Below, piece by piece: positions 1 through 64,000 of a stretch of DNA of 64,000 nt. The notes under the pieces were generated by a model. It was given only the letters and a program-made list of their open reading frames with translations. It had not been told where the DNA came from and made no database searches. Source of the stretch: Chelydra serpentina (Eukaryota; Chordata; Testudines; Chelydridae); contig JBAIAC010000004.1 of the NCBI GenBank assembly GCA_037349315.1, forward strand, positions 36,831,001 through 36,895,000, read 5' to 3'. The translations under genes and the position numbers were made by a program. Every line of letters begins with the position of its first letter. The stretch's first letter is position 1.

Positions 1-296
1 CGCGGGGCTTTTCCTGTCTACCTGGGAGGAGCATTCGAGCTCAGACCGCTGTCCAGAGCGGTCAGCTGTTGCACCGTGGGATAGATTTAGGAGGCCGATA
101 CTGTCGAATTGCGTCCTCACTAAGCCTACATCGATTTGGCAATATCGCTTTAAGCGCTAATTCTCTCGTTGGGGGTGGAGTGGCGAGATCGATTTTAAGA
201 GCCCTAGAAGTCGATGGTAAGGGCTTCGTCGTGAGGACGGGTGCACGGATCAATCGAAATAATGCTAATAAATTCGACCTAAACTCGTAGTGTAGA
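1..296. mobile_element. DNA transposon right end (PIF/Harbinger-like), cut by window edge
   Basis: The segment ends in AGTGTAGACCAGGGC followed by TAA. In reverse this is a GCCCTGGTCTACACT terminus next to a 3-bp TTA/TAA-type target site, a form common in reptile PIF/Harbinger-like elements. The left end lies outside the window. Short open frames on both strands here resemble no known protein and are read as chance. The superfamily is inferred from the terminus and the TSD only. Confidence 0.45.
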
Positions 297-504
297 CCAG
301 GGCTAAGTATCTATATAATATACTAATTTGTATACATCTGTCCTCCTACAATGTGCACATGTACTATTGCTCACTACTAGATAGAATATAAGACCTGCTG
401 AAGTGTGTGATTTTTTATGTTCCTTCTAGTGGCTGGAGTGTGTATTGAAATAAAGCACTGTACTTTTACACTGCTCATCAAAGATGTGCTCAAAAGTTCA
501 TGCG

Positions 505-566
505 GATAGAATCATAGAAGATTAGAGTTGGAAGAGACCTCAGGAGGTCATCTAGTCCAACCCTCT
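505..566 (-). mobile_element. CR1 LINE 3'-end fragment
   Basis: About 60 bp match the 3' tail of the large CR1 copy at 17542 in the same orientation (tagaatcatagaa, gttggaag, gacctcaggaggtcatctag). It is a severely 5'-truncated insertion in the intron upstream of the first visible ATM exon. Confidence 0.8.
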
Positions 567-1273
567 TTATTCTAAGTGTTTAGTCTTGTTTTTCTTAGAA
601 ATAAAAGGATTACTAGTTGGAGAGAATGTAAAAGCAGACACTTTGAAATTTCAAACATATATACAAGATTCTAGAAAAGTTACTTTAGAATGGATTTATT
701 TGATTAATGATCTCTAACTCCATTTATGCATTCCCATGTGGCTTTAAAAATAGTGACTGCATTAGTTCAACCAGCTTCATTCTAGCCCATCTGATTGCAC
801 AGTGATATAGCACTATTCTTGGGAAATGTGGGTTTTACAGCTCTCTGGCAGTGGTAACTAGGACTGTGTTGCAATTGTGGTACTCTGAGACCTCTGGAAA
901 AGCTGTGATCTGCAGTCCTCATGGCTTATTATGGGATAGGGTGTAACGTTGAATGAAATGACATCTTTAAAAGCATGCTAACATACATAAGTTACATAGG
1001 TTTTTGGAAACACTAAAAATCAAAAATTAAATGTTTGCCATGGGAAGAAGGAATAAAAACTGGTAGATCAACTTTATTTTCAAGCTTCTGAAGTGTACTA
1101 CAAAACCAAGTATTAATTACATTTGCATAGCTTGATTTGGGTGGATAGGAGAACATTCCATTTTTATGTTTTGTGGAGGCAGTTGCTCTTCTAAGAGCAC
1201 CTTTATTGCAATAAAAAGGAAGTTGGATGTTAGAAGAATTGTCCTTGAATTGCTTTTTGTATTTCTTCTAAAG
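567..1273 (+). other. ATM intron, no further feature seen
   Basis: AT-rich DNA that ends in the polypyrimidine tract and AG acceptor of the exon at 1274. No earlier ATM exon (which would encode residues just before GRDDLRQD) was found in 1-1273, so it must lie upstream of the window. Confidence 0.6.
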
Positions 1274-1390
1274 GGCCGGGATGACCTGAGACAGGATGCT
1301 GTCATGCAGCAGGTTTTCCAGATGTGCAATACACTGCTCCAGCAAAACACTGAAACCAGAAAAAGAAAACTCACCATCCGAAGATATAAG
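1274..1390 (+). CDS. ATM: ATM serine/threonine kinase, kinase-domain exon (GRDDLRQD block)
   Basis: A 117-bp, phase-0 exon of 39 codons starting [16 protein letters not shown] and ending in [10 protein letters not shown], a near-identical match to the N-lobe/C-lobe junction of the ATM PI3K-like kinase domain. ATM is a large nuclear kinase that senses DNA double-strand breaks and phosphorylates checkpoint and repair proteins. The acceptor is cttctaaag. The donor is AAG|gtagcc, weaker than the usual gtaagt. It splices in phase with the exon at 4224 (VVPLSQRS). Only the last eight coding exons of this very large gene fall in the window. Confidence 0.95.
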
Positions 1391-3017
1391 GTAGCCCCCA
1401 TCTCCTGCTGCAGCAGAGTTGTGATAAACGGCACTTGTGTAGTGTGACAATGTTACTCTTCTTTTATCTCTATAATCCAAAAGCTAGCTAAAAGTAGTGT
1501 TGTCAAGAAATTTCCTCGGGTGGGGCAGAGTTCAGATAAAGCAAAGGCTACCATTTAATTTTCCCCAGACTATAAAGTCCACAGAAAAATTATCTGGTGC
1601 CCTGATGTCTATTTAAAGACCCTTGGAAACTTTCTTTGTACACACTTGGAACAGTAAAATGAGAAAGCTATGTACTGCCACTCAGTTGTAAGCTGCTGAC
1701 CATTTGGCTTCAGCACACAAGATCATTTAAGATTTCTCTTTAGGATCCCTTACAAGTTCAACTGAGTCCAGAAGCCCAATCCTAAATCTGCAAATGCAGG
1801 ATCTGAATGTCAGAACTGTATTTGATGAGACAAAGAATGAATTTAATATTTCTGGATATAGAAAATTAGTTTGGACATAAGCTTTTCCCCTTTTTCTTCC
1901 CTTTAATGTGTATGGTGTGTACAAATGTATTATAAAAAGAGTTAAGATGAGCTGCTAATAAATAGTTTTTAAATGAAGGTTGAATGAGCTTTGTCTTTGA
2001 CAAATTGGAACTGTGTGTTTCAGTCGGTGAAGTGATTTATCCTAATTAGTTATGTATCCTATAATACTTTCAAGAATTCATAGGTGGATTCCACTTTGTC
2101 TTGCTTAAATAGTCTTCAAACAAACTTGGTATATTTTGTAAACATGCAAAATGAAGGAGGACACGGAGGAAGGAAAAGTGATCATAAGGTTTTTTAATGT
2201 ATATAATGGAAAATATCATCATGAAAACGCAAACCCCCTCTTTACTATGAGATTTAGAGTCTTTCATAATCCATCAGCAATAAACAACAAGGACAAGAAG
2301 ACAGAAGATGTACAAAAAACAAAGGAGTAGTAAGGAATCAAAACTAGAAGAGATGACCACCACACAATAGCCAGAGAATTGTTTAGTCTCCCTACCAATT
2401 CAGTCTGCTAAGGCAACCAACAAGGAGGGGGCAGTTAGAGCCAATTGTGATGTGGACATCTGTTCACTGGTACCTGGCAATAGACAAAATTTGTGAGATT
2501 TGATAATGGTTTAAAAACTGGCTGATAGGTCAGAAGCTACCACTGTGGTCATCTAGTATCTCCAATTTCACATACGCTCATTGCAATTGTTAGATGGTAT
2601 CTTAATCCAAGCAATTGCTTGTAATAATCCTATAAAGTTTGTGTTGAACTATTAGTAATCATTGCATTGTTTTACTACCTGACTAAACATGGAAATTCAG
2701 AAGGGTAATTATGTTGTATTGAAGTATTAGTAATAGCGGTAAATGGTTCCCTGGCAGTTTCTTTTGCTAAAATGAGGTCTTCCAGTTGTGCTTAGAAAAA
2801 GCTGTATAAAAACAAGTGTGATGCTGTATGGCACAAGCTTGTGTTTGAAACAAAGGAAGCAAATGTCGCATGGCTAAAGACTATAAAAGGCAGTTGCATC
2901 TTCCATTTTGTCTTCAATCCTGCTTCTCACCTCTTTTTATGTATGTGGCTGTTTTACCTTTAACATCTCTCTTCTTGTTCTTTCTTTCTTCTTTATTATA
3001 AACCTTTAGTTTTAGAC

Positions 3018-3744
3018 CAGTGGTTCCCAAACTGGGGTTCGTGAAATGTTACAGGGGGTTCTCAGGAAAAAATTCCCTAATGGCGGACAGAGCTGTCCCT
3101 AGGAACCCCGGGCAGCACGGGGCCAGCAGCCCAGAGCCCCTAGACTTCCAAGAGCTAAGCAGATCAAAGCAATCATATCTATCACACTGAGGAGATTTAA
3201 ACTTCAAGACTCCTTATAAGAAATGGAAAGGGAGGTGGATATTTTTTGCTGTTTTTAAAATTAAATAGCCAGCTAGTATTGTTTTTTTAAATTATTCTGA
3301 AGAACAAGTTTAAGCTTTGTTGTAATGTGCGTTGTTTGGCTGGACTGCTCAAGACCTGAATGTTTGTGTAGGAGGAACTCTTTGAGCTGCCTTCTTAAAT
3401 ACCTTCATGCTGTTTCACATCTGATACTCCTTGATGAAACATAGGAGCCTGGTCTTATAACAGGTTATTCAAAGTGATACAAGCTATGAAAGTGAGATCT
3501 TGGAAGAGTGTTGCCGTTTTTATAATGTAATAAAAATACTGTAATGATAAATAATAATTAATAATAAATAGTGTGTAATAAGCGTGATATAAAAACAAAT
3601 GTTATATTTCCAAGATCACTGCTTTTATAATTTATACTCCGGTAAAGGAGAAAATCCCTGGAAATATTCATTTTTAGGAGGGGGTTCGCGAGACAACATT
3701 TTAGTGAAAGGGGTTCACAGGTTGTTAAAGTTTGGAAACCACTG
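3018..3744. mobile_element. Non-autonomous hAT transposon, 8-bp TSD
   Basis: Terminal inverted repeats CAGTGGTTCCCAAACT and AGTTTGGAAACCACTG (one mismatch) bound 727 bp. Both sides carry the perfect 8-bp duplication TTTTAGAC (3010-3017 and 3745-3752). The TIR form and 8-bp TSD define hAT. No transposase frame is visible. It lies in the ATM intron between 1390 and 4224. Confidence 0.9.
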
Positions 3745-4223
3745 TTTTAGACACTAAAGGATTGGCTGGCAGTGTGGTATTTTGGGTAAGATCCAAACGT
3801 ATACAGATGTGGTAATAAGGCTTACCCTTTGGGGTCAGAAGAACATTTTGTATATATGAGCAGTGTTTTTTTTAAATAACTTCTCACTGTACTGGACCTA
3901 GGTGCTGATTGGGAGTCAGAGAACCTGGATGCAATAAAGGGGGCTGTGGGATTTCTTTTTTGCTTCTCGATAACCAGTGTGGGGAATCAGAAGCACAGTT
4001 TGTGATTGGTTGAGGAGTTTAACTTCAGTGTTGCCCACCAGTCTTGGGAGTATCTGCTCTCCCTTTTGCAGCCTGCCCTGACCTTGGCATTTCCAGTGAG
4101 GGCTGCCCCAGGTACACTGGGTCATAACAAGGTATGTTGAACTCAATTGTACAGTCTACTCTAATACACATGCCTTTTTAAGAGATTCATGTTATGTTTG
4201 TGGTGTTGGTATTCTTTTCCCAG

Positions 4224-4373
4224 GTGGTTCCCCTTTCTCAGAGAAGTGGTGTCCTAGAGTGGTGCTCAGGGACAACTCCCATTGGTGAATTCCTTGTAAA
4301 TCCTGAAGAGGGAGCTCACACGAGATACAGGCCAAAAGACTACAGCAGTTCTCACTGCCATAAGACAATGATG
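4224..4373 (+). CDS. ATM: ATM exon ([13 protein letters not shown])
   Basis: A 150-bp, phase-0 exon of 50 codons with acceptor ttttcccag and donor ATG|gtgagt. It encodes the [13 protein letters not shown] kinase segment followed by [10 protein letters not shown] and [16 protein letters not shown]. The match to vertebrate ATM is clear, with divergence concentrated in the last ten residues, a stretch that also varies between vertebrates. A poly(A) tract follows the donor at about 4441. Confidence 0.95.
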
Positions 4374-4981
4374 GTGAGTCACATTAGCAAAAAATCTTGC
4401 TCATTTAGTGTCGTTCAGAGAGTCTTTAGAGTTTTGACCTTTAAAAAAAAAAAAAAAGTATTGTGTTAATGAAAACATTTCGGTTATAAACACAATATTA
4501 AAAACTGAGAATATAGGCAATGAAATAGAACTAGTTAACTAGATCTCCAGGTTTATATGACAATAACCTGAGATTAATTACTAAAAGTCTAAATTATAAA
4601 GTAAAAACTTGGCATGAGAAGGAACAAACTATAGCTGGATCTCCAATAGTATGATGTGATCCCTTCCATTATCAAAGCTCGGACCTTTTGTGGAAGCCCA
4701 ACAGGGCATGCTATATTTTGCAGAATTAATTTACATTTGTCAGTATTTCTCATCATAATGAGAGAACACAGTAATTTATGAAAACTAAAAAATAATTTAA
4801 TTATTAACATGAATACAGAGAAGTTTTATCACAGCGACAAGATTGTGTATCTGTGTTAGAGAGAGAGCATTTGATATGGGAGGTAGAGCATTGTGTATTT
4901 CTTTCCAAATAATGGAGTAGGTGCCATCCAAACTAGTTAATGGGTGAAAACATGTCTAATTTATTTGTGGTTTGTTTAAAG

Positions 4982-5147
4982 GATGCACAAAAACAGCATT
5001 CTGAAGAGAAATGCAACATCTTTATGGACATTTGCCGGAATTTTCAACCTGTGTTTCGCTATTTCTGCATGGAAAAATTCCTGGACCCAGCTGTTTGGTT
5101 TGAGAAACGATTGGCATATACTCGCAGTGTGGCTACATCATCTATCG
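4982..5147 (+). CDS. ATM: ATM exon ([16 protein letters not shown])
   Basis: A 166-bp exon of 55 codons plus one base, starting [10 protein letters not shown] after ttgtttaaag and ending SVATSSI plus G before gtatgc. It contains the highly conserved [16 protein letters not shown] and [16 protein letters not shown] helices of the kinase C-lobe. The phase-1 end joins the exon at 7029 to make the V of [11 protein letters not shown]. Confidence 0.95.
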
Positions 5148-6198
5148 GTATGCAAAGCAACTGCTGTCATTCTTTTCAAGATAATATATTTTCAAACCTA
5201 ATGTTGGTATAAACTAGCATAACTATAAACAAGGAGATTAGAACATTTTACGGTAACAGCATTTAAACTAAGACATATTGGATGGGAAATAAAGAATAAC
5301 AAAAACTGGTGGGTTTTTTTAAGTGATGACTTCCAGCACCCAGTTTATTGAAACACTGATTCCATTTGTCTCACTAGAAAGACAGTATCAGACATTGCTC
5401 TTTTGCTTTTTATAAGGTTTTTTTTAAGTCCTAGAAAATTTAAAATATATTTCCAGTCAAACACTGATTTCCCCCCACCTCCCTCCCCCAAGAACTGAAT
5501 CAAAGGAAGGCTCCATTTTTACTTTCTTTGTGCACCAGCATCATTAGTGGTATTTATAGTAATATACTCAATTGGAAGGGGGGGGGGCGAAATTTACCTA
5601 ACGGCTGCTGCAGTTAACAAGGAAATGCAAGAAGTGGATTTTTAATAAGGTTCCATAAACATTTTTTTCTTAACTCCTGGATAATTGAGTTCTGGAGTTA
5701 AAATAAATATTTAGGTTCAGGAAGACATCTGATAGCAGAGTGAATGTTAAAGTAGGCTCTATCTTAGGTCTAAACACCATGTCAAGAATCCCTGTTTAAT
5801 ATAAGATGAACATACTTAGCATGTTGCATGTATGCCTTCTCCTAGGGTAAATTCCTGTGCAGTGGGCCTGCACACAACCCAATGACATATTTAAGACCTC
5901 AACATGCAGCTGAAGTGGTGTACACAGCCCTATACAGAACCATAGTCTTTCATACGTTTTCACACACAAAGATTATTTCCATACTTTGAATTCAATATGT
6001 TATATACAGTACAATAGAATCTATTGATTGACATATGACCTGGAGACTTATTTGTGAATGACTGAATTTAGTAAATTAGTCGGTTCGTTGTCAGCTAATA
6101 AGAAAAAGATAATGCATCACAAAATGCATGTTATACATTTATTTTGACAACTGTAGTTGTGTTATTTATAATATGCCAGAATGAACTTATGAAATAAG

Positions 6199-6420
6199 TG
6201 GGGGGAGGGATAGCTCAGTGGTTTGAGCATTGGCCTGCTAAACCCAGGGTTGTGAGTTCAATCCTTGAGGGGGCCATTTAGGGATCTGGGGAAAAAAAAT
6301 CTGTCAGGGGACAGTACTTGTTCCTGCTAGTGAAGGCAGGGGACTGGACTCGATGACCTTTCAAGGTCTTTCCAGTTCTAGGAGATTGGCATATCTCCAT
6401 TTATTATTTATTTATTTAAT
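6199..6420 (+). mobile_element. Cry-type tRNA-derived SINE (turtle)
   Basis: A tRNA-like 5' part with pol III box A (TAGCTCAGTGG, 6211-6221) and box B (GAGTTCAATCC, 6254-6264) is followed by a body and a T-rich tail (tatctccatttattattt). This is the tRNA-derived SINE family of cryptodiran turtles, mobilised in trans by CR1. It is the strongest single taxonomic marker in the window. It sits in the ATM intron 5148-7028. Confidence 0.85.
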
Positions 6421-7012
6421 ACTCTGTTTTGTAAAAATATGAAACCTTGCTAGTAGTCACTCACTACAGCATCTCCCAGCAAATCTTCTTGCTGAAAAGT
6501 GAGGAAAGATTGCTTCTTTTGTATGTATTTGTACAATTTATCAATTAGCAAAATCCAGATGTAAGAGTTCTACTGCATATTAAATGTTTTTGACTTGTTC
6601 TTTATTTTACCGTGAATCTACTTTCTTACTTATGAAGTCATAGGGCTAAATTGTCGGCTGATGCAAATCGGAAGAACTCCTCTGAAATAAAGCTATGCAC
6701 ATTTACATCAGCAGAAATGTTCACCTATTTTATCTAATTCATCTCTTCGTTTGCAAATTTATTGCATGACATTTGGTATTCTATACTGGAGCTACATGTA
6801 TACATATAGAACTGTGTGTATTATTTTTCTCTTATTTTTAACTTGTTTATATAAATCAAGCTTATTCTATGAATATGTTCTATTACATTTTTCAACATTT
6901 TTAAAAAGGTGAATGTGCAAGGCGTAATCATGTATGCTAAGGAGCAGTCATATACACTAAAATTTAAAATAGCTTTACAAATCATGATTACATACAAATA
7001 GTTTCATTTTGA

Positions 7013-7195
<183 letters not shown>

Positions 7196-7198
7196 TAG

Positions 7199-7313
7199 GG
7201 GTTGCTTTTGAACAGGGCAAAATCCTTCCCACACCAGAGACTGTTCCCTTTAGGTTAACCAGAGACATTGTGGATGGGATGGGCATCACTGGCGTGGAGG
7301 GAGTCTTTAGAAG
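7199..7313 (+). CDS. ATM: ATM activation-loop exon
   Basis: A 115-bp exon (acceptor ttctttag, donor AG|gtaagt) encoding [20 protein letters not shown] and [17 protein letters not shown]. This is the activation loop and substrate-recognition region of the kinase. It matches vertebrate ATM almost residue for residue. The next exon lies 9.4 kb away because DIRS and LINE insertions expand the intron. Confidence 0.96.
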
Positions 7314-8518
7314 GTAAGTGATGCTTCTTACGAGTAAGAGGGCAGCAGAGGGTCTCCTAAATTATGATTGTTTATAGTATGTAATATAGTGCAGAGAGTG
7401 TTGAGAGAACACTTAACTTCCTATGGAGAGTAACCAAATCTGAATTAGTACCATGTAACAATCAGTTATGGAATCCTTAATAGTGTCCTTCAGTTGCACA
7501 GCTTCTCTCCTCATTCATCACTAATGGGTTAATGCTGCCCATTGATGGAGTTCAGAGGTGGTCAGTTGTTGTTGCTGGAGACTCCCATCAGTGCACGCCA
7601 CTAGATTTTCTCCCTTTGGCAATGGAACAAGTTGATGGTGCAGTTTCTCTTGACCATTTTGTTTTACAGTAAAACCCTTATTTTACTGGGGATTGAGTGT
7701 TGGGGCACACTCTGCTAGGCCCTTCCCTTTCGTGGCACTAGTGCCCCTTTGTGGGTTCCTCCTGCTACCCGCCTGGTCCGATATCCAAATTCTGGAGTCC
7801 TCAGTTTAAATAATAAATACTAAACTTTATTTAAAAAAAGAAAGCAAAACCATAAGCACTGGAGCGCAGTAGGTCAGGCAGAATCACAGTAGGGCAAACA
7901 CATACACACCCTTAGCCAGATTGCTTGCCAGAGAACTGATGATAATGTACAATATATATATATATATATATGTGTTATCAGTTGACCAATCAATACAGAA
8001 AAATAGGTTACGAAATCAGAAACTGTTGCTTGGTAAAATAAGAAACGAATCAGAAATTGTTGGTGGGTAAGGTAAGAAACTGGTGCTAGGCAGTAACAAC
8101 CATAACAGGTCCTGGAGACCCACACTTCTTCTTCGAGTGCTTGCTCATATGTATTCCAATTAGGTGTGTGCATGCCGCGTGCACGATTGTCGGAAGATTT
8201 TTACCCGAGCAACACTCGGTGGGCCGGCTGGCGCCCCCTGGAGTGGCGCCATTGCAGCACCTGATATTTACCTCAGCCGGCCCAGTGCCCTCTCAGTTCC
8301 TTCTTACCGCCCGTGATGGTCAGAACTGTGGAGCGCAGTGTAGCTGATCTCCACCTCCCTAGCTTAGTTAGCACTCGCTTAGCATTGTTAATGGTTTTAA
8401 GTACTTAAGTACTTTAAGTAGTTGTTAATAGTTTTGATAGTCTTGTTAAGAAGTTTAGTGTAAATACTAGTGGGAGATAAGGGGCTTCTCCCCTTCTCTC
8501 CCCTCTGGTACCAGGCTC

Positions 8519-9833
8519 ATGCCTGGTTCACCAGGATTCAAGCCGTTGGCCGGCTCCAAGCCGATGCCTTCGGGGGACCCCCCACTACTCCCGTTTGAAG
8601 TGCCTGGGGGATCCCACATCGTAGATAAGTGTCGGATCTCCAAGGCTTTTAAGCCTAGAGCTAAGAAGGAGCGGGACTTTCGCTTGAAGCAGCTCCTATT
8701 AGAACTGGCACTTATCCCGATGTCGCCTCCGCCGCCAACAGCGTCGGCACGCAGTGCATCAGCGGCACCGGAGCACCCGAGCACTAGCAAGGAGCCACGG
8801 CACCGGACAGCTCCGGCCATGTTACCACAGAGGTGTCGTTCACTATCCCCAACCTTGGGGAAACAGACCCCAGGGCTGGCACCACCCGACGCCGCTGCAG
8901 CTGCAACTGGTACAGGACCGCCCAGCCAAGACTTCCGGCCCAGCGCCAGCACCATCGGCTCCCGGGACCGCAAGGTCCGTCGAGCTCGGTGGCCGTCAGC
9001 TCCCCGGTACGCACCGAGGTAGAGCCAGTGCTGCCGTCCGCATTGGCACCGGCCCCAGCGACTCCGGTACCGCAAGGTCCGTTGAGTTCCACACCCCAGG
9101 CGAAGACCCCGGCACTGACGACTCCGGCACCACAAGGTCCGTTGAGCTCGGTGGCCGTGAGCTCCCCGGTACGCACCGAGGTAGAGCTAACGCTGCTGTC
9201 TGCATCGGCACCAGCATCACCGACTCTGGTACCGCAAGGTCCGTTGAGTTTCGTGCCCGACTGAGGCACCGGCACCGATGACTCCGGACCCGTAAGGTCC
9301 GTCGAGCTCGGTGGCCGTCAGCTCCCCGGAACGCACCGAGGTAGAGCCAGTGCTGCCGTCCGCATTGGCACCGGCACCGACGACTCCGGCACTGCAAGGT
9401 CCGTCGAGCTCGGTAGCCGTGAGCTCCCCGGTACGCACCGAGGTAGAGCTAACGCTGCCTTCCGCATCGGCATCATCTACTCTGGTACTGCAAGGTCCAT
9501 TGAGTTCTGTGCCCGACTGAGGCACCGACGACTCCAGCACCACAAGGTCCGTCGAGCTCGGTGGCCGTGAGCTCCCCAGTACTCACCGAGGTAGAGCTAA
9601 TGCTGCCGTCCACACCGAACACTTTTCCAGCAGCGAGGGACTCGATCGCACTTATCAAACCGACACCACGCCAGCCTTCGGTGCCGCCGGTGCGGATCGT
9701 CCCTTCCCGAGGCAAGCCTGCCATGCTGTGCCCACTACCGCACACAGCAGCTGGCCAATGCCGCTCCAGGTCCAATCGAGGTCTCAACCAGGCGGACCCC
9801 CAGTTCCGGCGCTACTCACAGTCCCAGCGCTGA
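8519..9833 (+). pseudogene. DIRS ORF1 (gag-like), Ser/Pro-rich with internal repeats
   Basis: The frame begins MPGSPGFKPLAGSKPMPSG and becomes extremely Pro/Ser/Ala-rich. A block encoding SSVAVSSPVRTEVE recurs about five times (DNA around 8985, 9143, 9302, 9402 and 9551, near gctccccggtacgcaccgag), each followed by diverged LPSA..P..PQGP text. Stops and frame changes break it, so it is a pseudogene. Assignment as gag rests on position before the RT, not on a recognised domain. Confidence 0.55.
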
Positions 9834-10705
9834 TCCCCATCTCGGTACTGGTCGCACTCGCGACGCCGTTCAAGATCAGCCTCTAGATACAGCCAACACT
9901 ATTACGACTCCCGGCACCGCCCCTAATCCCGGTGCCGGTCGCAGCGCAGGTCCCTGGGAAGCCGGGCCCGCAGCCTATCGACCAGTCGTTCCCCTTCAGG
10001 GTCCAGGTCGGGCTCTCGGCGCCAAGGCATTCACCAATGGCACCGCGTACCAGCTGGCAGGAGCATTCCGCTCCACCCTGGACCTCCCACTCCGCATCTA
10101 GATCCTCCCAGACGGAGTGAGGTTACCATATGGACCAAATCCACGCGATGGATTGTCCTAGCTGCTAGCAGGAGAACACACAGGGCTCTGCCCAGGGACC
10201 ACAACAGTGGCCTTTCTGGACACCGCGGTCTTATCACCAGGCCCAAGGGGTTCCTTCTAGAGCCTCCCAGTTGGCCCCCTTGGAGCCCCAGGGACCAGAG
10301 GCCACAGTATCCCGCCCTCCCCCAGAGGAGGTGGAGGAGGTAGTGGGGCTCGAGGATCCCGTGGTGGACATCCTCTTGGCTGATGCCCCTGCCAGGGTAG
10401 CCCTGCCTTTCGTACATACGATCCAGACCAACGCCACTATAATCTGGCAATCTCCAGCTTCGATTCCCCCCACTGCCAGGGGAGTAGAGAGAAAATATAT
10501 GGCGTCCCCAAGGTCCTGCGAGTACGTATACACTCACCCCCAACCGTGCTCCTTGGTTGTTCAATCTGTGAACGAGAATGAGAGGCACGGCCAGCAGGCC
10601 CTGCACCTGAGTCTAAGGAAGCTGGGCGCCTGGACCTGTTTGGTAGAAAGATCTACTCGGGGGGGAGGTGGGCCTACAGCTCAGAGCAGCTAACCAGCAG
10701 GCCCT

Positions 10706-12583
10706 TTGAGTCGTTATAAATATAACACCTGGAACTCAATGCGGAAATTCAGGGAATTATTTCCCCAGAAGTCCAGGCAGAAGTACTCAGCCCTAATCAG
10801 GGAAGGCAAAAAGGTGGCCAGAACATCTTTGCAGGCCTCCTTGGATGTCGCCGACTCAGCGGCCGGAACACCTGCTTCGGGTGTTGCCATACGGCGTATC
10901 TCGTGGCTGCAGTTCTCCAACCTCCTGGCAGAGGTACAATCCACGATTCAGGTCTTGCCCTTCGATGGGCAAGGCCCCTTTTTTCTCCGACAAATGGACT
11001 CGAGACTTCAGACCCTGGAGGACGGCCGCACTATAATATGGTCGCTGGGGATACATACCCCTGCCTCGCAGCACCGGCCCTTCTGGGCCCTCGAGCATCG
11101 TCCCTACCCTATGCCCAGGCCTAGGCAGGACTTCGCTAGAAGATGCGGCCGGGTGGTAGCAGGAGGCAGCCTGGTCATCAGGCTGGCCAGAACCAGGGCC
11201 CCCCCCATAGCCATCGGCGGGCCCCAAACAAAACTTTTGAAGCTACGCCCCAAGGCGGAGCATCACTCCCTGTCCCTCTTCAGGGACCCTCCTCACGAGC
11301 AACTCCTAATTCAGGAAGTGCAAACGCTCCTCACTATAGGGGCAATAGAGGAGGCTCCAGGGGAGTTCAAGGGAAAGGAGTTTTTACTCCCATTATTCCT
11401 AATCCCCTAATCAAAAGGGGGGTTATGTCCTATCCTGGACCTTCGCGAACTCAACAAATTCATGGCAAGTTGAAGTTCCGCATGGTTTCCCTGGGTACTA
11501 TTATACCTTCATAGGATCCTGGAGACTGGTACGCTGTCCTCGACATGAAGGATGCATACTTTCACATAACTATTTACCCTCCACAAAGACGTTTTCTTCG
11601 CTTTGTGGTCGACCAAAGGCACTTTTAGTCCACCATCTTTCCCTTCGGCCTCTCCACGGCTCCGAGGGTTTTCACGAAGTGCATGGCCATCGTAGCGGCT
11701 TCTCTTCGTCGACGGCGAATCCAAATATTCCCGTACCTCGACAACTGGCTCATCCGCGGCAGCTCCAGCAGCCAGCTCCAGTCGCAGGTTCAGATTGCCA
11801 CGAGCTCGACTCTCGCTCGAGCGTTCCTGCCAGAGACACGCTTTCAGGCCCTAGTGACCATCATCCGTGGCCTACAGAGCTTCCCAACTCAACAGCACGA
11901 GGCTGCCTGAGTCTGTTGGGTCACATGGCGTCCTGCACGTTCGTGACCAGACACGCCAGTTACTCCTCCGTTCGTTTCAGGCATGGCTCTCGCCAGCATA
12001 TCACCCACGCAGAGACAACATGGTTGTGGTACTGAGGGTGCCATCGCAGGTCCTAGCCTCCCTAGACTGGTGGCTGGACTCCAAGAAGGTGTCAGAAGGG
12101 GTGCCATTCCATACCCCACAGCCCTCCCTGGCCCTGACTACAGATCTTCAAACACAGCGCCTTTGGTCGGCGCAAGAGTTATCCCTTCACATCAACGTGA
12201 GGAAGCTGCGGGCAGTGTGCCTTGCCTGCCAAGCCTTTTCCAAACACCTTCAGGGTCGTGGTCTTGTAGTCCTCACAGACAACACAACGGCCATGTTTTA
12301 TATCAACAGGCAAGGAGGGGCATGTTCGTCCCCGCTCTGCCAAGAAGCCATACGATTGTGGGAATTCTGCATAGCCCACTTCATCCACCTGGTGACCTCC
12401 TTTCTCCCAGGGGTTCAGAACACCTTGGCGGACCGCCTCAGCAGACCCTTCCAGGCGCACGAGTGGTCCATTCATCCGATCACTCTCCCGTTGTGGCCGG
12501 ACCTGATTACTCAGGAGCCCGGCAGGGTTTGTCACCCCGACCTGCAACCTCTCCACCTCACAGACTGGCTGCTGCATGGCTGA
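10706..12583 (+). pseudogene. DIRS reverse transcriptase/RNase H, decayed
   Basis: One frame runs from MSRYKYNTWNSMRKF through LLTIGAIEEAPGEFKGKEF (RT entry; stop at 11408), a broken RT core (ILDLRELNKF, DMKDAYFHI, FPFGLSTAPRVFTK, with several stops at 11409-11640), and YLDNWLIRG (near 11735). It then continues as an open RNase H stretch (11867-12583) with VLTDNTTAMFYINRQGG and ADRLSRPF. DAYFHI and YLD(D)WLIRG are typical of DIRS reverse transcriptases. The metal-binding YLDD reads YLDN here, so this copy's RT would be dead even without the stops. Confidence 0.85.
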
Positions 12584-12589
12584 ACCAGT

Positions 12590-13622
12590 CCGACTTGTGT
12601 TGTTCCGACCCGGTTCAACAGGTTCTTCTGAGTAGCAGAAAGTCCTCTACCAGGTCCACCTACTTGGCCAAGGGGAAACGTTCTCCTGCTGGTGCACCCC
12701 TCGGGGTATCACCCCCTCGCAGGTGCCAGTGCTTATCATCCTGGACTACATCTTGTCCCTGAAAGAGCAAGGTCTGGCAGTCTCCTCTTTGAAGGTCCAC
12801 CTGGCGGCGATCTCGGCCTTTCACTCTGGGGAGAGTGGGCACTCGATTTTTTTCCAACCCCATGGTCAGTAGGTTCCTCAAGGGGTTGGAGCGGCAGTAC
12901 CCACTAGTCGCCATCCGGTCCCTACAGGGGACTCAATCTTGTCATAACCAAGCTCATGGAGGCCCCGTTTGAGCCTATGGCACCTGCTCGCTCCTATACC
13001 TCTCCTGGAAGACTGCCTTCCTTGTAGCCTCGGTGAGGCGTGTATCTGAGCTCAGAGCGCTCACTTCGGAACTCCTTACACGGTGTTCCATAAGGACACG
13101 GTACAGCTGTGACCGCACCCTTCCTTCCTTCCTAAAGGGGTGTCAGCCTTTCATGTCAACCCAGACATCTTTCTGCCGGTCTTCTACCCGAAGCCGCATG
13201 CTTCTCCAAGGGAGCAACAACTTCACTCCCTGGACGTCCATAGGGCCCTCGCCTTCTACATCGAGCGGACAAAGCCCTTTCAGAGAACGACTCAACTGTT
13301 CGTTGCTGTGGCAGACCGGATGAAGGGCCTCCCGGTCTCCTCCCAACGCATCTTGTCCTGGATCGCTTTGTGCATCCGGGCGGGTTACGACTTGGCTGGT
13401 GTTCCCACCACGCACCTTACTGCCCACTCCACCCGAGCTCATGCCTCGTCCTCCGCCTTCCTGGCATATATACCAATACAGGAGATATGTAGGGCAGCAA
13501 CCTGGTCATCGGTGCACACCGTTGCCACTCACTATGCCATAGTCCAGCATTCCAGAGAGGACGCTGCGTTTGGTTCAGCAGTCCTGCATTCTGTGGTATC
13601 TCACTCCGACCCCACCACCTAG
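12590..13622 (+). pseudogene. DIRS tyrosine recombinase, decayed
   Basis: The region downstream of the RNase H carries the N-terminal recombinase part (VLLSSRKSSTRSTYLAKGKR at 12620-12680, a shifted frame). The terminal open frame, 13140-13622, has SAFHVNPDIFLPVFYPKPHA, AHSTRAHASSSAFL and AATWSSVHTVATHYA. HSTR supplies the conserved His/Arg pair and HYA the Tyr nucleophile region of tyrosine recombinases. At least one frame change separates the parts. The enzyme would insert the circular DNA copy, which explains the lack of TSDs. Confidence 0.75.
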
Positions 13623-13637
13623 GCAAGGCTTGGGAGT

Positions 13638-13740
13638 CACCTAATTGGAATACATATGAGCAAGCACTCGAAGAAGAAAAGACGGTTACTCACCGTAGTA
13701 ACTGTTGTTCTTCGAGATGTGTTGCTCATATCTATTCCAA
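13638..13740. repeat. DIRS internal complementary region
   Basis: Positions 13638-13676 are the reverse complement of the element's left tip. Positions 13677-13740 are the reverse complement of its right tip (13923-13987), including gttcttcgagatgtgttgct. The fusion of both tips guides completion of a closed circle in the DIRS replication model. Confidence 0.85.
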
Positions 13741-15694
13741 ACCCACCCTCCTTCCCCACTGTCGGAGTAGCCGGCAAGAAGGAACTGAGAGGGCGCTGGG
13801 CCGGCTGAGGTAAATATCAGGTGCCGCAATGGCGCCACTCCAGAGGGCGCCAGCCGGCCCACTGAGTTTTGCTAGGGTAAAAATCTTCCGATGATCGTGC
13901 ACACGGCGTGCACACACCTAATTGGAATAGATATGAGCAACACATCTCGAAGAACAACAGTTACTAGGGTGAGTAACCGTCTTTTCTCTGGCCAGGAGTC
14001 CCTTCTGCACATGTGCAGATCTGCAAGGGTCACCCAGCAGACACCATGATTGACAGACCTTAGGCTGAACTCACTCTACTCACCCTATGCTGTTAGTGCA
14101 GCCTATAGTGAGTAGTTCATAAAATAGAACACCTCAAAATCACTGTACATACGTAGCATAAGTTGCATTATGATGCACTGCATTTCCAATGCTTCAAAGG
14201 CATCAGAATATGAAGGCATGTCAACTTGTTCATATAAAACTGGTAATTTGTAAGACTGGTGTTGAGAGTCTTCTGTATAACTTCAATTTTGAATTGTTTT
14301 CGTATGATAGATCTAGCTGCACACTAGCCAAGGAAAACATGGTTTTTGACCTAATAGACATAATGTTAGAAACCCCTCCCTCCACTGCATCTAGAAATGA
14401 GACCAGACATCCTTTACCAAGGTCTTAGCCCCCATCCAGCCCATTTACACTTGACAGCTTGACTGTTGGGACAGAACTAAATCAGGTGTGCACTATCCTC
14501 CAAAGTGAATGGGAGTTTACTCTTCTTCAGGAAGTTTTAACACAAAAGGTCTAACCCGAATCTGGATAATGTTTATCTTGTGATATCAAGGGAAAACAAA
14601 AACCCCAAGAACCCTTATACCCAACTATTCTGGATTTTCTTCAGGACAGTCTGATCTCAGAAGGTAAACAGACTCATGCTGTACTTGGATGGGAGACTCT
14701 CTAGGAACATTGGGTGTTCCTCAGCACCCAGAGTCTTAAGAAACAGGTGGTAATAGTCACAGCAAAGGTCAGGTCGCAAGTTATACACCAATACCCATGA
14801 ATAGGTAACACGACCAATTAGTGACCAGAGGAATAGACCAGTTCAAACTGGACACTTCTTCAAAGGATTTATATCCCCTGTTCAAATGAAGAACAGCTTT
14901 TGAAGCCAGTGCAGGATCAAAACAGACATGACTCTGGCCATAGTTTTACCACCATTGTAAAAAGTTCCAGAGATCCAAAACTTTATTAGCCTGGCAGGGT
15001 TCATCCATAGCCAGTTATCAATAGTGGCTGAGATTGCTGGTGCCATGCCTTAGCTTCATCCCTTGAATGGATTTCTCAAAATCACCCATAGAAATTCCTT
15101 TTGAGGACATGGAACCACACACCTGATGCAGTGCAAAATTATGTCATTCTCAGATCACATCTGAATGTCCCTTTGTGGGCAGCTGAATACAAACAACATG
15201 CAGACAGTTGACCCAGATTTCACTCTGAACCCTTTCATGCTCACAGTGGAAGCAAGATTCATTTTGGAGGAAGGGGCGCATACCTGGAAAACAAATTTCC
15301 AAAATCTCAGCGTACACATCCTTGTAATTCACTTTGACAGCTCTGTCAGTGGCATGTCTGAACTAAAACCACAAACATGGCCACATAGGATCAGACCAGC
15401 CATTCAAGTCCACTAAACTGTCTATGACAATGACCAGTCAATATGTAGGCATCTAGGAGCAATGGGGGGAAAGTGTATGAGCCTCATTAAAGGAAGACTT
15501 GCAAAGTTAAGTGTCCATTCCTCTCAAAGGCATCCTTTAATAAGATACTACTGGGCTGGTTTAGCTTTTGACATGATCAAACTGTCTCCATTCCATACAA
15601 GCTCAGAAAAATCCTCCGTATCTTTTGGCTCAGAACAATCTCAAACCAAGACCTATTCACACAGTGCAGCCAAGAAGATACAAGCATTATCATT

Positions 15695-15957
15695 ACCAGG
15701 AGGCGCTGGAAATGGATTGGCCATGTTCTTCAGATGGAAACCGATTCCATCACCAGAATACCATTAAGATGGACACCTGAAGGCAAGCGAAAATGAGGCC
15801 GCCCGAAAACAACATGGCGAAGAGCTGTGGAAGCTGAGCTGAAAAACCTGGGACACAGCTGGGGAACCGTTGATGGACTTGCCAGAAACAGACAGGAGTG
15901 GAGGAGCTTTGTCACTGCCCTAAACACCAGAGGCGTAATGGGAACATGATGATGATG
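15695..15957 (+). mobile_element. Non-LTR LINE 3' fragment (RTE-like)
   Basis: The conceptual frame reads RRRWKWIGHVLQM, then PLRWTPEGKRK, a stop, GRPKTTWRRAVEAEL and NRQEWRSF, ending in an atgatgatg tail. WIGH.L.M...PEGKRKRGRPKTTWRR is a widespread signature just after the reverse transcriptase of RTE-like and some other non-LTR elements. One in-frame TGA (CGA to TGA) breaks it. The clade assignment is tentative. Confidence 0.6.
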
Positions 15958-16673
15958 CCTGGGTTGGTTCCCAGATAACTTCTTCATTTATATTTCTTTC
16001 TTTATATGGGAGAACAGCCAATCCTGCCTGTTATTTTACTATAATAATTAAAAATCTGTTCTCCTTTCCTCCCTACTTCTGTGATTCGCTGCTCACTACT
16101 TCCCATTAGTGATGAATGAGGAGACGTGCAACAAAATGAGAAATTTCTTACCTGGTAATCGTCTTGCTGTTAGCAGTTTCTCTCCTCATTCAACCCTCCC
16201 TGGCAGTTTGGAAAGTGACTGGAATACAAATAGATTTTTTTCTCTAATAGGACACTTAGACATATAATTGTGTTAAGAGTAATTAATATATCAGGTTTTT
16301 GTCAAGTTGTTGCTAATAAGCGGTTGCTGGAGTGTTATTACATTTTACGAAGAACTCTTCTGTTGGCCTGAGCTGAAATTCATGGCTATCTTAAAGCCTC
16401 CAGCAACAACATTGGACCACCTACAAATTCACAGGTGGGAGACATTAGCCCATTAGTGAAGAATGGAATGAGAAGCTGCTAACAGAAAATCATCAGGTCA
16501 GAAATTCCCCTCAGTCATTTTCTAAAATGGATGCTTCAGTGAGGAAAATCTTGTGGTAAAATAATCTCTGAGAAGGGTATGAATACCAATTGTTTAAATG
16601 ATAGAAAAATACTCTTTGGTTTTACTAAAATGGGAGAGAATTCCAAAATGTCATTTTAAAAAATCTTTTGTAG

Positions 16674-16737
16674 ATGCTGTGAGAAGACTATGGCTGTTAT
16701 GAGAAATTCCCAAGAAGCTTTGCTGACTATTGTGGAG
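16674..16737 (+). CDS. ATM: ATM exon ([14 protein letters not shown])
   Basis: A 64-bp exon (acceptor tcttttgtag, donor GAG|gtaaat) encoding the end of an Arg codon, then [21 protein letters not shown]. It matches the vertebrate ATM kinase C-lobe. It joins VFR|R upstream in phase and [10 protein letters not shown] downstream across an intron largely made of a CR1 insertion. Confidence 0.95.
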
Positions 16738-17636
16738 GTAAATGTTTCTTCATGCTTCCTGATGGAAAACTGAAAGAAAACTTTTAATTCCCTGCCTTTG
16801 TATATACAGACTGGAATGTTATGACAATCAGCTACAAATGAATATTTGTAACAAGGCTTTTCACGTTGCAGTTCCATTGCATTTTCCAGAATTACTCATG
16901 CATGTAGCTTTTTCTAAACAGTCACCAACTCATATTGCTGTGGTAACCATTTCAGGCATATAAATTGTTAAAATAAATTGCTTGTTATTCAGTATCCAGA
17001 AACTTCCAGTCAGAGAAAAATATAGCATTCCTACCAGGACCAGTGCCATGGGAATTAAATCCCTTTTATACAGTACTTTCAGTAGACAAAATGTGGTAAT
17101 TTCATGCAGTGTAATAGAAAATATCAGTTTGGGTTTTTTGCCCTGGCAACATGATGTTATTTTTAAAGAACATAATATTCAAGGGACAGCCATAAAACAA
17201 TGCTAAAACAAACCAAGCACTCAACAAAATAAGAGAAACAACAGTGCTTTACTACACAAGCTTCTTAATAATTTGAAAATTAAAAAAGGAGCATTAGATT
17301 GTGTACTGAAAACCAGTAGCAATATTTAGTCACTAAAAATAATGACCTTTTAATTGTAGAGATGGGCCAACGCAGCAAAATTTGGATTGAATCAGAAGTT
17401 CTCCAATGTCTGGGGATGGTTAGAGGTGCAGGGTTTTGATTCTGGACCATGTCTGCTTAACTGAGACATTCTGATTTTACTGGATTGTGCCAAATAAGAG
17501 AATCTTACCCATGTGTCTAGTACGGGCTTCGGCTGTTTTATTTCATAGAATCATAGAATCATAGAATCTCAGGGTTGGAAGGGACCTCAGGAGGTCATCT
17601 AGTCCAACCCCCTGCTCAAAGCAGGACCAACCCCAA

Positions 17637-20483
17637 CTAGATCATCCCAGCCAGGGCTTTGTCAAGCCTGACCTTAAAAACCTCTAAGGAAGGAGATTCC
17701 ACCACCTCCCTAGGTAACCCATTCCAGTGCTTCACCACCCTGCTAGTGAAAAAGTTTTTCCTAATATCCAACCTAAACCTCCCCCTCTGCAACTTGAGAC
17801 CGTTACTCCTTGTTCTGTCATCTTCTACCACTGAGAACAGTCTAGATCCATCCTCTTTGGAACCCCCTTTTAGATAATTGAAAGCAGCTATCAAATCCCC
17901 CCTCACTCTTCTCTTCTGCAGGCTAAACAATCCCAGTTCCCTCAGCCTCTCCTCATAAGTCATGTGCTCCAGCCCCCTAATCATTTTTGTTGCCCTCCGT
18001 TGGACTCTTTCCAATTTATCCACATCCTTTTTGTAGTGTGGGGCCCAAAACTGGACACAGTACTCCAAATGAGGCCTCACCAGTGCCGAATAGAGGGGAA
18101 TAATCACGTCCCTCGATCTGCTGGAAATGCCCCTACTTATACAGCCCAAAATGCCGTTAGCCTTCTTGGCAACAAGGGCACACTGTTGACTCATATTCAG
18201 CTTTTCGTCCACTGTAACCCCTAGGTCCTTTTCTGCAGAACTGCTGCCCAGCCATTCGGTCCCTAGTCTGTAGCAGTGCATAGGATTCTTCCGTCCTAAG
18301 TGCAGGACTCTGCACTTGTCCTTGTTGAACCTCATCAGATTTCTTTTGGCCCAATCCTCTAATTTGTCTAGGTCCCTCTGTATCCTATCCCTACCCTCCA
18401 GCGTATCAACCACTCCTCCCAGTTTAGTGTCATCTGCAAACTTGCTAAGGGTGCAGTCCACACCATCCTCCAGGTCGTTGATGAAGATATTGAACAAAAC
18501 CGGCCCCAGCACCGACCCTTGGGGCACTCCACTTGATACCGGATGCCAACTAGACATGGAGCCATTGATCACTACCCGTTGAGCACGACCATCCAGCCAG
18601 TTTTCTATCCACCTTACCGTCCATTCATCCAGCCCATACTTCTTTAACTTGCTGGCAAGAACACTGTGGGAGACTGTATCAAAAGCTTTGCTAAAGTCAA
18701 GAAATAGCACATCCACTGCTTTCCCCTCATCCACAGAGCCAGTTATCTCATCATAGAAGGCAATTAGGTTAGTCAGGCATGACTTGCCCTTGGTGAATCC
18801 ATGCTGACTGTTCCTGATCACTTTCCCCTCCTTTAAGTGGTTCAGAATTGATTCCTTGAGGACCTGTTCCATGATTTTTCCAGGGACTGAGGTGAGACTG
18901 ACTGGCCTGTAGTTCCCCGGATCTTCCTTCCCTTTTTTAAAGATGGGCACTACATTAGCTTTTTTCCAGTCATCCGGGACCTCCCCCGATTGCCATGATT
19001 TGTCAAAGATAATGGCCAATGGCTCTGCAATCACATCGGCCAACTCCTTTAGCACCCTCGGATGCAGTGCATCCGGCCCCATGGACTTGTGTTTGTCCAG
19101 CTTTTCTAAATAGTCCCGAACTACTTCTTTCTCCACAGAGGGCTGGTCACCTCCTCCCCATACCGTGCTGCGGAGTGCAGCCGCCTGGGAGCTGACCTTG
19201 TCTGTGAAGACAGAGGCAAAAAAAGCATTGAGTACACTAGCTTTCTCCACATCCTCTGTCACTAGGTTCCCTCCCTCATTCAGTAAGGGGCCCACACTTT
19301 CCTTGACCTTCTTCTTGTTGCTCACATACCTGAAGAAACCCTTCTTGTTACTCCTAACATCTCCGGCTAGCTGCAACTCCAAGTGTGATTTGGCCTTCCT
19401 AATTTCACTCCTGCATGCCTGAACAATATTTTTATACTCCTCCCTGGTCATTTGTCCAATCTTCCACTTCTTGTAAGCTGCTTTTTTGTGTTTAAGACGA
19501 GCAAGGATTTCACTGTTAAGCCAAGCTGGTCGCCTGCCATATTTACTTTTCTTTCTACACATCGGGATGGTTTGTTCCTGCAACCTCAATAAGGTTTCTT
19601 TAAAATACAGCCAGCTTTCCTCGACTCCTTTCCCCCTCATGTTATTCTCCCAGGGGACCTTGCCCATCAGTTCCCTGAGGGAGTCAAAGTCTGCTTTTCT
19701 GAAGTCCAGGCTCTGTATTCTACTGCTCTCCTTTCTTCCTTGTGTCAGGATCCTGAACTCGACCATCTCATGGTCACTGCCTCCCAGGTTCCCATCCACT
19801 ATTGCTTTCTCTACTATTTCTTCCCTGTTTGTGAGCAGCAGGTCAAGAAGAGCTTTTCCCCTAGTTGGTTCCTCCAGCACTTGCACCAGGAAATTGTCCC
19901 CTACACTTTCCAAAAACTTCCTGGATTGTCTGTGGACCGCTGTATTGCTCTCCCAGCAGATATCGGGGTGATTAAAGTCACCCATGAGAACCAGGGCCTG
20001 TGATCTAGTAACTTCTGTTAGTTGCTGGAAGAAAGCCTCGTCCACCTCATCCCCCTGGTCTGGTGGTCTGTAGCAGACTCCCACCACGACATTACCCTTG
20101 TTGCTCACACTTCTCAATTTAATCCAGAGACTCTCAGGTTTTTCTGCAGTTTCATACTGGAGCTCTGAGCAGTCATACTGCTCTCTTACATACAACGCAA
20201 CTCCCCCACCTTTTCTGCCCTGCCTATCCTTCCTGAACAGTTTATATCCATCCATGACAGTACTCCAATCATGTGAGTTATCCCACCAAGTCTCTGTTAT
20301 TCCAATTACGTCATAATTCCTTGACTGTGCCAGGACTTCCAGTTCTCCCTGCTTGTTCCCCAGGCTTCTTGCATTTGTGTATAGGCATTTAAGATAACTC
20401 ACCGATTGTCCTGCTGTCCCAGTATGGGGCAGGAGCCCTCCCCTCTTGCACTCACCTACTTGTGCTTCCTCCCGGTATCCCAC
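17637..20483 (-). CDS. CR1 ORF2: endonuclease-reverse transcriptase, uninterrupted 948 aa
   Basis: An unbroken frame starting [15 protein letters not shown]. Residues about 30-265 form an APE-type endonuclease: [11 protein letters not shown] (metal/DNA contact Asn), VIGITETWW (catalytic Glu), [21 protein letters not shown] (terminal SDH). Residues about 460-750 form the reverse transcriptase: [62 protein letters not shown] and [10 protein letters not shown] with the catalytic FADD. A conserved C-terminal region ([28 protein letters not shown]) completes the usual length. All visible catalytic residues are present. Target-primed reverse transcription by such enzymes also mobilises the Cry SINE. 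Whether this copy is expressed cannot be judged here. Confidence 0.93.
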
Positions 20484-20527
20484 TTCCCCACTTACCTCGG
20501 GGCTTTGGTCTCCTTCCCCCAGTGAAC

Positions 20528-20890
20528 CTAATTTAAAGCCCTCCTCACTAGGTTGGCCAGCCTGCTTCCAAAGATGCTCTTCCCTCTCTTCGTCAGGTGG
20601 AGCCCGTCTCTGCCTAGCACTCCTTCTTCTTGGAACACCATCCCATGGTCAAAGAATCCAAACCCTTCTCCCCGACACCATCTGCGTAGCCATTTGTTGA
20701 CCTCCACGATTCGACGGTCTCTACCCCGGCCTTTTCCTGCCACAGGGAGAATGGACGAGAACACCACTTGCGCCTCAAACGCCTTTATCCTTCTTCCCAG
20801 AGCCACGTAGTCTGCAGTAATACGCTCAAGGTCATTCTTGGCAGTATCATTGGTGCCCACGTATCTCCTCCTGCTAGGGCATTGAACTAG
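20528..20890 (-). pseudogene. CR1 ORF1 C-terminal fragment (esterase-like domain)
   Basis: About 115 codons from RRRYVGTNDTAKNDLERI to [10 protein letters not shown], 45 bp upstream of the ORF2 start. GTNDTA matches block III of the SGNH hydrolase/esterase fold known in CR1 ORF1, and [13 protein letters not shown] supplies the DxxH block V. The N-terminal part, including the usual zinc-finger region and the nucleophile block, is missing because the element is 5'-truncated. The open frame continues past the truncation into host DNA by chance. Confidence 0.75.
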
Positions 20891-20936
20891 TTGTACTTTA
20901 AAACTTAATTTCAACAGATAATTCTTTCCTTTGTAG

Positions 20937-21073
20937 GTACTTCTCTATGATCCTCTCTTTGACTGGACCATGAATCCTTTGAAAGCATTGTATTTGCAAC
21001 AGAGACCAGAGGATGAGGCTGACATCAACTCCACACTCAATACCAGTGATCAGGAATGTAACAGAAAAGCCAG
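20937..21073 (+). CDS. ATM: ATM penultimate coding exon
   Basis: A 137-bp exon (acceptor tttcctttgtag, donor AG|gtaaga) encoding [22 protein letters not shown] then [23 protein letters not shown]. The first half is strictly conserved in ATM. The acidic linker after QQRPEDE varies between species. Only about 45 bp of ATM intron separate the CR1 insertion from the acceptor, so branch point and polypyrimidine tract must lie in that remnant or in CR1 sequence. Confidence 0.95.
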
Positions 21074-21196
21074 GTAAGAGGTGCTTCTTTATTTCTTGTC
21101 TTCGATTTTATACTTTTTTCATCTTACCCAAAGTTGTTCATCCTATTCGGGCTCCATATATAATCTGATTACTTGTCATTTTTATTTTGCTATCAG

Positions 21197-21377
21197 AGAT
21201 GACCAGAGTTTTAACAAAGTTGCAGAACGTGTCCTGATGAGGCTTCAGGAGAAGCTGAAAGGTGTAGAGGAGGGAACAGTGCTCAGTGTGGGAGGACAGG
21301 TGAACCTTCTCATACAACAGGCCATGGATCCCAAAAACCTCAGTCGGCTCTTTCCAGGGTGGAAATCATGGGTATAA
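21197..21377 (+). CDS. ATM: ATM last coding exon with FATC domain and stop
   Basis: A 181-bp coding part following tgctatcag. It encodes [40 protein letters not shown], then [19 protein letters not shown] and TAA at 21375-21377. The last 30 or so residues are the FATC domain, which is needed for ATM activation and Tip60 binding in mammals. The C terminus matches human ATM apart from conservative changes. Confidence 0.96.
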
Positions 21378-22773
21378 TCTTGAAGTATCCAATAGGTTTT
21401 AAAGAGTGAATAGGGAACCTGTTTGGTTTGTGGGGAAGGGTGGCTGGGTCAGCATTTCATGTTGATGTTTCTTAATAGAAATACTATATCAGAATCAGCT
21501 GTGTAGATTATAAAGCAATAGTACTGAAACAAGTGTTTAATTTTAAAATGATTTTTATCAGATTATGTGTTGATCTCCAGAACTGTGTTCACCATACACA
21601 GAATCCCAAGTGCAGTATTCTGGTGTTCCTATACCATACCAAGAAAATCTTGTGACCTTCCAGGAATAGATACTTTTTGCTTACAGTGAGATGGCATGTA
21701 CAATGTTCTTGCAAAACCTTTTTAAAACATCCATCTAATCTTGGATATCAGTTAAGCATCTAGAGCTTGTTTTGTGTAACATTTATAGACTATATTATTA
21801 CCTCTACTGAATGAATTATTTGTAAGCTAAAAGACATGGAATAAGTCATTTAAATGTGTTACAAAAGAAGAAGAAACACTGTATCTTAAAGCTAATGATG
21901 AAGTGATACTTGACAAAACTACAAAAAGGGAAATGTTAAATATAAAAGCTTAGCGCTAAAAATAATTTCATATCCAATAAATTGATAGGTTCTTGTGTAT
22001 TTTATAGCCTAATTATACAGCTGATGATGAGAAAATGGGACATTATTGTACAGCATTTTCTAGATAATGATCTTTGAGCCAAGTATAATATAGTGCTGCT
22101 TTTTGTGCTGCTGTAGCTTACATTGTTTTGACACTTTCCTTGTATAAACCATGATTTTTAGCATTTTAAGCAATGACATTAACTTTATCTCCGACTCACC
22201 TATTAAAATAGACTGATCTTGGGCTGAAACCTGACATACAGGGTCTAGTTCAAGAGGAAACACTCTTTTGATACCTGAAATAAATGTGTTTTGGAAGATT
22301 TAAAGTTATATTTTGAATGCACAACTTGTTTGAGTGTGTGCAGTTTTACTAGTTACATTTCATTGCTTGCCCCTTTGTAATATATGAAACCACCTACTTT
22401 GGTAAGATAGTCAATAAGCATGTGTAATAGGGAAATCTGTTCAATCCATAGTGTCCATGTTATGCCTTTTGAAATCCTTCCTGAAACATTTTTTGTTATA
22501 TTTTAAAAAGTACAAATAAAAGATACAAAGTCTGACAGAATTCAACAAAATCCTTAATATGGACTTTCTGCCTTTTTCATAGCAGTGTAAGTTAATGATG
22601 GAGTGTTGGCCTAATTTAGCATTTCATTGATTTTAGTTTGCCTTATTTTTGCCGTTTCGTTGTAATTTTAAAATTTATTTTTTTCTACACACATTCTATT
22701 CCAGACTGCTGATAGAAATTAAGACAAGTCTTTTTTAGTTTGGTGATGCTGCAGACACACATTTCTGTTAAAG
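21378..22773 (+). other. ATM: Probable ATM 3' UTR
   Basis: AT-rich sequence directly after the ATM stop, without ORFs. Candidate polyadenylation signals AATAAA occur at 22279-22284 and 22515-22520. Vertebrate ATM 3' UTRs are several kilobases long with multiple sites, so the transcript could continue further. The end is not defined by sequence alone. Confidence 0.5.
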
Positions 22774-22975
22774 ACAAGGTTAGTGAGGTAATATCTTTTA
22801 TTGGACCAACTTCTGTTGGTGAGAGAGACAAGCTTTCTAATATACATTTCTCAGACCTGAAGAAGAGCTCTGTGTGGCTTGAAAGTTTGTCTCTCATTAG
22901 CAGAAGTGGGTCCAATAAAATATATTACCTCACCCACCTTGTCTCTCTAATAGCCTGGAAACGACACATTTACAA
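22774..22975 (+). repeat. Palindromic retroelement-end module with hammerhead-like core
   Basis: The left arm (22774-22836) and right arm (22881-22943) are imperfect inverted copies (ggtaatatcttttattggacc against ggtccaataaaatatattacc). On the + strand a CTGAAGA core (22857-22863) is followed by a 4-bp stem (GAGC 22865-22868 with GCTT 22877-22880) and GAAA (22881-22884). This is the order of a hammerhead ribozyme core. The same core is seen at 37460. The family is probably a Penelope-like element end (inference). Confidence 0.5.
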
Positions 22976-25480
22976 CAACACTGTACATACACTTATATTG
23001 ACACTCATCAGTCTCGGATTCAGCATTAAAATTGCATCCTGGGTTTCCTACTCTACAGAGTAAGGGAAGAGTGAAATTGACTTCCTTTAGGGGGACAGTA
23101 GTTTGTAGCTACACCTCAGAATTAAACATGTCTGATAGGACAAGTGCCCCACTATACTGAAGTATTAATGACATCTAGGAAAAGAAGGGTCTTGCCATGC
23201 AACTGTGGGATGGCAAGCAGGAGGACACTGAGAAAAAAGCCTTTGCCCAAGATTTTCAAAAAGAGGTGCCTAAAGTTAGGTTGGTAAATAAGTGTGACCT
23301 GATTTTCAAATATACTGAGTGACTTTAGTGGGAGCTGCTGGATGCTGAGCACTTCAGACTGTCACGTAACTTATCTAGAGGCCAAAATACAGAATTAGGA
23401 GTCTTAACTTTAGGCACTTAGTTTTGAAAATCTGGGCTATTGGTTTTACGGCCTGGAATTTTGTCACCATTCCTCTAAAAAACCCCCCAAAATCACTGTA
23501 AGGGACTCATGTTTAATTGGGCCAGGGTTCTGGCTCCTCCTAATACATGTATAGATGTAGCACATAGGTGTTTGGGTAAACTTTATCCCCACTGCACTAG
23601 TTATGGAGAATCCCCCTGGAAAGGGACACTGTCAAGTAGTTAGGCCCAAAATTTAGGTTTTGTGTTAAAATAAATCATTAATCTAATATGAATACACTAT
23701 TCATTAATTTTTAGCTTCAGAGATGAGTTTTTTAAATTTAAACATTCCCCTAGAGTGTTGTGTGAACTCAGTTTGCATGAGGACCAGAACATGAAATTAA
23801 TCAATCTGTTTCCATTGCCCAAACTGCATTAATGGCAAAAAAGAAATGCATATACATGATGTGCGCTTTCATTATTCATAATGGAAGATGATGTATTAAT
23901 TTTACATTGACAGTGTTACTTTTATGGAGGAATACCTAATTAAATGATGTTAATGTGTGATACACTAGCATTTATTCTGAGGACTCAGTTGTTACACTAA
24001 CCTTGCTAAACTAATTACAGTGAAGTTACCGGTGTCAAGCCACGGCACTCTCCACAGCAGCACCCACATTTAAGCATTGAGCTTTCTTTTGGTTTTGGTA
24101 TGTTGCAGTAATTCTCTCTTTTTAAAAGTAAAAACTGGAAAAGTGAATATTGTATTTGACTTCTAAACTGTATATTTTTGAGCCACGTGCCTGGATTTTC
24201 CTTTGCATATGAGAGACCCAGAAAAGACCTTTAATAAATACATGAAATACGAATGGCATTTTGTTCTGAATAATGGTTAGGCAGAAACTGAAGTGCAGTA
24301 GCATTGAAACGAAGGTAGATTAATATCAAAGAGCCATATACATTTACTGTATTAGTAAGTGTAAAAATATGCAAAGCCATATTATATTGCATTTTTTTAT
24401 ATTATAGTATTTCCCTGTAGTATGTTAATTGTAATATGCTTGAAAAATGTGATGAGTTTTTTATGGACTGTTTCTAAGGAAAATATTAGACCTTTGTGAG
24501 CCTATGATATGAAGGGAAGGGTTGGTTTTTTTTAATAACAGATTAGATTTATATTTTTTTAAAGCCAGTGACAACTTTGTTGCATATGTAAAATGAATTA
24601 TTGGTGTTTATGCAGTTTCTGTTGGACAAGTGTCCAACCTCAAATCTCAGCAAAGAGGCCACGATTTCAGTGGGCTATGGAGACTGAACCTACCATTTCT
24701 AGCACTAGAGAAGATTTCTCCAGAACAGCGAGGGAGCTAAGTTGGCACGGTAGTGTGGGGAAGCCAGGCTGTTTGGGGCAAGTGAAGACTTCAGTCTCCA
24801 TAGCTGTCGAACTGGAACCTTTCGTGACTTCTAATGACCAACAACACACACTTTCAAATTAATTTCCCAGTAAATATGAAGTGAGTTATGTTGCTATGGA
24901 ACTCTGGGCTTAAAGAATACATATTAGAATACACATCTGATTTCACCAGAAAAAACTGTTTGCTTAAAACTGAGAAGTTGTGAACTCATAAAATGTATTT
25001 TATATTTGCATGTGGTAATGCATGATTGATTGTATTTTCTGCATGAATATTAATCTTCTGTACCAGCAAAAGCTATAACGCTTCCGTGAAAAAGTTTCAA
25101 TAAAGATATCATTGTTACCAATGGGTGCTAGGATTGACGTCGTGAAATTCAATTGTGTGACTGTTAAAAGTTGAAGGTATATGTTTTTATTATTATTACT
25201 TCTGTGGTTCAAAGCCTGAACCTAGTGTAAGCTGCTGCAGTGTTGTCTTGTAGAGTCTGCAGACAACCTAAAACAAAGCCTTTGAAAGGCATGAACTCCC
25301 CGTGCTCCATTGATCGATTGAATGTTGATACCAAAACCTAATGATGATATTTAAATGTCACTATTAACGAAAACTGATCATTTTAGCAGGAGGGGATGGG
25401 GCAAGGGAGTGAAGACCACAATTGGAAAAATTGGGAGCTGCTGTAGAGAAGGAATGCATAGAGAAGAGTGTATTATATAT

Positions 25481-25610
25481 ACTTGTGGCACGTTAGAGAC
25501 TAACAAATTTAATAAATGTGTTCGTCTCTAAGGTGCCACAAGTATTTCTTTCTTATTTTCTTTTTGCTGACACAGACTAACACGGCTACTACACTGAAAC
25601 CTGTGTTAAA
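25481..25610 (+). repeat. Palindromic repeat-end module (probable Penelope-like)
   Basis: Left arm 25481-25511 (acttgtggcacgttagagac...) and right arm 25512-25543 are near-perfect inverted copies. The tail (ctgacacagactaacacggct, acactgaaacctg) matches the ends of the modules at 30411 and 62330. It is a short 5'-truncated copy with no ribozyme-like core left. Confidence 0.55.
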
Positions 25611-25704
25611 TATATCACACAAGTATGACTTGGAATTGATTTACAGAAGTTGATGTATAAGAGGAGTTATACCATATCTCCTGCTTAGGTTAAATGGTCT
25701 AGAT

Positions 25705-25853
25705 CAGTGGTTCTTAACCTGGAGTGCATGCGCCCCCTGGGGGTGCAAGATGCCCTTTCTGGGGATGCACATCGGTTACAGTTTACTTCCACAGCAAGAA
25801 CATATTTTGAGAACCAAAGGGGTGCAGGCTGCAGTAAAGGTTAAGAACCACTG
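25705..25853. mobile_element. Short hAT MITE, 8-bp TSD
   Basis: A 149-bp element with TIRs CAGTGGTTCTTAACCT / AGGTTAAGAACCACTG. The perfect duplication GTCTAGAT stands at 25697-25704 and 25854-25861. It is non-autonomous. Confidence 0.92.
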
Positions 25854-25896
25854 GTCTAGATAATACATAGTCCTGCCATGAATGCAGGGGTGTCTG

Positions 25897-25899
<3 letters not shown>

Positions 25900-25943
<44 letters not shown>
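25900..25943. repeat. (CT)n microsatellite
   Basis: An uninterrupted run of about 22 CT dinucleotides followed by (CA)n. The resulting Arg-Glu repeats in translation are not a gene. Confidence 0.9.
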
Positions 25944-25944
<1 letters not shown>

Positions 25945-26274
25945 CACACACACTCATCCTCTGCCATATATATATTAGCTATAGAAAGTCCTGAAACAGA
26001 TTACAGCCCATAATTATAAAACAGTATTTTTGTGAGTTGTTTTTATTGCCAAAATAATAATCTTTGGTTTATTGTGTTTCACCTGTTAGTCAAAGCAAAA
26101 GGTCAGCTCTTTGTGTGTGTGTTTTTCCCACAGTTATTTTGGAATGAACACCATAATGTAAAATATAACAAGGGAAGTCTCACCCCAAAAAAATCCTGTT
26201 GATAAACTTCTTTGTAAAGGTTATTTAAGCAAAACTGTTTTGTTTTGATATTACAAACAGACTAGGGGTTCTGC

Positions 26275-28578
26275 TATAGATGAAGTCAAGAGGAAGAAGT
26301 CAATTATGCACTTCTGGAACAAATATCCAAAACACAAGACCTGGTAGTAATGGGGCATTTCAACTACCCAGACATCTGTTGAAAAAGCAATACAACAAAA
26401 TGCAAAATCTAGAATACATTCTTGGAATGCACTGCAGACAATTTCATGTTTCAGAAGGTGGAAGAAGTAACCGGGGGAGGAGCTGCAACAATTTTAGACT
26501 TGATATTGAATAACAGTGAGGAGTTGGTTGTGAATCTGAAGGTGGAAGGCAACTTGAGTGAAAGTGATCATGAAATGATAAATTCATTGATTCTAAGGAA
26601 AGGAAGGAATGAGTGAGAGCAGCAGAATAGGGACAACAGACTTAAAAAAACCCAGACTTTAGAAAACTCAGAGAACTGGTTTAACGGGAAGAAAATCTAA
26701 AGGAAAAAGGAGGTCCGGCAAGCTGGCAATATCTCAAGGAGACCATATTAAAGGCACAACAGCAAACTATCCCAATGAGAAGGAAAGAAAGAATAGTGAG
26801 AAGCCAATATTCTTTAATGTCTGGAAATCAAAAAGGAATTCTACAGGAAGTGGAAACATTGATTGTTCAGGATGAATTCAAAAGAATAGTTAAGTATTGA
26901 TGGATGGAAAAAATCAGAAAGGTTAAGGCACAAAATGAGTTACACCTAGCAAGGGGCACAAAAGTCAATAAGAGGAGGTTTTATAAATACATTAGGAGCA
27001 AGAGAAAGACAAAATAAAATGTAGGATCATTACTTAGCAGGGAAGAAGGGTTAATAGATGACACCAAGAAGGCTGAGGTGTTTGTCTATTTTGCTTCAGT
27101 CTTCACTAAAAAGGTTAGTTATGACCTGATGCTTAACACAGTACTGGGCAAACTGATTGAAACTAAATTGTCAGACACATAGATGAACATAATTTGTTGG
27201 GGAAGAGTCAACATGGTTGTTCTAAAGGGAAATCATGCCTCACCAATCTACTAGAATTCTTTGAGGGGGTCAATAAGCATGTGGACAAGGGGGATCTAGT
27301 GGATATAGTGTACTTAGATTTTCAGAAAGCCTTTGACAAGGTCTCTCACCAAAGGCTTTTAAGTAAAGTAAGCTGTCATGGGAAAAGAGGGAAGGTCCTC
27401 TCATGGATTGGTAACAGGTTAAAAGATAGGAAACAAAGGGTAGGAACAGTCAGTTTTCAGAATGGCTAGTGGTGCCCACCAGGGGTCTGTACAGTCCTAT
27501 TCAACATATTCATAAATGATCTGGAGAAAGGGGTAAACAGTGAGGTGGCAAAATTTGCAGATGATACAAAACTACTCAAGATAGTTAAGTCCCAGGCAGA
27601 CTGCGAAGAGCTACAAAAGGATCTCTCAAAATTCGGTGACTGGGCAACAAAATGGCAGATGAAATTCAATGTTGGTAAATGCAAAGTAATGCATATTGGA
27701 AAACATAATCCCAACTATACATATAAAATGATGGAGTCTAAATTAGCTGTTACCACTCAAGAAAGATCTTGTAGTCATTGTGGATAGTTCTCTGAAAACA
27801 TCCACTCAATGTGCAGCAGCAGTCAAAAAAGCTAACAGTGTCGGGAATTGTTAAGAAAGGGATAGATAAGAAGACAGAAAATATAATATTGCCTCTATAT
27901 AAATCCATGGTACGCCCGCATCTTGAATACTGTGTGCAGATGTGGTCGCCCCATCTCAAAATATATTGGATATTGTAAAAGGTTATATTGGAATTGTAAA
28001 AGGTTCAGAAAAGGGCAACAGAAATTATTAGGGGTATGGAAGGGCTTCCGTATGAGGGAATAAAACTGGGACTTTTCAGCTTGGAAAAGAGATGACTGAG
28101 GGGGGTGGGGGGCTATCATTGAAGTCTATAAAACCATGACTGGTGTGGAGAAAGTAAATAAGGAAGTGTTGTTTATTCCTCATAACACAAGAACTAGGGG
28201 TCACCAAATGAAATTAATAGGCAGCAGATTTAAAACAAACAAAAGGAAGTATTTCTTCACACAACTCACAGTCAACCTGTGGAACTCTTTGCCAGATGAT
28301 GTGAAGGCCAAGACCATAACAGGGTTCAAAAAAGAACTAGATAAATTCATGGAGGATAGGTCCATCAATGGCTATTAGCCAGGACAGGCAGGGATGGTGT
28401 CCCTAGCCTCTGTTTGCCAGAAGCTGGGAATGAGAGACAGGGAATGGATCACTTGATGATTACCTGTTCTGTTCATTCCCTCTGAGGCACCTGGCATTAG
28501 CCACTGTCGGAAGACAGGATACTGGGCTAGATGGACCTTTGGTCTGACCCAATATGGCTATTACGTGTTCTGCCATCT
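26275..28578 (+). mobile_element. Decayed CR1-clade LINE, 3' end complete
   Basis: Broken frames show, in order, a degenerate endonuclease (FNYPDIC region near 26360, [12 protein letters not shown] at 26560), RT blocks ([19 protein letters not shown] and DIVYLDFQKAFDKVSHQRLL at 27200-27360, [11 protein letters not shown] at 27548) and the C-terminal part ([15 protein letters not shown] at 28325). The tail gggctagatggacctttggtc near 28530 is typical of an amniote CR1/L3-like group. Many stops and frameshifts mark it as old. Confidence 0.85.
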
Positions 28579-28683
28579 CAGACCAATTCCCATTAGTTTG
28601 TTTTAGAGGGCTTTTTGCACTGTAGACCTGCTACTAAGAAACACGAAATGACAGTGCTCTCCTTCAAAACAAAAAAGAGCTCC

Positions 28684-28706
28684 CTCCCCCCCCCCCCCCC
28701 CCCGCC
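28684..28706. repeat. Poly(C) tract
   Basis: About 20 consecutive C with one G. A second poly(C) tract lies near 59884-59900. Both are assembly- and sequencing-sensitive. Confidence 0.85.
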
Positions 28707-28904
28707 CACTCCTTCCAGATAGGTTCAGACCAAGGTTAACATTTTCCATTCAGCCCTGCTCTGAAACTTAACTATTCAGTAGCTGCTCTGCCTTCATCTT
28801 ACCCTCAGTAGGATAGCAGCAAATTCCACTGATACAATTGTTATACTGTGTAGGATCTGCTTGGTTTTAGAACTCTGACTGTAACAGTGTGTGTCAAATA
28901 GAAG

Positions 28905-29060
28905 CAAGAAGATGGCATTGGGCAAGTCACTTAACCTTCAGTCTCTTCACTGCTAAAATGGGGGGTAATTCATAGCTAGCTCACAGGGGTACAGTGAGGC
29001 TTAATGGACTCGTAAGTGTTTTCAAAACATTTTGAAGCTTAAAAGTCCTGGAAGTGATAA
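28905..29060 (+). mobile_element. MIR/CORE-SINE remnant
   Basis: Matches the diagnostic MIR core gggcaagtcacttaacct, then ctgctaaaatggggggtaat and ctcacaggggtacagtgagg. An ancient amniote SINE, strongly diverged. Confidence 0.7.
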
Positions 29061-30170
29061 ATATCAGTTGTAAGCACCCACTTTATATTAGAGGCTTTGA
29101 AAAAAAAATCTATAGAACAGATCACTATAATATTTGCTGAAGCATTTGGCATAATTTTATTGTATATAATATAGGTGTTCTAGAAGAGGAAGAAAACTAA
29201 GGGAGGTTATTATTAGCACATTATGGACTGATTCAAAACAGATTTGGATACTGTTGTAATTTGTTTTTATAGAGGAGAGAAGTTTCTGTTTTACATGCAG
29301 ATGTCTTGTTTAGTCAGCTCTAACTGCTGAAACTAGCTCCATTTCATATCAAATTGAAGTAGAGTAAAATAGTATTCTAATGAATAGGAGCAAAATTAGC
29401 ATTCAGAATTGTTATCCATTGGGAGATTCCCTCATCAGAGACAAGGTGAGTTTAATGGTGTTATAGATATCCCTGACTTGAAGTCTATTTCATTTAAAGT
29501 TAACGGATTAGGGGTTGATATTTCCTGGATGTTTCCATGGGGTAGCTGTGAGAATTCACATGGATCATGTTGTGATACAATAAACTGGAAACCTAAAAAA
29601 AAATGAAATACAGGTCAGAAAAATCTGTGAGAGGTAATATAGATATTATTTAAACTAACTGTCCCACAGTTATACTTTGACCTATCATAGTTCTTTTCTC
29701 TTTACAATATTCCTACAGTGTAACCTTTTTTTGAAAAAAATCCATCTAATGCTGTTTTGAAATAACAAAGATTAAACTCAGAAGCTCAGCACACTTGAAC
29801 AACCCTGCTTTAAAAGTTCTGTTTGTGTTAGTGAGATGGAGGAAATTAGGATGAACAAAAACAACTTTAGGAAACATACGTTGCTAGCAGTGCTTTATTT
29901 TTTCTTTTATTCTGTACCATTGTTAAAAAATCAAATGCAAATTCAGTCTAATTTTCCAACAATGAAAGATATTCCCCTTTTCTCCCCCCACAAGACTAAA
30001 CTGTGGGCCAAATTCTACTTTCGCAGTGGAGCAACTCATTAGTAAATCTATAGAAGTCAACAGAGTTATTGTTGTGCAAATGAGAGCAGAATTTGGCCCT
30101 TTATTTGTATCTTGGCCTTCTTTTGACTTGGCCACCCTCCAATCTTCTATGAGATGTTGTTTATTAATAC

Positions 30171-30500
30171 AGATTATACAGCCCAGGCCACTGCATAATG
30201 TCTAAATAGAGCGTCATTGTGAGAGCTGCTTTGTCAAGATAGCCAATAAACAGAAGAAGCGACAAAGGGTCCTGTGGCACCTTATAGACTAACAGAGGTA
30301 TTGAAGCATAAGCTGATATGCTTCTTGACAAAGCAGCTCTCACAATGACGCTCTATTTAGACATTATGCAGTGGCCTGGGCTGTATAATCTGGAGTCTGA
30401 TAAGCTGATAAGCTTATGCTTCAATACCTCTGTTAGTCTATAAGGTGCCACAGGACCCTTTGTCGCTTCTACAGATCCAGACTAACATGGCTACCCCTCT
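30171..30500. repeat. Interleaved perfect inverted repeats (A-B-A'-B')
   Basis: A (30171-30238) is the exact reverse complement of A' (30324-30391), 68 bp. B (30255-30314) is the exact reverse complement of B' (30411-30470), 60 bp. Spacers are 16, 9 and 19 bp. B and the tail after B' (cagatccagactaacatggct) belong to the same repeat-end family as 62330. A shows no resemblance to known repeats by eye and may be captured local DNA. Confidence 0.9.
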
Positions 30501-32221
30501 GATACAATAAACAGAAAAGTGGTTCTTGTCTGGTTCTTAACTAAGGCTTTGTCTACACACAACAGTTTCACAGATTTAACTAAAATTATTTTTAAATCAA
30601 TTTAGTTAAATCAATGCAAACCCCTGTGGGGGAACACATCAGCTTATAACTGGCTTATATCAATTTAGCTTTGGATTCACTACCACTTCAGCAACTGTTG
30701 TCTTGTCACTGGAGCAGTGTTGGCATAACTGAGATATTTTTACATTGTTTTCTGTGATGACAGCATTACTATTAATTAAAAATACTCAAGGCTTTTTATT
30801 TGCATCCTACAATCATTTTAATATTAGGTATCATTTTTAGCAAATTACATTAAAAAAACCACAGCCCTGACCTATACCAGAATCGGTAGAAAAATCAATG
30901 TTTTATACATCCCATTGAACTATCCAATGTCTCTTTACTAATAGCTATATAATGCTGCCTGTACTAAAACATCCTTGAAATTTCTAAACATTATAGATGA
31001 TAATTCCCTAACTCAAAAAGTGTTACAGCCATCACAGGGGGATTCTATATTCGACTTTGTCCTAACAGATAAAGAGGAACTGATCAGTAAACTAAATGTT
31101 AATGGTATCTTAGGTACAAGTGATTATGACTTGATCACATTTATATTGTGGAAGCTGAATAAAATTCAGACCAGTAATATACATACTTGGTGCTTTAATA
31201 GGGCCAATTCCACAAAGCTGAAAACAATTATGAGCCAAATCAGCTGAGAGGAAGAATTTAAATAGAAAAATGTGAATTATACTTGGGAATTATTTAAGAA
31301 CACCTTACTAGATGCTCCAAAAGCCACAATCCCGCAACTGAGGAAGGAAGGCTGTGCTGGTTAAAAAAAAAAAACCTGGTTTAGAGGAGAAGTGAAGACA
31401 GCTATAGAAAATAACATACAACAAATGGAAGAAAGGGACAGTTGATAGTAATGAATATAAATCAGAAGTTAAGAATTGTAGAAAATTGATAAGGGAAGTC
31501 AAGGGAGACAAGGAGAATTCCATGGGCAGCAGAAATAAGGAGTTTTAAAAATATATTAGGAACAAAAAGAATATTGACAATGGTACTGGTCTATTATTAG
31601 ATTTAAATGGTAGAATTATCAATAATAATGCAGAAAAGGCAGAGGTATTCAATAAATATTTCTGTTCTGTATTTGGGGGGGAAACAGATGATGCACTCTC
31701 ATCATTTGGTAATGAAAAAACTCTTTAACATCAGTGGATGTTAAACAGATATTTAAAATTAGATATTTTTATATCAGCAGGTCCAGATAACTTGCATCAG
31801 AGAGTTTTAAAGGAGCTGGCTGAGGTGCTTGCTGCACCGTTAATGCTTATTTTCACTAAGTTTTGGAGCACTGGGGAAGTTCCAGAAGACTGAAGAAAGC
31901 TAAGGTTCTGCCAATTAAAAAAAAGTTTATTATAGGCCTGCCAATCTGACATCAATACCAGGCAAGATAATGGAGCAGCTGATACTGGACTCAATTAACA
32001 ATCAGCTAAAGGAGGGTAATGTAATTAATACAACACAACATGGTATCAACTAACTTTGTATCTTTTTTTTTAATGAGATTATAAATTTGATAAAGGTAAT
32101 GATGTTGAAGTAGTATTTAAACTTCTGTAAGGTATTTGCCCATGGGTGGCAGGTATAATAACATTGCCGCCGGATTTGTGGGTTTGGTGGGGGACATTTT
32201 TGCTTATTATCATGCCCTATG

Positions 32222-32373
32222 CAGGTTCCGGGGCAGCTGAGGGGACAGTATGTGTTACTCAGCTTCCTGGGTTCATCAAATTATATTAAAATCTCCCTGG
32301 ACTCCAGGAAGATTACTGATGAACCCAGGAAGCTGAGTAGCAGATACCACCTCCTCAGCTTCCCTGGAACCTT
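32222..32373. repeat. Long hairpin-forming inverted repeat
   Basis: Perfect 22-bp arms (32257-32278 and 32317-32338; actcagcttcctgggttcat) flank a 38-bp loop. Outer arms (aggttcc.ggg.agctgagg) extend the imperfect palindrome to about 150 bp. It lies in a segment foreign to the surrounding LINE, followed by G-rich DNA (32430-32650). Confidence 0.7.
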
Positions 32374-32947
32374 CATGGCACATATCAAAAGCTCAGGTTT
32401 TTCTTGAAGAGAGAAGAGCTTTTGAATTTTCCCACGGAGCAGCTTGGGGTCTGGGGAGGGGAGGTGTGGCTATGGCTGGCCTGGGCTCTGGCCAGCCCAG
32501 GGCTTCTCCGGGCAAGTTGCAGTGGGGGGTTCAGGGCTCCACCTGACCCAGGGCTCCTCCGGCTGTGGGGGGCGGGGGGAGTAGACTCGGGGTTACTCTG
32601 GACACAGGGGGGGGTGACTCAGGGCTCTGGACATGGGGGGAAGGGGGTCTCGGGGCTCTGGTGAGGCGTGTGGGTGGAAGGAGCAGAGCCAGGGGCTAGT
32701 CTCCCTGAAGGGGTCTCCGCTCCCTGCCCATGTAAGTTTGCCTTGTTACCACATGACATTTTGATTTTAAAAAATGAACTATATAAAATGAACATGGCAC
32801 ACATTAAATGGATTAAAAACTGGCTAACTGATAGGTCTCAAAATGTAACCATACACAGGGAGTTGTCACTGACCAAGTCTGTTTCCAGTGGAATCGTGCA
32901 GGGATTGGTTCTTGGCCCTACACTATTTAACATAAAATCATCACTGA

Positions 32948-33398
32948 CATAGGCGCCGACTCTGTGGGTGCTCCGGGGCTGGAGCACCCACAGGGAAAAA
33001 TTGGTGGGTGCTGAGCTCTGCCTCCTCCTCATACCCCTCCCCCGAAGCCCCGCCCCTGCGCTTTCCCCCGCCCCTCCCGCATGCCGCCTGCCAATCAGCT
33101 GGAGCCGGAGGAGCCTGTGTGAGCTGAGGAAAAGCCGCTTGGCTGCCGCGGCACCTGGGGAAGCAGAGGTTAGCTGGGGGGGGGGCTGGCGGAGCTGCCG
33201 GTGGGTGCTCGGCTGCTTCTCCCTGCTCCCTCCCAGGCTTGCAAGCCTGGGAGTGGGGGGAGAAGATGCAGCGCGCCTGGGGGAGGAGGCGGGGATGGGG
33301 ATTTGGGGAAGGGGTGGAATGGGGGCAGGGCCGGGGGTGGAGTTGGGGGGGCCGGGGGCGTGAGCACCCACCGGCGCCGACTGAAGACGGTGCCTGTG
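32948..33398. mobile_element. GC-rich hAT MITE, copy 1 (TSD ATCACTGA)
   Basis: TIRs CATAGGCGCCGACT... and ...GGTGCCTGTG bound 451 bp. The exact 8-bp duplication ATCACTGA stands at 32940-32947 and 33399-33406. The subterminal motif gtgggtgctccggggctgga is shared with the copies at 41072, 46515 and 52444. No transposase. It interrupts the LINE at 30965-34300. Confidence 0.93.
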
Positions 33399-34300
33399 AT
33401 CACTGACAAAGTTTATAGATGACATAAAAATTGGGGGAGGGGTAAATAATGAAGAGGACAAATCATTGATTCAGAGCAATCTGGATTTCTTGGTAAACTG
33501 GGAGCAAGTAAACAATGTGCATTTTAGTATGGCTGAATATAAATGTATATGTCTAGGCACAAAGAATGTAGGCCACATTTACAGGATAGGGGATTTAATT
33601 CTGGGAAGCAGTGACTGTGAAAAAGATTTGGAGGTCATGGTGGATAATCAGCTGAACATGAGCTCCCAGTGTGACACTGTGGCCAAAAGTGTGATTCTGG
33701 GATTCATAAAATGGGAATCTCAAGTAGAGTGGTTATTTTACCTCTGTATTTGGCACTGGTGTGACTGCTGCTGAATACCATGTACAGTTCTGGTGCCCAC
33801 AATTCAAGAAGGATGTTGATACATTAGAGAAGCTTCAGAGAAGAGCCACAAGAATGATTAAAGGATCATGAGCCATAAGAATGATTAAAGAAAACATGCC
33901 TTATAGTGATAGACTCAAGGAGCTCAATCTATTTAACTAAACAAAGAGAAGTTTAAAGAGTGACTGAGTTAAAGAGTTACTGTCTAGAAGTACCTCCATG
34001 GGGAACAAATATTTAATAATGGCTCTTCAATCTAGCAGAGAAAGATGTAACATGATCCAATGGTTGGAAGATGAAGACAAATTCAGATTGGAAATAAGGT
34101 GTAATTTTTAATGGTGAAAGTAATAGTTGGAACAATTTATCAATGGTCATGGTGCATTCTCCATCACTGACAATTTTTAAATCAAGTTTGGATGTTGTAA
34201 AAGATACATTCTAGGCATTATTTTGGGGGCTTGTGCTATACAGGAGTTCAGAGTAGATGATCACAATGGTCTCTGCCGGTCTTATCTATGAATAATCAAG

Positions 34301-35823
34301 AGATCCAACTGACTGAAGACTCTCAGGGATTTCAGACTTTCTCATGCACTTCTTACCTTCCAACTGATGCTGTTAGAATGTGTTTAGCATATGAAATAAA
34401 TCATTTATTTTTTAAGGTTGGCTGCCACATGTGAGACACCCCAGTTTAAAAATAATTGATTATTTTGGAACTGGGTATGCCAGTTCTGAACATAACCCAG
34501 TTAGTGTGTCATGAAAATGTTTTAACATCCATTGGCGAGGTGAAAAATGCTTTACTTTTATAAGGTGCTCTGCAAATTTTTTTCATATGTTAGGGTGAAT
34601 ATTACTATGGAATAATCTGAGAGATGCACTTTTTTGCAAGGTTCATTTCTTTATTCCAGACAAGCTGCTGATCAACCTTTGTGATACTTGTAAAATCCCT
34701 AGTATTGGAAGTGTTAAGTATGGATATAACCACACACAGTATGATACCTAAGCCCATACAGAACACACACACACACCTTTATCTGTTTGTCAGCTCCCAC
34801 CTAACACTACAGCCAAGAATATGGTTTATTTAGTCCTAAAATATACTGGGTGCAAGTGCATTACATACATTAGTGATGGAGTCACCTATCAGCAATAAGC
34901 CACAATAATAAATGAAAATAAATCTTACTACATCATCCCAAGAGATTTTGTGTATTTTTAGTTTAATATAGTAGAGTATTCCCTTGAGTCTTTCAAATGG
35001 ATAGATGAAGTATACAAGAATCTTCCTCACTGGAAAACTTGGAAAGCATAGCTCTTGCATATTTAAAACCAAGCCTTGCTTGGATAGTAAGGTCTTTGGG
35101 CCAGGGACTGTCTTTTTTGTTCTGTGTTTGTACAGTGAATAGAACAGTGGGGTCCTAGTCCACAACTGGAGAATTCCAGGCACTACTATAATACAAGTAA
35201 ATAACATGCCTGTGAACCAACATATCTGGTAGGTCTAATTTTCGGTTTACTGGCCTACTAATAGCAGAGAAAAAACATGTAAAAAAAAGAAACTAAATTA
35301 CTGCATATAAAACCTGATTGTAAAAAGATGCATGCATTACTAATAAAGATGATGCAGAAATTCAATTTTAACAAGATGAGAGAGACCAGGACTTGTTTAT
35401 TTTCTCAAAGATGAGCAATACTGATGTTTGGAGAAATGTTAACAAATCAGATTGTAGAAGCAAACGTGTAAATCATAATTGGTTACAGTTGAATTTAATA
35501 AAAAGTATTTGACTTTGAAGAGGAAAATAATATTTTCTGGAACTCTACATTCCATTTTCCTTTTCACGTATTAGGTTAAAAATAACTCACTTTTGATATT
35601 CATAACAAAGATCACCAGATCTTTATGATACTGATTGATTTCTTGGTGAGTTTGCATGATTGGGAATTAGAATGAATATTTTTGCCTGGAAGCTAAGTAT
35701 AGTGGATATGGAAAAAATAATTGACACAATAAACATGGAACGTAGCTGTAGTTTTTAAAGTAATTTTTGAGAGCAAAATTGTATTTGAAGCCATTTACCA
35801 CAACTATAGTTGGCACCACTTAC
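34301..35823. other. Intergenic or C11orf65 3' intron, no feature recognised
   Basis: AT-rich DNA. The last C11orf65 coding exon (encoding the residues after ...SANYRG) should lie on the - strand below 35824, but no convincing frame was found here or further left. Confidence 0.4.
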
Positions 35824-35879
35824 CCCGGTAGTTAGCTGATGAGTTGCTTGTTGCAATTTCTTTCCACTGGCTAATATAT
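35824..35879 (-). CDS. C11orf65: C11orf65 (MFI) exon (YISQWKEIATSNSSANYR)
   Basis: A 56-bp - strand exon between gtgcttag and G|gtaagt. It completes GA|A and encodes YISQWKEIATSNSSANYR plus the first base of Gly. The sequence closely matches the human C11orf65 segment after LNFDE. C11orf65 is reported to be a mitochondrial fission factor interactor (MFI). The exon is too short for ORF callers and was found by extending the adjacent exon in phase. Confidence 0.88.
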
Positions 35880-36128
35880 CTAAGCACATTAAGTAAACAC
35901 ACATTCAGTTTAAGGTACAATTAACAATATCCTGAAAATTAAACACAATTTTATTCTTTTGGGGTAGTTAACTTTTTGGAAGCTGAAACATTTCCAAGAA
36001 GATCAAGGCCACAATACAGAACAATGGAGGGAGAAGATTTAAAGTGGGAGAAGCTGGGGATCATCAGTGCTCTATCACAGATAATAAAGTCCTTCAGAGG
36101 GGAAAGAAAAAAAACACCACATACTTAC

Positions 36129-36299
36129 TCTTCAAAGTTAAGTGCATTTGTCCATTGCAACAGTTCATCCACTTCCCATTCCATTACATTGTCTGCTCCT
36201 CCTTTCTCAACAGCATTGACGATGCCTTCTGCACTTCTCTGAATTAAGATTGTAGTGGTAGGGTCCTCTGTTTTGACCCGCAAGCTTCCTGCATAATAC
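36129..36299 (-). CDS. C11orf65: C11orf65 (MFI) exon (MEWEVDELLQWTNALNF)
   Basis: A 171-bp - strand exon (acceptor tttcactattag, donor GA|gtaagt). It completes AT|G and encodes YYAGSLRVKTEDPTTTIL, RSAEGIVNAVEKGGADNV and MEWEVDELLQWTNALNFE. The MEWEVDE..WTN.LNF block is the most conserved part of the family. Splice phases agree with the exons at 40037 and 35824. Confidence 0.92.
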
Positions 36300-37430
36300 C
36301 TAATAGTGAAACAAGAATTTGTTATTGCAGGTTGCTTGAAACAGTTATAGTTTCTGACGGTAAGAGGCACTATATCCCAACATATTGTCTTATTCTAGCA
36401 GAACCAACTAAGGATAACATGGGTGTTCTCTGAACAGAAATATTATGTACCTTAGTCATTATTAACTTTCATTTAATGGTGACATAGGAGGGGAAGAGAA
36501 TCAAGTATGTGTGTACACAAGTTAAATATAGATTCTACTAATTTTTGTATCATTTTAATATCAAATATATTAGACTTTTTATCCCAAACGATCCTCAAAG
36601 CATTTTACAAAATGATATAACAGTTATGTAGGCATCACCTTCTCCACCACCATATAGAGTGACTTCTGGGTTTTTGGACAGTACACCACACCATACACAA
36701 CAATTTGTACACTGGATATAAAACTGAAACAGAGATCTTCACAGAGGTGACCATATCAGGAACATGAGAGGGTCAAAAAATGACCTAACTCCTAGAAGCT
36801 ACTTTTATAAATATTTCCCTAAAATTTTAAAGCACCTGTCTTGACCCCGTACACAAATGATGTCAGGACTATGCCTATGAGAAGGATAATCTAGTAGTAG
36901 CCTAGAATGAATGAGTAGATGAAAACCTGAGTATATCCCATTTATACCAAATATTCTTAGTTCCTGTCTCGGAAATTATTCCCCTTTGTTTAGGAAGGAG
37001 GATACTTGCAAGAACACACATGGGCTGACTTGCCTCTTCCTCTCAAAAGAATACATTCTTCATGCCTGCCCCATCTCCCAGTAATGTAGGGAGAAAGAAA
37101 TCACAAGGAAAAACTGATTTTTGTTGTTAAAGAAAACATTGTTAAACACCACAAACAATCCAACTATTTTAGGCTTATTGAAATTATTTGGGCATCACAC
37201 TTTGAAATAATTTGTAAGCTCTTTGTGGTGAGTAATGTTATGATATTACATAAATGGAAGTAACTTTAAAAATGATACCACAAAGACAACTGTGTCCCCC
37301 CCTTGCCTTTTACATATAAGAATGCAGTTTGAATTATATATCCGGTCAGAACGGGACAAAAGCTGAACTTCAACAATTTTCAAAATAGAGCTGTATTTCT
37401 TTCTTCTATCTCTGTAGGCTTATTCCTTTT

Positions 37431-37560
37431 TCTGGCAAATTCCCATTGACTTCAATAGACCTGAAGAAGAGCTCTGTGGAAGCTCGAAAGCTTATCTCTC
37501 TGACCAACAAAAGTTGGTTCAATAAAAGATATTACCTCCCCCACCTTGCCCCTCCAAGAG
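37431..37560 (+). repeat. Repeat-end module with intact hammerhead-like core
   Basis: The + strand carries AGAC, then CTGAAGA, a stem GAGC...GCTC, GAAA, then the ccaataaaagatattacctc-type tail shared with the module at 22774. Unlike that copy the stem is fully Watson-Crick. There is no inverted partner here, so it is a single-ended fragment in a C11orf65 intron. Confidence 0.5.
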
Positions 37561-38343
37561 AAGTTTTGCCTGAATAAGGAATGAAGGATTTAGCCCATTA
37601 TTTTTAAAATGCTCATTATGGCGACCCAGTGACAGCCAGAAATAATCTCCTGCTTCATAGACTGTAATTTGGGATCAATTTATTATCTTGTTTCTTTGGC
37701 TGGGGTAAGAGGAACTTTAACATTCCCATTACAGCATCTTGTTGTGTTGTGCTGCTGAAACTCTGGCGAAAGTGGAATCTTGTTCTCCTCCTCAAAGTGA
37801 GGGTAGCATTGTGTTAGATGTGATGAGGTGGGTACTGCATTACAATATAGACGTATGTGAGCTTAATTCTGATGAATCGTGTTAAGCCAATGTGTTTGGA
37901 ACTGGTGATGTGCAGCACAATACTGTTATCCTTCTTGAAAAAACAAATAAGGAATTGTATAAATTCTATGGCCTATGTTATGCAGGAAGTCAGGCTAGTG
38001 GAGCTGATTAAAGAGATTTCTCTGACCCTTAGAATCTGTGAATATGTTACCATTTTAAACTCAAACCTCTGCATGCTATATTTTTTCTAATAAATAAATT
38101 TTGTAGTAATCTTTAAAATAAAATGAATGTCCAGTTAAATGACACCCAGTGGTATGCCTGTTTGGTGACGGAGGCACTTCGGATTGCAGCTGTGTACTTT
38201 TTATACATGCCCACCTGATCCTGAAACAACGATTAATGCCAAGGAATAATTTGTTTTCTCTCTTCAGAAAACAGACTATAAAATTTGGCGTACTCAATCA
38301 GGGGTTATAAAAATGTTGATGTCTATTTTGTCCTGGGAGCCTA

Positions 38344-38462
38344 GGGTGACCAGATGTCCCGATTTTATAGGGACAGTCCCGATTTTTGGGTCTTTTTCTT
38401 ATATAGGCTCCTATTACTCCCCAACCCCATCCCAATTTTTCACATTTACTGTCTGGTCACCC
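38344..38462. mobile_element. Mariner-like MITE, TA target site
   Basis: Termini GGGTGACCAGA and CTGGTCACCC are inverted repeats bounding 119 bp and flanked by TA on both sides (38342-38343 and 38463-38464). The body (gtcccgattttatagggaca) is itself partly palindromic. TA duplication points to Tc1/mariner. Confidence 0.7.
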
Positions 38463-38559
38463 TATGGGAGCTACAACTTTTCTTCCATTGTGTTAGCATT
38501 AGAGATGATGGCTCTATCTGCCTTCCTACCTACTTAACATGGTTTAATATAGATGTTAA

Positions 38560-39000
38560 ATAATACAGGGGAGAAGATTTTGTGGGATTCCACTCATCAG
38601 AACCTTGGTGGTGGATAAACAATTGCCCATAAGTAGCTATTGGTTTGGTCTAAAAGGAAGGACCTGAGTTATTTCAGGTTGTGACCTTCCAACCCTGCAG
38701 GTTCTTGGAGGCTGGACTAGAGAGTTTAGTGACCAGCAGTAACAAATGTCAGAGGTCCAACAGGATGAGCATGGATGTTCTTTCCTTATCTATGGCCCAA
38801 AGAATGTCATTAACAGAGCATCAAGTGATATGTCTGTACTGTGACCTGGTCTGAAGTCTGACTCAGATGGATCCAGGATTCTGGCAATTGATAGGAGCCA
38901 CTGGAGACTGTTTTTTGCTAGCTTCTTAATTAGTTTGCTTAGAACAAGGAGGCTAGACACTGGCCATAGCTGCAAGGTCTTGAGTGTCGAGCAATGTTTT
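38560..39000 (-). mobile_element. L2-like LINE reverse transcriptase remnant
   Basis: A - strand frame at 38790-38975 reads WPVSSLLVLSKLIKKL, then LDPSESDFRPGHSTDISLDALL. These correspond to the RPVSNLPFLSKVIEK and QSGFRPGHSTETAL blocks of L2-type RTs. Flanks are too decayed to delimit. Confidence 0.55.
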
Positions 39001-39754
39001 TTTGGTTCTGGTTAGACTATTGCCCTTCTTAGGCTGCACGGTAGATTTCTCTTATTAAATGAAGTATTGGCAATCTCAGTTAGGAATGCTCCGTGGTATT
39101 CCATACAAACCTGCCACATAGCAACAGCAGTTTTCCTTGTCACAGATGGTGACCCTGCTTGCACTCAGTGATTCAATGACTACTGTTTGTGTGTATAGGT
39201 TGGTGTCTTGGAATGAAGGTGTTATGTTTCTGATCTTGTTCTCAACTTGTTCCCGGTGGCTTATACAGCCATTCCAGATATGGGTGATCGTCTCTGGGAA
39301 ATAAGATGAAAATTCCTGGGAGCAGGAGGTGCTATATTCTAGATATGATGGGGGCAGTGATCTACACGCAAAAGAGGAAGCTGCCTATATGTGGAGTTCC
39401 TCTTTTCTGACTAGAACTGGGAAGAACTATCACCCTCTGTGATGCTGTCTTTCTCTATGCTCCCAGATATTTATGCAGAAATCCACATGGCAGATAGTAC
39501 AGCCCAAGGTCACATCACCTCCTTCTGTGTTGCCTCCACAGCTGCCACTGCATAGTTGCAGAGGGATCTAACCAATAAAATAATAGCTCCTGCAGGAGAT
39601 ATCCAGTCTCAGATATAGAAGAGGCAATATCCTGCTGCCCCAAATGGAACTAGCTCCATTTGGAAGTTCAACAACACTTGGTAGTGATATACAACTTCAT
39701 TACTTATAAACAGTTACATGGCATTTTAAGAGAATTTATCCATGAAGGCTAATA

Positions 39755-39975
39755 AGAACATAAGAAAGGCCGTACTGGGTCAGACCAAAGGTCCATCCAG
39801 CCCAGTATCCTGTCCACCGACAGTGGCCAATGCCAGGTGACCTGGAGTGAGTGGACCTAACAGGTAATGATCAAGTGATCTCTCTCCTGCCATCCATCAC
39901 CCCCCTCTGACAAACAAAGGCTAAGGACACCATTCCTTACCCATCCTGGATAAGAATGATTTCTGAAAAGACCCA
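39755..39975 (-). mobile_element. CR1-clade LINE 3' end
   Basis: In reverse orientation it matches the 3' tail of the LINE at 28380-28575 (gggtcagaccaaaggtccat, cagcccagtatcctgtc, gacaaacaaaggctaaggac). A 5'-truncated fragment in a C11orf65 intron. Confidence 0.85.
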
Positions 39976-40036
39976 TGACCAGAATACTACTCTAATCATG
40001 CCCAGAAACGTAAGTCTGAAAATTGCATCAACTCAC

Positions 40037-40170
40037 ATTTTTGTCATCCATTCAATTTTTCTCCTTTTTCTTTTCCAGTCAATGTCTTGTTTCCTCTTCA
40101 GTTTAGAGTAATGGAATTCCTTTTCCTTTCTGTTGTCCTCATCAGTTACAGGATCTATGGTCCTCCAAAA
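40037..40170 (-). CDS. C11orf65: C11orf65 (MFI) exon, lysine/arginine-rich helix
   Basis: A 134-bp - strand exon (acceptor gccagtag, donor AAAAAT|gtgagt) encoding FWRTIDPVTDEDNRKEKEF, then HYSKLKRKQDIDWKRKRRKI and EWMTK plus AT. The human counterpart has the same FW..TD and FH.SKLKRRQD...RK..KIEWM pattern. The basic helix may bind a partner or membrane surface, which is inference. Found by manual translation; too short for ORF prediction. Confidence 0.9.
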
Positions 40171-40689
40171 CTACTGGCAAATGTGATGTATTGTTTGGAC
40201 TAGTTTCACAAAAACACCTTTACTGATTTTCTTCTCCACTACACCCCTGGCCATGTCTTCTCATTTATAAATCCCATGATTGGTCCTTTACATTGAGAAT
40301 AATTAAAGATTTACTGCTTGCCTGTTTTGCTTATCTGTTCAGCATAAGATACATTATCTTATCAGTAACTTAAAAGACACAAGGCTAAACATGCAAGGAG
40401 TATATTTTCTCTTGCAAACATTAATTCAATGGTAATTGCTCCTTGCCTTGGTAAATTTCTGCATAAAAAGAGTGCTGATTCTTTAATTCCTGATAATCTG
40501 TTTAATATAGTGAAGAGAAAAATCTCATGGATAACATACTGAGAAATAATATAATAATCACACAAATAATGGCCAAACACAGATTAGGTTTCTCGGAGAG
40601 GCTACCACTAGACAGGCTTAAAGGAATAGGCATAGGGGTTGATGTAATAGGGAAGAGGGAGGAAGTAAGTGGCATAGTTTTATGCCTAG

Positions 40690-40875
40690 AATAAGAGAAC
40701 GTGAGTCAGAAGTCTAATTCCTATTCTCTACACTGCCACTGACTCTGTGACCTATGCAAGTCACTTAACTTCTTTGCCCCTCAGTTTCCTCATTTGTAAA
40801 ATAGAGATAGTAACATTTGCCCACTTTTGTAAAGTACTTGGAGATCTTTGGATCAAGGTGTCACTATGTATATGC
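40690..40875 (+). mobile_element. MIR SINE
   Basis: Strong match to the MIR core and 3' part: ccactgactctgtgacctat, gcaagtcacttaacttcttt, cctcagtttcctcatttgta and aaatagagatagtaacattt. Confidence 0.85.
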
Positions 40876-41071
40876 AAAGTCTTATTATTATGGAAGGAAA
40901 GGGTCACCTACATTTCCATAACTACTGTTCTTTAAGATGTGTTGCATATGTCCTTTCCACTGTCAGAGATTTTTTCCCCTCAGCAGTACCCGCTGGGGTG
41001 GCTCAAGTGCCCTCCTGTTGCTATGAACGACTGCATCCTGATGTAAGAGGGCGGAGCTGCTCCTGACCTCC

Positions 41072-41512
41072 CATAGGCGCCGACTTCTCGTACCCCCAGC
41101 CCCCTCCAACTCCACCCCCTGCCCCGCCCCTTCCCCAAATTCCCGCCTCCTCCCTCCGGGAAAAATTGGTGGGTGCTGAGCACCCACCGGCAGCTCCCCG
41201 CCAGCCCCCCCCACCCCGCGTGTGCCCAACTCACCTTCCAGGTTAACTTCCGGGTTTCCACCGCCACCAGAGGCGCCTCCCGCCGAAGGCACTTTTTTTA
41301 ACCGCAGCAGCCGCCCAGCCCGCCTCTCAGCTGTTCTGCAAGGGGGGGGGCACGGGGGAAGCGCAGCGGGGTGGCGCCTCAGGGGAGGGGTATGGGGAGT
41401 TGGGCACACGCGTGGGGTAGCTGGCGGGGAGTAGCTGGTGGGTGCTCAGCACCCACCAATTTTTCCCTGTGGGTGCTCCAGCCCCGGAGCACCAATGGAG
41501 TTGGTGCCTATG
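41072..41512. mobile_element. GC-rich hAT MITE, copy 2 (no clean TSD)
   Basis: Same family as 32948: CATAGGCGCCGACTT at the left, gttggtgcctatg at the right, shared gggaaaaattggtgggtgct motif, 441 bp. The flanking octamers (TGACCTCC and CCTCGGTT) do not match. It is inserted in the DIRS fragment. Confidence 0.8.
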
Positions 41513-42089
41513 CCTCGGTTCCTTCATACTGGATGTACTCTGATATAGAGGGGAAGGCCGATGGCTCATGGAATAGACGTGCCACACATCTCAAAGAACA
41601 ACTGTTATAGAAAGGTAGGTAACTGTTTCTTCTTTGAGTGACTGCACATGTCAATTCCACTCGTGTTGATTGGTGAAGGATCTGCTCAGCTGATCTGCCA
41701 GTGTGTTTTGCTTCCCTGGAAGGGAAACCGTTTTGAGGTGAATCGAGTGGGTTATACAGAAGTCCCAGAGGTGAACTGCCTCCTGGCAGAGCTGGGTTGA
41801 CCATGCCCCTCCTTGCCTGTTTATATAAAATAGTCACTGAGTTGTCTGTCATATTCCACAGACTTTCCCCCCTCTGTAGGGGAGGAAGGTTGAGCAGGCT
41901 AGACGTACTGCTTTTAACTCCCTGACATTTATGTGAGCCTCTAGGTCCTGAGATGACCAGAGTCCTTGAGTCTTCAGGGATCCAATATGAGCCCCCAAAC
42001 CTCGAGATGATGCGTTCATGACTAGAGTGAATGTTGGCAGTCTGGGAAGGAAGGGAACGCCCACACAAACTTTTAGAGGGTCTGTCCAC

Positions 42090-42686
42090 CAGGGCTGGTG
42101 CAAGGAAGTTTCACGCTCTAGGCGAAACTTCCTAGCACCAACCCTGAGCACACCCTCCCCCACCCAGCTAATGCCGCCCCCCCCCCACCCCGCGGCAGCC
42201 AGCCCCCCACCCGCGGCAGCTCCCCATCCCTGCGGTGGCACCCCACCCCACCCACAGGCCACGGCGGCCGGCTCCCCCCGCCCCCCAGCTGCTAACCCCT
42301 GCTCGTGGCAGCTCAGCCCCTCCCCACCCGCCTGCGGCAGCCCCCGCCCACAGCAGCTCCCCACCCCCCCACAGCAGCTCAGCCCCCTGCCTGTGGCAGT
42401 TAACCCCACGCCCGCGGCGGTTCCCCACCCCCCCGCCCACGGCAGCTAATCCCCATGGCAGCCCACCTGCCCATGGCAGCTCCCCATCCCCCCGCGGCAG
42501 CATCTCACCTCCGCCAGCGCCAGCAGCTTCTCTGAAGCTGCGTTCTTGGCGGCGTTTCAGCCGCCGCTTTTATTGCCGCCGAATCGCCACCAGGAATCGC
42601 CGCCGCTGAAATGCCGCCGAGGGCGGTGAAATGCTGCCCCCCAAATCCTGGCGGTCTAGGGTCGCCTAGCGGAAGCGTCGGCCCTG
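42090..42686. mobile_element. hAT element with CTGTCCAC TSD, proline-codon-like GC interior
   Basis: Termini CAGGGCTGGTGC and GCGTCGGCCCTG with perfect 8-bp duplications CTGTCCAC (42082-42089, 42687-42694). Its 597-bp interior is C-rich, with simple-sequence drift (cccccaccccgcggcag). The open frames through it are compositional artefacts. Confidence 0.92.
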
Positions 42687-43640
42687 CTGTCCACCAATCC
42701 AGAGACAACAGGACTAGCTCTGGCACTTGAACTACCTTGTCCAAGTGATGACAATTCAGGGCAAATAATGATGCTAGCTATATGTAGTATCCTGAGTCGC
42801 AGTCTGGTGTATTGCACTACATAGATACATGCTGCCATGTGACCTAACAGGCTGAAGTACTTACATACTGTTGTGAGTGGGTAAGCTTTCATTTGAAGTA
42901 CTAGGTTCTGAATGGTTTCAAACCTGATTTGTGGAGTCGAGGACTGCTCCAATGAATTCTATTGTCTGTACAGGCCTCGGTATTGATTTTTCTCTACTTC
43001 CTAAGAGCTCCAGAGCATTGAATATGGATAGAGTAGTGGATATGCTGGAGAGGACCTGAGATTCTGATTGACCTCTGATCAACCAATCATCCAGGTATGA
43101 GAACACATGGACACCTAATTTTTGAAGATGAGCTGCTACCATTGTCATGCACTTTGTGAATACCTGAGGAGCAGCTGCCAGGCGGAACAGGCATACTGTG
43201 AACTGATAGTGTCAACCATTCACCACAAACCTGAGAAACTTTCTATGGTTGGGACATATTGTGATATGGAAGTAAGCATCCCTCAAGTCGAGGGCATCAT
43301 GCCAGTCTCCTTATTCCAGGGAAAGGATAATTGTCACTAGGGTAACTAGGCGGAATTTTATTTTCTTCAGCAATTTGTTCAACTCTTACATCTAAGATGG
43401 GCCTGAGGCCTCCTTTGACTTGAGGATCAGGAAATAATGGGAATAAAAGCCTTGTCCTCTGAGACCCAACAATACTTCCTCTATGGCCCCTGTCTGAAGA
43501 AGAGATTGAACCTCCCACTGAAGGTCAATCTTTCGAGAGTGGTCCCTGAAGAGGGACAGGATGGGGGTGGAAGGTTGAAGTAAATTGGATGGCATACCTC
43601 AATCCAACATTCTTAAGACCTACTGGTCTAATGTTATATG

Positions 43641-44708
43641 GGTTCAGGCACTTAGGAAGTGGGGAAAGTAACTGGTAAATAAAAAAGGAGGAACACACGG
43701 AAATAAAGAGACTGGTATATTGTCTTTAACAACCCCATCAAAATGCCTGCTTGGAAGAGGCGGCTGGACAGGATGAGCTAAAGGAGTGGACAAGTGGAGT
43801 ATGTTAGAATAACAGGATTAGAGAAGGTGTCTGATGGTGTCACATTGAATGATTCATGTCACTATGCAGTGTATTAGAAATTATTTAAATGCTGTAATGC
43901 TGTGTATCATATCTGAAAAAGAATTATGTTCATTAGTGCAGCCCTGTGGTTGCTCTAACTTGCCAGCTCAGACTCAGGACAAGGAAGACAGAAAGGTGGC
44001 TTAGACCTGCCTTTACCTCCACAAACTTTCAGATACTAAGTAATCCAGCCCTAAATCATTTGATCTTTGATACCTGAAATGGAGTTATACTGTTCATAGT
44101 CATTCTTGGGGTCCAAATAATTCCCTGAATAACTAATTACATTCTGTTGTTTATAGAAACCTTTCACCTTTAAAAATATTACCAATTATTTCCAAAAGAA
44201 TTTAACAAAACATAAATAGCTTAATTTTAACATAACATAATTTCAATATGTTTTATATTTCAAGCTATACATTGTATTAGAGAAAAGTACATTGACTCCT
44301 CTTGCAGATTTTTAATCCAAACAAAATTATACCTTAAAATGGAGAAGTATGAAATTGTATTTTAATGTTTAAGTATGATATTGTACTTTAATAAACAGGT
44401 TTATTTCATACCCAGGACAAGATCTTATAGTACAGTACTTATGGTAATTTAATCATATTATATTTATTATGTTGTTCAGTGACCTGGTGATGAAGAACAT
44501 GTTATAAATAAATGATCGTGATATCATTATAACATCTCACAGGGAGTGACTATTACCATAGGTCATTATTTCAAATGGAAATAAAGATACCTCACATTAT
44601 GAAGTGATTCATATAGTGAGTGGAATTAAATCTCCATAATGTGTAGGTTATGTAAGAAAAAGAAGTTAACATTTTAAAGAAAAAATGTAAATGCTATTCT
44701 TCACTTAC
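43641..44708. other. C11orf65: C11orf65 intron, no feature recognised
   Basis: AT-rich intronic DNA between the decayed DIRS and the exon at 44709. No ORF or repeat was recognised by eye. Confidence 0.5.
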
Positions 44709-44912
44709 TCTGATCGAAAGAAGTCTCCAACCATTATTCTCCACACGCTTGTACCAGCCACTGCGGTCATCTTTCCAAATCTTTCCATGAATAGCCTCTG
44801 GCAGCAGCTGTTTGTATGCTGGCTTTGTATAATCTTTAGGGCTGTTAGCACACATATCCACGATGGGTCTATGAGTGAATATTTTGTAATATATATTTGG
44901 AGGATATTTAGT
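44709..44912 (-). CDS. C11orf65: C11orf65 (MFI) exon (YPPNIYYKIFTHRP)
   Basis: A 204-bp, phase-0 - strand exon (acceptor ttctttacag, donor AGA|gtaagt) of 68 codons: TKYPPNIYYKIFTHRP, MCANSPKDYTKPA, then DDRSGWYKRVENNGWRLLSI. It aligns throughout with human C11orf65 (FPPDIYYKIFTHRP, LCANSPRNY, HSGWYHRIENNGW). It is the longest and best-conserved exon of this gene in the window. Confidence 0.94.
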
Positions 44913-45414
44913 CTGTAAAGAAATATCACATTTGAAAGTGAGAGATCCAGTTAGTGACAGTGTCTGTTATAAACAAAGGTTCATACTTTTTAAAAAAATT
45001 GTCAGATTAATACCTTGACTAACTGTTGACATAAATGGGTTTACAAAAGCCATGAAACTGTTCCTTTACCCATTTCAAAGTAGCTTAACACCATACAGGA
45101 TAGGCTAAAATTGGAAGATTTGATTGGCTGATTACAATTCTGAGTGAAATTAAAGATCCAGTTCTCAACTCAGTGAAATCAGGAGGAGTTTTGCCATTGA
45201 CTCTAAGCGAGTGCAAGGACTTTGGTGTGTTGTCACAAGCATACACAACATTTATGAGTATTTATTGTTTCTCTTATAATGTTTATTTTTCTGAACTGAA
45301 TGGGGAAAGTTTATTGGGAAGAGAAATGGAATTGAAAAATATTTAAAAATGAAAAGTTAAGCGTGCACAGTAGCTATAACAGGGACTGTCAGTCTGTATT
45401 TGTGGGTTTTACTT

Positions 45415-45600
45415 CCAGGTACACTGCAAACTTGCTGTGCGAATTGAGTAAGTCATATAACCTTTCTTTTCATCAATTTTCCTGTCTGTAAAATAGAGAT
45501 AATAATTTACCTCTCTCGGATGCCTATTCTGAGGATTAGTTAGTCTGCAAAACAATTTGATAGCCTCAGATAAAAGGTGCTAGGTACATGCAAATTTATA
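45415..45600 (+). mobile_element. MIR SINE remnant
   Basis: Diverged match to the MIR 3' half: agtaagtcatataacctttc, gtctgtaaaatagagataat, then gaggattagttagtctgcaa. Old. Confidence 0.65.
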
Positions 45601-46514
45601 CTTTTACTTAACGGACCTTACTGATGATCTAAAGATGAGAAAATACATTAATAAATTAGATTATAACCTGTAATAATTTCTGCAGTGAAACTAATTTAGC
45701 TGCTTGGATGGATAAATAGGTTTTAAAGAACTGAGAGGGGTTTTTTTTTTTTGTTGGTTTGGTTTCAAGCAACCCACTTTCTCAGTCAGAGGTGCTGTAA
45801 TTTCATTGACCAGTCCTGGTCCATCTAGTATGTTCTCAATTGAAGTATATAGATTAGCAGCCCTGTTTCCATAGTCCAAATCTCTTAGTAGTAAATAGAT
45901 GAGGAAGGGGAAAATTCTGTCTAACCCATGATTTTTCTTCCTAGAACTCCTGAATGCCCATTGTGAAGACTGACATGGAGGTGATGGAGAATAGACTGAC
46001 AACCCGTGAGGGAGTTAAAGAACTTTCAAAGACGAGTAATAGGTAATTAAAGCATACATTCTCTCCCTGCGCTAATATTACTTTTTAGATGGAAAAGGTT
46101 ATGATGAAAGATAATCGTGTATGTCTCTCTAACATGAGAGATGGAAACCTAGAAACATAAGGTTATGTTGGACAGTCTTGTAAATATATTGCAAATACTA
46201 CAGATTAAAATGTTAGGCAGTTCTGATTAAAATAACCATTTTTCAAATTTATATTTTGTCATGGTGCCAATGTTTGGTAAGTAAAGAAAAGAATATGTTG
46301 GCTCCGTAATTCCAATCTAAAAACTTCATCCACCTTCACACTTACTTTCACTGAACTGGATAATCTTGTAAGTAATAAATCAGCTCAGCACCTTGATCTC
46401 TACACTGTGCCTTCCACCAGAGAGCAAACTGTTGCTCTGATGTTTTATTAATATCATATGTCATCAAGGTGAGGTTTACTAATGATGTATTATTCATAAA
46501 TTGGTATTAGCCAG

Positions 46515-46811
46515 CACAGGCGCCGACTTTCTCTGGCGCCGGTGGGAGCTCACGCCCAGCGTCGGGGGCGGGGCCCCGCTCCCGACGCCGGGCCCCGCCC
46601 CCAACGCCAGGTGACGTTGCGGGGCCCCGCCCCCGAAGCCGACGCAACATCGCCCAGCATTGGGGGCGGGGCCCCGCAACGTCTCCCGGTGCTAAGGTAA
46701 GATGGCGGCGAGCCCCGGGGTTGGCGGGGAGCTGGCCGCGGGTCCCGGGGATGGCGGGGAGCTGCCGGTGGGTGCTCCAGCCCCGGAGCACCCACGAAGT
46801 CGGCGTCTATG
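46515..46811. mobile_element. GC-rich hAT MITE, copy 3 (TSD TTAGCCAG)
   Basis: CACAGGCGCCGACTTT... and ...AAGTCGGCGTCTATG termini, 297 bp, with exact TTAGCCAG duplications (46507-46514, 46812-46819). The interior has repeated palindromic ggggcggggccccg units. Shortest copy of the family here. Confidence 0.94.
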
Positions 46812-47436
46812 TTAGCCAGGGAAGAGTAGGTCAGGAGCAGAAACCAAACAATTATAGGTTAGAAGTCTGCCAAATACAATTTACTAGAAATTGCTAGCCA
46901 GACAGCAGGAAAGAATGTTAGCAATAAATCAGCTTCTTTCCAGCTATTTCAAGTGCTGTAGCAATAGATTTACAATCCTGTATTAGATATTTTGAAAGCA
47001 GGAGACTCTTACACAGGGCTTGTGCTATTCCAGAGTGACTGTTCAGCTGTATAATACCAATGGGAAAATACTTAAGGCCAAAATCTAAGCAGACTCTTGG
47101 GTCAAAAATTTCAAATTAAATCACATAAATAAAGTCTTGGGGTGAAATCCTGGCCCCATTGAAACCAATGGAAAAACGCCCATTGACATCAATAAGGCCA
47201 GGCCTGCACCCCTGCACCTCCAGAGCAGTGAGAGCACCCACAAATCCAACTGAACATTCAGACCATTTAGTCAGGTGCTTAAGAACGGATTTAGGAGGCT
47301 AATTTCAGGAACCCTGGTAAGAAAATACTAACCTTGCTAGTTTGTTAGAATAGAATTATTATAAGCCCATTAAGTTGTGATTACCTAGATATAGAATGAA
47401 TGTCGATATTTCAATATTCTTTAAAACTCTACTTAC

Positions 47437-47490
47437 ACCACCTAGTCTGAATCGGATATAAACACCTGCTGCAGCATCTAGTAATTCTGC
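47437..47490 (-). CDS. C11orf65: C11orf65 (MFI) 54-bp exon
   Basis: A phase-0 - strand exon of 18 codons, AELLDAAAGVYIRFRLGG, between cttcttgcag and GGT|gtaagt. The human protein has AELLDAAAGIHVRFRLGG at the same place, so 15 of 18 residues are identical. Found by targeted reading; it is far below ORF-caller length. Confidence 0.95.
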
Positions 47491-48907
47491 CTGCAAGAAG
47501 AAAAAGACAATAATCCACAAAGCTTCCATAGCCCTGAGAAATCAAGACAGAAAGATACAGTAATGGACAGTTAAATAACTTAGTTTGTCAGACATAAAGA
47601 TGTGTTTAGATTCTTCTCTGACATAAGTCCAATATCATATTAATAGGGATGCACACAATATAAATAGGTTGATATTTTATTCTTATGGAAGTGCTGTGTT
47701 TTCTAGATGAAAAAGACTTTCATCTATAAATTGAAGTATGTAAAAAGTTTAAAAGGCAGAATAATGGGCCTCATTCTGCTCTCTGCAGTATGGTGTGGAC
47801 ATCATACTGTGGCATGCAAGAAGCAAACAAGTGAAGGTGGGAGAGCAATGGCTTTAATTAAATTTTCTCCATATCTACTTAAGACATCCATCATCAGAGC
47901 CTCTGAGGACAAGAAACAATAAGTAGGGTTCACAGAGTGATGTGTATAATTGACTCTCTTCCTTGCTTCTTCGTTATATTACTGTTTCTTGTTTAATTGT
48001 TTTTGAGGGTGAGGGAAGAGATTTTCTCTTTCACTTTTGTTCTTGTTGTAGTATTTCTTCCAAGGAGGGATAAGGTATTTATATGGATAATGCGAATATT
48101 TGGAGTGATAACAATACATATTTTTTTTAAGTAAGCAAGAGTTCTAGAAGCGATAAAAAACTCTCATACATCTGACCACAAGTCAGCCTCTAGCTATTGA
48201 GGGAGAGGAAGAAACTTTCCTGAGGGGTGGGTTTTTCTATAACTGACTACTGCAAGTTTTTTGCACATCCACTCAAGCTTCAGATACTGGTCTAGATGGG
48301 CCACTGTTTTTATCCAGTCAGCATTTAATATGTGACTAATTCCTTGGGGCAATTTATTGTACAAAGGCTTTTGCAGAAAGATGACTTTTACAACATGCTC
48401 TGAAAATAATCGGGCTTGGCCTGAAACAGTACGAGTCAGATTGGATCCCAAATGCCTTTTACGATCTGTTAGCTATTAAATGACCTCTCTGTATGAAATG
48501 TGATGGTGTCCTCAATTCCTAGAAAACAACTGACTTCTATGGGCTCAACCTTCTCCTTTCCTTTTCCCCTCTAATTCTACCTTGGATATGCTTTTACTTT
48601 TGTTATTTACTGATACCTTCTTTTGTAACTACTATATATTTCTTTTTTGGCATATAGTTTCAGTTGTGTTCAATCCACAAAGTATCCTACATCAGTAAAT
48701 CCTGGAATTCAAATGATGGAACAGTCAAAAACTGTATTTGGCTTATAATGCTGTAATGATCCTTGTCTCCCAATACTATGCCCCAAATAAAAGACAGTGA
48801 GACAAACTAAAATTAAAACACTAACATCTTGAACTATATTGTACAGTATGTGTGTAATATGTACACAGATATAGCAATGAAAATACATCAGTAAATACAG
48901 CCCTTAC
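47491..48907. other. C11orf65: C11orf65 intron, no feature recognised
   Basis: AT-rich intronic sequence. Short open frames at 47707 and 48194 show no family resemblance. Confidence 0.5.
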
Positions 48908-49000
48908 CTCTCTAGGGTCAATGCATTTCATCAGAAGATGAGGGTCCCCAACTCCTTTAAAGCCTATTAGTTCTTTGTAGTACTGAAAGACACGGACATC
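48908..49000 (-). CDS. C11orf65: C11orf65 (MFI) exon (VFQYYKELIGFKGVGDPH)
   Basis: A 93-bp, phase-0 - strand exon (acceptor tacttctctacag, donor GAG|gtaagg) of 31 codons: DVRVFQYYKELIGF, KGVGDPHLLMKCIDPRE. The human protein reads NVAIFQHFKSLIDLRRQGEP...KYINPKE here. The open frame upstream of the AG is intronic. The first coding exon(s), with the IQ-like AARVIQQAWK segment, were not found up to 64000. Confidence 0.9.
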
Positions 49001-51194
49001 CTGTAGAGAAGTATAAATATACCAAGAAAAAATATTGTCCCTGGAGTTTTTCCAGTTTTTGAACATAGCCATGACACTATTCAGGGTTTTCCCATGCTAA
49101 ACCACTCAGAATTTAGACAGTGTAGGGCACAATCCATCAAATGGTCTCACAGAGTTAAACTTGTGCCTGGTGTACTCATCCCAGTCCTGAAGACTGACGT
49201 TAATAGTGTTACATCACTGCTGAATTCAGTCAAATGTGTGTAACAAAAACTGAGTCTAGTGCATATTTGAAAAACTAAGTTTATATTGTTTATTTTGGTA
49301 TTAAGTCAGAGTTAGTTAAAAGTGAGAAGGCTTTCAGAGAAAGAAATGCATATGGATACAAATTAAAAGCATGGAATTGCTGTCATATACTAGGGGGAAT
49401 TTTAAAGTAGAGCATCTAAATCTCCTAATTTACCATAGTTATCTTTGAAAAGATCTCTTTGGTAAGACTCCCCACAAGATCACCTTTTCTTCCTCAGCTT
49501 TGGACTTAGGGGATTACCTTTACAATAACTTTTTAAAAGTCTGTCCATTTCTCTCTCTGTGAACTAGGTTATCACCATGATATCTAAGTGGCTTTTACAC
49601 TTCCCATTTCTGTCCAACTTCCTCCTTTGCTTCTCTTTACCATCATCCCATCATTAACAACGTATAACTCTTTAAATGACAACTTTCCCCAGTAATACAG
49701 TAGTCACCCACCCTCCTGATGAGGGCTGTCCCTCTGTTCCTAAAGTTATTGTAATCAGTGCCTCACTGCATGCTATGCGCTACTGTAGACTGTGCAGAAC
49801 ACAGAATAAAAAGACCAAAACACTGCTGAAGGAAGCCCACACATTCCACCTACATTAATACACCACCCCCCTTTGGTAATGTGATGAGATTTTTTTAATT
49901 GTGGCAACTATGGAAATCTACCTGCTTTTGACAATATACAATTATATATCATTTGTAATATACTGTATATGCGGGCTTCTGTGGATAGTTAACTCTTTAT
50001 TAAGTTTTATGGCCATCACCCCTATGTGTGGGGACAGCTGTCCTGGCAGACTTTCCATCACCACTTTGGTTTATAAAGGAGAAAAAAATCAAAATTGTTA
50101 CTTAAGTGTTTAATGATTAAAATAAATGATTAAACATAAAATAGTGCTTCACACTCACAATACATCTTTTCCAGCACCTCTGAATGACTCCTGCAGCATG
50201 GTTCCATTTGTCTTCTTCCATTGGCATTTACAAATGCCTAAAACAATAAGGTTATTGTTCGCAACTATTCAATATTGCCTCAGTTGCTATTTTCACAGCC
50301 TTTTTCTTTTATAACCAGTTTGAAGTAAGTAGCTGGTAAAAACCACTTTTAAAAAAATGTCTGTCTTTTAAGAGTGTTGTTGTAGCTGTGTTACCTCACC
50401 CACATTAGCTTTTAAGACTTCAATTAAGATTGAGAAAAAATAGGTTACTCATTAATAACTAGTTTCTCCAACTAAGTTATATCCCCTCTAGACCAGTAAT
50501 CTTAGGTAGAAATTACAAAATAAAATGATTCATAGAATTTGGATAAGTAATTGTGAAATACAGATACAGACAAAAAACAATACCTGCTTTTCAAAGATGG
50601 TCATGCACAATTGCATTCAGCATGGGTGTACTGTTTGAAATCAAAGTGATTTAAATAACTGATTTTAATCATGATTTAAATTAGCAAGTAGGAAACCTTG
50701 ATTTAAATAATCAATTTTAATTGTGATTTGCATTTGTACTTCAGTTATTTTCCTGAAGAAAGGTTGATTCTCATTGGTTGGATTTGCAACTAAATATGGC
50801 CTTTACACTAAATGTGGTGCTTCTTTTTGCTCACCAGGACAATATGCTATATTTATCTACATTAATGTAAGCAGTTATAGAGCTTAACATATATTTATAG
50901 AGTTTTAATTTTTACATTTTTTATTTTGTAGAAAATGGTGAATGATACATTTCTTATTTAGTAGATGATTTTTTTTTAACTTGTTTTGTGATTTAACTTG
51001 TGATTTGTGGCGAGCTCTATTTGGATGGAAAATCAAATTATATTAAAAATGTGCTACATTTATCAAAATATGTTTTGCATTTAAAACTATCTGATTTATT
51101 AAATAATGGAATTAGCTGTAGATAGTGAATTGAACTGATTGTTTCTTATCACCTTTAAGATTTTAGAACTAATAGATCTCATTCTCTCATACGT
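49001..51194. other. Probable C11orf65 5' intron, AT-rich
   Basis: No gene seen. 50630-51070 is very AT-rich with a repeated gatttaaat theme (ctgattttaatcatgattta, ttgatttaaataatcaattt), probably an old DNA-element remnant. Its family is not recognised. Confidence 0.45.
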
Positions 51195-51201
51195 AAGACT
51201 A

Positions 51202-51316
51202 AGATTTAGTCACAGGTATTTTTAGTAAAAGTCATGGACAGGTCACGGGCAATAAACAAAAATTCATGACCCGTGACCTGTCCATGACTTTTACTATAAA
51301 TACCCCTGACTAAAAC
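51202..51316. repeat. Long palindrome (arms about 48 bp)
   Basis: agtaaaagtcatggacaggt (from 51224) is mirrored by acctgtccatgacttttact on the other side of a roughly 18-bp loop. Outer arms gatttagtcacaggtatttt and aaatacccctgactaaaact extend it. It is probably paired ends of a DNA transposon, adjoining the GC-rich block at 51317. Confidence 0.75.
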
Positions 51317-52443
51317 TTAGCAGCTCTTGGAGCCCGGAGCGCCACTGCTCTGGGAGACCCTGGGATACCACTGCTCTGGGGAGGCCCGGGGCCGACAGCT
51401 ATCCCCTGCTCTGGTGGCAGGGGCTGACTGCCCTCCGAGGCCCCCGGGGACCACTGCTCCGATGGCCTCCAGGGCGGCCCCTGGGACTGCTGCTGTTCCG
51501 GGACCACTGCTGCTCCGGCAGCCCCCGGGGCCAGCAGCACCAGCTGCTTCTTGGGCGGCCCTGAGGCCAGCTGCCCAGAGCCGCCCAGCAGCTGCCGGTG
51601 TGGCTGGCCCCGGGGCCTCCCCAGCAATGGCCAGTGCGGCTGGCCCCGGGGTCCACCCCAGCAGTCACCTGAGCGGCTGGCCCCCACATCCACCCCAGCT
51701 GCCACCTGAGTGGCTCCCAAAGTGACCAGCACACCCCCGCCCTCCGGCAGCGGTTGGGGGAGTAGACGGTCTCCGTACGCTGCTTCCCTCAGGCACCACC
51801 CCCGCAGCTCCCATTGGCCGCAGATCCTGGCCAATGGGAGCTGCAAAGTCAGTGCTCAGGGCGGGGGCAGCGCGCAGACACACACCCCCCCACACACCCC
51901 GCCGGAGCCACAGGGACATGCTGGCTGCTTCCGGGAGCAGTGCGGCGCGGGCGGAGGGAGGGTGGGAGGCAGAGCGGATAAGAATCCACCTTAGTGCTGC
52001 TGGCACATCTCTGCGTGTCCCTTGGGGGCAGTGGGTCTCCGTGCGCAGCCCAGGGCAGGGACAGCGTGCGGAGCCTCCTCCCTCCCGCCAGGGGCACGCA
52101 GAGACATGCCAGCAGCCGGCCACTTCCGGGAGCAGTGTGGGGCCACTGGCCACAGCATGCAGGCAGCCTGCCTGCCTGAGCCATGCTGTGCTGCCATCTG
52201 GGACTCGGGCCGGTTGTCAGATGAGATTTGTCCTGCATTTTGGGGAGGGGGCCCTGTCGTTGGGGGCCCCATGCCACCGCATGGTTTGTTTCATGGTAAA
52301 GTTGCTCCTGGCCCAGAGTCTCTCTCCTGCAGCCAGTTTCTCAGCTTTGACTGGTCCAGCAGTCAAAAAGTCTCTTCTCCTTCCAAAAGCCTGCCTCTGT
52401 GTTCTCCTTCCTGCTCTATGTTTTCTTTGTCTGTCTGACCCAC
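51317..52443. other. GC-rich block without recognised genes
   Basis: Strongly GC-rich sequence with many overlapping frames on both strands, none resembling a protein. Partial internal repeats (gcagctgccggtg, ggaccactgctgctccgg, cttccgggagcagtg about 180 bp apart) suggest repeat-derived filler. It could alternatively be a CpG island. Confidence 0.4.
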
Positions 52444-52878
52444 CATAGGTGCCGACTTCCCCTGTTTCCCATGGGTGCTCGACCTCCCCTCTGCCCCTGG
52501 CCCTGCCCCCACTACACCCCTTCCATGAGAACCTGCCCCACCCCCATTTCAACCCCTTCCCCAAAGTCCCCGCCCCAACTCTTCCCCCTCCCTGCCCCTA
52601 TTCCAACCCTTTCCCCAAATCCCTGCCCCGGTCCTGCCTCTTTCCCTGAGCGCGCCACATTCCTGCTTCTCCCCCTCCTCTTGGAGCGTGCTAAAGCGCT
52701 GGGAGGGCGGGAAGCGCTGGGAGGTAGGCGGGGGAGCATGGATGTGGTACGCTCAGCAGGGGAGGAGGAGGTGGGGTGGGGAATGAGGGGAGCTTGGCTG
52801 TCGGTGGGTGCAGATCACCCACTAATTTTTCCCGGTGGGTGCTCCAACCCCGGAGCACCCACAAAGTCCGCACCTATG
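52444..52878. mobile_element. GC-rich hAT MITE, copy 4 (TSD TGACCC[A/T]C)
   Basis: CATAGGTGCCGACTT and aaagtccgcacctatg termini, 435 bp, flanked by TGACCCAC (52436-52443) and TGACCCTC (52879-52886), one mismatch. It shares cggtgggtgctccaaccccg with the other copies. Confidence 0.9.
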
Positions 52879-52882
52879 TGAC

Positions 52883-52983
52883 CCTCACACTGCTTTGGAT
52901 GTAATATCAAAAAAGCATTCCTCACACTGCTTTGGATGTAATATCAAAAAAGCATTCCTCACACTGCTTTGGATGTAATATCA
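52883..52983. repeat. 37-bp tandem repeat, 2.7 units
   Basis: The unit starts cctcacactgctttggatgt and repeats at 52883, 52920 and 52957 with no differences seen. It directly abuts the right end of the hAT and overlaps its target duplication. Confidence 0.92.
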
Positions 52984-53879
52984 GCCACTATAGCAGGAGA
53001 AACACAAAATCCTAAATGTGTATTTTGTCAGGTAATTTCAGGTGTCATGCATCCAGCGGGGCATAATGTGGATCTTGTCTTTGGTAATGTGTGGTGACAG
53101 CGGGGTGGAAATTATACCTTTTTCAGACAGTGTCATCATCAGTGCAGAATTTTCTATGCTCTGCAGCTGGTGACTCAATTTGTCTAATGGCCGGTAGGAC
53201 ATTATGATATTTTTTCCTGAACTATTTATATGATGATTCTTAAGCATCTTCTGTTTATTCATCATCCTCATAGGTAAACTTGGTTTATTGATGACCATCA
53301 GGAGCAGAAATGTATAGCCAACAGGTCAGAGTATTGTCAGCAGAATTGCACTTAATCCAATGATTACAATAAAGAGTTTTCAAAGTTGTATGGCATGGTG
53401 ATGCTAAAGATGAAGAATGCAGAAGCAATGGTGGAAGACAACTTTTCTTCATCTTTAGCATCACCATGCTTTGAACTTTAGCATCACACCTTAGAAAGCT
53501 CTTTACTGTAATAAGTTGGACTGTGCAACTCTGCTGACAGTGCTCTCTCTAGAGAAGTTGTAGCCAATTTAACTTCCTGAGGTTTTAGAGGTTATGGGAG
53601 AACATGGGTCTAATTGCACCATGCCAATTGGACCTATATACCTAAAACTGAATAAAAGAAGTAATAAGTAAAATACCAGCTTCCCTCAAATGAGTGCTCT
53701 GATGGTTCTTTCATGTTGGGTTCTACAAAACTCTACCTTGATGCCTCTTTTTTCAAGGTTGGTGTAAGATATCACTGTGGGGAACTATGAGATGACTTGG
53801 GCTGCAGTGCTCTCCGTGTAAGGATGAAATTCAGCTCAGTTTCTTAATTTCAGCTAACCCAGGTAATGAAAGGTGGGTG
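52984..53879. other. No gene recognised
   Basis: AT-rich DNA. A local duplication is visible (gatgctaaagatgaagaa at 53400, inverted at about 53445-53465), making a small hairpin. No coding similarity. Confidence 0.45.
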
Positions 53880-54110
53880 CTTTGTCAGTGCCTGATCCAG
53901 GCTGGGACTTGGATGGCAGCAATTTAACTGAAAGTCAGTCTGAATAAAATAGAGGTGATGCCAATAGACTGGGAAAGAAGCTTGAAGGGATGGCCAAGTG
54001 ATTCTTGCCCTCATGATCAAGGATGTGTCTCATCCTCTGTCCTAGAGGCTCACAATTTAGGACTGATTTTAGGACCTCATCTGCTCTGGGATTCTAGGTG
54101 CTATTAGGGG
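53880..54110 (+). mobile_element. L2-like LINE remnant, left part
   Basis: The frame LNKIEVMPIDWERSLKGW and, 75 bp on, HNLGLIL matches the KTEVM and V.NLGVI.D blocks found after the RT active site in L2. The continuation of the same protein appears at 59115 on the same strand, so later insertions split the element. Confidence 0.55.
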
Positions 54111-54539
54111 CCAAGGCCAAAATCCACAAAGGGACTTTGGCATTGCAACACCTAACTTTTAAGCACCTAGCCATCCATTGGATGCCAGAGACTCTGAGTT
54201 AAGTGCCTAGGCTTCTTATAAAATGCATGGGCAGAGATAATCACCTAACAATGGGATCCACAAAGCCAGCACACTAGACAAGGAGCTGTCTAAGCTAATG
54301 AATAGCTAATGAATAATGAATAGACTCTGAGGAGAGGTGTGTCTCCTAAGCCCCGACTCTCTCGTGGAGTTAGGTGCCAAACAGTCCAGGCTGGATCCCA
54401 TTTGGGATCCAAAGCGACGAACCCTCTCCTGTGTGGGGCACCAAAGCCATCTCTTGCCAGAACTGCAGTGGCACACCTACCTCCATGCAAAATGGCCACG
54501 TGGTGGTGAGTGAAGGAGAAAAACTCTCTTATAACTTTT

Positions 54540-54680
54540 AATTTAGTGGTTGGGGAACTCACCCAGGATGTGGGAGACCCTGGTTCAATTCCCTTCTCTG
54601 CCTGCAGAGAAGGGATTTGAAGATGTTTTTCTCACCTCTCAGGTGAGTACCCTAACCACTGGGCTCTGGGATATTCTGAA
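54540..54680. repeat. tRNA-like palindromic repeat
   Basis: Left tagtggttggggaactcacc and right ggtgagtaccctaaccactg are imperfect inverted copies. A central ccctggttcaattcccttct resembles a pol III box B. A sister copy spans 54755-54885 and continues at 58497. Confidence 0.55.
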
Positions 54681-54754
54681 GTGGGTTTCTCTGTAAGGTG
54701 TTCCACTGGATATAATTAAATATGCACGAGGATAGAAAGAGAGTGAAAATGACT

Positions 54755-54885
54755 ATAGTCCAGTGGTTAAGGCACTCATCTGTGAGGTGGGAAACCTACA
54801 TTCAAATCCCTTCTTAGCAGTCAGAGGGGGGACTGAACCACGATTTCCCACATCCTGTGTAAGTACAGTACCCTATCCACTAGGC
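54755..54885. repeat. tRNA-like palindromic repeat, second copy, split by hAT
   Basis: agtccagtggttaaggcact and the right arm acagtaccctatccactagg form the palindrome. The hAT at 54886-58496 interrupts its last bases, which resume as actagactaaaggtt. Confidence 0.55.
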
Positions 54886-55350
54886 CACTGTTTCCCAAAC
54901 TTACAACAGTTGCGTACTCCTTTTGAGACATTTGTCTTACCGGCATACCCCTTCTCCAGTGAAGATAATGGGGAGGGGTAGCCACATTTTTATAACACAC
55001 TCCTAATTCGTTTCATTCTGGATTAAATGTTTATTAGAAATAAATACAAAATTATATTACATACATTTGAAACAAACATTTTAATAGAAATAGTTACATA
55101 TAGAAATAGTACTAGAAATAATTAAAATAATAGAAGTGAATCAACAGTCTGGCAGAACAGCGTATATATTACATACATACACACATACATATATGTGGTG
55201 AATTCGTACCATTCTGAAATTAAAATATGCTGGTTTGGTTAGGTTAGTGAAGAAAGCACTAGTTTTAATACTTACTATTTCGGTACTGAAAAATTTTCAG
55301 TACAAACCAAACTATTCAGTGTGAGGGATGGAACTGCTTTTGACCAGACA

Positions 55351-58131
55351 CTATCGAGGGAAATCTGGCTCGATGTTTGTGATCTTAAGACGAAGATGGG
55401 GCTCCACGTCAATAAGACAATTTCGTTTTTTTGCTTTGATGCCAACCAGCGCAGAGAATCCGATCTCACACAAATACGAGGTGGGAAAAGGCAGAAGATA
55501 CTTGACAGCTTTGTCCGATAGAGCTGGATATTCAGAGCTAACCACCAACCAAAATGACATCAGTGTATTTTGCTCACATTTTGTTTTCAGGAAGCTGTCT
55601 GAAGCCAGCTCCAAGAGCTGTTCTTCTCCTGAAGCAGAGACGTTATTTGGCAATGTTTGAACATTGATGATAAAAAGGGTTCCTTATCCGTTCAAAGGTG
55701 CAGTCTGGTTCAGGGAAATACTTACGAAGATCTTTCTGCAAGCTTTCCAAATGCTGCTTCATGGTTTGCAACACATCACTATCAAGTTCATTAGTCAAGT
55801 TTATTACTAAGTCATGAAGAGATGGACAGGAATCCAGTTCATGACGACTAAGACGTTTATGCCACAGTTTCAATTTTGCGACCATGGCGCTCACTTTGTC
55901 TTGAACATGGACTATGGATATGAGTTTCCCTTGCAAGGATAGATTGAGGTTGTTTAAATGAGCAAAGATATCTGCAATATATGCTAGTTTGCATAGCCAT
56001 TTCCAGTCGTGTATACCGTCTCACAGGTTAAAGGTTTCATCTAAAAAAACTTGCAGTTCTTCTCACAGCTCAAACAGGTGATTCAGAACTTTTCCACGCA
56101 AAAGCCTACGCACTTCAGTGTGAAATAGGAGTTGTGTGTAATCACTGCCCATCTCATCACAAAGCTGAGAAAACAGCCGGGCGTTCAGAGGGCGGCCTTT
56201 CACAAAATTGATTTTTTTCACAGCTTCATCCAGTACTTACTTTAGATCTGCCTGCATATTCTGGGTGGTGAGTGCTTCCCTGTGAATGCAACAATGAGTC
56301 GATTTTTCTTCTGGCCCAACAGCTTGAATACATGCAACAACTCCTTTCTTCGAACCAGTCATGGCTCTGGCGCCATCCGTGCTTATTCCAATACAACAAC
56401 TCCAATCCAAGTAATTGTTTTTGATAAAGTCATCAATAACTTTAAAAATAGCTTCTCCAGTTGTATGTATTGGTATAGGTTGGCAGAACAAAATATCATC
56501 GTGGACGTCATTATTCAGCTCGTATCTGACAAACAACAAAATATTAGCTAAATTCACAATATCAGTGGATTCATCCGCTTGCAGTGCAGAGTAGCAACTC
56601 TTTTGAAGGGAAGGGGGAGAGGGTCTGATGCAGTGCTATAACATCCTCTTACCAGTAAAGGGTTAAGAAATACAGGTAGCCAGACTGACACCTGACCTGG
56701 CTGGCATCTGACCAATAAGGGGACAAGATACTTTCAAATCTTGGGAGGGGGGAAGGCTTGGTGTGTGTGTCTTTGTCTGAGAGAGAGTGATCTTGGAAGA
56801 CAGAAGGAACCTGCAGAAAATCAAACCTCCCTTTTCTGAAGTAAGTTTAGATAGCATAGCGTATAGATTTCTGTTTAATTTCGGCTTGGTGTATTCCCTG
56901 TGTTAGAAGGGGCAAAGGGGGGGAGGTTATTCATGGTTTTCTGTAATTTTAAGGTTTTGTCCAGAGGGGGAATTCTCTCTGAGTTTGGAAATATAGTGCC
57001 CTGTAAAATAGTTATAATCCTGATTTTACAGAGATGATTTTACCTTCTTTATTTTTAACAAAATCCTTCTTTTAAGAAGCTGACTGTTTTCTATGGTGTT
57101 AAAACCCAGGGGGTGGGTTTTTAGATCACTGTGTAATCAATTGGTTGGGAGATTGTTCTCAAGCTTCCCCAGGAAAGGGGGTGTACGGCTTGAGGGGATA
57201 TTTTGGCGGGGAGGGAAGTTCAAGTGATTCCTTTCCTGGATTCCTGTTAGATACTTGATGGTGGCAGCGAAAGAAGCATTTCTCAGAGTGCAGGGAATTT
57301 TGTACCTTGGGGGATTTAACCTAAGCTGGTAAAAATAAGCTTAGGGGCTCTGAATGCGGGTCCCCACATCTTCACCCTAGAGTTTAGCGTGGGGAGGGAA
57401 CCCTGACAACAATAATTGCTGCTTTCCGTTTTCGGCCATATCTGTGATTCTACGATGAACAGTGTTATTTGAGAGGGGACACAATCTATAGCTTTGCTAG
57501 CCTTGTCTCCAATCATCACTTGCACCATTACTTTGGCTGCAGGTTTTACTAATGTTTCGCCAATCACTTCAGCAGCTCCGGACTTTGCAATTAAGTACGC
57601 CACACTATATGAAGCTTTCAAAGCTTTCATATTTTCACCTCCCGTCACATTACGAATTGTTTTCTAGGACCTTTGGAGATCTTTGCGCCTATTTTCGAAG
57701 AATTCTACAGGTTTTCCCTTGTATTCTTTATGTTTGCTATCAAAATGGCATTTTAGGTTAGATGGTTTCATACTTTCATTTGAGAGAGTCTCGTAACAAA
57801 TCACACATAGTGGAACAGGCTCCACCTCATCACCAGTCCACGAAAATCCCAGTTTAAGATATTCTTCAACATATTTGCAGGCTTTTTTCGTTTTCTTTGC
57901 AGCTGATACGTTCAATAAACTTACAGATGGTTCACACAGTTCACTAATTTTGTCGTCACAATTGTCAGATGTAGCCATATCACTGCATTTTTTGGCATAA
58001 TTATCACTAACATTCGTATTTCCTTCATAATTTTCTTTTGTATGTTTCGAACTTCCCGTTTTTAGCCAGCGATCCATTGTAAATGGGTTTAACAAAAACA
58101 AAGAGAAATTTTGTATATTAATACACACCAA
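55351..58131 (-). pseudogene. hAT transposase (ZBED/FAM200-like), broken
   Basis: Read right to left: the N-terminal part (MDRWLKTGSSKHTKEN) contains a BED-type zinc finger with PVPLCVICYETLSNESMKPS and LKCHFDSKHKEY (C2..H..H). Then KALKASYSVAYLIAKSGAAE and NTVHRRITDMAEN (57420-57650), LQADESTDI (56560-56590), CCIGISTDGARAMTGSKKG (56360) and HREALTT. The C-terminal hAT dimerisation region is FWLVVSSEYPALSDKAVKYL and TSYLCEIGFSALV (55351-55560). Order and motifs match vertebrate ZBED5/FAM200-type transposases. Several frameshifts and an internal insertion disable it. Confidence 0.85.
56612..57404 (+). mobile_element. LTR-like insertion (solo LTR?) inside hAT transposase
   Basis: 793 bp unrelated to the transposase. 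Removing it restores an uninterrupted transposase frame across the junction, so both edges are well placed. It starts with purine-rich DNA and ends gggaggg-aaccctga. The length, single-strand-biased composition and absence of coding suggest a solitary retroviral-type LTR, but TG...CA ends and a clear target duplication are not seen. Confidence 0.45.
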
Positions 58132-59114
58132 GTATGTACTTGCTACGATCTTTAGATTACTATGAGTAGTTATTCACTTTTATCTTTTATCTGTCAGTAT
58201 GACATTGATATTTTTTCCTGAACACAAAGGTAAGTGTATTGCCCGAGCCGCAGTAACGCGCACGCGTGGTTTGCGTCAGCTCTGCTGTGCTATTAGATGT
58301 TATTATTTATAGTGTAAACCTGTGTGTATTTCTACTGTATAAGTGTACACCATTCTTGTATATTAAATTTTAGTGAATTGTTTTCTGCTGCTAAAAAAAA
58401 AAGCTATGAAAGTAAAATAAAAAATACTGCCGCGTACCCCTTGAAACCCTTTCGCGTACCACTAGGGGTACAAGTACCACACTTTGGGAAACACTGCACT
58501 AGACTAAAGGTTATAAGGGAGGATATGCCTTCCCCTTCCCCCACCCCCATTTTATGTGGGATTAGGCATGCTCTGTGACTGCCTGACAGATTGTGCTCTG
58601 CAGCTGAGATACATGAGGGAACTGCAGTGGAGTTTAGGCATGAGACAGGGCCTGGGCATCTACACTGAGGCATTGTGTGCATGCCCACCAGCAGAGACTT
58701 AGAGTCTACACAGTGAAAAAAACCCTGCAGCAGTGAGTCTCAGAGTTTGGGCTTCAGTCTGAGCGGGAATCTCTTCACTGCTATTTTTAGCCCCATAAAC
58801 TGGGCATGGGCCCCTGGTGCGCCCAAGTCCATTGACCCAAGCTCAGACTTACGGTCTTAGTTTTGTGGTGGTCGTTTTTTTGCTGTGAACACGAACCCTT
58901 AGGCATCTAGAGGACTTTTATGGGGAAAAATGTAGGTACCAAGAGATTTTAGGAGCCTCCAGAGTTAGGCAGAAGCTGAGCAGGTGCTTTGACGATCTCA
59001 GTGGTGCCTATATTTTTGAGTTAGGCAGGAGTTAGGTGCCTAAGTCCTTTTGTGGATCTGGACTAGAGAGAAAGAGTGTGTGTGTGTTTTAATCTGTGCC
59101 TGATTCAGTATTTG

Positions 59115-59290
59115 TCTTTTTTGAATTCCAGAGTTTGCCAGACCTATCCATGTTGTTGTGACTTCTAGATTGGATTATTGCTATATGCTCAGTCTGGGAT
59201 TACCCTTGCCTGACTGATAGTTGGACAACCAGCTATTCTAGCTGTCCAAGAACCACACTGGCTTCCTGTTCATTTTTACTTGGTTTAACA
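59115..59290 (+). mobile_element. L2-like LINE remnant, right part
   Basis: The frame HVVVTSRLDYCYMLSLGLPL, followed by a cactggcttcctgttcattt stretch (HTGFLFIF frame, L2 LHWLPV block), matches the C-terminal L2 motif VTSRLDYCNALYAGLP. It is on the same strand and in the order expected after 53880-54110. Confidence 0.65.
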
Positions 59291-59299
59291 ATTGTATTA

Positions 59300-60746
59300 A
59301 TAATAGTTATGGCTGTGCATGCAAAAACATCATAGCTAAATTTAGGGAGGCAATAATCCCTCCCTATACAGCATGATTGCAGGGTACATAGAATAGAATG
59401 TACATATCTGAGCATAAGTACAACAAATATAAAAATGGAGGCACTTTTCAGAAGCTCAACAAAAATGTGAAAGGCTGGAAGCTTAATTTCAGAGGAATTA
59501 TTACAATAATTATATATAAATATAATATAGATATATGGGATACATATTTACTAGTATTTGAGGGAAAAGAATTGATAAGGCTATTACAAGAAATATATTC
59601 AAAACTAGAAGTAATGGTAGGAAATTGAGCAAAGAAAACATTTATACCTAATATCAGGAACCATTGCCTAAGAGTCTATTAAAAACTAGACTGGGCAGAG
59701 CACTCAATGAACAATTCTGCATTGTAAGGCCATGAATTGGATGCGCTAAAGGGTCTTTTTCATTTCTAATTACTGTGATTCTAAAATTCTCACTGAATCT
59801 GGATAACTTCAATTGCCTCATATAAAATAGCACATACTTTCTATTATCTCTGGAACAAATTTAGATACACCCTCTGGTTTAAACCCCCCCCCCCCCCCAC
59901 CAAAACTGACAGGTTTTCTGCTTCAACAAGATCAATCACAAATAGCAATTAAATTACTAATGGTTCTTTTCTCTTCTTGATGTATGTGGACAACTTCCAT
60001 TAATGTTAATGAGATTTGCACACATACAATGAATAGAGAATAGACTCCTAAGTGATGATACTTATATAAACCTCATTAAATAAAAAGAACGTTTATCTTT
60101 CCCTTTCATTCCCTGTATGTGAACATCCCCATAACAAAGCACTAGACAATGAAAAGTAGAGAATTATCCTGAAATGCAGGGAGATGGTCTACATGACCTA
60201 ACAGGTCATTCCAGTCTCTAATTAACTATGATTCTATGAATAAGCTCTCCTGGCTAAAGAAGTTCCCATTTACCCACCAGTCAGTGTTTCCTGCTTTGCA
60301 CATATTTTCTAACAAACTTATTTTAACCCTATACTATGATTCTTTATTATTTCTTTAGTGCCAAAATGTGCTTGGTGCTGTGCAGTACACAAAAATAAAG
60401 ACAGTTCTTCCAGCAAACAGCTTATATTCTAAAAAAGACAGGTTTCACTAGGAAATCTAGAAGTGGGAAAAATATTAAATTAATGTCTACAGCGCAAAAT
60501 AAAATAAAATAAAATTTAAAAAACCACTGCAGAAAGTCTTAGAGCATGGGTCAACACCCTGATTGTTTTCGATTTCCACGCCCACTCCCACCTCTCATTC
60601 TATCCCCTAATTACCAGTAGAATAGAAGTGGGATTTTATTTTATTAGCCTATATCCATATGTTTGAAATGTACTGGAAATCTTAATGAATAATATCTACT
60701 TCATTTCCCCTTGTCTGCTACCTAGGGTAGTACTTTGGAGAACTTA
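59300..60746. other. No gene recognised
   Basis: AT-rich DNA with a poly(C) run at 59887-59900 and an A-rich (aaaat)n patch at about 60497-60520. No further feature supported. Confidence 0.45.
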
Positions 60747-60996
60747 GGGCATGTCTTCACTAGCAAAGTGGCTGTGTAGTCGCGGCACCAGCACTGGGAG
60801 AGAGCTCTCCCAGCGCTATAAAAAAACCACCTCTATGAGGGGAATAGCTACCAGCGCTGGGAGCGCAGCTCTTAGCACTGGTGCACTGTCTACACTGCCA
60901 CTTTACAGCGCTGAAACTTGCAGCACTCAGGGGTGTTTTTTCACACCCCTGAGCGAGAAAGTTGCAGTGCTTTAAAGTGTCAGTGTAGACAAGGCC
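60747..60996. mobile_element. PIF/Harbinger-like MITE, TTA target
   Basis: GGGCATGTCTTCACTA and AGTGTAGACAAGGCC are inverted termini flanked by TTA on both sides (60744-60746, 60997-60999). The 250-bp body has two internal hairpins (cagcgct..., caggggtgttttttcacacccctg region). Confidence 0.75.
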
Positions 60997-61352
60997 TTAG
61001 GACCATGCAATAGGGAAAGCAAACACAATACTTAAATGCAAATTCCAATTGACATTACCAGGTCGATTTATCTTATCTCAACCTAATTATAGAGGTCAAA
61101 ACTTATGTCCATCAATAAAAGGAAGTGCTTCCTCTGGAAAATTGATTTGGTGCAATAATAATCTGTAATCAAATGACAAAAATTGCTGAATAACTCCTGG
61201 AGCACGCTGATTGCCTTCAACGCATTGATTTCAGTGGAGTTGAAGGTATGCAACACCTTGCTGAACTGGCATCAAAACATAAGATCTTTTAAGGTGAGGA
61301 ATTTCAGTACATCTTTGAAGTTTAATTTCAGGGATGTCTTTAAATTTTGCAA

Positions 61353-61577
61353 GGAGCAATGTCACTGATCGGTCCATCAGCCCTCACAGAGAGGGCGCCG
61401 ATCACAACACATCAGTTGCGTTGTTTTAGCCAGTCCTCCAACTACCCGCTGGCCAAGCTGTCAGTAGCACCGGACACCCGACTGACATAGCACACAGCAG
61501 CCTAGAACTCCTAAGTGATCCGCCAACCGCAGCCTCCCAAGCAGCTGGGATTACAGGCGCGCGCCACCACACCAGGC
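61353..61577 (-). ncRNA. 7SL (SRP RNA)-like retrocopy with 13-bp TSDs
   Basis: On the - strand the insert begins GCCTGGTGTGGTGGCGCG at exactly the position of 7SL +1 and continues CCTGTAATCCCAGCT, GGGAGGCTG, GGAGTTCTAGGCTG and GTCGGGTGTCCG. These follow the 5' Alu-domain and helix-5 strand of SRP RNA. After about 115 nt the likeness fades, with a weaker match AAAAC..CTGAT..GT.GTGATCG. The 3' part forms its own hairpins (GCCCTC/GAGGGC inside GATCGG/CCGATC). TTAAATTTTGCAA flanks both sides (61340-61352, 61578-61590). There is no poly(A). It is a retrotransposed RNA copy; the parent may be a shortened 7SL-derived RNA. Confidence 0.8.
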
Positions 61578-61639
61578 TTAAATTTTGCAATACTGTATAT
61601 TTTATGTGTAATTTCCCCTAAGACACTATTGCATTTTGT

Positions 61640-62400
61640 AGAAGCGACAAAGAGTCCTGTGGCACAGTGGCGTAGCCAGGTTTAGAGCACAGGGGGAGCG
61701 GCGGCACTATAAAAAGGCGCTTCCTCGCTCCCCCTGTACTCACCTGGTGGCGCTTTAAAGGGCCCGGGGCTCCAGCCGCTGCGGAGCCCCTGGGCCTTTT
61801 AAATCCCCGCCCGAGCCCAGCTCCGGCAGCGGGGCTGGGGGGGCGCTTTAAAGGGCCGGCGGCTCCCTGCAGTTGCAGGAGCCGCCGGCCTTTTAAAGCG
61901 CCCCCCTCAGCCCCGCTGCCGGAGCTAGGCTGGTGGGGGGGCGCTTTAAAAGGCCAGTGGCTCCCCGCAGCGGCAGGAGCTGCCGGCCTTTTAAAGTGCC
62001 CCCCGCCAGCCCCGCTGCCGGAGCTAGGCTGGGGAGGGGGGCGCTTTAAAAGGCCGGCGGCTCCTGCCGCTGCGGGGAGCCGCTGGCCCTTTAAAGTGCC
62101 CCCCCGAGCCCGGCTCCCGCAGCCGGGCTCGGGCAGCACCTTAGCGCCGCTTTTCCTCACAGGGGGAGCGGCCGCTCCCTCTGCTCCCCCCATGGCTACG
62201 CTACTGATGTGGCACCTTATAGACTAACAGGCATATTAGAGCATAAGCTTTTGTGGGTGAATACCCACTTAGTCGGATGCATTCGACGAAGTGGGTATTC
62301 ACCCACGAAGGTTTATGCTCCAATATGTCTGTTAGTCTATAAGGTGCCACAGGACCCTTTGTTGCTTCTACAGATCCAAACTAACACGGCTACCCCTAGA
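61640..62400. repeat. Palindromic repeat-end module (as 30255), split by hAT
   Basis: gaagcgacaaagagtcctgt (61641) continues after the hAT as tgtggcaccttatagactaa (62208) and meets its inverted copy from 62279 onward. The two arms join at tgca. Each arm has a GTGGGT-ATTC-ACCCAC stem (62291-62306 on +) between a CGACGA core and GAAG, a degenerate hammerhead-like order. The tail is cagatccaaactaacacggc. Confidence 0.7.
61665..62206. mobile_element. hAT MITE with GC-rich palindromic array
   Basis: CAGTGGCGTAGCCA and TGGCTACGCTACTG termini, 542 bp, flanked by CTGTGGCA and ATGTGGCA (one mismatch). The interior has three to four units of about 100 bp, each a palindrome around gccggccttttaaagcgcc, alternating with ccccgctgccggagctaggc. 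Confidence 0.9.
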
Positions 62401-63510
62401 ATCATAGAATCTCAGGGTTGGAAGGGACCTCAGGAGGTCATCTAGTCCAACCCCCTGCTCAAAGCAGGACCAAACCCAACTAAATCATCCCAGCCAGGGC
62501 TTTGTCAAGCCTGACCTTAAAAACCTCTAAGGAAGGAGATTCCACCACCTCCCTAGGTAACCCATTCCAGTGCTTCACCACCCTACTAGTGAAAAAGTTT
62601 TTCCTAATATCCAACCTAGACCTTCCCCACTACAACTTGAGACCATTACTTCTTGTTCTGTCATCTGCCACCACTGAGAACAGTCTAGATCCATCCTCTT
62701 TGGAACCCCCTTTCAGGTAGTTGAAAGCAGCTATCAAATCCCCCCTCATTCTTCTCTTCTGCAGGCTAAACAATCCCAGTTCCCTCAGCCTCTCCTCATA
62801 AGTCATGTGCTCCAGCCCCCTAATCATTTTTGTTGCCCTCCGCTGGACTCTTTCCAATTTATCCACATCCTTCTTGTAGTGTGGGGCCCAAAACTGGACA
62901 CAGTACTCCAAATGAGGCCTTACCAGTGCTGAATAGAGGGGAATAATCACGTCCCTCGATCTGCTGGCAATGCCCCTACTTATACAGCCCAAAATGCCGT
63001 TAGCCTTCTTGGCAACAAGGGCACACTGTTGACTCATATTCAGCTTTTCGTCCACTGTAACCCCTAGGTCCTTTTCTGCAGAACCGCTGCCCAGCCATTC
63101 GGTCCCTAGTCTGTAGCAGTGCATGGGATTCTTCCGTCCTAAGTGCAGGACTCTGCACTTGTCCTTGTGGAACCTCATCATATTTCTTTTGGCCCAATCC
63201 TCTAATTTGTCTAGATCCCTCTCCTATCCCTACCCTCCAGCGTATCAACCACTCCTCCCAGTTTAGTGTCATCTGCAAACTTGCTAAGGGTGCAGTCCAC
63301 ACCATCCTCCAGATTGCTGATGAAGATATTGAACAAAACCGGCCCCAGCACCGACCCTTGGGGCACTCCACTTGATACCGGCTGCCAACTAGACATGAAG
63401 CCACTGATCACTACCCGTTGAGCCCGACCATCTAGCCAGTTTTCTATCCACCTTACCGTCCATTCATCCAGCCCATACTTCTTTAACTTGCTGGCAAGAA
63501 CACTATGGGA
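62397..63510 (-). mobile_element. CR1 LINE, 5'-truncated, 3' half of ORF2
   Basis: Nearly identical to 17560-18680 of the larger CR1, including the terminal tail, [25 protein letters not shown] and the C terminus. A short deletion near 63218-63224 shifts the frame between the two open parts. It is truncated at about 63510 (agtgttcttgccagcaagtt side). Confidence 0.92.
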
Positions 63511-64000
63511 GATATTGTATTTTGATTTACAATGCATTTGAAAACATCCATTCTGATTTTTCAACACCAGTCATGCTGCAAGTCAGTAAAATATATGCCA
63601 AGTTCTGCAAGCATAAATTTGCATTTGCAAGTGATAATCTTTCACGGATTGTAAAGAGTACAGAGTTTAAATTTACAAAATATAAGGATACTGCCTCCAG
63701 TCTCTAAGAAATAAAAATCTGGCTTCTAAATTGCGTCTAGAGTTTTCATTATCCAAACTGCATGAGCATCTTCCCTGAGTTTAAACTAGATTCCATTTTT
63801 ACATCTGTCACACTCTGTATCATGCCGAACTACAAAGATTCACTTTATTCTACGTTTTTAAATGCTGACTTTACAGCGATTACTGTTAGTTTGCACGTTT
63901 CCATTAAAGCAGTTTTGTTCTTCTGGCCATAAAAAGGTTGAATAATACAAATAGCCTTTGAAGGTGGTGTAATCCATGTTACCACCTTCTGTGCAATCCA
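63511..64000. other. No gene recognised
   Basis: AT-rich single-copy-looking DNA to the window edge. The short open frame at 63522 has no recognisable similarity. Confidence 0.5.

Follow-up and report, generated by a model that had tools for sequence, protein, structure and literature searches.

Evidence for a SINE family with a 7SL-derived head in the turtle Chelydra serpentina

A 7SL-headed insert between perfect target site duplications

The window analysed here is a stretch of 64,000 nt of the Chelydra serpentina genome (contig JBAIAC010000004.1, positions 36,831,001 to 36,895,000). Perfect 13-bp direct repeats TTAAATTTTGCAA at 61340-61352 and 61578-61590 bracket exactly 225 nt (61353-61577), which on the minus strand open with the +1 G of 7SL RNA and hold no poly(A) tail, just as an earlier note on this DNA had described: a 225-bp insert with perfect 13-bp target site duplications (TSDs), starting at 7SL +1 and lacking poly(A). 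No other copy of the element was found within the 64-kb window. The parts of the locus are listed below.

61578..61590, minus strand: 5′ TSD, a perfect 13-nt direct repeat; TSDs recur in sister copies, 33/40 of them exceeding the 99% limit set by mismatched pairs.
61471..61577, minus strand: 7SL-derived head, SINE nt 1-107, equivalent to 7SL nt 1-113 minus 6 nt; 46.4 bits (E 1.7e-11) with Rfam Metazoa_SRP, under the gathering score; consensus identical to the host canonical 7SL at 93/107 aligned nt.
61564..61573, minus strand: putative pol III A-box segment GGTGTGGTGG (7SL: GGCGCGGTGG; 7SL box from the available text of PMC7245038).
61499..61509, minus strand: putative pol III B-box segment AGTTCTAGGCT (7SL: AGTTCTGGGCT; same source).
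61451..61468, minus strand: possible remnant of the 7SL helix 5 3′ strand (SINE nt 110-127, S domain deleted); 14/17 aligned nt match with one gap, and pairing was compared with shuffles.
61405..61423, minus strand: body hairpin A (SINE nt 155-173), predicted fold; among 87 copies, 56 have A-T and 13 have G-C at pair 161-167.
61367..61403, minus strand: body/tail hairpin B (SINE nt 175-211), predicted fold, common to sister copies.
61361..61366, minus strand: short tail AGTGAC, the start of the CAGTGA-type repeat of sister copies, from the 40-copy alignment and tail counts.
61353..61360, minus strand: 8-nt 3′ transduction ATTGCTCC, by sequence the flank of a parent copy at C2:87984837-87985061, whose 3′ TSD opens with ATTGCTCC; the 18-mer GATCAGTGACATTGCTCC occurs at these two places alone in 2.28 Gb.
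61340..61352, minus strand: 3′ TSD, a perfect 13-nt direct repeat.

Elsewhere in the window, a CR1 LINE on the minus strand at ~17540-20480 carries an open 948-aa ORF with endonuclease and reverse transcriptase domains (Pfam) and ends in the tail ATTCTATGATTCTATGA; among six window ORFs searched against Pfam, this one alone was matched. Positions 61680-62190 are a GC-rich run of near-repeats in which TTTAAAG motifs occur, and include a 191-aa ORF that matched nothing in Pfam.

The head derives from 7SL RNA

The earlier note had put the 7SL stretch at about 115 nt. The stretch is real, and its 107 nt align to 7SL nt 1-113, of which six nt are missing in a single gap. For this comparison the window head was aligned to human 7SL and the family consensus, described below, to one of the 7SL genes of its own genome; the consensus head and the host canonical 7SL agree at 93 of 107 aligned nt. 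The consensus thus retains 7SL nt 1-113 less six, including the segments of box A and box B, which differ from the 7SL boxes printed in the available text of PMC7245038 by two changes and one change, respectively, and would be the pol III promoter elements. TTTT is absent inside the consensus, and the alignment lacks the S domain. Positions G13, G14, C34 and C37 and the TGTAAT motif are the same in the SINE consensus as in the host 7SL; in Alu RNA these loop bases and this turn bind SRP9/14.

In the scan with the metazoan SRP model that the earlier note had proposed (Rfam Metazoa_SRP, RF00017), the resemblance was confirmed for the head alone (46.4 bits, E 1.7e-11), and the whole insert scored lower than its first 107 nt (35.7 bits), both values lying under the gathering score of 70; an Rfam scan at gathering level accordingly gave no match. 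The insert therefore does not score as a metazoan SRP RNA gene, with 35.7 bits against the gathering score of 70, and the 26 7SL genes scored in this genome reach 237-281 bits.

At least 26 full-length 7SL genes are present in the genome, 25 of them clustered (26 scored of 44752 candidates). The canonical gene (L048, C12:5939923-5940222) has a CRE upstream. The 25 further genes (237-253 bits) are clustered at C7:14623-391193 and C12:6137671-6260637 (L049-L059). Eleven of these 25 were read and form a variant class, 97-100% alike and 91-92% identical to the canonical gene. They have two upstream sequence types of their own, neither with the CRE, and show a double T-A to G-C change within a helix. 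By analogy with oocyte and somatic 5S genes, the clustered variants resemble a second class of SRP RNA gene.

The 3′ half is mostly foreign to 7SL

The earlier note described the 3′ part as distinct from 7SL and hairpin-rich. Its distinctness stands, with the corrections that the last 8 nt (61353-61360) are flank of a parent copy and that ~18 nt after the head possibly come from the 7SL 3′ strand. Whole-half alignments to the rest of 7SL were not significant (119-167 of 1000 shuffles as good), nor was consensus nt 108-217 closer to the host 7SL than its shuffles (422-741 of 1000 as good). The idea that the 3′ half is ordinary turtle 7SL, which the earlier note had itself raised, thus finds no support in the comparison with shuffles, and neither does decayed ordinary 7SL, a 7SL 3′-strand origin of nt 110-127 aside. 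A known small RNA or snoRNA was likewise rejected, since the 118 nt behind the head matched only two Rfam families in a search up to E 10 (E 2.5 and 6.3).

The short stretch directly after the head needs separate treatment. SINE nt 110-127 match the 7SL 3′ strand at 14 of 17 aligned positions, with one gap, in the register in which that strand pairs with the 5′ strand. When pairing in this register was scored, 8 of 300 shuffles did as well for nt 108-150 and 18/300 for nt 108-135, compared with 54/300 for nt 151-217 and 0/300 for real 7SL. A second scheme with a joint score gave, for subfamily g1 (see below), 26/400 shuffles over nt 108-150, 311/400 over nt 151-217 and 7/400 over nt 108-130, a narrow window picked after the alignment had been seen; for subfamily g2 the values were 24/400 (nt 108-150) and 10/400 (nt 108-130). 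Pairing alone under that scheme gave 77/400 (nt 108-150) and 7/400 (nt 108-130) for g1 and 58/400 (nt 108-150) for g2. The sequence match of nt 110-127 by itself is not significant against shuffles, and a free-energy test of the helix-5 strand in the window copy, run without the register, found no excess over shuffles. Taken together, these results are suggestive of 7SL 3′-strand sequence in the ~18 nt after the head.

As to hairpins, the 118-nt 3′ part is mildly rich in them (z -1.5, 13/200 shuffles as stable), which upholds the earlier description for this part; the whole insert folds no more stably than its shuffles (69/200 as stable). The consensus ends in a predicted two-hairpin body and a short tail without poly(A), namely AGTGAC with one or two CAGTGA-like units. 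At pair 161-167 of hairpin A, 87 copies show A-T (56), G-C (13), A-C (10), G-T (7) and G-G (1). The change of this pair fits selection for pairing, but both steps could also be CpG transitions.

A uniform, dispersed family with at least two subfamilies

We searched the window's own genome (2.283 Gb, 806 contigs). All 40 copies scored, out of 1808 first-look candidates, match at 94-100% identity and extend at least to SINE nt 216, and 37 of them begin at nt 1. Their alignment yields a single consensus made of the 7SL head, a common body and a common tail. A 22-mer across the head/body junction has 712 exact matches (356 per strand) and its reversed control none; a 21-mer of the tail occurs 254 times, again with no match of the control. 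The first 30 junction places, taken without regard to similarity, all carry the element, 25 of them starting at nt 1-6. Conversely, all 18 tail-positive places on C1-C4 that lack the exact junction word hold the same element, almost complete in 15 cases and 5′-truncated in 3. These counts, with a 3′ half that is uniform in the aligned copies, provide the several copies with a common 3′ half that the earlier note had looked for as support, and contradict the other outcome it had considered, a unique 3′ part in each copy.

Both search words favour young copies, so family size can be estimated from below: 13 of 32 tail 21-mer places (C1, C2, C3 and C4 to 64.27 Mb; listings compared by hand) also hold the junction 22-mer, and 712/0.406 gives a low estimate of ~1,750 copies. 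Exact patterns of the element, three in number, found nothing in viral collections, and phage and plasmid collections gave no matches either.

Linked variants define two subfamilies, g1 and g2, with 12 copies each and 6 unassigned among 30 unselected copies. Mean non-CpG distance to the own consensus is 0.026 for g1 and 0.030 for g2, a difference that is not significant; against the overall consensus, the 30 copies have a mean non-CpG K2P of 0.042, and 127 of 837 CpG positions are mutated. Divergence of ~3% from the subfamily consensus suggests, on an assumed substitution rate, activity tens of millions of years ago. The SINE lineage itself probably predates the copies that were read, because its head (93/107 against the host 7SL) diverges more than the copies do from their consensus.

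We also looked for a parent SINE that would combine this body with a different head, and rejected the idea. Non-7SL sequence lies upstream of the body at 21 places, of which 10 were read and comprised 2 full and 8 truncated or broken copies; no two of the upstream stretches at those 10 places are alike, and the bunching of truncations at nt 109-112 is a product of the search pattern used.

Insertion features and a source-daughter pair

In a TSD search over the 40 copies, 33 exceeded the 99% limit of a control made from mismatched pairs, with lengths of 8-17 nt. A larger set of 69 non-duplicate copies (L017 dropped as the same place as L089), from which 6 not of full length were left out, gave 49 of 63 passing with a median of 11 nt. 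Copies below the control threshold numbered 7/40 and 14/63, and one of the 40 (L014) had no repeat at all. The insertion site is T|A, with T at -1 in 40/49 and A at +1 in 38/49; C is commonest at +2 (19/49), and the commonest bases from +2 to +4 are C, T, T. The AC that opens the target copy consequently often matches the GAC/ACA end of the SINE tail. At least 26 of the 49 TSD-bearing copies have an extra 1-5 bases ending in G before GCC, where 7SL begins, from either a transcript start slightly upstream or added bases.

SINEs mobilised by L1 have a poly(A) tail and a TT|AAAA site. The present copies have no A tail and show C, T, T at +2 to +4, which sets them outside that type. Dispersed copies with TSDs, a T|A site, no A tail and 5′ truncations indicate target-primed reverse transcription by a LINE-type enzyme that does not use poly(A).

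One pair of copies is informative about how the family spreads. The window copy and the copy at C2:87984837-87985061 (L009) share six states off the consensus, and the next copies share three. One of these states is seen in 3/83 copies, one in 5/87 and the other four in 10 to 22 copies. In both copies ATTGCTCC follows GTGAC, and L009 is flanked by its own TSD, ATTGCCCCTGC and ATTGCTCCTGC with one mismatch, whose 3′ copy begins with ATTGCTCC. The 18-mer GATCAGTGACATTGCTCC, spanning the element end and ATTGCTCC, occurs at exactly two places in 2.28 Gb, the window copy and L009. Since ATTGCTCC is the start of the TSD of L009 and the 18-mer is confined to these two places, 61353-61360 is transduced flank and the window copy is, on sequence grounds, a daughter of L009 with an 8-nt 3′ transduction. 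L009 would have been read through its end and the RNA reinserted, and thus an inserted copy was itself a template, a behaviour that marks a SINE and sets the family apart from dead retrocopies. This one pair and the subfamilies are indirect evidence that copies act as templates.

Searches for a partner LINE

None of the 18 tail places on C1-C4 belongs to a LINE with the SINE tail, and none of five places with up to 3 mismatches and non-SINE sequence upstream (judged by eye) does so, a more diverged tail being one that would escape this search. A three-unit tail occurs 9 times against 8 for its reversed control, which is background. With no LINE of this tail found, the family is not filed as a SINE with a LINE-derived tail, the hagfish type. 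TSD length names no LINE clade.

CR1 sequence was seen in contact with the element at two loci. At L120 (C4:94907873), with L125, a 5′-truncated CR1 of ~2.1 kb, 98% identical to the window CR1, lies inside a SINE copy. At L113 (C14:15969946), with L126, the order is SINE head, a duplicate of the locus's 3′ flank, a CR1, the SINE body and the flank once more.

Weighing the explanations

We consider with high confidence that these sequences are best explained as a SINE family of ~217 nt with a 7SL-derived head (class SINE1). Their 5′ part derives from 7SL from +1, the chimeric copies are many, dispersed and uniform, and TSDs differ between copies. Of the two readings offered in the earlier note, an undescribed 7SL-derived SINE in turtle is borne out by the many copies with one shared 3′ half and individual TSDs, and a shortened SRP RNA variant is disfavoured by the dispersal of the copies, most with TSDs of their own, and by the full-length 7SL genes elsewhere in the genome. 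Taken alone, the window copy, with its 7SL 5′ half, foreign 3′ half and TSD, would also pass for a 7SL retropseudogene, whether plain or degraded, or for a chimera formed once by template switching between 7SL and some other RNA, but 712 exact junction words and the uniform 3′ half in the copies read leave this explanation practically no room. Dead retrocopies of a single-copy functional Alu-domain RNA gene, either BC200-like or a shortened SRP RNA, would account for the 7SL-type 5′ half with its SRP9/14 core kept, for the predicted hairpin body and for the A-T versus G-C states of the hairpin A pair between subfamilies; at least two subfamilies (12 g1, 12 g2 and 6 unassigned of 30) and the descent of the window copy from an inserted copy with its own TSD speak against such a source, which we hold to be very improbable.

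For the enzyme that moved the family, the CR1 present in the window is a candidate, given that CR1 3′ ends abut SINE pieces at L113 and L120. Yet at L120 the CR1 is flanked on either side by SINE sequence, and GATGG appears to be duplicated, as expected of a CR1 inserted into a SINE copy and hence later than that copy. At L113 the SINE head lies upstream in a locus that has been rearranged, and the CR1 tail ATTCTATGA is unlike the SINE tail. Template switching with CR1 was rejected, the junctions at both loci being explained by CR1 insertion and rearrangement, and a CR1 partnership through these junctions seems unlikely.

A proposed cycle for the SINE

For the preferred reading, a 7SL-headed SINE, we propose the following cycle. 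The 7SL-derived A and B boxes would drive RNA polymerase III from +1, and transcription would continue past the end of the element into flanking DNA. In the RNA, the 5′ part could adopt the fold of that half of the Alu domain which binds SRP9/14, and dock on ribosomes translating a LINE reverse transcriptase. This LINE enzyme, other than the L1 type that uses poly(A), may then recognise the 3′ hairpins, nick at T|A, prime on or shortly after the CAGTGA tail and leave target duplications of ~11 nt.

Relation to known 7SL-derived families

Cry SINEs are tRNA-headed, in contrast to the family described here. Cry is a turtle SINE too, and is named as such in PMC7983390. The earlier note had placed 7SL SINEs mainly in primates, rodents and tree shrews, which holds for Euarchontoglires; a hagfish family is also known, given in the available part of PMC7245038 as the first evident SINE1 outside that group. 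Known SINE1 families have the S domain deleted and the 7SL 5′ and 3′ strands joined into an Alu domain. Alu, B1 and FLAM of Euarchontoglires have, like the turtle SINE, a 7SL head with box A and B segments and a 5′ Alu domain; the 7SL parts common to them are 1-63, 76-83 and 267-299, and they depend on L1 and carry a poly(A) tail (PMC7245038, available text), whereas the turtle SINE keeps 7SL 1-113 less 6 nt and has a separate body and no poly(A).

The closest parallel described there is SINE1-1_EBu of the hagfish Eptatretus burgeri, which likewise combines a 7SL 5′ head, a deleted S domain, a non-poly(A) 3′ part and TSDs, of about 17 nt in the hagfish, and whose 2363 full-length copies put both families in the low thousands (PMC7245038, available text). 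SINE1-1_EBu consists of 96 nt of 7SL 5′ and 44 nt of 7SL 3′ sequence, an RTE-derived 3′ part and AAC repeats. The turtle SINE differs in a head that runs to 7SL nt 113, a 3′ strand that is at best an 18-nt remnant and a CAGTGA-like tail, the tails being compared by description. P7SL_MD and P7SL_Cpo are also multi-copy and 7SL-derived, but by the same source they are full-length 7SL with poly(A) and not chimeric.

The portions available of PMC10886601 and PMC9599045 name no reptile 7SL-headed SINE, and a search of the open literature by title and abstract start found no such family, for which a repeat-database entry may exist. The element thus seems to be an apparently unrecorded Alu-like one, of reptile (probably turtle) origin independent of primates, rodents and hagfish. 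Globin exons of the genome bear on the turtle label, four of ten globin places having been read. With double-length human chains that score by two stretches set aside, the alpha-D exon comes closest to the HbD alpha chain of 1v75 (128.4 bits, next 110.1) and the alpha-A exon to 3at5 (127.0 against 118.4), both turtle haemoglobins. The two beta exons score higher with 1faw, a goose haemoglobin (147.5 and 150.2), than with 3at5 (132.1 and 134.8), which a beta paralogue could account for; turtle fits these exons best.

Tentatively, and as a possibility that we regard as less than even, we suggest that 7SL-headed SINEs arose independently for a third time in turtles, by union of only the 5′ half of the Alu domain with a self-contained two-hairpin 3′ module that comes from no LINE visible in the genome. 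The SRP9/14-binding half alone would then suffice for ribosome docking, and a reverse transcriptase other than that of L1 would recognise the hairpins, which would be under structural selection. Insertions of elements of this kind are also useful as phylogenetic markers. If 7SL-headed SINEs have had a third separate origin, in a reptile and without poly(A) at the 3′ end, one exception becomes a pattern, and it can be tested which portion of the Alu domain is needed to hijack a reverse transcriptase.
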